A stretch of DNA of 51,982 nucleotides from Allobosea sp. (lineage in GTDB: Bacteria; Pseudomonadota; Alphaproteobacteria; Rhizobiales; Beijerinckiaceae). The DNA lies in the NCBI RefSeq assembly GCF_017308075.1, contig NZ_JAFKFX010000038.1, positions 1 through 51,982 of the forward strand, given 5' to 3'. Below are positions 1-51,982 of the stretch, piece by piece (positions within the stretch are counted from its first letter, which is position 1; each line of letters starts with the position of its first letter). The notes under the pieces were generated by a model. That model did not search any database, was not told the DNA's origin, and was given only the letters and a program-made list of their open reading frames with translations. Made by a program: the position numbers and the translations under genes.

Positions 1-533
1 GCATGGCCGCGCGAGCTGTCGTCGTCGTCGAGCTTTCCGCGCATGATCGCGATCTGCTTGATGATCTCCGAGATGCCCTGGAAGACGAGCATCACGAAGC
101 CGATCACGACCAGGCCCTTGGCCGGCCATTGCGGCAGGCCGCCGGCCGAGAGCGACTGCTCGTTGATCGCATAGGAGCGCAGGAAGAACGGCACCGAATG
201 GTAGACGATGAGCAGGGCGAACGGCATCAGGAAGAGCACATGGCCGAGCAGCTCGATCCATTGCCGGACCCGCTTCGGGAGCATGCTGTTCACGATGTCG
301 ATGCGGATATGCTCCTTCACCTGCAGCGTCCAGGAGGCGCAGAGCAGGAAGACCGCGCCGAACAGCATCCATTGCAGCTCGAGCCAGGCGTTCGACGAGA
401 CGCTGAAGACCTTTCGGACGATGGCATTCATCGTCGCCACGAGAACCGCAACGAGGATCAGCCAGGCGATCTTCTTGCCGATCTGGCCGTTGACCGTTTC
501 GATGAACCGGCTGATCGCGAGGAGCTGTTTCAT
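1..533 (-). CDS. TRAP transporter small permease, DctQ family (3' end outside window)
   Basis: Reading the minus strand from the ATG at 533 gives an open frame to the window edge with no stop, about 177 residues seen. It begins MKQLLAISRFIETVNG and has four hydrophobic helices, the DctQ layout: one near residues 20-40 with an internal arginine, one at about 50-70, one at about 90-110 and one at about 140-160. DctQ is the small membrane subunit of tripartite periplasmic transporters. It pairs with the large permease DctM, which would lie just beyond the left edge. The start codon overlaps the stop of the upstream FAD oxidase as ATGA (530-533), so the two are translationally coupled. A TakP-like binding protein at 7284-8372 is the likely partner. 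The family is clear; the substrate is inferred only. Confidence 0.9.
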   Translation of the reverse strand, partial: MKQLLAISRFIETVNGQIGKKIAWLILVAVLVATMNAIVRKVFSVSSNAWLELQWMLFGAVFLLCASWTLQVKEHIRIDIVNSMLPKRVRQWIELLGHVLFLMPFALLIVYHSVPFFLRSYAINEQSLSAGGLPQWPAKGLVVIGFVMLVFQGISEIIKQIAIMRGKLDDDDSSRGH

Positions 534-2032
534 ACCGTCTCCGACAGGTTGTCGAGGAGATCGCTCCTCAGCACTTTCTGGGGGTTCATCAGGTTCAGCG
601 GATCGAAGCAGCGCTTCAGCCGCACCATCATTTCGAGCTCGATCGGACTCTTGTAGTGCTGCAGTTCGGTGATCCGCAGGCGTCCAACGCCATGCTCGGC
701 AGTAATCGAGCCGCCGAGCCGCGAGACGATGTCATGGACGATCCGGTTCACTTCCGGCAGCCGGGCCTGCCAGAGATCGGCGGGCTCGCCCTCGGCCTGG
801 ATCGGGTTGAAATGGATGTTGCCGTCGCCGAGATGGCCGAAGGCGAAGGAACGGATGCCGGGAAAGCGCTGCGACAGCGCGGCATTCGCTTCCGCGATGA
901 AGCGGTCGACCTGGGAGATTGGCACCGAGACGTCGTGCTTGAACGACGATCCCTCCAGCCGCTGCCCCTCCGGAGCGCCTTCGCGGATGCGCCAGAGCGC
1001 GGCGGCCTGGGCGGCCGAGGAGGCGATGACGCCGTCGAGCAGCTCTTCGGCCTCGAGCCCCGCCTCGAAAACCGGGAGCAGCCGCGCTTCCAGCGCTTCG
1101 GCGGCGCCTTGGCCGGCGAGTTCGAGCAGCAGATACCAGGGATAGGCTTGCGCCAACGGATCCTGGATCTGGCTGTTGTGCTTGCGCGCGATCTCGACGC
1201 AGGCGCGCTCCATCAGTTCGCAGGAGGTGATGGACTCGCCGAGCGCGGCCTTGGCACGGCGCAGCCAGGCGACGGCCTGCGCCGGCGAGTTCGTCGCGAG
1301 AAAGGCGGTGGCCGTCGCTTCCGGCAAGGGCAGGAGTTTCAGCGTGGCTCCGGTGATGATGCCGAGCGTGCCTTCGGCGCCGATGAAGATCTGCTTCAGA
1401 TCGTAGCCGGCATTGTCCTTGCGCAAGCCGCGCAGCCCGTCCCAGATGCGTCCATCCGGCAGCACGACTTCGAGGCCCGCCACGAGATTGCGGGCCGTGC
1501 CATAACGGACCGCCTGGACGCCGCCGGCATTGGTCGAGAGATTGCCGCCGATCTGGCAGCTGCCTTCGGCTCCGAGGCTGAGCGGGAAGAGCCGGCCGGC
1601 ATCGCGCGCCGCGTCCTGGATGCTCGCCAGCACGCAGCCGGCATCGACGGTGATCGTATCGTTGTCGAGATCGAGGGCCCGGATGCGGTTCATCCGCGTC
1701 GTCGAGATCACGATCTCGGAATCGTCGCCATGCGGCTGGCTCGCGCCGGTCAGGCCGGTATTGCCGCCCTGCGGGACGATCGGCGTGCGGGTGCGGTGGC
1801 AGATCGCCACGACCGCGGCGAGCTCGGCGGTGTTCGCCGGCTGCACGACGAGCGGTACGCGGCCCTGCCAGCCGTCGCGCCAGGCCACCATCAGTGGCTG
1901 CATCTGGTCGCGATCGGTGATCATACCGCGCTCGCCGACAATCGCGCGGATCGGCTCGAGAAGTTCCCTGGCGAAGCAGGCGGGATCGCGCAGCAAGCCG
2001 CCGGCGCCGGCGCCGCTCGAGTTCTCAGCCAT
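530..2032 (-). CDS. FAD-binding 2-hydroxyacid dehydrogenase (GlcD / D-2-hydroxyglutarate dehydrogenase type)
   Basis: A 500-residue flavoprotein of the VAO/PCMH superfamily. The N-terminal half carries the FAD-binding segment PQGGNTGLTG and a second nucleotide-contact region GGNLSTNAGG. The C-terminal half carries FGHLGDGNIHFN and EHGVGR, the metal and substrate-binding histidine motifs of D-lactate, glycolate and D-2-hydroxyglutarate dehydrogenases. Members oxidise a D-2-hydroxyacid to the 2-oxoacid and pass electrons to ETF, cytochrome or quinone. I place the start at 2032, because AAGGAGG lies 6-7 nt upstream; an in-frame upstream ATG at 2074 has no such signal. It follows the SDR gene and couples to dctQ, so its substrate is probably imported by the TRAP system. 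The exact substrate cannot be read from sequence. Confidence 0.92.
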   Translation of the reverse strand: MAENSSGAGAGGLLRDPACFARELLEPIRAIVGERGMITDRDQMQPLMVAWRDGWQGRVPLVVQPANTAELAAVVAICHRTRTPIVPQGGNTGLTGASQPHGDDSEIVISTTRMNRIRALDLDNDTITVDAGCVLASIQDAARDAGRLFPLSLGAEGSCQIGGNLSTNAGGVQAVRYGTARNLVAGLEVVLPDGRIWDGLRGLRKDNAGYDLKQIFIGAEGTLGIITGATLKLLPLPEATATAFLATNSPAQAVAWLRRAKAALGESITSCELMERACVEIARKHNSQIQDPLAQAYPWYLLLELAGQGAAEALEARLLPVFEAGLEAEELLDGVIASSAAQAAALWRIREGAPEGQRLEGSSFKHDVSVPISQVDRFIAEANAALSQRFPGIRSFAFGHLGDGNIHFNPIQAEGEPADLWQARLPEVNRIVHDIVSRLGGSITAEHGVGRLRITELQHYKSPIELEMMVRLKRCFDPLNLMNPQKVLRSDLLDNLSETV

Positions 2033-2133
2033 ATTCGTCCTCCTTCGCAGGGAAACGCAGGCACTGGTCGGCATGGCCGACCAGCCCCAGATGAAGGGCG
2101 GAAGCGTTGCAGTGCTTCAGGCCCGAAGCGGCT

Positions 2134-2880
2134 TCAGACGCTGCGGCCGCCATCGATGTCGAGGACCACCCCGGTCAGGAACGAGGCTTCGTCGGAGGCG
2201 AGATAGAGCGCGGCATTGGCCACGTCCTCGGGCTGGCCGAGACGGCCGAGCGGCACGATCCCGCGCATCTGGTCGCGCATTTCAGGGGAATCCGTGCCGA
2301 GGAAGGTCGCGAGCAGCGGCGTTTCCGTCGCGACCGGCGCCAGCGCGCAGACACGGATGCGATCGGGCGCCAGTTCGAGCGCCAGCGTCTTGGTGACGTT
2401 ATGCACCGCGCCCTTGCTGGCATTGTACCAGGCGAGCCCGGGGCGCGGCCGGTTCCCCGCCGTCGAGCCGACATTGAGGATGACGCCGCCGCCCTGGCCG
2501 CGCATCACTGGGACGGTCGCGTTGCAGTAGTGGAAGATCGATTTCAGATTGACGGCGAAGACGCGATCGAACTCGGCTTCGGAAACGGCCTCGAACGGCC
2601 CCTTGGCGTGACTGGAACCGGCATTGTTGATCAGGATGTCCAGCCGGCCGAAGGCCTCGACGGTCCGGGCCACGGAAGCCTGCACCTCGTCCGCCTTGGT
2701 CACGTCAGCCCGGATCGCGATGGCGGCAGCGCCGAAGCGGGCGGCGGTCCCGGCCGCAGCATCCCCGTTCCAGTCGACGACGGCGACCCTGGCGCCTTCC
2801 GCCACGAAACGCTCGACCATGGCCAGGCCGAGCCCGGATGCCGCACCCGTCACGAGCGCGACGCGATCCTTCAGACGCAT
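2134..2880 (-). CDS. SDR family NAD(P)-dependent oxidoreductase
   Basis: A 248-residue classical short-chain dehydrogenase. It shows the cofactor motif TGAASGLG near residue 12, NNAG, a Ser in NVGST and the catalytic pair in WYNASKG (Tyr and Lys four apart). The C-terminal TGVVLDIDGG is typical of FabG-like SDRs. The start at 2880 has a purine-rich GGAAGGAAA ribosome site; the frame stays open further upstream but codes implausible sequence there. It is first in a co-directional set with the FAD dehydrogenase (gap about 100 nt) and dctQ. A second dehydrogenase acting on a hydroxyacid or alcohol intermediate of the same pathway is a reasonable inference. The true substrate is unknown. Confidence 0.92.
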   Translation of the reverse strand: MRLKDRVALVTGAASGLGLAMVERFVAEGARVAVVDWNGDAAAGTAARFGAAAIAIRADVTKADEVQASVARTVEAFGRLDILINNAGSSHAKGPFEAVSEAEFDRVFAVNLKSIFHYCNATVPVMRGQGGGVILNVGSTAGNRPRPGLAWYNASKGAVHNVTKTLALELAPDRIRVCALAPVATETPLLATFLGTDSPEMRDQMRGIVPLGRLGQPEDVANAALYLASDEASFLTGVVLDIDGGRSV

Positions 2881-3027
2881 CGACGTTTCCTTCCTTCCGC
2901 CTGCAGGCGGTTCCCGGCTTGTCCGGGCCGTTGGAGGGGCCTCGACGACCAGGCTCGCCTGATCGTCGCACCCGCGTTTGTTCCATCTGGCGGACGTCAC
3001 CACCCTCGGGCCAGCCGAGCCTGGCGC

Positions 3028-3041
3028 ATAGCAGCTATAAG
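3028..3041 (+). promoter_or_regulatory. candidate LysR-type operator upstream of the SDR operon
   Basis: The 14-mer ATAGCAGCTATAAG contains the palindrome ATAGC-A-GCTAT. It matches ATAAGAGCTATAAC (minus strand, 4083-4096) at 11 of 14 positions. The two sites sit in front of the two transcription units flanking the LysR gene. This suggests a shared site for that regulator; binding is inferred, not shown. The TATAGC core could also be a -10 element. Confidence 0.4.
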
Positions 3042-3060
3042 CAAAAAGGCAGGGGTTCTT

Positions 3061-4047
3061 TCAGCCGACCGCTTCGGGGCTCTCCCGATCGGGACGCGGC
3101 CGCGGGCGAGGGCCTTCGAGATTGCGGGTGACGCCACGCAGAATGTCGAGCGGCACCAGGCGCGCCACCTCATCCTGCACGATCCGCATCACCGCGCGCG
3201 TCAGCGGCGTGATCGGCTGGTTCGCCGGCGTCGCGAGCACGAGCAGCGCGCGCATCGCGGAGGAGCGGAACGGACGCACGCGGAGCCTTCCGTCCCGGAC
3301 CTCCCGGTGCACTGCGCCAAAAGGTAGCACCGTCGGGCCGACGCCGCGCTCGACCAATTGCTTCAGTGCCGCGACGCAATCGACCTCCGTCAGCACGCGC
3401 GGACGCACGCCTTCGGCGGCGCAGGCGGCATCGACCACCCGGCGCAGTCCGTTCTCCGGTCCTGGCAGGACGCAGGCGCGGCTCGCCAGTTCGGGCAGCG
3501 ACACCGGTTCGAGCGTGGCGTCGGCACGCGTCGATGGCGGCTCGACCATGAACAGGTCCTCGAGCATCAGAGGCGTCGCGATCAGGCTGCGGCTGCTGCG
3601 CGCATCATAGAGCACGGCGATGTCGACCCGCGCGGCCTCGGTCCATTCGAGCAGCACGGCGCTGAAGGCCTCGCGCAGTCGCAGCTGTGCGCGCGGGAAC
3701 TCGGCGGCGAAGCGCAGCGCAAGATCCGCCCCCATGCTGGCCGAGAGCGAGGGCGGCATGCCGAGCGAGACGCTGCCGGTGTTGTCGATCGCTCCTGCGG
3801 CGAGTTCGGTGCGGACATCGGCCAGGCGCCGCATCACGTCCTGCGCCACCTCCTCGAAACGGCGCCCGGCATCGGTGAGCGAGACGCCGCGGCCATGGCG
3901 ATAAAGCAGGTTCTGCTGCAGCGAGGCCTCGAGATTGCCGATCTGGCGGCTGAGCGCCGGCTGGCTGATGCCGAGCCGGACCGCGGCCCGCGACAGGCTG
4001 CCTGCCGCGACCGTTTCGAGAAAATAGCGGATCTGCTGGAGGTCCAT
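3061..4047 (-). CDS. LysR family transcriptional regulator
   Basis: A 328-residue LTTR. The N-terminal winged helix-turn-helix is plain: MDLQQIRYFLETVAAGS, then AAVRLGISQPALSRQIGNLE, then LTDAGRRF. The rest is a LysR substrate-binding domain of about 200 residues, followed by an Arg/Pro-rich tail after residue 305. LTTRs usually bind a pathway metabolite and act on a divergent promoter and on their own. Here the divergent neighbour is the CoA-transferase operon, and the SDR – FAD oxidase – dctQ set lies directly downstream. A shared motif appears in both intergenic regions (3028-3041 and 4083-4096). It probably controls the organic-acid genes; the inducer is unknown. Confidence 0.95.
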   Translation of the reverse strand: MDLQQIRYFLETVAAGSLSRAAVRLGISQPALSRQIGNLEASLQQNLLYRHGRGVSLTDAGRRFEEVAQDVMRRLADVRTELAAGAIDNTGSVSLGMPPSLSASMGADLALRFAAEFPRAQLRLREAFSAVLLEWTEAARVDIAVLYDARSSRSLIATPLMLEDLFMVEPPSTRADATLEPVSLPELASRACVLPGPENGLRRVVDAACAAEGVRPRVLTEVDCVAALKQLVERGVGPTVLPFGAVHREVRDGRLRVRPFRSSAMRALLVLATPANQPITPLTRAVMRIVQDEVARLVPLDILRGVTRNLEGPRPRPRPDRESPEAVG

Positions 4048-4074
4048 CGCTGCGGTCTCTTCGTGCCGCCTCTC

Positions 4075-4102
4075 TGGTAGCGGTTATAGCTCTTATCTAC
4101 CA
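4075..4102. promoter_or_regulatory. divergent LysR / CoA-transferase control region with inverted repeat
   Basis: TGGTAG (4075-4080) and CTACCA (4097-4102) form perfect 6-nt inverted arms around a 16-nt AT-richer core. The core holds the minus-strand 14-mer ATAAGAGCTATAAC (4083-4096), which resembles the site at 3028. It lies 28 nt upstream of the LysR start and about 180 nt upstream of the CoA-transferase start, where an autoregulatory LTTR box is expected. Confidence 0.45.
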
Positions 4103-4283
4103 GACTGCATGGCCGATCCGGCCGGGATCGCTAGGTTGCGGGCCGAAGTGACCGCACCTGCCCGTCGACCTGAGCGCAAGGGAGCGGCGAAAGAGGAGGA
4201 AGACCTGGGATGTCGCCCCACCTGCCGGCAGATTGCCTCTCCAAGGGCCAAGAGCCCCTGCTCTTCGCCGGGTCTCTAACGCG

Positions 4284-5501
4284 ATGAGCACGATCCTGAA
4301 CGGGCTTCGCGTCGTCGAGGTCTCCGCCTTCATCGCAGCCCCGCTGGGCGGCATGACACTGGCGCAGCTCGGCGCCGAGGTGATCCGCATCGACCCGATC
4401 GGCGGCAATATCGACTATCGCCGCTGGCCGCTCGCTCCCTCCGGCGCCAGCCTCTATTGGGCCAGTCTCAACAAGGGCAAGCGCTCGGTCGCAATCGCCC
4501 TCGACAAGCCGGAGGGCCAGGAGCTGGCAAGCGCCCTGATCGCCCAGCCCGGAGAGGATGCCGGCATCCTGCTGACCAATCTGCCGGCCAGCGGCTGGAT
4601 GGGTCACGATGTCCTGTCGCAGCGCCGCGACGACCTGATCAGCCTGCGGCTGACGGGCAATCACGACGGCAGCGGCGCCGTCGACTACACGGTGAACTGC
4701 GCCTCGGGCTTTCCGCTGGCGACCGGCGTCGGCGCCGAGCCGGTCAACCATGTCCTGCCGGCCTGGGACATCGCGGCCGGGCTCTATCTCGCGACCGGGC
4801 TGCTCGCGGCGGAGCGGGCGCGGCGCCTCGACGGCAAGGGCCGGCAGGTTTCGCTCGCGCTCTCGGACGTGATGCTCGCGAGCGTCGGCAATCTCGGCTA
4901 CATCGCCGACTATCAGGTCAATGGCGCGGTGCGCCAGCCGCTCGGCAATGATCTCTATGGCGCGCTCGGCCGCGACTTCGCCACCGCCGATGGGCGGCAT
5001 GTCATGATCGTCGCGATCTCCAACCGGCAATGGCATGCGATCGGCCGCGCCACCGGCCTGGCCGAGAAGCTCGCCATGATCGGCCCGATGATGGATGCCG
5101 ATCTCAACACCGAAGGCGGCCGCTTCACCGCGCGCGCCGCGATCTTCGCCGTGCTCGAACGCTGGTGCGCCGCGCGCAGCCTCGCCGAGATCGAAGCCGC
5201 CTTCGACGGCACCGGCGTGCTCTGGGGCCCCTATCGGGACTTCGGACAGCTGGTCCGCGAGGATGCACGCTGCTCGGTAGCGAACCCGATGTTCGGCACG
5301 ATCGAGCAGCCCGGCGCCGGCCCGATCCTGGCGCCCGGCTCGCCTCTAGCCTTTTCGGCCGCAGCGCGCCGCCCGCCCTTGCCCGCGCCGCAACTCGGCC
5401 AGGACACCGAGGCCGTGCTCGCCGACAGGCTGGGGCTCTCGACCGCCGCCATCGGCAAGCTTCTCCAGACCGGCATCGTCGCCGGTCCCCGTACCGCCTG
5501 A
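4284..5501 (+). CDS. class III CoA-transferase (CaiB/BaiF family)
   Basis: A 405-residue CaiB/BaiF protein. The N-terminus GLRVVEVSAFIAAPLGGMTLAQLGAEVIRI is the family Rossmann-like start. The Asp in PAWDIAAGLYLATGLL sits where the acyl-enzyme aspartate of formyl-CoA and succinyl-CoA:dicarboxylate transferases lies. Such enzymes move CoA from one acyl-CoA, often succinyl-CoA, to a free acid. I chose ATG 4284 because the homologous start follows at once; 17 extra in-frame codons upstream look non-coding. The acyl-CoA dehydrogenase begins 14 nt after the stop, so the pair would activate an acid and then desaturate it. Glutarate, methylsuccinate or mesaconate-type substrates are possible. Confidence 0.93.
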   Translation: MSTILNGLRVVEVSAFIAAPLGGMTLAQLGAEVIRIDPIGGNIDYRRWPLAPSGASLYWASLNKGKRSVAIALDKPEGQELASALIAQPGEDAGILLTNLPASGWMGHDVLSQRRDDLISLRLTGNHDGSGAVDYTVNCASGFPLATGVGAEPVNHVLPAWDIAAGLYLATGLLAAERARRLDGKGRQVSLALSDVMLASVGNLGYIADYQVNGAVRQPLGNDLYGALGRDFATADGRHVMIVAISNRQWHAIGRATGLAEKLAMIGPMMDADLNTEGGRFTARAAIFAVLERWCAARSLAEIEAAFDGTGVLWGPYRDFGQLVREDARCSVANPMFGTIEQPGAGPILAPGSPLAFSAAARRPPLPAPQLGQDTEAVLADRLGLSTAAIGKLLQTGIVAGPRTA

Positions 5502-5515
5502 TTTCGGGATCGATC

Positions 5516-7177
5516 ATGCCCAAGACGACCGACCACGACGCGTTGCTCGCGAGCTGCGCCTCCCTGCTTTCCGACGCCGAAACCCTGCACGCGGCGACGC
5601 GTGCCGCGGTCGCACAATCGCTGGCGCCGAGCGGGCGGGTCGATGCCGGCCTCGTCGAGGCGCATCAGTTCGCCGCCCATGGCTTCGCCTGGCAGGGCAC
5701 CTATGTCGAGGCGCTGCGCCAGACCCTCGCCTGGGCCGAGCGCCTCGCCGCCGACGGCCGTCTCAGCCCGGCCGACGCGGCCATGCTGCATCTGGGCTTC
5801 GCCGAATACGGCGCCCAGCTCGCCGGCGGCATCGCCATGAGCCAGACCGAAACCGTGCGACCCTCGGATATGGGCGTGGCGGCGGATGTCGTCGCAGCCT
5901 TCGCCGCCGAGCCGGCGCTGACGCGGCTCGCGCACGCCCCGACGCTCGAAGCGGCGAGGCGGACGCTTTCCGGCGAGCTGGCCGAAGGCAGGTTCGGGAC
6001 GCTCGGCCTCGACGACGAGATCCTCGAGGCGACCCGCGAGCAGTTCCTGCGCTTCGCTGCGAGCGAGGTCACACCCCATGCGCCGGGCTGGCACGCCCGT
6101 GACGAGCTGATCCCGCTGGAGCTCGTACAGAAGCTGGCCGATATGGGCGTGTTCGGTCTGACGATCCCGGAGGATTATGGCGGCACCGGCCTCGGCAAGG
6201 TGGCGATGTGCCTGGTCTCCGAGGCGCTGAGCGGCGGCTATATCGGCGTCGGCTCGCTCGGCACCCGCTCCGAGATCGCCGGCGAGCTGATCAGGCTCGG
6301 CGGCACCGAGGAGCAGAAGGCGCGCTGGCTCCCCAGCCTCGCATCGGGCGAAATCCTGCCGACCGCGGTGTTCACCGAGCCGAACACCGGCTCCGATCTC
6401 GGCAGCCTGCGGACGCGGGCGGCACGCGAGGGCGATGTCTATCGCGTCTACGGCGCCAAGACCTGGATCACCCATGGCGCCCGCTCCGACCTGATGACCC
6501 TGCTCGTGCGCACCGACCCGCAGAGCACGGATTATCGCGGCCTGTCGATGCTGCTGGCGGAGAAGCCGCGCGGCAGCGAGGCCGACCCGTTCCCGGCACC
6601 GGGCATGAGCGGCACCGAGATTCCCGTGCTCGGCTATCGCGGCATGAAGGAATACGAGATCTCCTTCGACGGTTTCGAGGTGCCGGCCTCGAGCCTGCTC
6701 GGCGGTGTCGAGGGCCAGGGCTTCAAGCAGTTGATGGAGACCTTCGAGAGCGCCCGGATTCAGACGGCGGCCCGCGCGCTCGGCGTCGCCCAGAATGCGC
6801 TCGAGCTCGGCCTCGCCTATGCGCAGAGCCGGGTCCAGTTCGGCAAGGCGCTGCTCGCATTCCCACGCGTCCATGCCAAGCTCGCCTTCATGGCGACCGA
6901 GACGATGATGGCAAGGCAGCTGTCCTATTTCGCCGCGCGGCAGAAGGATGCCGACCGGCGCTGCGACATCGAGGCCGGCATGGCCAAGCTGCTCGCCGCC
7001 CGCGTCGCCTTCGCCAATGCCGATTGCGCTTTGCAGATCCATGGCGGCAACGGCTATGCGCTCGAGTACCCGATCAGCCGCGTGCTCTGCGACGCCCGCA
7101 TCCTGTCGATCTTCGAGGGCGCGGCCGAGATCCAGGCCCAGGTCATCGCGCGCGGCCTGCTCAGCCGCGCCAACTGA
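5516..7177 (+). CDS. acyl-CoA dehydrogenase with long N-terminal extension, (2S)-methylsuccinyl-CoA dehydrogenase-like
   Basis: A 553-residue protein, while ordinary acyl-CoA dehydrogenases have about 385. The catalytic fold starts near residue 165 and contains PEDYGGTGLG, FTEPNTGSDLGS, KTWITHGARSD and QFGKAL. Near the C-terminus Glu534 in IFEGAAEIQ occupies the MCAD-type base position. The first 150 residues, with HQFAAHGFAWQGTYVEALRQ and MSQTETVRPSDMG, resemble the extension I recall from (2S)-methylsuccinyl-CoA dehydrogenase (Mcd) of the ethylmalonyl-CoA pathway. It follows the class III CoA-transferase closely and ends at a strong terminator. A paralogue acting on another branched or dicarboxylic acyl-CoA is equally possible, since no other ethylmalonyl-CoA pathway gene is in the window. 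Confidence 0.9.
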   Translation: MPKTTDHDALLASCASLLSDAETLHAATRAAVAQSLAPSGRVDAGLVEAHQFAAHGFAWQGTYVEALRQTLAWAERLAADGRLSPADAAMLHLGFAEYGAQLAGGIAMSQTETVRPSDMGVAADVVAAFAAEPALTRLAHAPTLEAARRTLSGELAEGRFGTLGLDDEILEATREQFLRFAASEVTPHAPGWHARDELIPLELVQKLADMGVFGLTIPEDYGGTGLGKVAMCLVSEALSGGYIGVGSLGTRSEIAGELIRLGGTEEQKARWLPSLASGEILPTAVFTEPNTGSDLGSLRTRAAREGDVYRVYGAKTWITHGARSDLMTLLVRTDPQSTDYRGLSMLLAEKPRGSEADPFPAPGMSGTEIPVLGYRGMKEYEISFDGFEVPASSLLGGVEGQGFKQLMETFESARIQTAARALGVAQNALELGLAYAQSRVQFGKALLAFPRVHAKLAFMATETMMARQLSYFAARQKDADRRCDIEAGMAKLLAARVAFANADCALQIHGGNGYALEYPISRVLCDARILSIFEGAAEIQAQVIARGLLSRAN

Positions 7178-7197
7178 AGCGCCGCGGGCAAAAGAAA

Positions 7198-7220
7198 AGC
7201 AGGCTGCACCGCAGCCTGCT
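7198..7220 (-). terminator. Rho-independent terminator for the TRAP binding-protein gene
   Basis: AGCAGGCTGC (7198-7207) and GCAGCCTGCT (7211-7220) pair perfectly over 10 bp with a 3-nt loop. Read on the minus strand the stem is followed by TTTTCTTTT, so it should stop transcription coming from the dctP-like gene. Confidence 0.75.
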
Positions 7221-7243
7221 CCATCTTCGTTCCGACATCCGCA

Positions 7244-7284
7244 CCCGGCCCGGGCAGCCTGCGCTGCCCGGGCCGGGGCTTTTT
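7244..7284 (+). terminator. Rho-independent terminator for the CoA-transferase/acyl-CoA dehydrogenase operon
   Basis: CCCGGCCCGGGCAGC (7244-7258) pairs perfectly with GCTGCCCGGGCCGGG (7263-7277) around a 4-nt loop, followed by GC and five T residues. It overlaps the stop codon of the convergent dctP-like gene. Confidence 0.85.
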
Positions 7285-8372
7285 CAGCGCCGGATCGCCC
7301 GCAGGGCGACCGTGTCGTAGGAGTATTCGGAGACCTGGTTCCAGGTCGCCGATTCCGTCTGGAAGCGGCGCATGCTGTCATAGAGCTTCTTGAAATCGGC
7401 GTTCTTGGCCGAGAGCTCGTCATAGAGCTCCATCGCCGCCTTGTGAGCGGCGTCGATGACCTCGGCCGGGAACGGACGCAGCTTGGCGCCGCTGGCGACG
7501 ACGCGGCGCAGGGCCGGCGGGTTCAGCACGTCGTAGCGCGCCACGGTGTCGACGTTTGCAAGCGCAGCCGAGGCGGTCAGCGCTGCCTGGTAGTGCTTCG
7601 GCAGCTTCTCCCACTGTTCGACATTGATGAAGAAGTGCTCCAGCGAGGTGCCGTCCCAGAAGCCGGGGTAGTAGTAGTACGGCGCGACGCGATAGAGGCC
7701 GAGCTTCTCGTCGTCATAGGGGCCGTTGAACTCGGCCGCGTCGATCGTGCCGCGCTCGAGCGCCGGGTAGATGTCGCCGCCACCGACCTGCTGCGGCACC
7801 GCGCCGAGCTTGGCCAGAATGCTGCCGCCGAGGCCGGAAATGCGGAACTTCAGACCCTTGAGGTCGTCGACGCTCTTGATCTCCTTGCGGAACCAGCCAC
7901 CCATCTGGCAGCCGGTGTTGCCGCCCGGCAGGCCGACGACATTGTGTTTGCGGAAGAACTCGTCGAGCAGCACCTTGCCTTCGCCATGATAGGCCCAGGC
8001 GTTCTGCTGGCGCGTATTCAGGCCGAAGGGAATATGGGTGCCGATCGCGAAGGTCGGGTCCTTGCCGACATAGTAATAGGCCGCGGTGTGGCAGATCTCG
8101 ACCGTACCGTTGCTCACCGCATCGAGCGCCTGGAGCGCCGGGACCACCTCGCCGGCCGCGAAGACCTGGATCTGGAACTTGCCGTCGGTCGCTTCGGCGA
8201 GGTTCTTCGCCATCACCTCGGCCGAGCCATAGAGCACGTCGATATTCTTCGGGAAGCTGGAAACCAGCCGCCAGCGGATCGTGGGTGCGCTCTGCGCGAT
8301 GGCCGGCGCCGCGATCGCTGCACTGCCGATCGCACCGGCCGCAGCCGTTTTCAGAAAGTCGCGTTTCCTCAT
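7284..8372 (-). CDS. TRAP transporter substrate-binding protein, DctP family, TakP-like
   Basis: A 362-residue periplasmic protein. Its signal peptide starts MRKRDFLKTAAAGA, a Tat-like motif with Lys-Arg where Arg-Arg is usual, and probably ends after AIAQ. Segments FAAGEVVPALQALDAVSNGT, YYYVG, LPGGNTGCQMGGWFRKEI, GGDIYPALERGTIDAAE and PYYYYPGFW closely recall TakP, the Rhodobacter 2-oxoacid TRAP receptor. The Arg in GGWFRKEI is the expected carboxylate clamp. A 2-oxoacid or 2-hydroxyacid ligand is therefore likely. Its membrane partners are not adjacent; dctQ lies at 1-533 on the same strand. It is divergent from the aldehyde dehydrogenase operon across an operator-like palindrome. Confidence 0.93.
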   Translation of the reverse strand: MRKRDFLKTAAAGAIGSAAIAAPAIAQSAPTIRWRLVSSFPKNIDVLYGSAEVMAKNLAEATDGKFQIQVFAAGEVVPALQALDAVSNGTVEICHTAAYYYVGKDPTFAIGTHIPFGLNTRQQNAWAYHGEGKVLLDEFFRKHNVVGLPGGNTGCQMGGWFRKEIKSVDDLKGLKFRISGLGGSILAKLGAVPQQVGGGDIYPALERGTIDAAEFNGPYDDEKLGLYRVAPYYYYPGFWDGTSLEHFFINVEQWEKLPKHYQAALTASAALANVDTVARYDVLNPPALRRVVASGAKLRPFPAEVIDAAHKAAMELYDELSAKNADFKKLYDSMRRFQTESATWNQVSEYSYDTVALRAIRR

Positions 8373-8410
8373 TGCTTCCTCCGGATACCTCTCGATGGTC
8401 GAGCAGGTTT

Positions 8411-8427
8411 AATTCATTGTATGAATT
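8411..8427. promoter_or_regulatory. operator-like palindrome in the dctP / aldehyde dehydrogenase divergent promoter
   Basis: AATTCAT-TGT-ATGAATT is a perfect 7-nt inverted repeat with a 3-nt centre, in a strikingly AT-rich stretch (8409-8442) of an otherwise GC-rich window. Extra half-sites follow: AATTCAA at 8431 and AATTCAT at 8471. It lies 39 nt upstream of the dctP-like start and 107 nt upstream of the aldehyde dehydrogenase start. The IclR protein at 13737 is the nearest candidate ligand; a GntR protein encoded elsewhere is also possible. Confidence 0.55.
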
Positions 8428-8533
8428 TATAATTCAAATCTAGCATGGCGCCTCGGATGGTGCTAGTCGAAATTCATTACCGGCCGCGCGAGGTGCGGGC
8501 GGACGATGAAACGATCGATGGAGTGCTGCTGCG

Positions 8534-9961
8534 ATGCTCGAGAAGAATCTGATTGGCGGAAACTGGGTCGGCGGCGCGCAGGCTCTCGAAATCCGCAACC
8601 CGTCCGATCTCAGCGACGTGATCGCGACCTATGGCCTCGCCGGCAAGAGCGAGGTCGAGGCGGCCTTCGTCGCCGCCCGCAAGGCGCAGCCGGCCTGGGG
8701 CCGCGCGACGCTGGAGCAGCGCTCGCTGGTGCTCGAGGCGATCGCCCGCGGCATCTTCGACAACAAGGACAAGCTCGCCCAGATCCTCGCCCGCGAGGGC
8801 GGCAAGACCGTTCCTGACGCGCTCGGCGAGGTGACGCGCGCGGCCCATATCGCGCGCTTCTTTGCCGGCGAGGCCCTGCGCATGCCGGGCGAGAAGCTCG
8901 GTTCGGTGCGGCCGAACGTCGATGTCGAGATCACCCGTGACCCGGTCGGCGTCGTCGGCCTGATCACGCCGTGGAACTTCCCCGTCGCGACGCCGATGTG
9001 GAAGATCGCGCCGGCGCTCGCCTTCGGCAACGGCGTGGTCTGGAAGCCGTCCGAGAAGACGCCGGGCATCTCCGTCGCGATCGCCGAGATCGTCGCCGCG
9101 TCCGGAATTCCGGCCGGCGTCTTCAACCTGCTGATCGGCGCCGGGCCGGATGTCGGCGCCGCCGTCATCGCCAATGCCGACGCGATTTCCTTCACCGGCT
9201 CCTCGACGACCGGCCGGCGCATCGCCGTCGCCTGCGCCGAGCGGCTGATCCGCTGCCAGATGGAGATGGGCGGCAAGAACCCGCTGGTCGTGCTCGACGA
9301 CGCCGATCTCGAGCTCGCCGCCGACCTCGCCGTCAACGGCGCCTTCTTCCAGCAGGGCCAGCGCTGCACCGCCTCGAGCCGCCTGATCGTGACGAGCGGC
9401 ATCCATGACGCCTTCGTCAAGGCCTGCGCCGAGCGCGTCGCCAAGCTCCGCGTCGGCCATGCGCTCAAGGCCGAGACCCAGATCGGCCCGGTGATCGACG
9501 ACAGCCAGTTCCAGAAGAATCTCGGCTATATCGACATCGCCAAGGGCGAGAATGCGCGCCTGGCCGCCGGCGGCGAAGCACTCGAGCTCGACACCAAGGG
9601 CTACTACATCGCCCCGACCCTGTTCGCAGACACGACGAACGCCATGCGCATCAACCGCGAGGAAGTGTTCGGCCCGGTCGCGACCGTCATCCGCGTCGCC
9701 GACTATGACGAGGCGCTCGCTGTCGCCAACGACACCGATTACGGGCTGTCGGCCGGCATTTGCACGACCTCGATGAAATATGCCCGGCATTTCCAGCGCA
9801 ATGTCGAGGCCGGCATGACCATGCTCAACCTGCCGACGGCCGGCGTCGACTACCACACGCCGTTCGGCGGCCGGAAAGCCTCGAGCTACGGGCCGCGCGA
9901 GCAGGGCCGCTACGCCGTCGAGTTCTACACCCAGATCAAGACCAGCTACCTGCTGGCCTGA
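8534..9961 (+). CDS. NAD(P)-dependent aldehyde dehydrogenase (2-oxoglutarate/succinate semialdehyde dehydrogenase-like)
   Basis: A 475-residue ALDH with the full catalytic set: Asn148 in TPWNFP, Glu244 in EMGGKNP and Cys278 in QQGQRCTASS. FTGSSTTGRRI is the cofactor loop, and EEVFGPVATV precedes the C-terminal oligomerisation part. It oxidises an aldehyde or semialdehyde to the acid in the cytoplasm. The sequence style is that of semialdehyde-type ALDHs (2-oxoglutaric semialdehyde, succinic semialdehyde), but this is by eye. It is first in an operon with a beta-hydroxyacid dehydrogenase 29 nt downstream and an E1-type decarboxylase after that. A semialdehyde made by the E1 would be a natural substrate. 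Confidence 0.95.
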   Translation: MLEKNLIGGNWVGGAQALEIRNPSDLSDVIATYGLAGKSEVEAAFVAARKAQPAWGRATLEQRSLVLEAIARGIFDNKDKLAQILAREGGKTVPDALGEVTRAAHIARFFAGEALRMPGEKLGSVRPNVDVEITRDPVGVVGLITPWNFPVATPMWKIAPALAFGNGVVWKPSEKTPGISVAIAEIVAASGIPAGVFNLLIGAGPDVGAAVIANADAISFTGSSTTGRRIAVACAERLIRCQMEMGGKNPLVVLDDADLELAADLAVNGAFFQQGQRCTASSRLIVTSGIHDAFVKACAERVAKLRVGHALKAETQIGPVIDDSQFQKNLGYIDIAKGENARLAAGGEALELDTKGYYIAPTLFADTTNAMRINREEVFGPVATVIRVADYDEALAVANDTDYGLSAGICTTSMKYARHFQRNVEAGMTMLNLPTAGVDYHTPFGGRKASSYGPREQGRYAVEFYTQIKTSYLLA

Positions 9962-9990
9962 GCGACAAGACCAATCCGGAGGAAACGCTC

Positions 9991-10896
9991 ATGAGCAACC
10001 CGAAAATCGGCTTCATCGGCCTTGGCAGGATGGGACGCCCGATGGCGTCCAACCTGCAGCGCAAAGGCTTCGCGACACTGTCCTATGACGTCAATCCGCA
10101 GGGCATCGCGGCCCTGGTCGAGCTCGGCGGCCGCGCCGCCGGCTCGATCGCCGAGGTCGCGCGCGAATCCGACATCGTCTTCACCATGCTGCCGGCTCAT
10201 CCCGAAGTGCGCGCCGTCGTGCTCGACGGGATCGTGCCCAATGCCAAGCCCGGCACGCTCGTCGTCGACATGAGCACGATCGACCCGCTCGCGACCGACG
10301 AGGTCGCGGCGGCGGTCGAGGCCGCCGGCCTCGGCTTCGTCGACGCACCGGTCGGCCGGCTCGCGATCCATGCCGATCGCGGCGAATGCCTGTTCATGGT
10401 CGGCGCCTCCCAGGAGCATTTCGAGCGCGTTAAGCCGATGCTCGAGGCGATGGGCACGACGATCCATCATTGCGGCCCGGCCGGCGCCGGCATCCGCATG
10501 AAGGTGGTGAACAACTATCTGGCGATCGCGGCCTGCCAGCTCAACGCCGAGACCCTGACCCTCGCGGCGCGCTTCGGCCTCGATATCGAGCGCACCATCG
10601 ACATCCTCAACGGCACCACCGCAACCAACGGCCATCTCAAGACCAATTTCCCGGTCAAGGTGCTGGCCGGCGATATCGAGCCCGGCTTCCAGATCGACCT
10701 CGCCCACAAGGATCTCGGCCTCGCCTTGACCTCGGCTTCGTCGATGAAGGTACCGCTCGCCATGGGCGCGGCAGCGCGCGAATGCCTGCAGCTCGCCCGC
10801 TCGCGCGGCTTCGGCGGCAAGGACTTCTCGGCGCTGCTCGACGCCTGGTGCGACCTTGCCGGCGTCGAGGCTCCGCGCCTGCCGTCCAAGACCTGA
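9991..10896 (+). CDS. beta-hydroxyacid dehydrogenase family reductase, YihU-like (sulfolactaldehyde / 4-hydroxybutyrate type)
   Basis: A 301-residue NAD(P)-dependent dehydrogenase of the 3-hydroxyisobutyrate/GarR superfamily. The Rossmann motif IGFIGLGRMGRPMASNL opens the protein, and Lys171 in MKVVNNYLAI is the catalytic lysine. Most relatives have DAPVSGG at the substrate loop; here it is DAPVGR with Arg123, as in E. coli YihU. DLAHKDLGLAL also recalls YihU. Asn174 matches YihU, but position 178 is Ala where I recall Ser. YihU reduces 3-sulfolactaldehyde and also handles succinic semialdehyde/4-hydroxybutyrate, so a C3-C4 semialdehyde is likely. A GGAGGAAA ribosome site fixes the start. It sits between the aldehyde dehydrogenase and the E1 gene. 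Confidence 0.9.
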   Translation: MSNPKIGFIGLGRMGRPMASNLQRKGFATLSYDVNPQGIAALVELGGRAAGSIAEVARESDIVFTMLPAHPEVRAVVLDGIVPNAKPGTLVVDMSTIDPLATDEVAAAVEAAGLGFVDAPVGRLAIHADRGECLFMVGASQEHFERVKPMLEAMGTTIHHCGPAGAGIRMKVVNNYLAIAACQLNAETLTLAARFGLDIERTIDILNGTTATNGHLKTNFPVKVLAGDIEPGFQIDLAHKDLGLALTSASSMKVPLAMGAAARECLQLARSRGFGGKDFSALLDAWCDLAGVEAPRLPSKT

Positions 10897-10950
10897 TCAA
10901 GACCCGATCTTCCGTAGCCGAAGCGATAGCGCTTCCCGAAAGCTGCCACC

Positions 10951-13647
10951 ATGACCGTGCCCGTCGCGACCGAAAGCGCGTATCTCCTCGACATCTATGC
11001 GCGCTACCGGCGCGACCCGCTTTCGGTCCCGGCGGACTGGCGCATCCATTTCGAGGAGATGGAGCCGGAACGGGCGGGCGGGCGCGGCAATGGCGAAGCG
11101 CTCGGCCTGCGGCTGGTCGAAGCCTATCGCCGCTTCGGGCACCGCGAAGCGGCGCTCGATCCGCTCGATCTCGCGGCGCGCATGCCTGCCGTGCCGCTCG
11201 AGCGCCTGCGCGCCGAGGTGGCGGCGCAGCCGGGCCTGATGACCCGTGTCACCCTCTCCGGCGAGACCTGCGAGACTCCCCTCGCAAGCCTCGCCGCCGA
11301 ATTGCAACGCCTCTATGCCGGCAAGGTCGGGCTCGAGGCGCAGCAGGTCGAGGATGACGAGGCCCGCGACTGGCTCTACGGCGCCTTCGAAGCGCTGTTC
11401 GCGGCGCAGGCTCCGGTCGATCTCGCGAACCGCGCGCTGGACGCGATCGTGCTCGCCGATACGTTCGAGACCTTCATCAAGGTCAAATTCCCGTCCAAGA
11501 AGCGCTTCGGCGTCGAGGGCGCCGAGGGCGCCATCGTCTTCCTGCGCGAATTGCTGCGCGAGGCCTGCCTTTCCGGCTTCGATGAAACCGTGATCGGCGG
11601 CATGCATCGCGGCCGCCTCGCGACGCTCGCCACCGTCCTCGGCAAGCCGGTCGGCACCTTGCTGGCCGAAATCAAGGGCCGGGACCTGACCGATGGCGGC
11701 CCCGACTTCACCGGCGACGTGCCCTATCATCTCGGCTATGCCGGCGAGGTCAGCCATGGCGAACGGCGGATGAAGCTGTCGATCTCGCCGCATCCCTCGC
11801 ATCTGATGACCGTCGCGCCCGTCGTCACCGGGCTGGCGCGCGGCAAGCGCGGCACGGCCGGCGACGATGTGCTGTGCCTGCTGCTCCATACCGACGCCGC
11901 CTTCTCCGGACAGGGGCTGGTCGGCGAAGTGCTGCAGCTCGGCGGCCTCGCCGGCTATGAAGTCGGCGGCACGGTCCATCTCGTCGTCAACAACCAGATC
12001 GGCTTCACCACCAACGCCTCTGAAGGCCGGACGTCGCGCTATTGCACCGATATCGGCAAGATGGTCGGCGCGCCGGTGCTGCATGTGAACGGCGATGATC
12101 CGGTCGCGGTCGCGAGGGTCGCCGCGCTCGCTCTGGCCTGGCGCCGGCGCTACCGCCGCGACGTGCTGATCGATCTCGTCTGCTATCGCCGCAACGGCCA
12201 TAACGAACTCGACGAGCCGCGCTTCACCCAGCCGAAGATCTGGGCCGCCATCGACGCCCGCCCCTCGCTGCGCGACAGCTTCACCGCGGTGGTCGCCGGC
12301 CTCGACGCTGCAGCGCCGGAGCGGGTGGCGCAGCTGGCGGAAGCCTTCAAGGCCGAGATGCAGGAGGGCTATGCCGCCATTGAGAGCCTGCGCCCGAACG
12401 CCGCCTCGGCGCGGCCAGAGGGCTGGGCCGGAATCGCGCGAGCGGGCGCGGCCGAGATGCTGGACCGCATCGAGACGGGCCTGCCGATCGAGCAATTGCG
12501 CGCGATCGGCCGCGAGGCCAGCCTGCTTCCGCCGGAGCTCAAGCCCCACGCCAAGGTCGCCCAGTTCTATCGGACGCGCCTCGAGACGATCGAGAGCGGG
12601 AACGACATCAACTTCGCGACCGCCGAAGCGCTCGCCTTCGCCTCGCTGCTGGCGGAAGGCGTGCCGGTGCGGCTCTCCGGTCAGGATTGCGCCCGCGGCA
12701 CCTTCACCCAGCGCCATCTCGGCGTGCACGATGTCGAGACCGGCCAGCATCTCATGCCGGTGGCTGGCCTTGCCGCAGGCGCGGCCCGTTTCGAGGCGGT
12801 GAACAGTCCGCTCTCCGAATATGGCGTGCTCGGCTTCGAATATGGCTACAGCCTCGCCGCCCCGAACCGGCTGGTCCTCTGGGAGGCGCAGTTCGGCGAC
12901 TTCCTGAACGGCGCCCAGATCATGGTCGACCAGTTCATCGTCTCGGCGGAAGCCAAATGGGAGCTGATGTCGGGCCTCGTCGTCCTGCTGCCGCATGGGC
13001 TGGAAGGCCAGGGCCCGGACCATTCCTCGGCCCGGATCGAGCGCCTGCTCCAGCTCTGCGCCGGCGGCAACATGATCGTTGCCAATCCCTCGACGCCGGC
13101 CAATCTGTTCCATCTGCTGCGGCGGCAGGTGAAGGCGCCCTGGCGCAAGCCGCTCTTCGTGATCGCGCCGAAGGCGCTGCTCCGGCAGAAGGCCTGTGTC
13201 TCGGCGCTGGAGGAGATGGCGGCCGGCACCGCCTTCCGCCCGGTCGTTTCCGAGAAGCCGGTTAGGCCGGCACGGCGCGTCGTGCTCTGCTCCGGCAAGA
13301 TCGGCTATGAGCTCGCCGCCGCCCGCGACGGGCTCGGGCTGGAGGACGAGATCGCGATCGTGAGACTCGACCAGCTCTACCCCTTCCCTGCCGAGGAGCT
13401 CGCCGAGGCCCTGTCCCAGCATGGCGACGCCGACCTGGTCTGGTGCCAGGAGGAGCCGGAGAACCAGGGCGCGCTCGCCCATGTCGCACATCAGCTCCGC
13501 TGCGATCCGCGCTTCGGCGGCCGCGCACTGGCGCATGTCGCCCGCCCGCCTTTGCCGGTCGCGGCCGGTGGCTCGATCGAGCGGCATGAAGGCGAGCAGG
13601 CCGCCCTGATCGGGCAAGCGCTTGACCTCACGAGAGGCAATGCCTGA
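10951..13647 (+). CDS. 2-oxoglutarate dehydrogenase E1-type thiamine-diphosphate enzyme (orphan copy)
   Basis: An 898-residue SucA/KGD-family protein. The N-terminal E2-contact-like segment YLLDIYARYRRDPLSVPADW is present. Active-site histidines appear as His219 (GGMHRGRL), His260 (PYHLGY) and His284 (HPSHL). The ThDP/Mg motif runs from Asp315 in HTDAA to Asn347-Asn348 in VVNNQIGFTT. CYRRNGHNELDEP and VWCQEEPENQG complete the family signature. The usual length is 930-990, so it is slightly short. No E2 (sucB) or E3 (lpd) is nearby, and it sits in a catabolic operon, so it is probably not the housekeeping TCA enzyme. It may decarboxylate 2-oxoglutarate or 2-oxoadipate to a semialdehyde, or borrow E2/E3 from elsewhere. 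Confidence 0.93.
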   Translation: MTVPVATESAYLLDIYARYRRDPLSVPADWRIHFEEMEPERAGGRGNGEALGLRLVEAYRRFGHREAALDPLDLAARMPAVPLERLRAEVAAQPGLMTRVTLSGETCETPLASLAAELQRLYAGKVGLEAQQVEDDEARDWLYGAFEALFAAQAPVDLANRALDAIVLADTFETFIKVKFPSKKRFGVEGAEGAIVFLRELLREACLSGFDETVIGGMHRGRLATLATVLGKPVGTLLAEIKGRDLTDGGPDFTGDVPYHLGYAGEVSHGERRMKLSISPHPSHLMTVAPVVTGLARGKRGTAGDDVLCLLLHTDAAFSGQGLVGEVLQLGGLAGYEVGGTVHLVVNNQIGFTTNASEGRTSRYCTDIGKMVGAPVLHVNGDDPVAVARVAALALAWRRRYRRDVLIDLVCYRRNGHNELDEPRFTQPKIWAAIDARPSLRDSFTAVVAGLDAAAPERVAQLAEAFKAEMQEGYAAIESLRPNAASARPEGWAGIARAGAAEMLDRIETGLPIEQLRAIGREASLLPPELKPHAKVAQFYRTRLETIESGNDINFATAEALAFASLLAEGVPVRLSGQDCARGTFTQRHLGVHDVETGQHLMPVAGLAAGAARFEAVNSPLSEYGVLGFEYGYSLAAPNRLVLWEAQFGDFLNGAQIMVDQFIVSAEAKWELMSGLVVLLPHGLEGQGPDHSSARIERLLQLCAGGNMIVANPSTPANLFHLLRRQVKAPWRKPLFVIAPKALLRQKACVSALEEMAAGTAFRPVVSEKPVRPARRVVLCSGKIGYELAAARDGLGLEDEIAIVRLDQLYPFPAEELAEALSQHGDADLVWCQEEPENQGALAHVAHQLRCDPRFGGRALAHVARPPLPVAAGGSIERHEGEQAALIGQALDLTRGNA

Positions 13648-13650
13648 AGT

Positions 13651-13678
13651 GGGGCGCAGCGCGCAGGCGCCCCTTTCT
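13651..13678 (+). terminator. probable terminator after the E1 gene
   Basis: GGGGCGC (13651-13657) pairs with GCGCCCC (13667-13673) across a 9-nt loop, followed by TTTCT. It lies 3 nt after the E1 stop and before the IclR gene, so it may only partly separate the two. Confidence 0.5.
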
Positions 13679-13736
13679 CCCTTCCGCCGCCAGCCGGGGG
13701 CCACCCCGATGCATCACAGGGCCCGACAACGCTTCC

Positions 13737-14519
13737 ATGGCCTCCTTTGAGCCCGTTCGCGCCATTACGCGCGGCCTGACGGTCCTTCGTCTCGTCAGCG
13801 AACAGAGCCCGATCACGGCGACCGATCTGGCGCGGGCCGCCAAGCTGCCGCAGCCGACGGTGGTGCGGATCCTGGAGACGCTGATCGAGGCAGGCTATGT
13901 CTATCGCCGCGCGGATGGCGTGACCTTCGGCGTGACCGCGCGGACCAAGCTGCTGAGCAATGGCTATGACGGCACCTCGCGCCTGCTCCAGCTCGCCGAG
14001 CCGCTGATCGAGAGCCTGCGGGCCGAGATCGGCTGGCCATCCAATCTGGCGACGCTGGAGGACGATGCGATGGTGATCGTCTACACCAACCGCAACGCCA
14101 AGGGCCTTTCCATTCCCGGCCGGCTCGGCGCGCGCATTCCGCTGCTCGCCACCGGCGTCGGCATCATGCAGCTGGCCGGGCTGGCCCCGGATGCGCTGCA
14201 AGCCCAGCTCGAGCGTCTCCGGCAGTCCAAGGAGATCTGGGACGCCTCGCCCGAATTATGGGAGGGGCTCGAGGAACGGCTCGCCACGGCCCGGCAGAAT
14301 GGCTTCGCCTTCGCGCATGAGCGCTATCTCGATGCGGTCTACCAGTCGCAGATCTGGGCCGTGGCCGTACCGATCATCGTGGACGGCGAGACGGTGGCGG
14401 CCCTGAGCAGCCTCGTCCTGCGCGGGGCCGGGCCGCGTCAGCGCCTGCTGGACCGCATCCTACCGGCTCTGCGTCGCACCTCCGCGACGATCTCCTCGCA
14501 GCTCGCCGCCGAATCCTGA
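13737..14519 (+). CDS. IclR family transcriptional regulator
   Basis: A 260-residue IclR protein. The N-terminal winged helix-turn-helix reads ITRGLTVLRLVSEQSPITATDLARAAKLPQPTVVRILETL, followed by a wing with GYVYRRADGVTFGVT. The remainder is the effector-binding domain. It includes GVGIMQLAG and a C-terminal AVPIIVDGETVAALS strand pair typical of the family. IclR members bind small acids and act as repressors or activators of adjacent catabolic genes. It closes the aldehyde dehydrogenase – reductase – E1 operon in the same direction, and the palindrome at 8411-8427 is a candidate target. The ligand is unknown. Confidence 0.95.
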   Translation: MASFEPVRAITRGLTVLRLVSEQSPITATDLARAAKLPQPTVVRILETLIEAGYVYRRADGVTFGVTARTKLLSNGYDGTSRLLQLAEPLIESLRAEIGWPSNLATLEDDAMVIVYTNRNAKGLSIPGRLGARIPLLATGVGIMQLAGLAPDALQAQLERLRQSKEIWDASPELWEGLEERLATARQNGFAFAHERYLDAVYQSQIWAVAVPIIVDGETVAALSSLVLRGAGPRQRLLDRILPALRRTSATISSQLAAES

Positions 14520-14673
14520 GCTGCATCGCGGCGCCGTCGCTCTCTCATCGTCCCGACCATGCAGACCGGCGCCCTTGCAGGCGATCGCGCCGCCCTCGCG
14601 GGTCGCGATCCTCACGCACGCATGGCCCCGATCATCGCTGATCTGCCGGCAAGGTCGCCGCGGCCGCCTGCAA

Positions 14674-14919
14674 TCAGCGACGCTTGGTCAGAGCTTGACC
14701 GCGATGCCCACCGGCAAGGAACTGCATGAACCCGGGCGGGATCTCGATGACGGGTTCGGCGTCCTGGCGGATGTCGAAATCCGCGATAGCCTCGGTCAGC
14801 AGCGCGAATTCACGCGCGCCTTCGGAACCGTCCGGGGATGAGATCAACTGCGCGGCCCGCAACACGGCGGCCTTGCGCTCTTCATAGGACGTGATCGTCA
14901 TAGCGGCGATCTCAGGCAT
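14674..14919 (-). CDS. small hypothetical protein with HigA-antitoxin-like N-terminus
   Basis: An 81-residue frame with GAGGTGG placed 4 nt before its ATG, which supports translation. Residues 8-50, with the pattern SYEERKAAVLRAAQLI then SPDGSEGAREFALLTEAIADFD, resemble the acidic helical N-terminus of HigA-type antitoxins. The helix-turn-helix half that should follow is absent. It is replaced by an unrelated tail ending HRGQALTKRR. No toxin-like gene is beside it. It may be a decayed antitoxin or an independent small family. The call is by eye and modest in confidence. Confidence 0.5.
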   Translation of the reverse strand: MPEIAAMTITSYEERKAAVLRAAQLISSPDGSEGAREFALLTEAIADFDIRQDAEPVIEIPPGFMQFLAGGHRGQALTKRR

Positions 14920-15214
14920 GACACCACCTCATCGCTACGCAACTCTGGCTGATACGCTAGCGACCAATCGACCGGCTGACGAATCGTTTCGGTGAAGGTG
15001 CTTTGGCAGGGCTACTGACGGGCGCTGCCGGAAGCGGCGCGCCGCCGACGCCCTGAGCATCGCATGGACCGCGGCAATCGCCTCGGGAAGCAAGCGAATG
15101 CGTCGAGCATAGCCGCCACACGGCCTGCGCTGTTTTCGCTGAAGAGGCCGGGCCGGACATCTCGGGCCCGGAAAACCAGAATATCGCCCGGCTTCGGTAT
15201 CTTGCTGGAAGATC

Positions 15215-15291
<77 letters not shown>

Positions 15292-15319
15292 GCACAGGAA
15301 TGCGTTTAGCATAAAGCGC

Positions 15320-16141
15320 ATGCGGGTGAAGCCTTCCTTTATCGTGTTTGCGGGGCTCGCTGCGATTTCGGCGACGGCGCGGCCCGCTGCTGCCGAAGAC
15401 TGTGCTGCGCCCGAGGAACCCCGCAAGGTCCGGCTCGCCAGCCTCGAGCGCCATGGCGACCTCGTTCTGGAAGACGGCAGCCTGCTCCGCCTCGCCGGGC
15501 TCGCGCCGCGACAGGACGAAGCCGAGCGGGAACGCTTTGCCGCCGCCCTCCGTCCCTGGCTCGGCCAGGGCTTTGAACTGGTCGCACTCGGTGGCACCGA
15601 TCGCTGGGGCCGGGTCCCCGCGCGGCTCCTGCTCCCCGACGGTCCTGCAGGCGACATCGCCGGGCATGACCTTGCCGCACTGCTGCTCGCGGCCGGAGCG
15701 GCGCTTCACCTTCCGGAGCCAGGCCTCGCCGGCTGCAACGCTGTCTGGCGCGCCGCCGAAGCCGGCCGGTCTGCGAAGACGGTCGCCGAACGTGCCGTTT
15801 CGGCAACGCCCGCGACGAACCGCGCCCTTGCGGGCCTGCCGGTCATCGACGGTCACGATCCCGCCGCGATGCGGGCGCAGGCGGGCCGGATCGTGCTGGT
15901 TGAGGGGCGCATCGCGGCAGTTGGCGAACGGGCTCGGCGAACCTATCTCAACTTCACGCGCCGCCGCGGAGCGGGCGGCAGCATCGTGCTGTCGCGCGCA
16001 CTTTGGCGGGAATTGCAAAGCGTCGGCTGGACCGCGTCCACGCTGACCGGTAAACGCGTGCGCGTACGCGGCGTGATCGAGGGGCGAGACGGCCTCCTCG
16101 TTACGATCGAGACGCGCGCCGCCCTAGAGATGGTCGATTAG
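15320..16141 (+). CDS. secreted SNase-like (thermonuclease family) protein
   Basis: A 273-residue protein with an N-terminal signal peptide, probably cut after RPAAAE near residue 26. Residues 40-130 resemble a staphylococcal-nuclease OB fold: LEDGSLLRLAGLAP corresponds to the DGDTVRLxGIDAPE strand, and DRWGR to the conserved second Arg region. The acidic positions of the active site look altered, so nuclease activity is uncertain. The C-terminal part, GRIVLVEGRIAAVGERARRTYLNF through GKRVRVRGVIE, looks like a second OB-type domain. The M48 protease gene follows almost at once, so both may act in the envelope. Confidence 0.75.
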   Translation: MRVKPSFIVFAGLAAISATARPAAAEDCAAPEEPRKVRLASLERHGDLVLEDGSLLRLAGLAPRQDEAERERFAAALRPWLGQGFELVALGGTDRWGRVPARLLLPDGPAGDIAGHDLAALLLAAGAALHLPEPGLAGCNAVWRAAEAGRSAKTVAERAVSATPATNRALAGLPVIDGHDPAAMRAQAGRIVLVEGRIAAVGERARRTYLNFTRRRGAGGSIVLSRALWRELQSVGWTASTLTGKRVRVRGVIEGRDGLLVTIETRAALEMVD

Positions 16142-16154
16142 GTTGTTTCAGGCA

Positions 16155-17621
16155 ATGCAGCGATATCGACAGCCCGCCCGGGGGCGCCTCGTCGCCATGG
16201 CGCTGCCGGCCTTGCTGCTGGCCGCATGCTTCGGCGACCAGAGTTCCCTCCTGCCGCCGCTCGATCAGCCCGGCGGCGAGTCGGCGCCGCGCGTCGCCAG
16301 CCTGCAGCGCGGCACCGACCGCGAGCATCTGCGCCTGCTCCAGGCCTTTGGGGGCGAGTATCGCGCCTCCAATGTCCGCAGCGTGCTCGACGAGATCGTC
16401 ACGCGCCTCGCCAAAGCCAGCGACGGCCAGATCGGCAATTACGAGATCACCATCCTGAACTCGCCGATCGTCAATGCCTTCGCCTTGCCGACCGGGCGCC
16501 TCTATGTCACCCGCGGCCTGCTCGCCCTCGCCAACGACACCTCCGAGATCGCCTCGGTGATGGCGCATGAGATCGCCCATGTCACCGCGCGCCACGCCAC
16601 CGAAAGGGCCGAGTTGGAGCTCGAATCGGCCCTGGTCAGCCAGGTCGTGGCTCAAGTCCTGAACGACCCGACGACCGGGGCAGCAGTCCAGGCCAGCTCG
16701 AAGCTGACGCTCGCCAAGTTCTCGCGGCAGCAGGAACTGCTCGCCGACCAGATCAGCGTGCGCAACATCGCCCGCGCCGGCTACGACCCCTACGGCGCCG
16801 GCCGCTTCCTCGTCTCGCTCGGCCGCAACACGACTTTCCGCGCCGGCGGCGAGGGCGGTGGCGACAAGAAGCTCGACATTCTCTCCAGCCACCCCTCGAC
16901 CCCGGAGCGCATCGCGGCGGTCACCTCCGCCGCGCGGCAGATCGGCGCGCCCGGCATCGGCGAGCGCGAGGCGGGACGCTGGTTGACTGCGATCGACGGC
17001 ATCGCCTTCGGCGACGACCCGGCCGACGGCGTCGTCCGCGGCCGACGCTATCTCAACAGCGCCCTGCGCATCGCCTTCACCGCGCCCGATGGCTTCGAGC
17101 TCGAGGCGGCCCGCGAAATGGTGGTCGGCGTCAGCCGCGACGGCGCCCAGGCCCTGCGTTTCGATTCCGTCGCGCTGAAGCCGGGGCAGACGCTCGAATC
17201 CTATGTCGCCTCCGGCTGGATCGACGGCGTCACCACCGGCGAGGTCGAATCCGTGACGATCGGCGGCCTCCCGGCGGCGGTGACCACCGGCAAGGGCACG
17301 GACTGGCGCTTCCGGCTCGCCGCCATCCAGGCCGGCCAGCGCGTCTATCGCTTCATCCTGGCCGCCAAGGGCGGAACCGACCCCGAGCGCGGCATGCGCG
17401 CCGTGCTCGACGGCTTCCGCAGCCTCTCCCCCTCCGAGGCCCAGTCGGTCAGGCCCATGCAGATCAGACTGGTCGCCGCGGCGGAAGGCGACACACCGGC
17501 AAGCCTTTCCGGCCGAATGGCGACGCATGACCGGCCGCTCGAACTCTTCCAGATCCTGAACGGACTCGACCGCTCCGGCCGGCTGACGCCGGGCCAGCGT
17601 TACAAGATCGTGACCGAATAG
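16155..17621 (+). CDS. M48 family zinc metalloprotease lipoprotein with C-terminal LysM-like region
   Basis: A 488-residue envelope protease. A lipoprotein signal ends in LLLAAC near residue 25, after a basic N-region. The zinc motif HEIAH spans residues 138-142 and Glu194 in QELLADQ is the third ligand, the M48 signature. PTGRLYVTRGLLALANDTSEIASVMAHE precedes it as in BepA/YfgC. The final 45 residues, GDTPASLSGRM to LTPGQRYKIV, form a LysM-like fold that may hold the protein to peptidoglycan. It likely cleaves misfolded outer-membrane proteins. ATG 16155 is my choice of start; TTG 16143, directly after the previous stop, and ATG 16197 are alternatives. It is probably co-transcribed with the nuclease-like gene. 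Confidence 0.93.
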   Translation: MQRYRQPARGRLVAMALPALLLAACFGDQSSLLPPLDQPGGESAPRVASLQRGTDREHLRLLQAFGGEYRASNVRSVLDEIVTRLAKASDGQIGNYEITILNSPIVNAFALPTGRLYVTRGLLALANDTSEIASVMAHEIAHVTARHATERAELELESALVSQVVAQVLNDPTTGAAVQASSKLTLAKFSRQQELLADQISVRNIARAGYDPYGAGRFLVSLGRNTTFRAGGEGGGDKKLDILSSHPSTPERIAAVTSAARQIGAPGIGEREAGRWLTAIDGIAFGDDPADGVVRGRRYLNSALRIAFTAPDGFELEAAREMVVGVSRDGAQALRFDSVALKPGQTLESYVASGWIDGVTTGEVESVTIGGLPAAVTTGKGTDWRFRLAAIQAGQRVYRFILAAKGGTDPERGMRAVLDGFRSLSPSEAQSVRPMQIRLVAAAEGDTPASLSGRMATHDRPLELFQILNGLDRSGRLTPGQRYKIVTE

Positions 17622-17763
17622 CCCGGCGCCGCGCGGCCTTGCGCCGCTGACCGGCCATCCCGCCTCGTGCTAGCGTCCCGCGCCATGGGCTGCCCATCAC
17701 CCGAATGGAATGCCCGGGGGGTGGAACATGGCGGCCGAGCGCCGCCCGACCAGAGGGGCGACC

Positions 17764-18633
17764 ATGGCACTCGACCGCCGCATCGTCGAACTCTACGACG
17801 AGTACACCCACAAGCCGCTCGACCGCCGCAGCTTCATGAACCGGCTCGTCGGGCTCGCCGGTTCGGCCACGGCTGCGGAAGCCGCGCTCGCCCTGCTCGA
17901 GCCAAACTATGCGCAGGCCCGGCAGGTCGCTCCCGATGATGCCCGGCTCGAGGCCCGGCACATCGCCGAGACCGTAGGCGGCGTCGCGCTGAAGGGCTAT
18001 CTCGTCGCGCCCAAGACGCCGGCCAGGCGCGGCGGCGTGCTCGTCATCCATGAGAACCGCGGCCTCAACCCGCATATCGAGGACGTCACCCGCCGCATGG
18101 CGCTGGCCGGCTTCACCGCGCTCGGACTCGACTTCCTGACCCCGCTCGGCGGCACGCCGGCAGATCCGGACGCCGCCCGCGCCCTCTTCCCACAGCTCAA
18201 GCCGCAGGACGTCGTCGCCCAGGGCCGTGCCGCCCTCGCCCTGCTCGCCGCCCGCCCGGACGCCACCGGCAAGACTGGAGCAGTCGGCTTCTGCTGGGGC
18301 GGCGGCGCAGTCAACGACCTCGCCGTGGCGGCGCCGGAGCTCAGCGCCGGCGTGGTCTTCTACGGCCGCTCGCCGGACCTCGCCAAGGTTCCGCAGATCA
18401 AGGCCCGGCTGCTGATCCAGCACGCGGCGCGCGACACCCGCCTGGTCGAGGCATTGCCGGCCTATGAGGCCGCGCTGAAGGCCGCCCATATCCGCTACCA
18501 GGCGATCGTCTATCCGGATGTCGACCACGCCTTCCATAACGACACCAGCGCCGAGCGCTACAATGCCGCCGCCGCCAGGCTCGCCTGGGAGCGAACCGTC
18601 GCCTTCCTCGCCGCCGAGACCGGGGCGGCCTGA
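17764..18633 (+). CDS. dienelactone hydrolase family protein, Tat-exported
   Basis: An alpha/beta hydrolase of 289 residues from ATG 17764. The N-terminal segment DRRSFMNRLVGLAGSATAA is a twin-arginine-type signal, so it probably acts in the periplasm. The nucleophile is Cys177 in VGFCWGG, the dienelactone-hydrolase elbow. Asp in AARDTRL and His in YPDVDHAFHND complete the triad. LVIHENRGLNPHIEDVTRRMALAGF is the conserved entry. The family hydrolyses dienelactones and other esters, and the natural substrate of these exported members is not known. An alternative ATG at 17728 has a better GGGGGTGGA ribosome site but adds only 12 unconserved residues. Confidence 0.92.
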   Translation: MALDRRIVELYDEYTHKPLDRRSFMNRLVGLAGSATAAEAALALLEPNYAQARQVAPDDARLEARHIAETVGGVALKGYLVAPKTPARRGGVLVIHENRGLNPHIEDVTRRMALAGFTALGLDFLTPLGGTPADPDAARALFPQLKPQDVVAQGRAALALLAARPDATGKTGAVGFCWGGGAVNDLAVAAPELSAGVVFYGRSPDLAKVPQIKARLLIQHAARDTRLVEALPAYEAALKAAHIRYQAIVYPDVDHAFHNDTSAERYNAAAARLAWERTVAFLAAETGAA

Positions 18634-18672
18634 CGGCCCGGCGCCGCGCTCCGCCGAGCGATCCAAGAAAAA

Positions 18673-18698
18673 GGCCCGGCGGATCGCTCCGCCGGGCC
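18673..18698 (-). terminator. Rho-independent terminator for carD
   Basis: GGCCCGGCGGA (18673-18683) pairs perfectly with TCCGCCGGGCC (18688-18698) across a 4-nt loop. On the minus strand the stem is followed by TTTTTCTT. It lies 26 nt past the carD stop. It has no T tract on the plus strand, so it serves carD more than the convergent hydrolase. Confidence 0.85.
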
Positions 18699-18723
18699 TC
18701 GATATCCGGTCATGCAAACCGCC

Positions 18724-19311
18724 TCAGGCGGCCTCCTCCTGCAGATCCTCGTCGCCGTCCTCGGCCTCAACGGCCTCGGCCTTGCTGGCGCGGCGCGGCG
18801 ACTTGGCGAGCTGGGTCTCGATCTTCTTCAGCGCCTCGGTCTCGGTGATCTCGTCGACGGCGGCGATCTCGCGCGTCATCCGGTCGATCGCCGCCTCATA
18901 GAGCTGGCGCTCGGAATAGGACTGCTCGGGCTGCGCCTCGGAACGGTAGAGATCACGCACCACCTCGGCGATGGCGACGAGATCGCCGGAATTGATCTTC
19001 GCTTCGTATTCCTGGGCGCGGCGCGACCACATGGTACGCTTGACGCGGGCGCGGCCGGTCAGCGTCGCCAGCGCCTTGGCGACGACCTCGCCATCGGCGA
19101 GCTTACGCAGACCGACGCTGGCGGCCTTGGCGGTGGGCACGCGCAGAGTCATCTTGTCCTTGGCGAAGCTGACGACGAACAGCTCGAGCTTGAAGCCGGC
19201 AACCTCCTGCTCCTCGATCGCCGTGATCTGACCGACACCATGGGACGGATAGACGACGAACTCGCCAGTCTTGAAACCCAGGCGCACAGCAGCTTTCTTC
19301 GCAGTGGTCAT
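18724..19311 (-). CDS. carD: CarD/CdnL family RNA polymerase-binding regulator
   Basis: A 195-residue CarD. The N-terminal RNA-polymerase-interacting Tudor-like domain is plain: FKTGEFVVYPSHGVGQITAIEEQEVAGFKLELFVVSF. It is followed by the helical DNA-contact part with RARVKRTMWSRRAQEYEAKINSGDLVAIAEVVRDL. The last 40 residues are acidic and disordered. CarD binds the beta subunit and stabilises open complexes at promoters, including rRNA promoters; it is essential or growth-critical in many bacteria. A clear TGAGGAG ribosome site precedes the ATG. The leader carries two stem-loops (19333-19385). fdxA lies upstream on the same strand across a 391-nt gap, the usual alphaproteobacterial order. 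Confidence 0.97.
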   Translation of the reverse strand: MTTAKKAAVRLGFKTGEFVVYPSHGVGQITAIEEQEVAGFKLELFVVSFAKDKMTLRVPTAKAASVGLRKLADGEVVAKALATLTGRARVKRTMWSRRAQEYEAKINSGDLVAIAEVVRDLYRSEAQPEQSYSERQLYEAAIDRMTREIAAVDEITETEALKKIETQLAKSPRRASKAEAVEAEDGDEDLQEEAA

Positions 19312-19702
19312 GCCGTTTCAACTCCTCATCGGTCCGCTATAAGCGGAGACGCGACTTTCAGTCGCTGGTCGGAATAACCAGCGACACTCTGCCGGACGCG
19401 ACGGATGCGACTTTGACAGTCATCTCCCGGCGCGACACGCTCCCTCAGCCGATTGTTTCTTGATGGCCACCAGACACGAAGTTCGCACAGCCCCGGACCT
19501 GGTACCGGTAGCTTTGCTCGCTGCGTTTAAGGGGGCGCCCCGATCATGAATTCTCGCAGGGGCAAGCGGAACGAACTCGACTGTGGCAAATGGATACCAC
19601 AAAAAACGCGCCGAATCAAAGGTAAACGGTTTATGGCCGCGTCAGCGGGCCTGATCGACCCGCCATCCGCAGCCTTGCCATCGACCTGCCCAAACGGCAG
19701 GT
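19312..19702. other. 391-nt intergenic region between fdxA and carD
   Basis: I see no convincing gene here. The part nearest carD holds two stem-loops. The part nearest fdxA begins with a 7-bp hairpin, ACCTGCC (19684-19690) with GGCAGGT (19696-19702), directly after the fdxA stop; it has no T tract, so it is a weak terminator candidate. Between them is an AT-richer stretch (about 19575-19635) that could hold the carD promoter. A short plus-strand frame from 19546 lacks any recognisable feature. Confidence 0.6.
19333..19385 (-). promoter_or_regulatory. two stem-loops in the carD leader
   Basis: TCCGCT-ATA-AGCGGA (19333-19347) is a perfect 6-bp hairpin. GTCGCTGGT (19361-19369) pairs with ACCAGCGAC (19377-19385) over 9 bp with a 7-nt loop. 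Both lie within 75 nt upstream of the carD ATG. They could be mRNA leader structures or protein-binding palindromes. Confidence 0.5.
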
Positions 19703-20041
19703 TCAGTCGCCTTCGCCGGGGTTGGGCGAGAAATGCGCGTCGAGCTTGCCGGGTACGCCGTCGAACTCTTTGGCGTCGGCAGGCGGCTCTTTTTTCTGCG
19801 TGATGTTCGGCCAACTCGAAGCATATTTCGAGTTGAGCTGCAGCCAGCTGTCGAGGCCCGGCTCGGTATCAGGCTTGATCGCCTCGGCCGGGCATTCCGG
19901 CTCGCAGACGCCGCAATCGATGCACTCGTCGGGATGGATGACGAGCATGTTCTCGCCTTCGTAGAAACAGTCTACCGGACAGACCTCGACGCAATCCATG
20001 TACTTGCACTTGATGCAGTTCTCGGTGACCACATAGGTCAT
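19703..20041 (-). CDS. fdxA: 7Fe-type ferredoxin FdxA
   Basis: A 112-residue ferredoxin with two cluster motifs. The first is [18 protein letters not shown], whose altered spacing marks a [3Fe-4S] site. The second is [12 protein letters not shown], a [4Fe-4S] site. The C-terminal extension [19 protein letters not shown] is typical of alphaproteobacterial FdxA. It is a soluble low-potential electron carrier. The ribosome site GGAAGGA precedes the ATG well. A possible promoter on the minus strand is TTGAAA (20094-20099), 16 nt, then TCTAAG (20072-20077). It lies between the S4 protein gene and carD in a conserved gene order. Confidence 0.97.
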
Positions 20042-20201
20042 GGCGCTGTCCTTCCGATCGACCGGCGCATCCTTAGAACCGGGCGAGAGAGTGTTTCAAG
20101 GCCGGAATTCGGCCGGAAACGGGATAGAAATTCTGCCGGAACGGGCGTTCCGGAAACATTCTGGCGGGCCGCGCCAACGCCGGCCGCACAATTCTCGCGA
20201 T

Positions 20202-20558
20202 CTATCCCTTCGGTTCTCCCGGCGCAAGCGACGCATCGCCGCGCTGGTCGCCGCCGAGCACCTCGTAAAGCGTCCGCGCCTGCTCGTAGGAGCCGCGGCG
20301 CTCGCCGAGCGCACGCAACGCCACGACCAGCGTCGCATGCGGGAGAGCCAGCGTCAGGACATCCCCGAGCTTGAGCCCGAGCGCCGGATTCTCGATACGC
20401 TTGCCTGCAACCCGGACATGGCCGTCCTCCACCAGACGCACGGCGGCGGAGCGGTTGCGGGCGAAGCGCGCGAACCAGAGCCATTTGTCGAGACGTTGCC
20501 GGTCCTCGCGCAATCGCGGCCCTCGTCCTGATGCCTCAGCCCTTACGCCCGTCGCCAC
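20202..20558 (-). CDS. S4-domain RNA-binding protein (Hsp15-like)
   Basis: A 118-residue protein whose residues 21-70 form an S4 RNA-binding domain: RLDKWLWFARFARNRSAAVRLVEDGHVRVAGKRIENPALGLKLGDVLTL. A charged, probably disordered tail follows. Hsp15 binds stalled 50S subunits carrying nascent chains, and this family is usually annotated by that relation. The start codon is GTG at 20558, inside the last 23 nt of the helicase gene, in another frame. No ATG is available, and the overlap suggests coupling to the helicase. Helicase – S4 – ferredoxin is a conserved alphaproteobacterial order, so an RNA-related job is likely. Confidence 0.92.
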   Translation of the reverse strand: MATGVRAEASGRGPRLREDRQRLDKWLWFARFARNRSAAVRLVEDGHVRVAGKRIENPALGLKLGDVLTLALPHATLVVALRALGERRGSYEQARTLYEVLGGDQRGDASLAPGEPKG

Positions 20559-23500
20559 CTTCGAGCTGCGCCTTCAGGGCGAGCAGCTTGGCGAAAGGCG
20601 AATCCGGATCCGGCTGGCGCTCGGCGGCACGCGGCTTGGCCGGCGCCTGGAAACGCTGCTCCTTGCCGCCGCGCTCGTCGCGACGCGGACCACCGCCCGG
20701 CCGCCCCTCATTGCGCCTGAACTCCGGCCGCGGACCGCGCTCGGGTCGGTTGCTGCCTTCCGGCCGGCCGCCGCGCCCCTGCCGCTCCGGCGCACCGCCC
20801 GCCGCCTCCGCAGCGGGAGCCTGCCCGCCGGCCGTCGGGCGTTGGCCGTTCCAGCCGCCTTCGCGCCAGCGATTGCGATTCGGCCGCTGGCCACCTTCGG
20901 GACGCGGTCCGCCTCCGGCTTCGCCAGCCGGCGCCGCTGCGCCCTGCTGGCCGGGGCGACGGTCCTGGCGACGCCCGCGGGCGCCCTGCTCCGGCCGCCT
21001 TCCGCCCTGGTGCCGATGCGGGCGCCAGACCTCGATCAGCTCCGGTTCGGCCGGCTTGGCAGGTTCCTCGGCGGGAGCTGCGCTCGCCGGCGCTTCCGAA
21101 GCAGCCGCCTCGGCCGGGGCCGGTTCGGACATGTCGGACTGCTCGCCCTCGGCGGTGGCCGCGATGGCCTCACCAGGCGCGGCCGCGATCTCGGCCTCGG
21201 TGAGCACAGGCGCATCCGGCGTTTCGCTCAGCGTGGCTTCCGGCGCCTCGCCCTCGGAAGCCGAAGCTTCGGACGGGGCCTCTGCATCCAGGGCGTCGGG
21301 GCTCTCGGCCACAACCGTCTCGGCTGCGACCTCGCCCTCACCCTCCGGCGCAGCCTCGACCTCAGTGGCCGGGGCCGCCACGATAGGCTCCGGCGTCGCC
21401 GCGAGCGGCACGGTGATCGCCGGCCCCGCCCGCTTCACCGAGACATAGCCGAGCGAGCGCAGGATCGAGGCGAAGTCTTCGCCGGCGCAGCCGACGAGCG
21501 AGGTCATCGCGCCGGTGGCGACGAAGCCGTCCTGATCGGCGGCGCCCGCCGGCGGCTGGCCGAGCGTGACGCCGGGGCGATAGGCGATAGCCGGGCGAAT
21601 CAGATCGGCCAAGCGCTCGAGAATGTCGACGCGCACCGCCCGTTCGCCGCAGACGCGATAGCCGGCGGCGCGATAGAGCCCCTTCGGCACGTCCTTGTTG
21701 GCCGGGAAGGAGGTCCGGCCGGACGAGGCGAGATGGGCGATGTCGTCCAGCCCGCCCTGCTCCGGTCCATCATGCTTCAGCGCCCAGAGCTGGGCTGCGA
21801 GCGCCCGCGGTGCCGGCTTCAGCAGGGCCGGCACATAGAGATGGAAGGCGCCGAAGCGCATGCCGAGCTGGCGCAGGCCCGCCCGCCCCTCCTGGTCGAG
21901 GGTCTTCATCTCCTCGCCGACCTTGGCGCGCTCGAGCACGCCCAGCGCCTCGGCCGCCTGGAAGGCGATGCCGCGCGCGATGCCGGTCAGGCTCGTGGCC
22001 TCCTCGAGCACCTGCAGCGGCCCGAGCAGCTTGGTGATGTGATTCTTCAGCCAGAGCGTCAGCCGATTCTCGACCTGCTCGCGCGCCGGCCCGGTCAGAT
22101 GCTCCTCGACCAGCAGACGCAGGCGCGGCTCCAGCACCTTATCGCCGGCGACGAGGCGCGCCACCGGCTCGCCGACCCAGCGGATGAAACCGTCATGCGA
22201 CAGGACGAAGGCCTCGTCGCCGGCGAGCACGACGCGCGAGGCGCGCGCCTCCATCTCGCTGGCGAGCGCCTTCATCGCGGCGGCGTTCAGCGCCTTGGCT
22301 TCGGGGCCGCCGGCCTTGGGATCCGCCGTAAAGCGGAACCCCTGCAGCAACCCGACATGCTGGCCCTCGACGAGCACGTCGCCCGCCGCAGTGACCTCAG
22401 CTTCCAACATCGCATTCTCCCGCAGGCGACGCATCAACACGCTCGTGCGCCGATCGACGAAACGGCTGGCGAGCCTTTCGTGCAAAGCGTCCGACAGCTT
22501 GTCCTCTACAAGACGCGCCACCCCCTGCCAATGCTCTGGATCAGGCAACCAGTCGGGACGGTTCGCCACGAAGGTCCAGGTTCGGACCTGCGCGATGCGC
22601 GCCGACAGCGTGTCGATCTCGCCATCGGTGCGGTCGAGCGCATCGAGCTGGCGCCGATACCAGTCCGGATCGAGACGGCCATGCCGCATCAGCCGAAGAT
22701 ACAGCATCGTCGCGAGGTCGGCATGCTGCATGGGCGCGATCTTGCGATAATCTGGCAGGCCGCAGACCTCCCAGAGCCGTTCGACCGCCGGCCTGCCCTG
22801 CGCCAGCCTCGCGACATCATGGTCGCGCGCCAGGATTTCCAGCGTGGTCATGTCCTCGGCGATCAGGGCACGGGTCAGGCCCTGCTCCTGCGGCTGCCGG
22901 TTCAGGCTGTCGAGCAGCCCTTGGACCGAGCGCAGGTCTAGATCGGAATTGCGCCATTGCAGCTGGCGAATCGGCTCGAAACGGTGATTCTCGATCGCTT
23001 CGACCAGTTCGGCATCGAAGGGTGGCGCCCGCCCGGTGGTGCCGAAAGTGCCGTCGCGCAGATGCCGGCCGGCCCGGCCGGCGATCTGGCCGAACTCGGC
23101 CGGATGCAGCTTGCGGAAATGATGGCCGTCGAACTTGCTGTCGCCGGCGAAGGCGATGTGGTCGACATCGAGATTGAGGCCCATGCCGATCGCGTCGGTG
23201 GCGACGAGATAGTCGACATCGCCGGACTGGTAGATCTCGACCTGGGCATTGCGCGTACGTGGCGAGAGCGCGCCGAGCACCACGGCCGCCCCGCCCTTCT
23301 GCCGGCGGATCAGCTCGGCGATGGCGTAGACTTCCTCGGCCGAGAAGGCGACGATCGCCGAGCGCCGCGGCAGACGGGTGATCTTGCGGTCGCCGGCGAA
23401 GGTCAGGTTCGAGAGCCGCGGCCGCGTCACCACATTCGCGCCGGGGATCAGGTGCTCGACGAGCGGCCGCATCGTGCCGGCGCCGATCAGCATGGTCTCG

Positions 23501-23883
23501 GCCCGGCCGCGGTGATTCAGCAGCCGGTCGGAGAAGACATGGCCGCGGTCGAGATCGGCGGCGAGCTGGATCTCGTCGACGGCGACGAAATCGACGGCAA
23601 GGTCACGCGGCATCGCCTCGACCGTGCAGACCCAGAAGCGCGGCCGCTCCGGCTTGATCTTCTCCTCACCGGTGACGAGCGCCACCGCCTCCGGGCCGAC
23701 CCTCTCGACGACGCGCTGGTAGACCTCGCGCGCCAGCAGACGCAGCGGCAGGCCGATCATCCCCGTGGGATGGGCGATCATCCGCTCGATGGCGAGATGG
23801 GTCTTGCCCGTATTGGTCGGGCCGAGCACCGCAGTGACACCGCGTGCGCGGAGCGAAGGCGGAAGAGAGCGGGGTTGGATCAA
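20536..23883 (-). CDS. SUV3-type DExH RNA helicase with long Arg/Gly/Pro-rich tail
   Basis: A 1115-residue helicase. Walker A is GPTNTGKT at residues 21-28 and the DExH-equivalent motif is DEIQ at 103-106. ATDAIGMGLNLDVDHIAF and the arginine-finger motif EFGQIAGRAGRH complete the superfamily 2 core. The arrangement matches mitochondrial SUV3, an ATP-dependent RNA helicase that works with an RNA-degrading nuclease. Residues from about 860 to the end are low-complexity: first acidic and Ala-rich, then RG/PG-rich with repeated GGRRPEQGARGRRQDRRP-like runs. That suggests RNA binding or condensation. The S4 gene overlaps its 3' end. RNA turnover or ribosome work is inferred. Confidence 0.95.
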   Translation of the reverse strand: MIQPRSLPPSLRARGVTAVLGPTNTGKTHLAIERMIAHPTGMIGLPLRLLAREVYQRVVERVGPEAVALVTGEEKIKPERPRFWVCTVEAMPRDLAVDFVAVDEIQLAADLDRGHVFSDRLLNHRGRAETMLIGAGTMRPLVEHLIPGANVVTRPRLSNLTFAGDRKITRLPRRSAIVAFSAEEVYAIAELIRRQKGGAAVVLGALSPRTRNAQVEIYQSGDVDYLVATDAIGMGLNLDVDHIAFAGDSKFDGHHFRKLHPAEFGQIAGRAGRHLRDGTFGTTGRAPPFDAELVEAIENHRFEPIRQLQWRNSDLDLRSVQGLLDSLNRQPQEQGLTRALIAEDMTTLEILARDHDVARLAQGRPAVERLWEVCGLPDYRKIAPMQHADLATMLYLRLMRHGRLDPDWYRRQLDALDRTDGEIDTLSARIAQVRTWTFVANRPDWLPDPEHWQGVARLVEDKLSDALHERLASRFVDRRTSVLMRRLRENAMLEAEVTAAGDVLVEGQHVGLLQGFRFTADPKAGGPEAKALNAAAMKALASEMEARASRVVLAGDEAFVLSHDGFIRWVGEPVARLVAGDKVLEPRLRLLVEEHLTGPAREQVENRLTLWLKNHITKLLGPLQVLEEATSLTGIARGIAFQAAEALGVLERAKVGEEMKTLDQEGRAGLRQLGMRFGAFHLYVPALLKPAPRALAAQLWALKHDGPEQGGLDDIAHLASSGRTSFPANKDVPKGLYRAAGYRVCGERAVRVDILERLADLIRPAIAYRPGVTLGQPPAGAADQDGFVATGAMTSLVGCAGEDFASILRSLGYVSVKRAGPAITVPLAATPEPIVAAPATEVEAAPEGEGEVAAETVVAESPDALDAEAPSEASASEGEAPEATLSETPDAPVLTEAEIAAAPGEAIAATAEGEQSDMSEPAPAEAAASEAPASAAPAEEPAKPAEPELIEVWRPHRHQGGRRPEQGARGRRQDRRPGQQGAAAPAGEAGGGPRPEGGQRPNRNRWREGGWNGQRPTAGGQAPAAEAAGGAPERQGRGGRPEGSNRPERGPRPEFRRNEGRPGGGPRRDERGGKEQRFQAPAKPRAAERQPDPDSPFAKLLALKAQLEGGDGRKG

Positions 23884-24198
23884 GACGCTGGAGCTTTCCT
23901 GCAGCCTGCGCGGCGAAATACCGAGCCAGCCCTACCGGGTCGGGCGCCCCAAGGGCAACCCGCGCCGTGAACAGAACGAGTCCGGAACGAAGCGAGGCCG
24001 AATCGCTGACTCCCGCAGAATCAGGTTTCGTTCACGGCGAGATGTTGCGGCAAGCGATTCAATAACCACAAGATTTTGAATCGCCCTTGATGTCCGTCCT
24101 TCGCCGACTTGCGCGCGCGAGGGCCGCTTTCGCTCATGTAGGCCTCCTGCACGGGAAGGCGAGAGGCAAAGGCGAAAATAGTCGCGCACCCCGTCAGT
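23884..24198. other. 315-nt intergenic region holding a small-ORF candidate
   Basis: This lies between the helicase start and the alpha/beta hydrolase stop, both on the minus strand. Apart from the 38-codon frame listed separately (24021-24137) I see no gene. The stretch 23960-24070 is less GC-rich than its surroundings and may hold the helicase promoter. Confidence 0.6.
24021..24137 (-). CDS. candidate 38-residue small protein
   Basis: An ATG at 24137 is preceded by AGGAGG with 5-nt spacing, a nearly ideal ribosome site in a region with no other gene. The frame runs 38 codons to TGA. The product begins MSESGPRARKSAKDG and ends LLNRLPQHLAVNET: a basic N-terminus, then a short amphipathic helix. 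It follows the alpha/beta hydrolase by 61 nt on the same strand. I do not recognise it. The support is the ribosome site alone, so it could be chance. Confidence 0.4.
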   Translation of the reverse strand: MSESGPRARKSAKDGHQGRFKILWLLNRLPQHLAVNET

Positions 24199-25089
24199 TC
24201 AGTCGGCGAAGACTTCGGTGAACACCTCGGCCGCCTCGTCCGGCGCCTCGACATGGACGAAATGACCGGCATTCTCGCAATAGGTCACTTCGACATCGTC
24301 GAAATAATAGGGCAGGAACGCGCTCCATTCGGCTTTCAGGATCGGGTCGTGGCGGCCCCAATGCACGCGCGTCGGCTGATGGATCGGCACCGATGGCGGC
24401 GGATGGCCGTCGATGGCGGCGATCCGGGCCGCGTTCTGGCTGCGGTACCAGTCGAAGCCGCCACGCAGATTGCCGGGCTTCAGGAAGTTCTCGACCCAGC
24501 GGTCGAAGACCGGTGCGAAGGCGTCCTTGCGATGGCACCAATGCGTCAGGAAGTGCCCGAGATAGAGCGCGCAGGCCTCGCGGCTGGAGCCGATCAGTTG
24601 CTCGGCCAGCGGCAATTGCTGGAAGGACTGGTACCAGATCTCGTTGACATGGCCCTCCCGCACCCAGGCCGAGCCGACGCTCGGCGTCGGGCAGTTGAAG
24701 AACAGGAGCTTCTCGACCCGCTGCGGGTGGCGCCGCGCCAGGCCCTGGGCGACATAGGCACCGACATCATGGCCGACGACCCCGACCGGTCCGAGCCCGA
24801 GCCCCTCGAGCAAGGCTGCGATATCGTCGGCATGGCTGTTGGCCCCGACATCGCTGCGTGGCGCGGGCGATTTGGCGCTGTCGCCGAAGCCGCGCAGATC
24901 GGGCGCGACCAGCCGGAACTCGCCATGCAGGCGGTTCATCAAGGGCAGCCAGGTCATCCAGAACTCCGGCCAGCCATGCAGCAGCAGCACGGTCGGCCCG
25001 TCGCCGACCTCGGCGACATGAAGCACGGTGTCGCGCACCATCACGTCGCGTCGCCGCAATCCGGGTGGCAAGGCAAAATCGCCGGGCAT
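24199..25089 (-). CDS. alpha/beta hydrolase, epoxide hydrolase / haloacetate dehalogenase type
   Basis: A 296-residue hydrolase. The oxyanion motif is [10 protein letters not shown]. The nucleophile is Asp in [10 protein letters not shown], as in soluble epoxide hydrolases and fluoroacetate dehalogenases, not Ser. HWGRHDPI carries the acidic member and [10 protein letters not shown] the catalytic His. The cap region is Trp/His-rich ([12 protein letters not shown]), resembling dehalogenases. I start at 25089, where GGAG lies 6-7 nt upstream; the longer frame from 25170 adds 27 unconserved residues. It hydrolyses an epoxide or C-halogen bond in the cytoplasm. Its neighbours give no pathway context. 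Confidence 0.92.
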
Positions 25090-25217
25090 ATCGGCTCCAA
25101 GGTCGAATCGCGGCGGGAAGGCTAGCCCCGCGGCAGCCTCAGCGGCAATGCCGCCGCCAGGGCCGCGCATCGCGGTAAGGACGGGCCCGCGCCTGTTAGC
25201 GGCCGGCCGCGTCGGGC

Positions 25218-26045
25218 TCAGTTGCGCGAAGTCGCCGCCGTCACGCCGGGATCGACCTTGAAGCGCGAGGCCTCGATCACCGCAGTACCGATCATCGTCT
25301 TCACCGAGATCCGCACCGGCAGCATCATCGTCGTGCCGGCGATCGGCGCGAGCCAGGTCGAGATTTCCTTGTTCTCGGCCATGAACTTGGTGCTCGGCCG
25401 CAGCGCCCGGTGGCCGGAGATCGGCACATAGCGCGCCTGGCAGACCGAAACCGGGCCACTGTAGCCGTCGAGCGTGACCTCGCGCGTGCCGGCATAGCTC
25501 AGCTTGATGTCGTAGCGCGCCGCGCCGTCGAAGATCGGCAGAGTGCGGTTGCAGGCGGCGGCGCCGGAGTTGCGCCCGCCTTCCACCGGCATCAGGAAAG
25601 CGCTGATCGGGTCCATGACATTGCGCCGATGCGCGTCGCTGATCGGTACCCGGTCGGGCTTGGCATCGATCGGCGGCTCGATCTCGACCGCCTGCACGGC
25701 ATTGCGCTCGAGCGCCATGCGCACGGTGCGGCTCTCGCTCGTGCTCGCGGACGAGATCGCGAAGGTCGCCGGCGAGAGCTTGCCGGCATTGAGATTGCCG
25801 GTGGCGGCGCCGGAGCCGCGCCCGCCGGTGAAACCGCCGACGAGCCCGGTCAGCTTGGCCTGGACATCGAGCTTGTAGCGGCTGCCCTCGATGTCGCCGC
25901 TCAGGCTGGCCTTGCCGAAGGTCATGCCGAGCAGGGAAACGTCATAGGCGGCATCGAGCGAGGCGGCGCCGGCAGGAAACGCGCCCGCGAGCAGGGCTGC
26001 CGCGAGGGCGAGCCCGGACAGGGACGGCGTGAGGGCGGGCTTCAT
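25218..26045 (-). CDS. DUF3108 domain periplasmic protein
   Basis: A 275-residue exported protein. Residues 1-28 form a signal peptide ([18 protein letters not shown]). The rest is the DUF3108 beta-rich domain: [44 protein letters not shown] and a pair of Cys in [10 protein letters not shown] and VCQARY that could form a disulfide. The function is unknown. Proteins of this family probably form a lipocalin- or LolA-like barrel in the periplasm. It is divergent from rpmB, an arrangement I recall as common in Hyphomicrobiales. Confidence 0.9.
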
Positions 26046-26179
26046 CTCGATGCTCCGGGCGGCGCGACCGTTCGACAGCTCGCTTGCACTGCGAATCGGT
26101 CCGAATCGTGACCTGATTAACGGAGTCTGACGGGAGGAGGTTACCGAGATGTTTCCGGCGCCCTATCGTGCAGTTCGCC

Positions 26180-26208
26180 TTGACGGGCGCTCGGGGCTTG
26201 GCTATAGA
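26180..26208 (+). promoter_or_regulatory. sigma-70 type promoter of rpmB
   Basis: TTGACG (26180-26185), 17 nt, then TATAGA (26203-26208) is a near-consensus housekeeping promoter about 95 nt upstream of the rpmB ATG. Spacing is ideal. The expected transcript start is near 26215, leaving a leader of roughly 88 nt in which an L28-related control element could sit. Confidence 0.75.
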
Positions 26209-26302
26209 CCCGCCACTTCAATTTGACTTCCGGTGCTCGCCTGCCGGCACGTCGTGTGTCGGCGTTTTGCGTTGGCGTCCTGGAAAGCTTGGGAATGAGA
26301 TC

Positions 26303-26590
26303 ATGGCTCGCCGTTGCGAACTGACCGGGAAAGCCACCCTGACGGGCCAGCTCGTCAGCCACTCGAACCGTAAGACCAAGACGGTCTTCCGGCCGAACCT
26401 CGTCAACGTCACCCTGCAGTCCGACACGCTCGGCCGCTCGGTGCGTCTGCGCGTCTCGGCCAACGCCCTGCGCACCGTCGATCACCGCGGCGGCCTCGAC
26501 GCCTTCCTCGTCAAGGCTCCGGCCGGCGAGCTGTCGACCGGCGCGCTCGCGCTGAAGCGCGACATCGAGAAGAAGCTCGCCGCCAACTGA
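26303..26590 (+). CDS. rpmB: 50S ribosomal protein L28
   Basis: A 95-residue L28. [26 protein letters not shown] is the conserved start, followed by [33 protein letters not shown]. The C-terminal extension is of the alphaproteobacterial kind. The start at 26303 is set by homology and by a GGGAATGAGA purine run. The gene has its own promoter and a strong terminator, so it is a single transcription unit. It lacks the zinc-binding CxxC pairs of C+ forms, keeping one Cys only. Confidence 0.98.
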
Positions 26591-26615
26591 GCGGACTCTC
26601 CTTCCCGATCGAATG

Positions 26616-26640
26616 AAGCGGCCGCAAGGCCGCTTTTTTC
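26616..26640 (+). terminator. Rho-independent terminator of rpmB
   Basis: AAGCGGCC (26616-26623), loop GCAA, GGCCGCTT (26628-26635), then TTTTC. It is a tetraloop hairpin with an uninterrupted T run of six, 25 nt past the stop codon. Confidence 0.92.
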
Positions 26641-26654
26641 GTTTGCGCCGTGCA

Positions 26655-26763
26655 CGTCATTCTCGGGCGGAACGCAGCGCAGCCCCGAGGATCTCCTGAC
26701 GCAAGGGCGCAGGTCGGCGCTTCGTTCGGGCTGAGATGCCCGGGTCAGGGTCCGGGCATGACG
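26655..26763. repeat. MITE-like intergenic repeat candidate
   Basis: The segment starts CGTCATTCTCGGGC and ends GTCCGGGCATGACG, whose complement CGTCATGCCCGGAC matches the start at 11 of 14 positions. It therefore has terminal inverted repeats and is about 109 nt long. Inside is a hairpin, ATGCCCGG with CCGGGCAT. Sequences of this type (accused of reading CCCCGAGGATCTC internally) recur between genes in related genomes, from memory. No second copy is in this window. Confidence 0.5.
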
Positions 26764-26771
26764 AGGCGCTG

Positions 26772-27782
26772 CTAGTGCGCCAGTTCGAACTCCAGCAGCA
26801 CCGTCCGCTGCAGGAAGGTCGAGAAATTATCGTCCGAGATCAGGGTGATGATGGTCCGTCCATTCTCCAGATGGACCGCCATGCCCTCCATGTTATCGAT
26901 TTCCTGGCCGAGGTCGGCCGCGATCAGAATCTGCCCGTCGAGCCGGGCACCCGGCCGCAGCGAGGCTCCGGCGATTCGGCGGATACGCATGCCGACGCCC
27001 CGTAGCGGCCGGTACCAGCGCTCCAGCAGCAGCATGTCGCCGCCCGGCAGGAAGGCGAGATCGGTGATGTCGTAGCCGTCGCGGCGAATGACCTGGAAGG
27101 TCCCCGGTTGGCGCCCGCCGATGATGAAGCCGCTGGTCGGCTCGTCTTCCTTGCCCGAGCGTTCGGAGATCGCCACCAGGGCGCCGGCGAGCGGATGCCC
27201 CGCGGGCACGACGCCGAGCGCCTCCATGCCGCGATTGCTCGGCAGGCGCTTCGCCGCCGGCGGTACCTGCACGATCCGCGCCCGCGCCTCGACGCCATAT
27301 TTCGCCCAGTCGAAGCGCAGGATGTCATGGGTGCGCTCGACAGCGAGATAGGCGATGCCGTCCTGGATCGCCAGCGCTTCGGTATCGTAATAGCGCGAGC
27401 GAGCGAGCGGCCGCCCGGAGACACCGAGCACCGGGGCGATCTCCGCCTGCTCCAACCCGACGAGGCGGCCGTCACGCCGCACGAGCCGTCCCGTCAGCCA
27501 GGAGGCCTTGTCGCTCACCGCCACCAGTTGCGTGCCGTCGGGCGAGCGCCAGAGCCCGGAGAAGCCGCCGAAGCGCGGATGGCCGGCGCTGAGCACGAGC
27601 CCGCTGCGGAAGACGAGCTGGCCGAAGCGGGTCTTCGTCGGATTGCCCGGCTCGAAGACCGAGAGCGGGCGGGCCGAGACGCTGAGCGAGGAGCGGCCAG
27701 GCTCGATCGCCTGGGCGCGCGCGGCCGGCGCCAGCGCAGCCGCGCCGAGACCGGCCAGCAGGCCGCGCCGGCTGAGGCTCAT
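26772..27782 (-). CDS. esterase-like activity of phytase family protein, Tat-exported
   Basis: A 336-residue protein. It begins [25 protein letters not shown], a clear twin-arginine signal with AxA cleavage. The mature part is a beta-propeller-like phytase-type domain: [66 protein letters not shown] and DNMEGMAV. The repeated acidic turns probably bind calcium. The natural substrate is unknown; a phosphoester is likely. Its start overlaps the cobT stop as ATGA (27779-27782), so it is translated with cobT. Confidence 0.9.
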
Positions 27783-29722
27783 TGCAGACGGCGGGAGACG
27801 CGCCCGCCCGTGGCGGCGCCGGCATCCTCTTCGAACAGCTCCGCCAGCTTCTCGGTCATCACCCCGCCGAGCTCCTCGGCATCGACGATGGTGACGGCGC
27901 GGCGATAATAGCGGGTGACGTCATGGCCGATGCCGATCGCGATCAGCTCGACCGGTGAGCGGGTCTCGATCTCGGCGATGACATGGCGCAGATGCCGCTC
28001 GAGATAGCTACCGGCATTGACCGAGAGCGTGGAATCGTCGACCGGCGCGCCGTCCGAGATCACCATCAGGATCTTGCGCTGCTCCGGCCGCGCCAGCAGG
28101 CGCTTATGCGCCCAGTCCAGCGCCTCGCCGTCGATATTCTCCTTGAGCAACCCCTCGCGCATCATCAGCCCGAGATTCTTGCGCGCCCGGCGCCAGGGGG
28201 CATCCGCCGCCTTGTAGATGATATGGCGGAGATCGTTGAGACGGCCGGGATTCGCCGGCTTGCCCGATTGCAGCCAGGATTCGCGCGAGAGCCCGCCCTT
28301 CCAGGCGCGCGTGGTGAAGCCGAGCAGCTCGACCTTGACGCCGCAGCGCTCCAGCGTGCGCGCCAGGATGTCGGCGCAGGTCGCCGCGACCGTGATCGGC
28401 CGGCCGCGCATCGAGCCGGAATTGTCGATCAGCAGCGTCACCACCGTATCGCGGAAATTCGTGTCCGATTCCTGCCGGAAGGAGAGCGGCTGGAACGGGT
28501 CGATGATGATGCGCGGCAGGCGCGAGGGATCGAGCGCGCCTTCCTCCAGATCGAACTGCCAGGAGCGGTTCTGCTGCGCCATCAGGCGCCGCTGCAACCG
28601 GTTGGCGAGGCGCGCCACGACGCCCTGAAGATGCGCCAACTGCTTGTCGAGATAGGCGCGCAGTCGCGTCAGCTCCTCGGCATCGCAGAGTTCCTCGGCG
28701 GTGACGATCTCGTCGAACTTGGTCGAATAGGCCTTGTAGTCGGTCTGCGGCCGCTCATTGGCGCGGCTGTCGCGCGGGCGCGGCGCCTCGCCGGCTTCCT
28801 CGGCCTCGGAGCTGTCATCCTCCTCGTCCCAGTCGCCGGCCGGTGCGTCGGCGGCCTCGGAGGCCCCCTCCTGCATCTCCTCTGCGGCGTCCTCGCTGAC
28901 CTCGGTCTCGGAACGCTCGCCCTGGCTCTCCTGCTCGGCCTCGCCTTCCTGCTGCTCCTGGTCCTCCGAGGACTGGTCGTTCTCGTCCTCGTCCTCCTCG
29001 TCGTCCTGGCCCTGGCTGGTCTGCTCGGCCATGTCGAGCGAGGCCAGCATGTCGCGGACGGTACGGGCGAAGCCGCGCTGGTCCTCGACCGATCTGGCGA
29101 GCCGGTCGAGATCGGCGCCGGCCTTGCCCTCGACCTCCTCGCGCCAGAGCTCGACCAGCTTCTGCGCCGCCTTGGGCGGCTTCAACCCGGTCAGGCGCTC
29201 GCGCACCATCAGGGCGAGCGCGTCCTCGAGCGGCGCGTCGGCGCGGTCGGTGATCTCCTCATAGCGTCCGCCGCGGTGATAGCGGTCCTCGAGCATGGCA
29301 CCGATATTGCCGGCCATGCCGGCCATCCGGCGCGAGCCGAGCGATTCGACGCGCGCCTGCTCGACGGCGTCGAACACGGCGCGGGCGGCGTCGCCCTCGG
29401 GCGCGGCGCGGCGATGGATCGAGGCATCATGGCAGGCGAGCCTGAGCGCCATCGAATCGGCATGGCCGCGCAGGATCGCGACGTCCTGGGCGGTGAGCTT
29501 GCGCGGAGGCTCGGGCAGGCGGGCGCGCTCGCCGACCAGGGAGGGTTTGTCAGCAGCGAAGACGATCTCCATCTCCGGCTTGCGCGCAATCGCCTTCATC
29601 GCGCCGGAGACGGCACGCTTCAACGGTTCGGCTGGCGCTTCCTTGGGCGTGCCGGGCTTGCGGTTGGAGATGGACAAGGCCTTGCGGTCTCCCTGGCTGG
29701 GTTCAGCGCGAGCGCCCGTCAT
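27779..29722 (-). CDS. cobT: aerobic cobaltochelatase subunit CobT
   Basis: A 647-residue CobT. The N-terminal part has [20 protein letters not shown]. The middle (residues about 235-330) is an extreme acidic Glu/Asp/Gln/Ser tract. The C-terminal von Willebrand A domain has the MIDAS motif DNSGS and [12 protein letters not shown]. With CobN and CobS it inserts cobalt into hydrogenobyrinic acid a,c-diamide in aerobic B12 synthesis; CobS and CobT form a AAA+/VWA motor complex. The start overlaps the end of the GFA gene by 20 nt. cobS lies upstream on the same strand. CobN is not in the window. Confidence 0.97.
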
Positions 29723-30053
29723 AGGCGGTGCTGTTGAGCTCGGTCGGCTCGACGCCGGCGAGGCAGCGGGCGTTGACCGCGACCATCTGCGTGCCGTCCG
29801 GCATCTCGCCGCGCGCGAAGGATTCGATGCCGCAGCTCTCGCAGAACAGATGCTGGATTGTCTGCGTGTTGAAGCGGTACTCGGTCAGCGCGTCCTCGCC
29901 CTTGGTCAGGGTGAAGTTCTGCGCTGGGGTGAAGGCCAGCACCGAGCCTCGGCGCTGGCAATAGGAGCAGTTGCAGGTGATCGTCTGCCCGAGATCGGCT
30001 TCGACCTCATAGGCGACCCGTCCACAATGGCAGCTGCCTTCGTAGCGCGCCAT
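29703..30053 (-). CDS. GFA family (CENP-V/GFA zinc-binding) protein
   Basis: A 116-residue protein with the GFA zinc fold: CHCG near residue 9, [10 protein letters not shown] near residue 28 and FCESCGI near residue 70. The family contains glutathione-dependent formaldehyde-activating enzyme, but most members have unknown roles. GGAGGAGG lies about 8 nt before ATG 30053. The gene is wedged between cobS (gap 67 nt) and cobT (20-nt overlap), so it is co-expressed with cobaltochelatase. Whether that reflects a shared job is unknown. Confidence 0.93.
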
Positions 30054-30120
30054 CACCTGCCTCCTCCGCTTGGGCCTGCCCCGCCGCGGACCTGCGGCGG
30101 CGGTCCGGACTGCCCCTCGC

Positions 30121-31113
30121 CTAGCTCAGCACGACGTTGACGGCGCTCTCCGGCAAGTCCTTGCCGAAGGAACGCTGGAAGAACTCGGCCACAAGCGCCC
30201 GCTCCATCTCGTCGCACTTGTTGAGGAAGGTGACGCGGAAGGCGAAGCCGATATCGCCGAAGATCGCCGCGTTCTCGGCCCAGGTGATCACCGTGCGCGG
30301 GCTCATCACCGTCGAGAGATCGCCGTTCATGAAGGCGTTGCGGGTGAGGTCGGCGACGCGCACCATCTTGTTGACGATGTCCTTGCCCTCGGGCGAGGTC
30401 TGGTAGTGCTTCGACTTGGCGAGGACGATCGCAACCTCGTTGTCGTGCGGCAGATAGTTCAGCGTGGTGACGATCGACCAGCGGTCCATCTGGCCCTGGT
30501 TGATCTGCTGGGTGCCGTGATAGAGGCCCGAAGTGTCGCCGAGGCCGACCGTGTTGGCGGTGGCGAACAGCCGGAAGGCGGGGTGCGGGCGGATGACGCG
30601 CTTCTGATCGAGCAGGGTGAGCTTGCCCGACTGCTCGAGCACGCGCTGGATCACGAACATCACGTCCGGGCGGCCGGCATCGTACTCGTCGAAGACCAGC
30701 GCGATGTTGTTCTGCAGCGCCCAGGGCAGGATGCCGTCCTGGAACTCGGTGATCTGCTTGCCTTCCTTCAGCACGATCGCGTCCTTGCCGACGAGATCGA
30801 GGCGGGAGACATGGCTGTCGAGATTGACGCGCACGCAGGGCCAGTTCAGCCGGGCCGCGACCTGCTCGATATGGGTCGACTTGCCGGTGCCGTGATAGCC
30901 GGAGATCATCACGCGGCGGTTATGGGCAAAGCCGGCGAGGATGGCGATCGTGGTGTCGCGGTCGAATCGGTAATCCGGATCGAGATCCGGCACATGCGCC
31001 TCGGTCTGCGAATAGGCCGGCACTTCCAGGTCGCTGTCGATGCCGAAGACCTGACGAACCGACAGTTTCATGTCCGGCATGCCGGGGGCGGCGGTAGTCG
31101 CTGCTGTCATCAT
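30121..31113 (-). CDS. cobS: aerobic cobaltochelatase subunit CobS
   Basis: A 330-residue AAA+ protein of MoxR type. It shows Walker A GYHGTGKS at residues 72-79, Walker [11 protein letters not shown] and the sensor segment [21 protein letters not shown]. The N-terminus with [30 protein letters not shown] is characteristic of CobS. It powers cobalt insertion with CobT and CobN. GGAG lies just before the start; ATG codons at 31113 and 31110 are both usable. No gene occupies the 281 nt upstream, which must hold the operon promoter; I see no clear consensus there. Confidence 0.97.
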
Positions 31114-31394
31114 TCTTCTCCGGGCGCAGGACAGGCCCGGCGAACACCCGGTGTCCTGGAGCCGACCGAAAGGGAGGCGTGTGCAATCTCATTAGAGCGA
31201 AAGCACCGTAGCGGCAATTCGCATGAGGTATTCGCCGGAGGCATGCCGGCACTTCGCCGGGGCGCATTCCTGCGCAGGGCGGATCACATGGCCCATGACC
31301 GGTCGCGAAATCGCGATCCACTCGGCCCTCCGCGCGGCTCGCCTTGCGCGGCACCGGTTTCATCCGGCTCGCGGCAGGCCATCACCCCGTTGCC

Positions 31395-32531
31395 CTAGCG
31401 TCGTTTCGTCGCGAGCCTCCGCACCGCCGCGACCGCCCCCGCCGCGCCGTCGAGATCGACCGGAACCCGCTGCGGGCGCCCGCCCGCGAGCGCCTCGTCG
31501 ATCGCCGCGACGAGCACCCCGGGGCCGGCTTCGGGCCGCAGCAGGCGCGCCAGCCCGGCGCGTTCGAGCGCAGCCGCGCGTATCGCCTGCTCGGTCTCGT
31601 TGCCGGCATCGAAGGGCGCGACCAGCGCCCGCGGCCCTGCCTGCACCAGGTCGAGCACGGTGTTGTAGCCGGCCAGGCTGAGGCTGAGCGCGCAGTTGCG
31701 CAGCAGGGCCGGGAAATCCGGCCGGGCCCGTTCGACAATCGCGTTCGCCGGCGCCTGCCGCAGGAGAACGGCGAAGTCCGGCTCCGCCACACCATGGCCG
31801 ACGAGGAGGTGCCAATCCTGTGCCGGCAGCAGCTCCGCCGCCGCCAGAGCGAGCCGGAAGAGCGGCAGCGCCGCCGCCGAGCCGCCACCGGAGACCAGGA
31901 TCCCGCCGGACGCGGCGGGCGCCTCGGCCACCGGCGCCGGAGCGGCGAGATAGCCGGTATAGTGCAGCCTTTCGGCGAGCGCCGCAGGCACCGGCCAGGA
32001 AGCCTCGAGCGGGAGGAGTGCACGGTCGCCATGGACCAGCACCCCGTCGAACAGGTCTTCGAGGCGCCTATGCGCCTCTGCCAGGCGCTCCGGCCGCAGC
32101 GGTGCGACCAGCACGTCGCGGATCGAGGAGAGGACGACCACCTGCGGCCGCGCCGCGCGCGCCGCTTCGATCAGCGCCAGGAACTCGCCGGCCAATTGAC
32201 GCCGACCGAAGGGAAAATGCTCGGTGATGACGATGTCGGGCCGCAGCTCCCGCGCCAGCGCGGCCAGCCCCGCCTCCCGCGCCCCGAGACGCTGCGGCGT
32301 CGCCCGCTCCGCTTCCTCGTCGAGCAGATTGCGGAAATCAGTGCCGACGACCCGCACCGGCGGCAATTGCACGAAACGATAGCCATTCGCAGCCCTGCCA
32401 TCCGGCATGCCGCCGCTGGCGAGCACGACCTCGTATCCGGCCTGCGCCAGCGCCCCGGCCAGATGACGCGCCCGCACCAGATGGCCGATGCCGAGCAGAT
32501 GCGTCACCGCGATCAGGACGCGGCCGCTCAT
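31395..32531 (-). CDS. GT28/MurG-like glycosyltransferase (COG4671 type)
   Basis: A 378-residue GT-B protein. The N-terminal domain has THLLGIGHLVRARHLAGAL, the acceptor-side Gly-rich loop and His. The C-terminal donor domain has ILVSGGGSAAALPL and SLAGYNTVLDLVQAGPRALVAPF, equivalent to the MurG UDP-sugar site. It is last in an operon: its start overlaps the GT4 stop as ATGA (32528-32531). It resembles the protein at 48484-49767 in motif order. It likely adds a sugar to an envelope or secreted glycan. Confidence 0.85.
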   Translation of the reverse strand: MSGRVLIAVTHLLGIGHLVRARHLAGALAQAGYEVVLASGGMPDGRAANGYRFVQLPPVRVVGTDFRNLLDEEAERATPQRLGAREAGLAALARELRPDIVITEHFPFGRRQLAGEFLALIEAARAARPQVVVLSSIRDVLVAPLRPERLAEAHRRLEDLFDGVLVHGDRALLPLEASWPVPAALAERLHYTGYLAAPAPVAEAPAASGGILVSGGGSAAALPLFRLALAAAELLPAQDWHLLVGHGVAEPDFAVLLRQAPANAIVERARPDFPALLRNCALSLSLAGYNTVLDLVQAGPRALVAPFDAGNETEQAIRAAALERAGLARLLRPEAGPGVLVAAIDEALAGGRPQRVPVDLDGAAGAVAAVRRLATKRR

Positions 32532-33790
32532 GGCCCCTTCCCGCGCTCGACCTCCGCCAGCAATGCGGCATGGATCCGGGCCAGCCCCGCCTGCGCCGAG
32601 AAATCGGCTTGGAGGCGGGCATGGGCCCCGGCGCCCAGTGCCTCGCGCCGCGACGGGTCGCCGGCCAGGGCTCCGAGCGCGGCCGACAGGGCCGCGACAT
32701 CGCCCGGCGCGACCAGCAGCCCTTCGCTGTCATGGCGGACGAATTCCGGGATGCCGGCGAAATCGGTCGCGACGATCGCCAGCCCCTGGCTCGCAGCTTC
32801 CATCACCACATTGGGCAGCCCGTCTCGGTCGCCGTCGCCAGCCTGTTTGGAGGGCAGCACGAACAGATCGGCCTCGCGCAGCGCCGCCACCACGCCGTCC
32901 TGGGCGAGCGCGCCGCGCCATTCGATCCGCCCCGCGAGGCCGAGCGCCTCCGCCTGTGCCTTCAGCACGCCGAGCCTTTCGCCGCCGCCGATATGGGTGA
33001 AGCGCCAGGCGAGTCCCGCCGGCAGGGCGGCGAGCGCGTTCAGGAGATCGTCGAAGCCTTTCTTCTCGACGGCGCGGCCGATGCTGAGCAGGCGCACCGG
33101 GTCGCCGGCCTCCCCGCCATCGCGCGGCTGCCTCACCGGAGGCGGCGGAAAGCGGGCAAGATCGAGCCCGTGATAGAGCAGCGCCACCTTGTCCGGCCCA
33201 TCGGCCAGCCGGGCGAGCTCGGCATGGCCGTCCCGGGTGCAGGTCACGCCCCAGCTTGCATCGGCGATCTTCTCGCGCTTTTCCCAATCGGGCGTCGTCC
33301 AGATGTCCTTGGCATGGGCCGAGAACGACCAGGACAGCCCGCGGCTGAGCGCGGCATAGCGGATCACCGAAGCCGGCGTGTGCAGGAAATGCACATGCAG
33401 ATGCCGCGTTCCGGGCGGCAGTTCGCGTGCCATCACCAGGGCCTGGCCGAAGCGGCGCAGCCGGTTGCGCGTCGGATCACGGGCAAGATCGCGCAGGAAG
33501 ACGCCGAGCAGCCGCAGCAGGCTCGGCCGCGGCAGGGCCGAACCGAGGCCGCGCAGGACGCGCGGCCAGTCGTGATGCAGATATTCCGGCAGATAATGCA
33601 GCGGCGCCGCGATCTCCTTGTGCATCAGATGTCTGGCAGCATCGGTCGGATGGCGCAGCGACCAGATCGCGAAAGGCAGGCCACAGCGCTGCAGGGCGAG
33701 CAGCTCCTGCGCGATGAAGGTTTCGGAAAGGCGCGGATAGCCTTTCATGGCGATGGCGAGCGGCGGCCCGGCCGGCTTGTCCGCACTCAT
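32528..33790 (-). CDS. GT4 family glycosyltransferase
   Basis: A 420-residue GT-B enzyme. The N-terminal GYPRLSETFIAQELLALQRCG is typical of exopolysaccharide GT4 members. The donor domain reads LLSIGRAVEKKGFDDLLNAL then DLFVLPSKQAGDGDRDGLPNVVMEAASQGLAIVATDFAGIPEFV, including the EX7E-like region. It is flanked by ATGA overlaps with the methyltransferase (33787-33790) and the GT28-like gene, so all three are translated together. The sugar and acceptor are unknown. Confidence 0.93.
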   Translation of the reverse strand: MSADKPAGPPLAIAMKGYPRLSETFIAQELLALQRCGLPFAIWSLRHPTDAARHLMHKEIAAPLHYLPEYLHHDWPRVLRGLGSALPRPSLLRLLGVFLRDLARDPTRNRLRRFGQALVMARELPPGTRHLHVHFLHTPASVIRYAALSRGLSWSFSAHAKDIWTTPDWEKREKIADASWGVTCTRDGHAELARLADGPDKVALLYHGLDLARFPPPPVRQPRDGGEAGDPVRLLSIGRAVEKKGFDDLLNALAALPAGLAWRFTHIGGGERLGVLKAQAEALGLAGRIEWRGALAQDGVVAALREADLFVLPSKQAGDGDRDGLPNVVMEAASQGLAIVATDFAGIPEFVRHDSEGLLVAPGDVAALSAALGALAGDPSRREALGAGAHARLQADFSAQAGLARIHAALLAEVERGKGP

Positions 33791-34452
33791 TTGCGGCCGA
33801 TCAGCATGAAACGGGTATAATTCTTCGCCGGCAGGGCTCCGGCGAAACTCAGCTCCGACAACCCCGCCTGCTCCCGGAAGGCCTCCAGCGAGGCGACGCA
33901 GCTGCGATGGTCGGGCTCGCGAAAATAATCATTCGACTGCAGCACCAGCGGCAATCCGGCCGGCAGGCTCGCCAGCCAGCCCGGCACATCGTCGAGATGC
34001 TCGCAACTGGTGTTGACGACGAGGCCGGGCCTTCCGCCCGCGGGATCGGTGAAGTCGAGAGCCATCATATCCGCCGTGACCGCCCGGAAGCGCCCGGAAG
34101 CGACGTGCCGATGGTTGAGCACCTCGGCGATCTCGGCACAGCGCGGGTCGAGATCGACGCTCACCACCTGCCGGATCGAAAGCCGCTCATCCGCCAGCAG
34201 CATGGCGCCGAGAACTCCATGCCAGGCGCCGAGCACCCAGACCGGGCCATCCGGCCGCGGCATCACCGCGGCCAGGCTGTCGACCAGCCAACGCTTCGAG
34301 GCGATCTGCTTGTGATTGAAGGCGATCGAAAGATCGGAAGGCGCGCCCTTGCCGACCAGCCGGGCAAGATCGGCGACGATCGGCTGGTCGGTCAGAGCGG
34401 CGACGCCGCGCAGAATGTCGTAAAGAGCGTCGGCGGGCAGCGCGCTGGTCAT
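33787..34452 (-). CDS. SAM-dependent methyltransferase-like protein
   Basis: A 221-residue protein from ATG 34452; the upstream in-frame extension is not conserved in style. VWVLGAWHGVLGAMLLA is a SAM-binding motif I, followed by VVSVDLDPRCAEIAEVLN (motif II acidic loop) and MALDFTDPAGGRPGLVVNTSCEHLDD. The C-terminal YTRFMLIGRK is the usual last strand. The methyl acceptor is unknown; the coupled GT genes suggest a sugar or nucleotide-sugar. Its start codon shares the tetranucleotide CATG (34450-34453) with a possible start of the divergent gene, so no room remains for a classical promoter between them. Confidence 0.8.
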   Translation of the reverse strand: MTSALPADALYDILRGVAALTDQPIVADLARLVGKGAPSDLSIAFNHKQIASKRWLVDSLAAVMPRPDGPVWVLGAWHGVLGAMLLADERLSIRQVVSVDLDPRCAEIAEVLNHRHVASGRFRAVTADMMALDFTDPAGGRPGLVVNTSCEHLDDVPGWLASLPAGLPLVLQSNDYFREPDHRSCVASLEAFREQAGLSELSFAGALPAKNYTRFMLIGRK

Positions 34453-34483
34453 GCGGGCGATCGGCAGGGCAAGGGAGCGGAAG

Positions 34484-35095
34484 GTGACGGAACGCGCCGG
34501 ACCATATTCACAGTCGCCGCCAAAGACCAGCGCAGCGGCGAGCGGCACGAGGCTGCCGCATCTCGCCGGTCCCGCGGCCGAGCTGCGCCAGGTGCTCGCC
34601 GCCCACGCCCTGCGCGGCTGCGAGCATGTGGTGGAGATCGGCGGCGCCGGCCTGCCGATCACCGGCTTCCTGACCCACCGCCCCGCCTCGGTCACGGTGA
34701 TCGACCCGAAGATCCCGGCCTTTGCCGCCGAAACCCTGAACGGCGCGCCCTGCCGCGTCCGCCATCTCGCCGTCAAGCTGCAGCAGGTCGAGCTCGATCA
34801 GGGAGCCGGCCGCCTCGGCCTGGTCCTGCTCGGCCTCTCGCTGAAGCCCTTTGGCGGCGCACCGGCGCTGGACGACGCGCTGCTCGCCCTGGCGCGACGC
34901 GCCGAGGTGATGGTCATCGACCATGCCCTCGGGCTGGAACGCGCGCTTGGGCAGATCGGCCCCCTGCTGGCGGCACGCGATGCGCCGGCCATGATCGATG
35001 CCGAGATCAGGCTCAACGACGCCGGATTAGTGAAGGTGGGCTATGACCGCCGACGCTTCCTCGTCTTCGACAGGCGCGGGAAAGGCGCTCGCTGA
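34484..35095 (+). CDS. methyltransferase-like hypothetical protein
   Basis: From GTG 34484, preceded by AGGGAG with 6-nt spacing, the product is 203 residues; an ATG at 34451 gives 214. HVVEIGGAGLPITGFLTHRPASVTVIDPKIP looks like SAM-motif I plus the acidic loop, and LGLVLLGLSLK like motif IV. The rest is not familiar. It is head-to-head with the methyltransferase at 33787 and only 31 nt separate the two starts. It converges on the cyclase gene with a 19-nt gap. A partner role in the same glycan modification is a guess. Confidence 0.65.
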   Translation: MTERAGPYSQSPPKTSAAASGTRLPHLAGPAAELRQVLAAHALRGCEHVVEIGGAGLPITGFLTHRPASVTVIDPKIPAFAAETLNGAPCRVRHLAVKLQQVELDQGAGRLGLVLLGLSLKPFGGAPALDDALLALARRAEVMVIDHALGLERALGQIGPLLAARDAPAMIDAEIRLNDAGLVKVGYDRRRFLVFDRRGKGAR

Positions 35096-35114
35096 GCCGC
35101 CCCGCCGGCGGCGG

Positions 35115-36887
35115 TCAATCCGGATCGCCTTCCGCCTCGGCCTTGGCCGGGCGCTTGCCGCGAGGCGACGCCGGCTCGCCCTTGGCGGGCGGCGCTTTCT
35201 CCGGCACGCCACCGAAACCAAAGACCTGCATCGGCTTGTCGCGGCCCTTGATCGCAATCTTGTAGGAGATCAGCCCCGGAAAGCTGCGGCCGGTGGCGGC
35301 GACCGTCTCGGCCGAGACGATGATGTCGGAAAGCAGCCGGCGCGTCGCCGCCTCGAGCTGGCTGGCGATCATCACGGTTTCACCGACCGTGATCTCGCGC
35401 CGCCCGATGCTCTCATTCTCGACCGCGCCCATGATCGCCGGCCCGCCATGGATCCCGATGCCGATGCGCAGCGGCAAGGGCAGGGCCGTCGCATATTCGC
35501 GGTTGAGCGCCTCGACGGCCCGCATCATGTCGCCGGCGGCGGCGATCGCGGCCATGCCGGCGCGGGCGGGCGTGGTCTCGAGGCCGAAGATGGCCATCAG
35601 CCCGTCGCCATAGATCGACTCGATCCGGCCGCCATGGGCGGCGATCGCCTGGGACATCTCGTCATAGAACCGGTTGAGCAGGGTCATCAGCTCCTGCGGG
35701 AGCTGCCTTTCGGCCAGGGCCGTGAAGGCGCGCAGATCGGCGACCATCACGGTCAGCCCCTTCCTGGCGATGCCGGCAGCGGGATCGAGCGCCCCTGTCG
35801 GACCGGCACCGCGCTGCCTGGCGGCAAGCAGGATCTGGACCTGGAGGTCGTGCTTCGGCCGGATCTGGCAGGCGAGGCGGACCCGCTCGCCAGCCGAGAT
35901 GCGACGCAGCAGCCGTGCCTCGTTCGGCCCGGGCGGCGGCAAATCGTCGGCGCCGTCGAGCACCAGCACGCGGCAGGTCGCGCAGCGGGCCCGCCCGCCA
36001 CACAGCGCCGCATGCGGAATGCCGAAGCGACGGAACATTTCCAGCAGGGTGAAGCCCGGCACGACCTTGCGCACGCCATGGCCGACGAAGCGGACGGTGA
36101 TCGCGCCCAGCGCCCGGGCCCGCAGCTCGCGGATCGCGACGAACAGCACGAAGCCTCCGACCAGGCCGAAGAAGGCCCGCTTCGCCCAGGTGACGTGCAG
36201 GTTGAAGGAATCGGCCTGCTGCGTGGTGTAGAGTTCCGGCGGCAGCGCCATCAGCCGCGCCTCGCGCCCGGCGACGACGAAGCCGATCAGCGCCAGCAGC
36301 GGCACCAGGATCGCCGCCAGCAGGAAAGGGTCGCGCCAGCGCGCATAGCTCTCGCGGGTGCGGAAGGTGAAGTGCAGCCCGATCACGCCATGCGTCCAGA
36401 CCAGCAGCAGCAGCAGGCTCTGCGTCAGCGCGAGATTCGGCCAGAGCCGGCGCAGCACGGCGTGATAGCTCTCGTCCTGCAGGAACAGCGCGCCCTGGAC
36501 ACGGGTCGCGACAATATGGTCGATCAGCAGCAGCGGGATCACCACGCCGAGCGCGATCTGCAGCACCTCGCGCATCGGCATGCGGAAGGTCCGGCGCTGC
36601 GCCACCCGCAGCAGCGCGAAGACGGGATGGATGATCAGCGAGCCATAGAGCAGAAGGAGCCCGAGCTTGCTGCTCCAGAATCCATGACGCCAGAGCTGCG
36701 CCGTCTCCATCGCCGCGAGGCCGAAGATCCCGACCGCGTGATTGACGAAATGCGTGGTCGCGAACAGCATCAGGATGCAGCCCGAGACGAAGCGCACGTC
36801 GCGGCTCCAGGAATTCACCTGCTCGAAATTGGAGGCGCTGGCCCGGCCGCCCGGAGTGGAAGGCCCCGAATTCGGAATCGAGCTCAT
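35115..36887 (-). CDS. six-TM, [2Fe-2S] ferredoxin, class III nucleotide cyclase-like protein
   Basis: A 590-residue protein in three parts. Residues 32-255 form six membrane helices with His46, His50, His87, His124, His166 and His172 in or near the helices, suiting b-type heme. Residues 262-355 are a plant-type ferredoxin with Cys296, Cys302, Cys305 and Cys340. Residues 376-560 are a class III cyclase domain keeping the metal Asps, Asp384 (VADLRAF) and Asp428 (YGDGLMAIFG). The motif normally reading VNxAxR is VMIASQ: the transition-state Asn is Met506 and the Arg is Gln510. It resembles the quinone-responsive diheme cyclase CyaC of Sinorhizobium. Cyclase activity is doubtful; redox sensing is likely. 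The start is ATG 36887 after GAGGG, 16 nt behind the cNMP-binding gene. Confidence 0.88.
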   Translation of the reverse strand: MSSIPNSGPSTPGGRASASNFEQVNSWSRDVRFVSGCILMLFATTHFVNHAVGIFGLAAMETAQLWRHGFWSSKLGLLLLYGSLIIHPVFALLRVAQRRTFRMPMREVLQIALGVVIPLLLIDHIVATRVQGALFLQDESYHAVLRRLWPNLALTQSLLLLLVWTHGVIGLHFTFRTRESYARWRDPFLLAAILVPLLALIGFVVAGREARLMALPPELYTTQQADSFNLHVTWAKRAFFGLVGGFVLFVAIRELRARALGAITVRFVGHGVRKVVPGFTLLEMFRRFGIPHAALCGGRARCATCRVLVLDGADDLPPPGPNEARLLRRISAGERVRLACQIRPKHDLQVQILLAARQRGAGPTGALDPAAGIARKGLTVMVADLRAFTALAERQLPQELMTLLNRFYDEMSQAIAAHGGRIESIYGDGLMAIFGLETTPARAGMAAIAAAGDMMRAVEALNREYATALPLPLRIGIGIHGGPAIMGAVENESIGRREITVGETVMIASQLEAATRRLLSDIIVSAETVAATGRSFPGLISYKIAIKGRDKPMQVFGFGGVPEKAPPAKGEPASPRGKRPAKAEAEGDPD

Positions 36888-36903
36888 AGTTGCCCTCGCG
36901 AGA

Positions 36904-37353
36904 TCACTGCGTCTTCTCGCCGCGCAGGACGGCACCGGCGAGCCGGTACAGCCGCGTGGCGAGGTCGCGCGACAGCGCCACCGCAAATTCAGGAACGCTG
37001 TCGAGCAGCTCGAAGAACAATTCGCGCGGCAGCCGCAACATCGAAACATCGGTCTTGGCGGTGATCCGGCCGACCGTGGGCTCGTTGGAGAGCAGCGGCA
37101 CGTCGCCGAGAAGGCTTCCCGTCGCCAGCCGGAAGGAATGCGCCTCACCGCTTGCCAGCGGGTGTGAGATCTCGATCTCGCCCTGGAGGATGCAGTAGAC
37201 CTCCTGCGGCCTCTGCCCCTCCTCGCTGATCAGGGTTCCGGCCGGGAAATGCCGCCGCTCCCCCATCAGCGCGAGCAGCTTGAGGCGCGATGCCGGCAGG
37301 GTCCGGAAAAGCGGAACCTCCTTCAGGCAGTTGATATCGCGCTCGAGCGTCAT
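36904..37353 (-). CDS. stand-alone cyclic nucleotide-binding domain protein
   Basis: A 149-residue protein consisting of one cNMP-binding domain and no helix-turn-helix. FRTLPASRLKLLALMGERRHFPAGTLISEEGQ is the N-terminal bundle and first strands. The phosphate-binding cassette reads LLGDVPLLSNEPTVGRITA: Gly83, then Asp84 where Glu is usual, and Arg96 kept. Arg96 normally grips the cyclic phosphate. The start overlaps the stop of the ABC-like gene as ATGA (37350-37353), and the cyclase-like gene follows closely. It probably reads or transmits the cyclase signal, perhaps to the ABC-like membrane protein. Confidence 0.93.
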   Translation of the reverse strand: MTLERDINCLKEVPLFRTLPASRLKLLALMGERRHFPAGTLISEEGQRPQEVYCILQGEIEISHPLASGEAHSFRLATGSLLGDVPLLSNEPTVGRITAKTDVSMLRLPRELFFELLDSVPEFAVALSRDLATRLYRLAGAVLRGEKTQ

Positions 37354-40082
37354 GTTCTCGCCTCGATCCGCCCGGCGCCGTCCTGCGGCGGCGGTGCGAT
37401 GAGCTCATCGGCCTCGCCTTCGGCCTCGTCTTCGCCCGGAATTTGGCCGGCCGGACCGCGGAAAACCAGCTTGTCCGAGATATCGGCAGCGAGGTGGGGG
37501 TCGGTCAAGAGCAGGAACAGCGTCTGTTCCCGGCAATGGGCGATGAGACGCGAAACCAGCCCGGCAGGATCGCTGCCTGCGGCGAGGAAGCCGTCGAGAT
37601 CGAGCACCAATATGTCGGGGCGTTTGATCAGCGCCTGGGCGAGCGGCACCATCAGCCGCAGCCGCAGCGGCAGATGGCGGCCGCGCGGCCCGGCATCGGT
37701 GTCGAGCCCGAGACGGTAGGCGGCCGCGTCCAGGCCCGCCCGCGACAAGGCGTTGCGGACGATCGCCGCCACCTTCTCCCCGGCATCGGCGCCGAAGCCG
37801 AGGCGGCCGAAGAAGAGGTTGTCGCGCACGCTGGCACCGTGGATGACGTCGTTGGGATCGTAGAACTCGACCTCTTCGCTGCTCTCCGGCGGCTGATAGG
37901 TCTTGAAGGTCTGGCGCGCGCGCAGGATGCGGCGCTGCAGGGCGTCGTCGAGCAGGTTGAGCCGGTGTTTGGGCTCGATATAGCGCAGCGCCAGCCCCAT
38001 GACCTCGCGTTGCGTCTCCGGGTCGAGTGGCCCACGCATATCGTGCCGGCGCAGCGCCTCGGCGAGCTCGTTCAGCTTCTCGATATCGAGGTCGCCGCCG
38101 AAACCATAGCGCGCGAACAGCGCCTGGCCCTGGACCATGTCGGCGAAAATTTCGACCAGGGTGTTGACGATGCGCGCCCCGATCTCGGTGAGCGGCTCCT
38201 CGAGCGCTTCCGCCTGGAGCACGGATCGGGCGTAGGAATCTTCGAGCAGCACCTCCGCCGGCCTGCGGCCGTTGCGGATCGCGCCGAAGATCAGATTCTC
38301 GGCAATCGTCGCATTGGCGTTGTAGCGCTCGGGATCGAAGGTCTCGATCAGCCCGCCCAGATTCGACCGCGCCAATTCGGCGGTGACCACCCGGCGCGCC
38401 TCGATGATGCGCTCGGCCGCCCCTTCCGGCAGCGGCGCGATCACCTTGGCGTCCAGGCCGAGCTCGTAGATTTCGTCGGAGCAGCCGAGCATGTCGAGCA
38501 CGGCGAGCACATGCGCCTCCAGGGCATCGGCCCCCTCCAGCCCGACGCCTTCATAGTCGTTCCAGTCGGCGGTGAAGGGCAGCGGCGTATTGCCGGCGCG
38601 CAGCGCCTCGATGAAGCGACGATGCTCGGTCTGATCGACCGAACGACCCGGCCGGATCGTCGGTCGCCGCCGCTTCAGCGGCAGCAGCAGATTGTCGCGC
38701 AGCCGGCCATTGATGATCTCGGCATCCGGGCCGGCATAGCCGATCATATGGCTGGCGCTCTCGACGCTGAACGAGCTCAGCGGCCGACCATCGATGAGCA
38801 CCCGTCCTTCATAGCCCATGCTCTGCCGGCCGAGAATGCGTCCTAGCGTGTCGCGCCCGCTGCCAGCGGGCCCGATCAGGGCGATGCAGCCGGGGCGCTT
38901 CACCGAAAAGGAAAGCGGCAGCAGCAGCGGCTGGCCGCGATGATCCGACATCTCGACCTTGTCGAGCCGGATTTCGCCCTGCTTCGGCAGACTCGCAACC
39001 CCGTCCTTCTCCTCGAGCTCCAGCGTCTCGCGCGGATTGAACTGCGCGATCACCTGCTCGTATTTGATCATGACGTCGTTGCGCTGCTGGTCCCAGTCGA
39101 TCAGCTCCTTCACCGGCGGCGGCAAGTCGCGATAGGCGCCGATCACGGCGACGAGCTGGCCGATGTCGAGCCGGCCTTGCAACGCGAAGAAGCCGCCGAT
39201 CGCGTAGAAGAAGAAGGGCGTGATCTGCGCCAGGAGGTTGTTCAGGAACTTGACCGCGAATTTGCGCTTGTAGAGCGCGAAGCGGATATCGAACAGCGTG
39301 CCGAGCCGGCCGGCAATGTCGGACTGGATATAGGAGGTCGCGCCATGGCCCTGGATGGTCGGGCCGGCATCGACAATCTCGCCGATCCTGCCGGCGAGCT
39401 GGCGCGAGGCGATCTGGCGCTCGCGACCGAGGCGCAATTGCTCACGGCGCAGGATCGGGATGATCACGGCCTGCATCAGCACGATCAAAAGCGCGATCGA
39501 GCCGAGCCAGACGCTCTGCATCATGATGAAGACCAGCGCCGTCAGCGCCTGGCTGAGCAGGAAGGCCGGCTGGATGAAGGCGTCGCCGACGAAGCTGCCG
39601 ATCGGCTCGACCTCGTCCTTGATCATGCTCGCCACCTCGGCCGGCTTGACCGCGCGGATATCCTCCGGACGGAAACGCATCAGCTGAGCGAAAAGATCGT
39701 AGCGCATGCGCCGCAACATGCGCTCGCCGAGAATGCCCTTGCGCACATTGATGGCGTATTTGAAGCCGCCATTGATCAGCACGAGGCCGAGGAAATAGAA
39801 GCTCAGCGACAGCAGCAGGCCGAGCTGCCCGACCTGGAAGCCCTCGAAGATCGGCAGGCTGCCGCCGCCGAGGAGATCGGGCAGATGCAGGGTCCAGTCG
39901 AAGACCGTCACCGAGGTCCTGCCGTTTCTGAAGGCGCCCCCCTGGATCGCATCGTTGACGATGCGCTTGGGCACGTCGAACGAGGCCCAGTTGAACGGGA
40001 TCGAGACGAGGATGATCAGCAGAACGACGATCTGCTCGGCGCGGCTCTTCTGCCAGACATACCGGAAGAGGCTTCTCTCCAA
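37350..40082 (-). CDS. ABC exporter-like membrane protein with degenerate nucleotide-binding domain and long insertion
   Basis: A 910-residue protein. Residues 1-320 are a type I exporter membrane domain (SIPFNWASFDVPKRIVNDAI, MLRRMRYDLFAQLMRF, VAVIGAYRDLPPPVKELIDW). The ATPase domain is altered at most key sites. Walker A is GPAGSGRDT (404-412), with Lys changed to Arg410 and Ser/Thr to Asp411. The signature region reads LPLRLRLM, not LSGGQ (804-811). Walker B is ILVLDLDG with Leu829 in place of the catalytic Glu. Walker A and B are about 415 residues apart instead of some 120. The insertion holds three similar motifs: RLRDNLLL (460), TIAENLIFG (592), SVRDNLFFG (751). It is first in an operon with the cNMP-binding and cyclase-like genes. 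ATP-driven transport is unlikely in the usual form. Confidence 0.9.
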   Translation of the reverse strand: MERSLFRYVWQKSRAEQIVVLLIILVSIPFNWASFDVPKRIVNDAIQGGAFRNGRTSVTVFDWTLHLPDLLGGGSLPIFEGFQVGQLGLLLSLSFYFLGLVLINGGFKYAINVRKGILGERMLRRMRYDLFAQLMRFRPEDIRAVKPAEVASMIKDEVEPIGSFVGDAFIQPAFLLSQALTALVFIMMQSVWLGSIALLIVLMQAVIIPILRREQLRLGRERQIASRQLAGRIGEIVDAGPTIQGHGATSYIQSDIAGRLGTLFDIRFALYKRKFAVKFLNNLLAQITPFFFYAIGGFFALQGRLDIGQLVAVIGAYRDLPPPVKELIDWDQQRNDVMIKYEQVIAQFNPRETLELEEKDGVASLPKQGEIRLDKVEMSDHRGQPLLLPLSFSVKRPGCIALIGPAGSGRDTLGRILGRQSMGYEGRVLIDGRPLSSFSVESASHMIGYAGPDAEIINGRLRDNLLLPLKRRRPTIRPGRSVDQTEHRRFIEALRAGNTPLPFTADWNDYEGVGLEGADALEAHVLAVLDMLGCSDEIYELGLDAKVIAPLPEGAAERIIEARRVVTAELARSNLGGLIETFDPERYNANATIAENLIFGAIRNGRRPAEVLLEDSYARSVLQAEALEEPLTEIGARIVNTLVEIFADMVQGQALFARYGFGGDLDIEKLNELAEALRRHDMRGPLDPETQREVMGLALRYIEPKHRLNLLDDALQRRILRARQTFKTYQPPESSEEVEFYDPNDVIHGASVRDNLFFGRLGFGADAGEKVAAIVRNALSRAGLDAAAYRLGLDTDAGPRGRHLPLRLRLMVPLAQALIKRPDILVLDLDGFLAAGSDPAGLVSRLIAHCREQTLFLLLTDPHLAADISDKLVFRGPAGQIPGEDEAEGEADELIAPPPQDGAGRIEART

Positions 40083-40420
40083 GGGGTAATCCCGTCCTCA
40101 GGCCGCAAGCGCCGGTAAGCCGGCCCGGCGCAGGGCTCATATGTGGTCAGTTCTCGTCCTCGTGCAATGCGCGGCAGGCAGGCGCGGGGACTCGACAAGA
40201 ACCACTATTTCAAGTTCCGTCGCAGGGGGGAAGCCGAACCCGCCGACCGGGACGGGAATTGCGCCCGTTCCGGCCGCCGACATGTTGCGCGGACGTCATC
40301 GAGGCAGGACAATCTGCGCGGGATTGACGGATCGGGGATCGGCGCCGGAGATGGTACCAGAATGCCGGCGGGCCGCGCCTGCCGGCGGCAACCGAACAGA
40401 GGCTACGGCGTTCGCCGCTC
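40083..40420. other. 338-nt divergent promoter region between the ABC-like and peptide-transporter operons
   Basis: No gene is apparent. CCGGGACGGG (40247-40256) and CCCGTTCCGG (40264-40273) form a stem with one G-T pair around a 7-nt loop. This could be an operator or a leader hairpin. I do not find a convincing -35/-10 pair on either strand. Confidence 0.6.
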
Positions 40421-42307
40421 ATGGATATTCTTGAGATCAGGGACCTGCGTATCGGCTTCACCGTCCACGGCCTCGCTCGCGATGTCGTGAAGGGCGTTTC
40501 TTTCCGGATCCCCGCCGGCAAAACCGTGGCGCTCGTCGGGGAATCCGGCTCGGGCAAATCGGTGATCTCGCAGGCGATCATGGGCTTGCTGCCGCGGGCC
40601 GGCGCCGTCACCGGCGGGCAGATCCTGTTCCGCGATCCACAGGATCAGGCGATGGCGATCGACATCGCCGCGCTGCCGGCGGAGGGCAAGGAGATCAGAG
40701 CGCTGCGCGGCGGGCGCATCGGCATGATCTTCCAGGAGCCGATGTCCTCGCTCTCGCCGGTCCATACCATCGGCAACCAGATCGAAGAGGCGCTGCTCCT
40801 GCACCGGCCGATGCCGAAGCCGCAGGCCAGGGAGCTGATCGCCGCGATGCTGAAGCGCGTCGGCTTCAAGGACCCGGTGCGAGCCTATGGCTTCTACCCG
40901 TTCGAGCTCTCCGGCGGCCTGCGCCAGCGCGCCATGCTCGCCATGGCGCTGATCTGCAAGCCGGCTCTGCTGATCGCCGACGAGCCGACCACCGCGCTCG
41001 ACGTCACCATCCAGGCCCAGGTCCTCGACCTGATGCGCGAGCTCCAGGCCGAGATGGGCATGGCGATCCTGCTCATCACCCATGATCTCGGCGTCGTCGC
41101 CAACATGGCCGACGAGGTCGTGGTGATCTACCATGGCGAGATCATGGAAAGCGGCACCGCCGAGGATATCTTCCGCCGCCCGCAGCATCCCTATCTCAAG
41201 GCTCTGCTCAACGCCTCGCCGCATTTCGACATGCAGGAGGGCGAAAGGCTGGTGGCGCTGCGCGAGGCGCGTCCGCGCCCGCCGGCCACCACCAAGGCGC
41301 AGCCGGCCCCGCGCCCTGCCGGCAGCCCGGACGCGCCATTGCTCGCAGTACGCCATCTGCGCAAGACCTACACCACCGGTTCCAGCCGCTTCTTCGGCAA
41401 GTCCACGAAAGCGACCGTGCTGGCGGTCGACGATGTCGGCTTCGACATCAGGCGCGGCGAGTGCCTCGGCCTGGTCGGCGAGAGCGGCTGTGGCAAGACC
41501 ACGGTCAGCAAGCTGATCATGCGGGCGGTCACCGCCGATTCCGGCGAGGTCTGGTTCGACGACGGCCAGCGGCGCACTGATGTCCTCGGGCTGAAGGGCG
41601 AGGAACTGCGCCGCTTCCGCACCCGCGTCCAGATGATCTTCCAGGATCCGGTCTCGTCACTCTCGCCGCGCATGACGGTGATGAACATCCTGCGCGAGCC
41701 GCTCTCCATCCATGAGCGCGGTGACGGCGCCGAGCAGAAGGCTCGCGTCAGGGCGCTGATGGAGGATGTCGGGCTCGATCCGCGCTTCCTCAACCGCTAT
41801 CCGCATTCCTTCTCCGGCGGCCAGCGCCAGCGCATCGGCATCGCCCGCGCGCTTGCGCTCGATCCTGACCTGATCATCTGCGACGAGCCGGTGTCGGCGC
41901 TCGACGTATCGGTCCAGGCCCAGGTCCTCAACCTGCTCAAGGATCTCCAGGCCGAGCGCGGGCTGACCTTCCTGTTCATCTCGCACAATCTCGCCGTGGT
42001 GAACTACATGGCCGATCGGATCGCGGTGATGGCCAATGGCCGCATCGTCGAGCTCGCGCCGCGCCACACCCTGTTCAGCGCGCCGGTCCACCCCTACACC
42101 AAGGCGCTGCTGAAATCGGTCCCCTTCGCCGATCTCGACCGCAAGCTCGACTTCAAGCTGGCGGCGCCCAGCGGCGCCTCCGACATGCGGCACTGGCCGG
42201 CCTGCTTCAAGCCGGAGGGCGATGGCGAGCGGCTCGCCCATCTCGATCTCGGCGCCGGCCATCTCGTGCTCGCCCGCCAGGGCGCAGACGTCAGGGAGCT
42301 TGCCTGA
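40421..42307 (+). CDS. oligopeptide-type ABC transporter, duplicated ATP-binding protein
   Basis: A 628-residue protein with two complete ATPase domains, as in YejF or fused OppD-OppF. Domain 1 has [20 protein letters not shown] and [12 protein letters not shown]. Domain 2 has [23 protein letters not shown] and [12 protein letters not shown]. Each has an Opp-type C-terminal extension. It energises import of peptides or similar solutes with the two permeases downstream. The last 35 residues, after the usual end, contain a Cys in [12 protein letters not shown] that may be the Opp-type FeS-like remnant. Its stop overlaps the binding-protein start by one base (TGATG). Confidence 0.96.
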
Positions 42308-44244
42308 TGACGACGCGGCGCGAAACCTTGGCGATGCTCGCCGCGCTGGCCGCACAGACGGTTCCCTTCGCAGGCGCCGCCCGGGCCCGGGACTATATCG
42401 ACAGCCCTGCCCTCGCCGCCCAGGTCGCGGCCGGGCAGCTGCCGCCGCTCGCCCAGCGCCTGCCCCAAAATCCACGCGTCATCGATGTCGGCGCGATGGG
42501 GCGCGAGCCCGGCCGGCATGGCGGCACGGTACGCATGCTGATGGGCGACCAGCGCGACATCCGCATGATGACGATCTACGGCTATGCCCGTCTCGTCGGC
42601 TATGACGACAAGCTCGACCTTGTGCCGGACCTGCTGGAATCCGTCGAGGTCGAGCAGGGGCGCATCTTCACCCTGCGGCTGCGGGCCGGGCACCGCTGGT
42701 CCGACGGACATCCCTTCACCGCCGAGGATTTTCGCTACTGGTGGGAGGATGTCGCCAACAACAGGCGGCTCTCGCCGGGCGGGCCGCCTCAGGCCCTGGT
42801 CATCGCCGACGAGAAGGCAACACTCGAAATCCTCGACCAGCGCACGCTGCGCTATTCCTGGGCCAGGCCGAACCCGGTCTTCCTGCCGGCGCTGGCCGGT
42901 GCCCAGCCGCTCTATATCGCCATGCCCGCCCATTATCTGCGGCAATTCCATGAGCGTTATGCCGACAAGGAGGCGCTGGCGAAAAAGGTCCGGGAGATCC
43001 GCGTCAAGGACTGGGGCGCGCTGCACGAGCGCTTCTCGCGCCAGTACCGCCCGGAGAACCCCGACCTGCCGACGCTCGATGCCTGGCGCAACACCACGCC
43101 GATCCCGGCCGAGCAGTTCATCTTCGTCCGCAACCCCTATTTCCATCGCGTCGACGAGAATGGCCGGCAATTGCCCTATGTCGACGAGGTCAAGATCAAT
43201 ATCGGCACAGCATCGCTGATCCCGGCCAAGACTGCGGCCGGCGAGGCCGATTTGCAGGCCCGCTATCTGCGCTTCGACAACTACACCTTCCTCAAGGAAG
43301 CCTCGAAGCGGATGAATTTCGACGTCCGGCTCTGGAAGCGCGCGGAAGGCGCTTATTTCGCGCTGATGCCCAATCTCAATGCCGTCGATCCGGCCTGGCG
43401 CACGCTCAACCGCGACCAGCGCTGGCGCCGGGCGCTCTCGCTCTCGATCAACCGCAAGGACGTCAACCGGGTCATCTTCTTCGGCCTGGCCAAGGAAAGT
43501 GGCAACACCGCCCTGCCCGAAAGCCCGCTCCACGACCGCTCGCTCGCCCATATGTGGATGAAGCAGGACCGGGCGGAGGCGAACCGCCTGCTCGACGAGA
43601 TCGGGCTCGACAAGCGCGATTCGGAAGGCATCAGGCTGTTTCCCGACGGCAGGCGCCTGGAATTCACCATCGAGACCGCCGGCGCCTCGACCGAGGAGAC
43701 CGACATCCTCGATCTGCTGAAGGAGGATTTCCGCGCCATCGGCCTGAAGATGCACCCGCGCTCCTCGCAGCTCGACGTCTTCCGCCGCCGCATCCTCGCC
43801 GGCCAGACGGTGATGTCGGTCTGGACCGGCATGGACAATGCGCTGGTCGCCGCCGAGATGGAGCCCGACGCGCTGGCGCCGACCTCGTCCAGCCAGTTCA
43901 ACTGGCCGCGCTGGGGCCAGTTCTTCGAATCCGGCGGGCGCGAGGGCGAGGCGCCCGATCTGCCGGAGGCCCGGGAGCTGAGCGAGCTCTACATCGCCTG
44001 GCGCCGCTCGACGACCCATGAGGAGCGCCGGCTGATCTGGCAGAAGATGCTGCGGATCAATGCCGAGCAGCTCTTCTCGATCGGCGTGATCAACGCCACG
44101 CTTCAGCCGGTCGTGGTTTCCAGGGACCTGCGCAACGTCCCCGAGAAAGGGCTCTACAGCTTCGAGCCCGGCGCCTTCTTCGGCCGCTATCTGCCGGACA
44201 CCTTCTGGTTCGCCGACGCGCCGGCGGCAAAGCGGGAGCCGTGA
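42307..44244 (+). CDS. ABC transporter extracellular solute-binding protein, family 5
   Basis: A 645-residue periplasmic receptor. The signal peptide [27 protein letters not shown] is Tat-like (TRRETLAML). The mature protein has family 5 hallmarks: LRAGHRWSDGHPFTAEDFRYWWED, RNPYFHRVDENGRQLPYVDEV and WRRALSLSINRKDVN. At over 600 residues it is longer than DppA and similar to YejA-type receptors. It carries peptides or glycan-derived solutes to the permease pair. The ligand is not evident. Confidence 0.95.
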   Translation: MTTRRETLAMLAALAAQTVPFAGAARARDYIDSPALAAQVAAGQLPPLAQRLPQNPRVIDVGAMGREPGRHGGTVRMLMGDQRDIRMMTIYGYARLVGYDDKLDLVPDLLESVEVEQGRIFTLRLRAGHRWSDGHPFTAEDFRYWWEDVANNRRLSPGGPPQALVIADEKATLEILDQRTLRYSWARPNPVFLPALAGAQPLYIAMPAHYLRQFHERYADKEALAKKVREIRVKDWGALHERFSRQYRPENPDLPTLDAWRNTTPIPAEQFIFVRNPYFHRVDENGRQLPYVDEVKINIGTASLIPAKTAAGEADLQARYLRFDNYTFLKEASKRMNFDVRLWKRAEGAYFALMPNLNAVDPAWRTLNRDQRWRRALSLSINRKDVNRVIFFGLAKESGNTALPESPLHDRSLAHMWMKQDRAEANRLLDEIGLDKRDSEGIRLFPDGRRLEFTIETAGASTEETDILDLLKEDFRAIGLKMHPRSSQLDVFRRRILAGQTVMSVWTGMDNALVAAEMEPDALAPTSSSQFNWPRWGQFFESGGREGEAPDLPEARELSELYIAWRRSTTHEERRLIWQKMLRINAEQLFSIGVINATLQPVVVSRDLRNVPEKGLYSFEPGAFFGRYLPDTFWFADAPAAKREP

Positions 44245-44248
44245 CGCC

Positions 44249-45250
44249 GTGCTGCTGAGCTACATCTTCAAGCGTATCCTGGTGATGATCCCGACGCTGC
44301 TGATCACCAGCGCCCTGATCTTCACGGTCATCAACCTGCCGGAAGGCGACTATTTCGAGACCATGGTCGCCGAGATGCAGGCCCAGGGCGAGAAGGCGGA
44401 CATGAGCCGCGTCGAGTTCCTGAAGAAGGAATACGGTTTCGACAAGCCGCCACTGGAGCGCTATTTCTGGTGGGTCACCGGCCTCCTGCGCGGCGACATG
44501 GGCTATTCCTTCGAATACCAGCTGCCGGTCCGCGACATCGTCGGCGACCGGCTCTTCCTGACCATGGTGGTCTCCTTCTTCACCATCATCTTCACCTGGA
44601 TCGTCGCCTTCCCGATCGGCATCTATTCGGCGACGCATCAGTACAGCTGGGGCGATTACGGGCTCTCCTTCATCGGCCTGATCGGCCTCGCCGTGCCGCA
44701 TTTCCTGCTGGCGCTGATCTTTCTCTATTTCGCCAATGTCTGGTTCGGCACCTCGATCGGCGGGCTCGTCGACCCGCAATATCTCAACCAGCCGATGAGC
44801 TGGGCGAAGTTCAAATCGGTGCTCGAGCATCTCTGGATACCGGTGATCATCATCGGCGCCGGCGGCACCGCCGGGATGATCCGCTCGGTGCGCGCCAACC
44901 TGCTCGACGAACTCCAGAAGCAGTATTACGTCACCGCCCGCGCCAAGGGCCTGCCGCCCGGCAAGGCACTGCGCAAATACCCCTTACGCATGTCGCTGAA
45001 CTTCTTCATCTCGGATATCGGCGACATCCTGCCCTCGATCGTCTCCGGCGCCGAGATCGTTGCCATCGTGCTCTCGCTGCAGACCACCGGCCCGCTGCTG
45101 ATCCGCGCCCTGCAGAGCCAGGACATGTATCTCGCCGGCTCCTTCCTGATGTTCCTGTCTTTCCTGACGGTGATCGGCGTGCTCATCTCGGATATTGCGC
45201 TCGCGATCCTCGACCCGCGCATCCGCCTGCAGGGAACGGCGACCAAGTGA
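44249..45250 (+). CDS. ABC transporter permease, DppB/YejB type
   Basis: A 333-residue permease starting at GTG 44249, 5 nt after the receptor stop. LLSYIFKRILVMIPTLLITSALIFTVINLPEGDYF is the typical first helix. The binding-protein-dependent motif, with GAGGTAGMIRSVRANLLDELQKQYYVTARAKGLP, is the EAA loop that contacts the ATPase. About six membrane helices are present. The stop overlaps the next permease start (GTGA). Confidence 0.95.
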   Translation: MLLSYIFKRILVMIPTLLITSALIFTVINLPEGDYFETMVAEMQAQGEKADMSRVEFLKKEYGFDKPPLERYFWWVTGLLRGDMGYSFEYQLPVRDIVGDRLFLTMVVSFFTIIFTWIVAFPIGIYSATHQYSWGDYGLSFIGLIGLAVPHFLLALIFLYFANVWFGTSIGGLVDPQYLNQPMSWAKFKSVLEHLWIPVIIIGAGGTAGMIRSVRANLLDELQKQYYVTARAKGLPPGKALRKYPLRMSLNFFISDIGDILPSIVSGAEIVAIVLSLQTTGPLLIRALQSQDMYLAGSFLMFLSFLTVIGVLISDIALAILDPRIRLQGTATK

Positions 45251-46440
45251 CGACCTCGCCGCCCCCCGCCAACGAGCCCGCCGCCGGCCCTGCCCCCTTG
45301 CCGCATCGCTGGTCGACGGCGCCGTTCGAGCCCTATGCCGTCGAGAAGATGTCGCCGGAGCAGGAGCGCGTCTATCTCGCCTCGCAGCTCCAGCTGATGT
45401 GGTGGAAATTCCGCCGGCACAAGCTCGCGGTGATCTCCGGCGTCGTCATCCTGGTGATGTATTTCTCGGTGGCGATCTGCGAGTTCCTCGCACCCTATCA
45501 CTATACGACCCGCGACACCGACTTCATCCGCGCCCCGCCGCAGCGCGTGCACCTCTTCCACGAAGGCAGCTTCCTCGGCCCCTTCGTCTACCCCTATACC
45601 CAGCGCCTCAACATGGAGAATCTGAAGCGCGAATACGACGTCGACACCTCGCGCCCGCAGCAGATCCGCTTCTTCTGTCGCGGCGAGGACTATTATTTCT
45701 GGGGCCTTTTCCCCGGCAATCTGCGGCTGTTCTGTCCGCCGGAGGGCGGCACGCTCTTCCTGCTCGGCACCGACCGGCTCGGCCGCGACATGTTCTCGCG
45801 CATCCTCTATGGCGGGCGCATCTCGCTGACCATCGGCCTGCTCGGCGTCATGGTCTCCTTCGTGCTGGGCGTGATCATCGGCGGCATCGCCGGCTATTAC
45901 GGCGGCAAGGTCGATCTCTTCGTCCAGCGGCTGATCGAGATCGTGCAGTCGCTGCCGCATATCCCGCTCTGGCTCGCCCTGAGCGCGATCATGCCGGCCT
46001 CCTGGAGCCCGCTCCTGGTCTATTTCGGCATCACCGTGATCCTCGGCCTGATGGACTGGACCGGGCTGGCGCGGGCCGTTCGCTCGAAGCTGCTCTCATT
46101 GCGCGAGGAGGATTATGTCGTCGCCGCCCAGCTGATGGGAGCAAAGCCCGCCCGCATCATCGGCCTGCATCTCGTGCCTGGCTTCATGAGCCATCTGATC
46201 GCCGCCGCGACGATCACCGTGCCAAAGACCATCCTCGGCGAGACCGCCCTCTCCTTCCTCGGCCTCGGCCTCAGGCCGCCGATCACCAGCTGGGGCGTGC
46301 TGCTCAACGAAGCGCAGAACATCAACGTGGTGGCGCTCTATCCCTGGCTGCTTTATCCGTGCGTCCCGGTCATCCTGATCATCCTCGCCTTCAATTTCCT
46401 CGGTGACGGCCTGCGCGACGCAGCCGATCCCTATCGCTGA
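45247..46440 (+). CDS. ABC transporter permease, DppC/YejE type
   Basis: A 397-residue permease starting at GTG 45247, sharing GTGA with the stop of the previous gene. A long soluble N-terminus precedes the first helix (KLAVISGVVILVMYFSVAICEFLAPY), followed by a periplasmic segment of about 120 residues with FCRGEDYYFWG. HLFGTD-like LLGTDRLGRDMFSRILYGGRISL is the OppC signature. SLREEDYVVAAQLMGAKPARIIGLHLVPG is the EAA loop. It completes the transporter; all four genes overlap or nearly touch. The glycosyltransferase gene begins 27 nt later on the same strand. Confidence 0.95.
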   Translation: MTTSPPPANEPAAGPAPLPHRWSTAPFEPYAVEKMSPEQERVYLASQLQLMWWKFRRHKLAVISGVVILVMYFSVAICEFLAPYHYTTRDTDFIRAPPQRVHLFHEGSFLGPFVYPYTQRLNMENLKREYDVDTSRPQQIRFFCRGEDYYFWGLFPGNLRLFCPPEGGTLFLLGTDRLGRDMFSRILYGGRISLTIGLLGVMVSFVLGVIIGGIAGYYGGKVDLFVQRLIEIVQSLPHIPLWLALSAIMPASWSPLLVYFGITVILGLMDWTGLARAVRSKLLSLREEDYVVAAQLMGAKPARIIGLHLVPGFMSHLIAAATITVPKTILGETALSFLGLGLRPPITSWGVLLNEAQNINVVALYPWLLYPCVPVILIILAFNFLGDGLRDAADPYR

Positions 46441-46467
46441 GCGCGTGCCTCGGCCGGACTGCCCTTT

Positions 46468-47616
46468 ATGCCTGCCTTGAAGATCGCCTTCCACACGCCG
46501 CTCAACCGTTATGGCGACGGCGCCGTCTCCGGCGACCGGCGCATGGCCCGGCAGCTCGTCACGCTGCTGGAGCGCCTCGGCCATCGCGTCGCGATCGTGC
46601 CGGCCGAGCGCAGCTTCATGCGTGAGCCGAGCGAGGCCGAGCTCGTCGCCAACCAGGCGGCGGCGCAGGAGGTGATCGAACAGCTTGCCCGCGCTTGGCA
46701 GGAGCCCGCCGTCCGGCCCGACCTGTTCTTCACCTATCATTGCCATTACCGCGCCCCGGACCTGATCGGCCCCGTCCTCGTCGAACGCTTCGCCCTGCCC
46801 TATCTCCTGGCCGAGGCCAGCGACGCGCCCAAGCGCTTTGCAGCCGGATGGACGCCGGCAGCGGGCTTGGCGCGCGCCGCCATCCGGCAGGCCGACCTGC
46901 ATTTCTGCATGACCCCGCGCGACCGCGAAGGCCTCGCCAAGCTGCTCCCGGTGGACGTCCCGCTGATCGACCTGCCGCCCTTCCTGCTCGCCGATGGCGA
47001 GAGGCCGGCTCGAACCGGCGCCGCGCGGCCTGCGGGCGAACCGGTTCGCCTCATCGTCGTCGCCATGATGCGCAAGGGCACCAAGGAGAACAGCTATTTC
47101 GCCCTGGCCCGGACCCTCGCCCAGATCGCCGATCGGCCCTGGACGCTGACTCTGGTCGGCGACGGGCCCCAGCGCGCCGCCATCGAGGCCGCCTTCGCTG
47201 ACCTTCCGTCGGAGCGGCTGCGCTGGCTCGGACGAATCGGCAATGCCGAGACCCGGGCCGAGCTCGCCGCCCATGATCTCTTCGTCTGGCCCGGCCTCAA
47301 CGAGGCCTATGGCCTGGTCTATCTGGAGGCGCAGGCCGCCGGCCTGCCGGTCGCGGCGCTTCACAGCGGCGGCGTCCCGGCGGTTGTCGAGCCCGGCCGG
47401 ACCGGCCTTCTCGTCGCGGATCATGACGAGGACGCCCTGGCGAGCACCATCGCGACCCTGATCGACCAGCCCGGTTTGCGCGAGCGCCTCGGCGCCGCCG
47501 CCCAGATATTCGCCTGCGAGGAGCGCAATGGCGAGGCGGCCTGCGCCATACTCGGCACGGCCCTGGAAAACGCGCTGCAGCGCCACCGCACCCGCCATGG
47601 CGGAGCACGCCGATGA
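46468..47616 (+). CDS. GT4 family glycosyltransferase
   Basis: A 382-residue GT-B enzyme. The opening KIAFHTPLNRYGDGAVSGDRRMARQL is an acceptor-domain start with its Gly-rich loop. The donor domain has LIVVAMMRKGTKENSYF, WTLTLVGDGPQRAAIEAAF and LFVWPGLNEAYGLVYLEAQAAGLPVAALHSGGVPAVV. The latter carries the EX7E motif (Glu in NEAYGLVYLE). It overlaps the deacetylase start as ATGA and follows the peptide transporter closely. A biosynthetic role in a secreted or cell-wall glycan is likely. Confidence 0.94.
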   Translation: MPALKIAFHTPLNRYGDGAVSGDRRMARQLVTLLERLGHRVAIVPAERSFMREPSEAELVANQAAAQEVIEQLARAWQEPAVRPDLFFTYHCHYRAPDLIGPVLVERFALPYLLAEASDAPKRFAAGWTPAAGLARAAIRQADLHFCMTPRDREGLAKLLPVDVPLIDLPPFLLADGERPARTGAARPAGEPVRLIVVAMMRKGTKENSYFALARTLAQIADRPWTLTLVGDGPQRAAIEAAFADLPSERLRWLGRIGNAETRAELAAHDLFVWPGLNEAYGLVYLEAQAAGLPVAALHSGGVPAVVEPGRTGLLVADHDEDALASTIATLIDQPGLRERLGAAAQIFACEERNGEAACAILGTALENALQRHRTRHGGARR

Positions 47617-48392
47617 ACGCGCCGGCCGACTGGCATGACCTCATCGCCGAACTCGATCGCTGGGCTCTCGCCGGCCGACGCATCGCGCTGTGGCTGCGCG
47701 ACGACGATGCCGTCGCCCCGAGCGACCAGTTCGAGCGCCTGATCGATTTGACCGAGCGCCATGCCGTGCCGGTGCTGCTCGCAACCATCCCGCTCCTCGC
47801 CGAGCAGGCGCTGGCGCGGCGCCTCGAAGGCGCGCCGCTGCTTTTCCCCTGCCAGCACGGCATCCGCCACGAGAACCACGCACCGGCATCGCAAAAGAAG
47901 TCCGAGGTCGGCGACCACCGACCGGCAGAGGTCGTGCTCGCCGACATCGCGCAGGGCTGGCAGCGCCTGCATGAGCTGTTCGGCCCCCGCGCGCTCCCGG
48001 TCTTCGTGCCGCCCTGGAACCGCATCGACCCCGCCATTGCCCGGGCTCTGCCCGAAATCGGGCTGGCCGGCCTGTCCTGCTTCCGCAAGTTCAGCCTCGG
48101 CACGCCGAGCGGTCCGGTGCTGGTCAACAGCGATCTCGACCTGATCGACTGGCATGGCGGCCGGATCGGCCGCAATCCCGAGGAGCTGCTGGCGGAAATG
48201 CTCGCTTTGCTCATTCAGCGCCGCAACCAGGCGAAAACCCGGACGACGTTCGGCCTGCTGCTCCACCACCGCGACCATGACGCGACCTGCTGGGCCTTTC
48301 TCGACACCCTGCTCGGGAGAATCGCTAGCCATCCCGCCGTCGAGTTTGTATGCCCTGCGACGCTTTTTGCGCGGCCGGCGGACTTGGAGTGA
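47613..48392 (+). CDS. polysaccharide deacetylase-like protein
   Basis: A 259-residue protein with a divergent NodB-type barrel. IALWLRDDDAVAPSDQFERLIDL holds the Asp pair of motif 1. QHGIRHENHAP replaces the HxxxH metal motif with His residues still present. FVPPWNRIDPAIARALPEIGLAGLSCF matches motif 3 (R/PPW). LLLHHRDHD is the C-terminal His motif. It likely removes N-acetyl groups from a sugar, or has lost that activity. No signal peptide is seen, so it may work on a cytoplasmic intermediate. It starts inside the GT4 stop (ATGA). Confidence 0.88.
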   Translation: MNAPADWHDLIAELDRWALAGRRIALWLRDDDAVAPSDQFERLIDLTERHAVPVLLATIPLLAEQALARRLEGAPLLFPCQHGIRHENHAPASQKKSEVGDHRPAEVVLADIAQGWQRLHELFGPRALPVFVPPWNRIDPAIARALPEIGLAGLSCFRKFSLGTPSGPVLVNSDLDLIDWHGGRIGRNPEELLAEMLALLIQRRNQAKTRTTFGLLLHHRDHDATCWAFLDTLLGRIASHPAVEFVCPATLFARPADLE

Positions 48393-48483
48393 GCGGCGGG
48401 CGGCGCTATGGTTTCAGCCAGTATCGGTGCGTTCTCCGTCCCCAGGAGGCCGTCTGACCTTCCAGCAGAGGACGCGACGCGGC

Positions 48484-49767
48484 ATGTCCCTCAGCCTCAT
48501 CGATGAAAGCGGGGCGCGCCGCGCGCCCGGCAGTCCGCACGCACCGCGGGTCCTGATCTACAGCCACGACACCTTCGGGCTGGGCCATATCCGCCGCTGC
48601 CGGGCGATCGCCAACTCGCTGGTCGCGAGCTATCCTCATATATCAGTGATCATCGTCTCGGGCTCGTCGGTGATCTCGAGCTTCCAGTTCGGCGACGGCG
48701 TCGACTATGTCCGCATCCCCGGCGTCGAGAAGCACGGCGATGGCCGCTATTCGCCGCATCACCTCAATCTCGATCTCGGCGACACGCTTCGGCTGCGCGC
48801 CGAGATCATCAAGCAGGTCGCACTCTCCTTCGATCCGGATGTGGTGATCGTCGACAAGGAGCCACTCGGGCTGCGCGGCGAACTGCTGCCTTCGTTGGAG
48901 ATCTTGCGGCGGCGCGGCGCCCGCATCGTTCTCGGCCTGCGCGACGTGCTCGACGAACCGGCCATCGTGCATGACGAATGGCGCCAGAGCGGGGCGCTCG
49001 ATGCGCTCGCCAATGTCTATGACGACATCTTCGTCTACGGGCTCGAAGGCATCTACAACCCGCTCATCGGCCTGCCCAACCAGCAACTCTTCGCCGACAA
49101 GATTCGTTATACCGGCTATCTCAAGCGCGCCGTACCCTCGCCGATGCCGCCTTACCGGCATCCGCGCATCACCAAGGGCCCGTTCATCCTGGTGACGCCG
49201 GGCGGCGGCGGCGACGGCGCCGGCGTGATCGACTGGGTGATCTCCGCCTATGAGAGCGACCAGACGATCGAGCTGCCGGCCCTCATCGTCTTCGGCCCCT
49301 TCATGTCGCGCGAGAAGCGCAAGGAATTCACCGACCGCATCGCCCGTCTGCCGAAGCTGGAAAGCATCGGCTTCGAGCCCCGGCTCGAACTGCTGATGAA
49401 CCGGGCCCACTGCGTCGTCGCCATGGGCGGCTACAACACCTTCTGTGAGATCCTCTCCTTCGACAAGCCGGCGCTGATCGTGCCGCGCGTCAAGCCACGG
49501 CTGGAGCAGGCGATAAGGGCCGAGCGCGCCGACAGCCTGCGCCTGATCGACGTGCTGCACGACCCCGTCCAGAACGGCGAAAGCCAGCGCGACCCGCTGC
49601 AGATGGCGCGCGCCCTGTGCGCGCTGCCGACGCGCCAGCCACCGTCTCAGGCCTTCCTGCCGAACCTGCTCGACGGGCTGCCGGCCATCAGCCGGGCGCT
49701 GGCCGACAATCTTGCGAGCCCGGTCCGCGGGCGCACCCTAGCCCAGAACGCGATGGCGGCCGGCTGA
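48484..49767 (+). CDS. GT28/MurG-like glycosyltransferase (COG4671 type)
   Basis: A 427-residue protein from ATG 48484. VLIYSHDTFGLGHIRRCRAIANSL is the Gly-His acceptor loop. VIVDKEPLGLRGEL lies in the linker half. The donor domain shows FILVTPGGGGDGAGVIDWVI and CVVAMGGYNTFCEILSFDKPALIVPRVKPRLEQ. The same arrangement is found in the protein at 31395-32531, so the two are probably distant paralogues. The gene follows the deacetylase by 91 nt. It likely transfers a sugar in the same glycan pathway. Confidence 0.9.
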   Translation: MSLSLIDESGARRAPGSPHAPRVLIYSHDTFGLGHIRRCRAIANSLVASYPHISVIIVSGSSVISSFQFGDGVDYVRIPGVEKHGDGRYSPHHLNLDLGDTLRLRAEIIKQVALSFDPDVVIVDKEPLGLRGELLPSLEILRRRGARIVLGLRDVLDEPAIVHDEWRQSGALDALANVYDDIFVYGLEGIYNPLIGLPNQQLFADKIRYTGYLKRAVPSPMPPYRHPRITKGPFILVTPGGGGDGAGVIDWVISAYESDQTIELPALIVFGPFMSREKRKEFTDRIARLPKLESIGFEPRLELLMNRAHCVVAMGGYNTFCEILSFDKPALIVPRVKPRLEQAIRAERADSLRLIDVLHDPVQNGESQRDPLQMARALCALPTRQPPSQAFLPNLLDGLPAISRALADNLASPVRGRTLAQNAMAAG

Positions 49768-49810
49768 GCCCGCCGGGAGGCAGAGCTTGCGGTTCTCGCG
49801 CATGGCGTGA

Positions 49811-49838
49811 TGGACAAGTGAATTTCCGCCCATAATAT
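49811..49838 (+). promoter_or_regulatory. sigma-70 type promoter of the amidohydrolase operon
   Basis: TGGACA (49811-49816), 16 nt, then TAATAT (49833-49838) is a fair match to the housekeeping consensus, 32 nt upstream of the ATG. It is followed by CGGAGG (49855-49860) as ribosome site. Confidence 0.6.
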
Positions 49839-49869
49839 ATCAGGACTGATCGCTCGGAGGCCGCCCGCC

Positions 49870-51105
49870 ATGACGCAGATCCTGTTCCGCAACTTCGCGA
49901 TGCTAGAGCCCGCGCTCGGGGAATTGCAAGGCGGCCATGAGATCCTGGTCGAGGGCGAGCTGATCCGCGAGGTCTCCGACAAGCCGATCAAGGCCGCCGA
50001 GGCGCAGGTGATCGACTGCGGCGGGCGCACCCTGATGCCCGGGCTGATCGACAGCCATGTCCATGTCATGCTCTCCGAGGTCTATATCCGCATCCTGGAG
50101 AGCGTGCCGCTGACGCTCGCGACCGCCCGCGCCGCCCGCCTGATGCGCGGCATGATCGACCGCGGCTTCACCTCGGTGCGCGACACCGGCGGCGCCGACT
50201 GGGGCATCAAGGAGGCGGTCGAGAAGGGCGACATCCCGGGTCCCCGCCTGTTCATCGCCGGCGCCGCGATCGGCCCGACCGGCGGCCATAGCGATCCGCG
50301 CCGACGCACCGATTTCGGCGCCCGCTGCCATTGCTGCAACGCCATGGCCTATACGATGAACATTTCCGATGGCGTCTCGTCGGTAATCAAGTCGACGCGC
50401 GAGCAGATGCGGCTCGGCGCCGACCACATCAAGATCATGATGTCGGGCGGCGTCGCCAGCCCTTACGACCCGCTCGATTCCATGCAGTTCACCGTCGAGG
50501 AGGTCACGGCCGCGGTCACCGAGGCCAAGGCCTTCGGGCGCTATGTCTGCGCCCACGCCTATACGCCCGAAGCGATCACCCGCGCCGCGCAATGCGGCGT
50601 GCGTGCCATCGAGCACGGCAATCTGATCGACGAGGCTTCGGCCGAACTGATGGCTGAGAACAACATGTTCCTCACCGCCAATCTCGTCGCCTATTACGCG
50701 ATGAAGGAGCGCGCCGCCGAATTCGGCATGACCGGCGACATGCTGGCCAAGAACGATCTCGTCATCGAGGGCGGCCTGAAATCGCTCGAGATTTGCAAGC
50801 GCGCCGGCGTTCCCGTCGCCTATGGCTCGGATCTGCTCGGCCAGCTCCAGGTCGACCAGTCGCGCGAGTTCCTGCTGCGCCGGGAGGTGCTGTCGCCGAT
50901 CGAGATCATCCGCTCGGCGACGACGGTCGGCGCGCAATTGCTGCGCATGGAAGGCAAGCTCGGCACGTTGCGTGCGGGCGCCTTCGCCGACATCATCCTG
51001 GTCGACGGCGACCCGCTGAAGGATTTCGGCCTGTTCCAGGATCAGGGTGCGAAGCTGCCGGTGATCATGAAGGGCGGCGCCTTCCACAAGAACACGCTGC
51101 AGTGA
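49870..51105 (+). CDS. metal-dependent amidohydrolase (prolidase / imidazolonepropionase-like)
   Basis: A 411-residue amidohydrolase. The binuclear metal site is complete: DSHVHV (two His), Lys in HIKIMMSGG (carboxylated bridging Lys), AHAYTPEAI (His), IEHGN (His) and Asp in YGSDLLG. The N- and C-terminal parts form the small beta sandwich (GRTLMPGLID; LRAGAFADIILVDGDPL). The family splits Xaa-Pro/Xaa-Arg dipeptides or related N-acyl compounds. It starts an operon with a PotC-type permease and an ATPase, which suggests that the imported solute is its substrate. No signal peptide, so cytoplasmic. Confidence 0.94.
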   Translation: MTQILFRNFAMLEPALGELQGGHEILVEGELIREVSDKPIKAAEAQVIDCGGRTLMPGLIDSHVHVMLSEVYIRILESVPLTLATARAARLMRGMIDRGFTSVRDTGGADWGIKEAVEKGDIPGPRLFIAGAAIGPTGGHSDPRRRTDFGARCHCCNAMAYTMNISDGVSSVIKSTREQMRLGADHIKIMMSGGVASPYDPLDSMQFTVEEVTAAVTEAKAFGRYVCAHAYTPEAITRAAQCGVRAIEHGNLIDEASAELMAENNMFLTANLVAYYAMKERAAEFGMTGDMLAKNDLVIEGGLKSLEICKRAGVPVAYGSDLLGQLQVDQSREFLLRREVLSPIEIIRSATTVGAQLLRMEGKLGTLRAGAFADIILVDGDPLKDFGLFQDQGAKLPVIMKGGAFHKNTLQ

Positions 51106-51138
51106 GGGAAACGGCCGGCCGATGATAGGGAAGCCCGC

Positions 51139-51954
51139 TTGACTGCCGCCCGCCTGAGCCTCGGCCGCATCGCGCTCAACGGCGCGGCCATGCTCTCGCT
51201 CGGTTTCATCCTCCTGCCGCTGATCTTCGTCACCTGGCTCGCCTTCTTCCGCCAGGAAATCCCCTCTTTCCCGCCGGAAGGCTATTCGCTGCGCTGGTTC
51301 TCGGCGGCCGCCGGCAACAAGGCCTTCGTCGACGGCTTCCTGCTCAGCCTGCAGGTCGGCGTGCTCTCGACCCTGATCGGCCTCATGCTCGGCGTGCCCG
51401 CCAGCCTCGCTCTGGTCCGGCATCGCATCGTGCTCGGGCCGGCCCTCAACACCTTCCTGCTGCTGCCGCTGGTGATGCCCGGCATCGTGCTCGGCACCGC
51501 GACCTATGTCTTCCAGATCGAGACCGAGATCGCCACCGGCCTGCCGGTGCTGGGCTCGGCTGGCGGCCTCGTCGCCGCCCACACCCTCATCGTCATCCCC
51601 TGGGTGGTGAAGCTCGTCACCGCGAGCCTGGTCGGCTTCGACCGCACCATCGAGGAGGCCGCGCAGAATCTCGGCGCCAATCCCTGGACGACCTTCTGGC
51701 GCATCACCTTGCCGAGCATTCGGCCCGGCCTCGTCGCCGCCGGCCTGTTCAGCTTCGTCACCTCCTTCGGCAATCTGGAGATGAGCCTCTTCCTGGTCGG
51801 ACCGGGGAGGATCACCCTGCCGATCGCGATCCTGCAATATCTCGAATGGAAGATCGATCCGGCGGTCGCCGCCGCCTCCGTCATCCAGATCGTCCTGATC
51901 GGAGCGGCGATGATCGTCACCGACCGTTACGTCAAGCTGAGCCGGGTCGTCTGA
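51139..51954 (+). CDS. ABC transporter permease, PotC (polyamine / opine) type
   Basis: A 271-residue permease starting at TTG 51139 after AGGGAAG. Hydrophobic helices begin at AAMLSLGFILLPLIFVTWLAFF. The ATPase-contact loop is VGFDRTIEEAAQNLGANPWTTFWRITLP, the EAA motif. Such permeases import polyamines, opines or amino-acid derivatives. The stop overlaps the next start by one base (TGATG). A PotB partner and a binding protein should lie beyond the right edge or elsewhere. Confidence 0.93.
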   Translation: MTAARLSLGRIALNGAAMLSLGFILLPLIFVTWLAFFRQEIPSFPPEGYSLRWFSAAAGNKAFVDGFLLSLQVGVLSTLIGLMLGVPASLALVRHRIVLGPALNTFLLLPLVMPGIVLGTATYVFQIETEIATGLPVLGSAGGLVAAHTLIVIPWVVKLVTASLVGFDRTIEEAAQNLGANPWTTFWRITLPSIRPGLVAAGLFSFVTSFGNLEMSLFLVGPGRITLPIAILQYLEWKIDPAVAAASVIQIVLIGAAMIVTDRYVKLSRVV

Positions 51955-51982
51955 TGGCGCGTCTGTCGATCGAGCATCTGCG
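51954..51982 (+). CDS. ABC transporter ATP-binding protein, N-terminus only
   Basis: ATG 51954 overlaps the permease stop. Only nine full codons are seen, MARLSIEHL, which is the usual first strand of a PotA-type ATPase. The call rests on position and these residues alone. Confidence 0.6.

Follow-up and report, generated by a model that had tools for sequence, protein, structure and literature searches.

An ABC exporter-like protein, a cyclic-nucleotide-binding protein and a degenerate six-TM cyclase in one Bosea operon: a conserved alphaproteobacterial module that may read redox without a second messenger

In the window (the whole analysed stretch of 51,982 nucleotides from an Allobosea contig), three genes on the minus strand form an operon, in the order ABC exporter-like protein, stand-alone cyclic-nucleotide-binding (CNB) domain and cyclase-like protein. 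We consider it an evenly balanced proposition that a widespread alphaproteobacterial membrane module is present here in a lineage-specific form, one that is catalytically silent and would read redox and signal by contact without a second messenger. The layout, with an ATGA overlap and then a 16-nt gap, is as an earlier note on this DNA had described it, and among the matches listed no NCBIfam model was passed at cut-off by any of the three proteins.

37350..40082, minus strand: ABC exporter-like gene (910 aa, TTG start), with a type IV exporter-like membrane domain and a degenerate, enlarged NBD
36904..37353, minus strand: stand-alone CNB domain gene (149 aa), its start codon overlapping the ABC stop (ATGA)
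35115..36887, minus strand: six-TM, [2Fe-2S], class III cyclase-like gene (590 aa), 16 nt past the CNB stop

The ABC protein has an exporter-type transmembrane domain (Pfam ABC_membrane; MsbA profile 3.7e-26, under that profile's cut-off) and a fragment of ABC_tran, and its best profile matches are MsbA/ABCB-type exporters.

39141..39806, minus strand: ABC transmembrane region (PF00664, residues 93-314, E 1.7e-10)
38850..38873, minus strand: degenerate Walker A (residues 404-411, GPAGSGRD; K to R, S/T to D)
37533..38771, minus strand: three related post-Q-loop helical copies (residues about 438-560, 561-722 and 723-850)
37596..37673, minus strand: lost signature to degenerate Walker B (LPLRL, residues 804-808; ILVLDL, residues 824-829)

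The ATPase motifs, which the earlier note had called broken, are indeed altered throughout: Walker A reads GRD, the LSGGQ signature has become LPLRL, Walker B reads DL, and the H-loop His is absent. It is the transmembrane domain and the first half of the NBD that resemble the MsbA/ABCB-type (type IV) exporters; the family differs from them in its non-canonical motifs, in a CNB domain that is either separate or fused, and in an NBD larger by about 300 residues, whose helical segment is triplicated family-wide (hhalign E 3.5e-11 for copies 2 and 3, 2.2e-8 for 1 and 3, and 3.7e-5 for 1 and 2). Walker A GK[ST], Walker B DE and the H-loop His occur together in none of 168 loci (126 non-Bosea, 42 Bosea-group), and since the NBD is thus non-canonical in every locus counted, the ATPase defect would be ancient. 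Judged by its motifs, the Bosea protein has lost more than its relatives, the signature too: the signature Gln is kept in 114/126 non-Bosea loci vs 0/42 Bosea-group loci (motif counts and ABC tree omit L083 and L102, in which the C-terminal half is unaligned). In raw counts, an acid at the Walker A Ser/Thr is strongly associated with loss of the Walker B Asp (82/20/10/26 over 138 rows, Fisher p 2e-8); on independent pairs, a carboxylate swap of Walker A S/T to D/E with Walker B D to N/S is not significant.

The CNB protein is, as the earlier note held, a free cyclic-nucleotide-binding domain (Pfam cNMP_binding PF00027, E 6.6e-16), and it carries damage which that note had overlooked.

37063..37107, minus strand: CNB phosphate-binding cassette (residues 83-97, GDVPLLSNEPTVGRI; conserved Arg lost)

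The canonical Glu and Arg of the cassette are both missing, the Glu having become Asp. The Arg is present in 119 of the 121 non-Bosea loci counted, vs none of the 42 Bosea-group rows. Ten CNB-domain proteins are found in the window's genome.

The third protein matches Guanylate_cyc (PF00211, 1.3e-13) and Fer2 (1.9e-7), with Cytochrome_B under the cut-off, and has six hydrophobic clusters in its hydropathy profile, all of which agrees with its earlier description as a six-TM, [2Fe-2S], class III cyclase-like protein.

36390..36752, minus strand: stretch with four invariant intramembrane His (46, 87, 124 and 166), candidate heme b ligands
35853..36065, minus strand: [2Fe-2S] ferredoxin domain, predicted (Fer2, residues 275-345; C296, C302, C305 and C340)
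35229..35756, minus strand: class III cyclase homology domain (residues 378-553; metal Asp 384 and 428 kept)

The four His, each in a TM segment of its own, and the four Cys are kept in 59/59 rows (58 distinct, L036 and L151 being one locus). This His pattern is the one expected for two bis-His hemes, as in diheme succinate dehydrogenase-type membrane domains; at sequence level the membrane part is a CyaC-like six-TM domain with His ligands, and the Fer2 fold has all four of its Cys ligands. The protein thus probably binds heme b and a [2Fe-2S] cluster, and its fully conserved His and Cys are consistent with a redox sensor.

The cyclase active site is damaged, again as the earlier note had read it: the base-binding Lys is replaced by S424 and the specificity Asp by E503, and of the transition-state pair the Asn is now M506 and the Arg Q510, while the metal-binding pair D384 and D428 is present. 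The two metal Asp are kept in 42/42 and 41/42 Bosea rows, so nucleotide may still be bound. In the window's genome the single class III match (E <= 0.001) is the operon gene itself, and no class I cyclase was found. A cyclic-nucleotide relay, which the earlier note had drawn through the CNB protein, is not supported for Bosea, where the cyclase active site and the CNB Arg are both lost and the genome offers no other class III or class I cyclase. We regard as improbable a continued cyclic nucleotide synthesis in Bosea through a non-canonical cyclase site, with the CNB protein binding the product or another ligand. The kept metal Asp speak for it, as does the cyclase homology domain, which is conserved in Bosea like the rest of the protein (mean pairwise identity 0.78, compared with 0.73 for the TM part and 0.85 for Fer2), and relatives have cyclase and CNB both intact; against this, K, N and R are lost together, along with the CNB Arg, in 42/42 Bosea-group rows, and the genome holds no other class III protein with which the cyclase could form a heterodimer.

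The Bosea operon is maintained. The nearest named locus is that of Bosea sp. WAO (ABC protein identity 90%), and the synteny of the operon is kept in 40/41 named Bosea-group loci, the sole exception being L051, whose contig ends inside the cyclase gene. Median pairwise dN/dS over 39 Bosea-group sequences per gene is 0.31 for ABC, 0.43 for CNB and 0.30 for the cyclase (a simple pairwise method, in which 0.3-0.4 is moderate; L051, L057 and L078 are left out), and between the window and its nearest relative 0.13, 0.21 and 0.16, respectively. Synteny and pairwise values well below 1 argue that the operon is neither a chance arrangement nor a pseudogene; its three genes are under purifying selection. 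In the MAG locus L078, the ABC frame is interrupted, giving two ORFs. A module decaying in Bosea after the loss of cAMP signalling, with no present function, would agree with catalytic or binding motifs gone in all three proteins, with the 5 of 41 Bosea genomes that are without the ABC gene (36/41 have it, E <= 1e-40) and with the broken frame of L078; we nevertheless think it slightly less credible even than a surviving cyclase activity, given dN/dS clearly below 1 in three genes, invariant redox ligands, the kept synteny and the unbroken frames of all 39 sequences used.

More widely, the ABC family is found in 96/289 alphaproteobacterial genomes (class sample, E <= 1e-60) and in 115/397 genomes of the order Hyphomicrobiales. 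In a phylum sample, whose non-alphaproteobacterial share is not given, 21/299 genomes match (E <= 1e-100), all 21 of them Alphaproteobacteria. Furthermore, 263 of 72,556 plasmid records hold the family, mostly from Rhizobium (144) and Sinorhizobium (80). A member also lies on the mobilizable plasmid pNYY1_4 of Methylobacterium radiotolerans (L212), with no annotated CNB, cyclase or glycosyltransferase (GT) gene adjoining. In several Bosea genomes the ABC gene is present twice; the second copies show 42-52% identity and open frames of about 1,020-1,130 aa, and class III cyclases occur within about 10 kb on the same contig.

The earlier note had proposed a search for co-occurrence of the three genes, and that search yields a conserved neighbourhood. 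We compared 60 of 121 places in the order and 59 of 101 in the class, hand-picked across families and hence non-random, the order sample including five genomes twice (second copies). The CNB domain adjoins the ABC protein or is fused to it in 55/59 class-sample and 59/60 order-sample loci, 114/119 in total; no CNB gene was detected in the remaining five (L091, L099, L139, L140 and L164). Eleven of these loci (5 class, 6 order) are CNB-ABC fusions, which argues for a physical complex, and adjacency points the same way. In L159, L160, L166 and L169, CNB-fused ABC paralogues adjoin oppositely oriented cyclases that are far larger (743-1087 aa open frames) and have intact active sites.

The cyclase is tied to the pair in the order above all, and beyond it most pairs have no cyclase nearby: within 3 kb of the ABC gene, 37/60 Hyphomicrobiales loci have a class III cyclase vs 5/59 class-sample loci, where chance would give 1.4 per sample (background density 301 cyclases per 114 Mb in 25 class-sample genomes, none taken from the order sample). 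With loci treated as independent, the order-sample linkage is far beyond chance even at the highest density (p about 1e-30), and that of the class sample (p 0.01, 0.26) is close to what chance gives if the highest background density is assumed. By type, the 37 nearest cyclases in the order sample divide into 15 six-TM/[2Fe-2S] ones and 22 others. Five cyclase states placed on the ABC tree require 19 changes; the linkage was therefore gained or lost many times. Among the open-access papers searched, none on an ABC-CNB-cyclase cluster was listed.

Where the active sites were lost can be followed along the family. Eight loci have a six-TM/[2Fe-2S] cyclase with metal Asp, Lys, Asn and Arg intact, the sole departure being a specificity Asp changed to Arg in L172, and in 8/8 the CNB Arg-[Ser/Thr] is kept. 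A further 51 rows of this cyclase type (42 Bosea-group, nine non-Bosea) have lost the Lys and, wherever that position is readable, the Asn too; 49 of the 51 lack the CNB Arg-[Ser/Thr], L102 and L157 keeping Arg-Ser despite a degenerate cyclase. The nine non-Bosea rows keep the cyclase Arg in six cases and the CNB Arg in all, the following Ser/Thr being lost in seven; the losses therefore look stepwise, with the cyclase first. The degenerate cyclases form one group in an ABC tree built without NBD columns (SH-aLRT 93; 138 rows, among them 12 of the 42 Bosea rows), and in the cyclase tree the degenerate and Bosea rows split from the intact ones (99/98). As a repeated pattern, co-loss of cyclase and CNB sites is rejected, with only one independent pair available; it is one evolutionary event, and the correlation is no proof of cause. 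Nor is the rule general: in five loci whose cyclases, of other types, deviate from the intact pattern, the CNB site is nonetheless intact. The question raised earlier, whether the missing residues are missing everywhere, has a divided answer: for the ABC NBD they are (168/168), whereas the defects of cyclase and CNB are confined to certain lineages, the same slot holding intact versions elsewhere.

The substrate is suggested by the genes next door.

33787..34452, minus strand: methyltransferase-like gene of the adjoining GT operon (start approximate; the L213 relative is annotated as a class I SAM-dependent methyltransferase)
32528..33790, minus strand: GT4 glycosyltransferase (homologues near ABC+CNB in 41/59 class-sample and 44/60 order-sample loci)
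31395..32531, minus strand: GT28-type glycosyltransferase (homologues in 30/59 class-sample and 40/60 order-sample loci)
40421..46440, plus strand: oligopeptide-type ABC importer, divergent (ATPase 40421-42307, binding protein 42307-44244)
44249-45250 and about 45253-46440, plus strand: permeases of this importer

The GT cluster comprises two GT28-type and two GT4-type members, a histidine phosphatase and methyltransferases; the methyltransferase-like gene at 33787..34452 has no Pfam match. At least two genes of the cluster lie near the ABC gene in 43/59 class, 45/60 order and 38/41 named Bosea-group loci. It runs divergently in many families; in others it is co-directional and lies upstream, and in Bosea it lies downstream. 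The link thus outlasts rearrangement. Of the interpretation in the earlier note, a real, conserved module is supported, by its CNB and GT linkage and, in Hyphomicrobiales, its cyclase linkage; the second-messenger relay is not supported for Bosea. A Methyltransf_17 gene lies 3' of CNB in many non-Bosea loci (L110:8862-9371), with a homologue in 27/59 class-sample loci. A small ORF at 34451-35095 (plus strand), convergent with the cyclase gene, has a homologue in L034, none in L045 and no Pfam match. On R. johnstonii pRL11 and an S. meliloti plasmid the genes run cyclase, oligopeptide-type importer, GTs, ABC, CNB. The importer's binding protein has homologues in 52 loci, of which 13 do not belong to the Bosea group; the tie to the importer in Bosea and Rhizobium/Sinorhizobium is an association only.

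It is from these neighbours that we infer glycan export, and the GT linkage, together with the MsbA/ABCB-type profile matches, would also suit an ordinary ATP-driven glycan exporter, beside which the cyclase reflects mere transcriptional or metabolic grouping. We find this no easier to accept than a surviving cyclase activity: the canonical set of Walker A K[ST], Walker B DE and H-loop His is absent from all 168 loci, the helical segment of the NBD is triplicated, CNB fusions occur, and in Hyphomicrobiales the cyclase is linked far above chance.

Three known systems invite comparison. S. meliloti CyaC (SMc01818) is described as a quinone-redox-responsive six-TM diheme b class III adenylate cyclase, active and working via Clr and CycR, with its gene adjoining a TetR gene (PMC10463352). 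By that description the Bosea protein is alike in its six TM before a class III cyclase domain, the His in its TM helices and a plausible part in sensing redox; it differs in its Fer2 domain, the passages of the CyaC paper that were searched mentioning no [2Fe-2S] or ferredoxin part, in the loss of K, N and R, and in lying beside an ABC+CNB pair, which the cyaC gene, as described there, does not. MsbA2 of S. meliloti (SMb21191) is reported as a pSymB-borne ABC exporter of an unknown polysaccharide that adjoins GT genes, and its removal as harmful only if those GT genes are intact (PMC3687685, PMC12239276). As an orthologue MsbA2 was rejected: the ORF at its expected place (L216:21312-23105) scores 128 bits vs 929-1160 for four family members and has canonical motifs, and a genuine ABC family member lies elsewhere on an S. 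meliloti plasmid (L213).

Anti-phage Pycsar systems, finally, share the layout of a cyclase and a CNB protein, and the shared domains give weak matches to the PADLOC profiles PycC and TIR-CNB. That the operon is a Pycsar-like system with a CNB effector is nonetheless very hard to credit: the PADLOC matches are limited to common cyclase and CNB domains, the ABC protein has none, the pairing of an active cyclase and an effector of the CNB-TM or CNB-TIR kind is absent (no TM or TIR effector match was obtained), the cyclase is degenerate, and the module has an ABC protein and a GT neighbourhood that is stable across families.

For the silent, redox-reading form we therefore propose the following, drawing function from the neighbours and the kept ligands. 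The core of the module would be an ABC exporter-like protein, with the non-canonical, enlarged NBD of its family, on which the CNB subunit is docked, and this pair most likely controls or performs the passage of a glycan or glycolipid that the adjacent glycosyltransferases build. Hyphomicrobiales would have added a class III cyclase, one type of which has six TM, probably heme b-binding, and a [2Fe-2S] domain; with these domains on the cyclase, respiratory or quinone redox would set cyclic nucleotide production, and the cyclic nucleotide level would in turn switch the CNB-ABC complex. The clade to which Bosea belongs lost the residues for cyclase catalysis, and Bosea itself also the CNB Arg and the NBD signature. 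The Bosea version most likely still reads redox and relays it to the CNB-ABC complex by direct protein contact, with no second messenger, since selection still acts on cofactor ligands, gene order and proteins. The sequences themselves show the architecture with its conservation, linkage and fusions, the lost residues and the selection; from these we infer that heme and cluster are bound, that a complex forms, that a glycan is the substrate, which way the signal runs and that activity is lacking. A bolder version, which we entertain only tentatively and think rather unlikely, is that contact via a ligand-free CNB adaptor lets a redox pseudo-cyclase in the membrane switch a glycan conduit of ABC fold, catalysis, second messenger and ATP hydrolysis having been dropped and sensing kept, and that family-wide the ABC protein is a cyclic-nucleotide-gated, non-hydrolysing gate, not a pump.

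Generic annotations (ABC transporter, CNB protein, cyclase) are thereby gathered into one testable module of many Alphaproteobacteria, rhizobial symbiosis plasmids included, with an ABC NBD that has a triplicated helical segment and lacks the canonical catalytic set in every member counted. The module would offer a cyclic-nucleotide target that is a membrane transporter, not a transcription factor, and a natural series from intact to dead cyclases sharing what is predicted to be one redox sensor. In Bosea, it may be a case of a second-messenger pathway replaced by protein contact.
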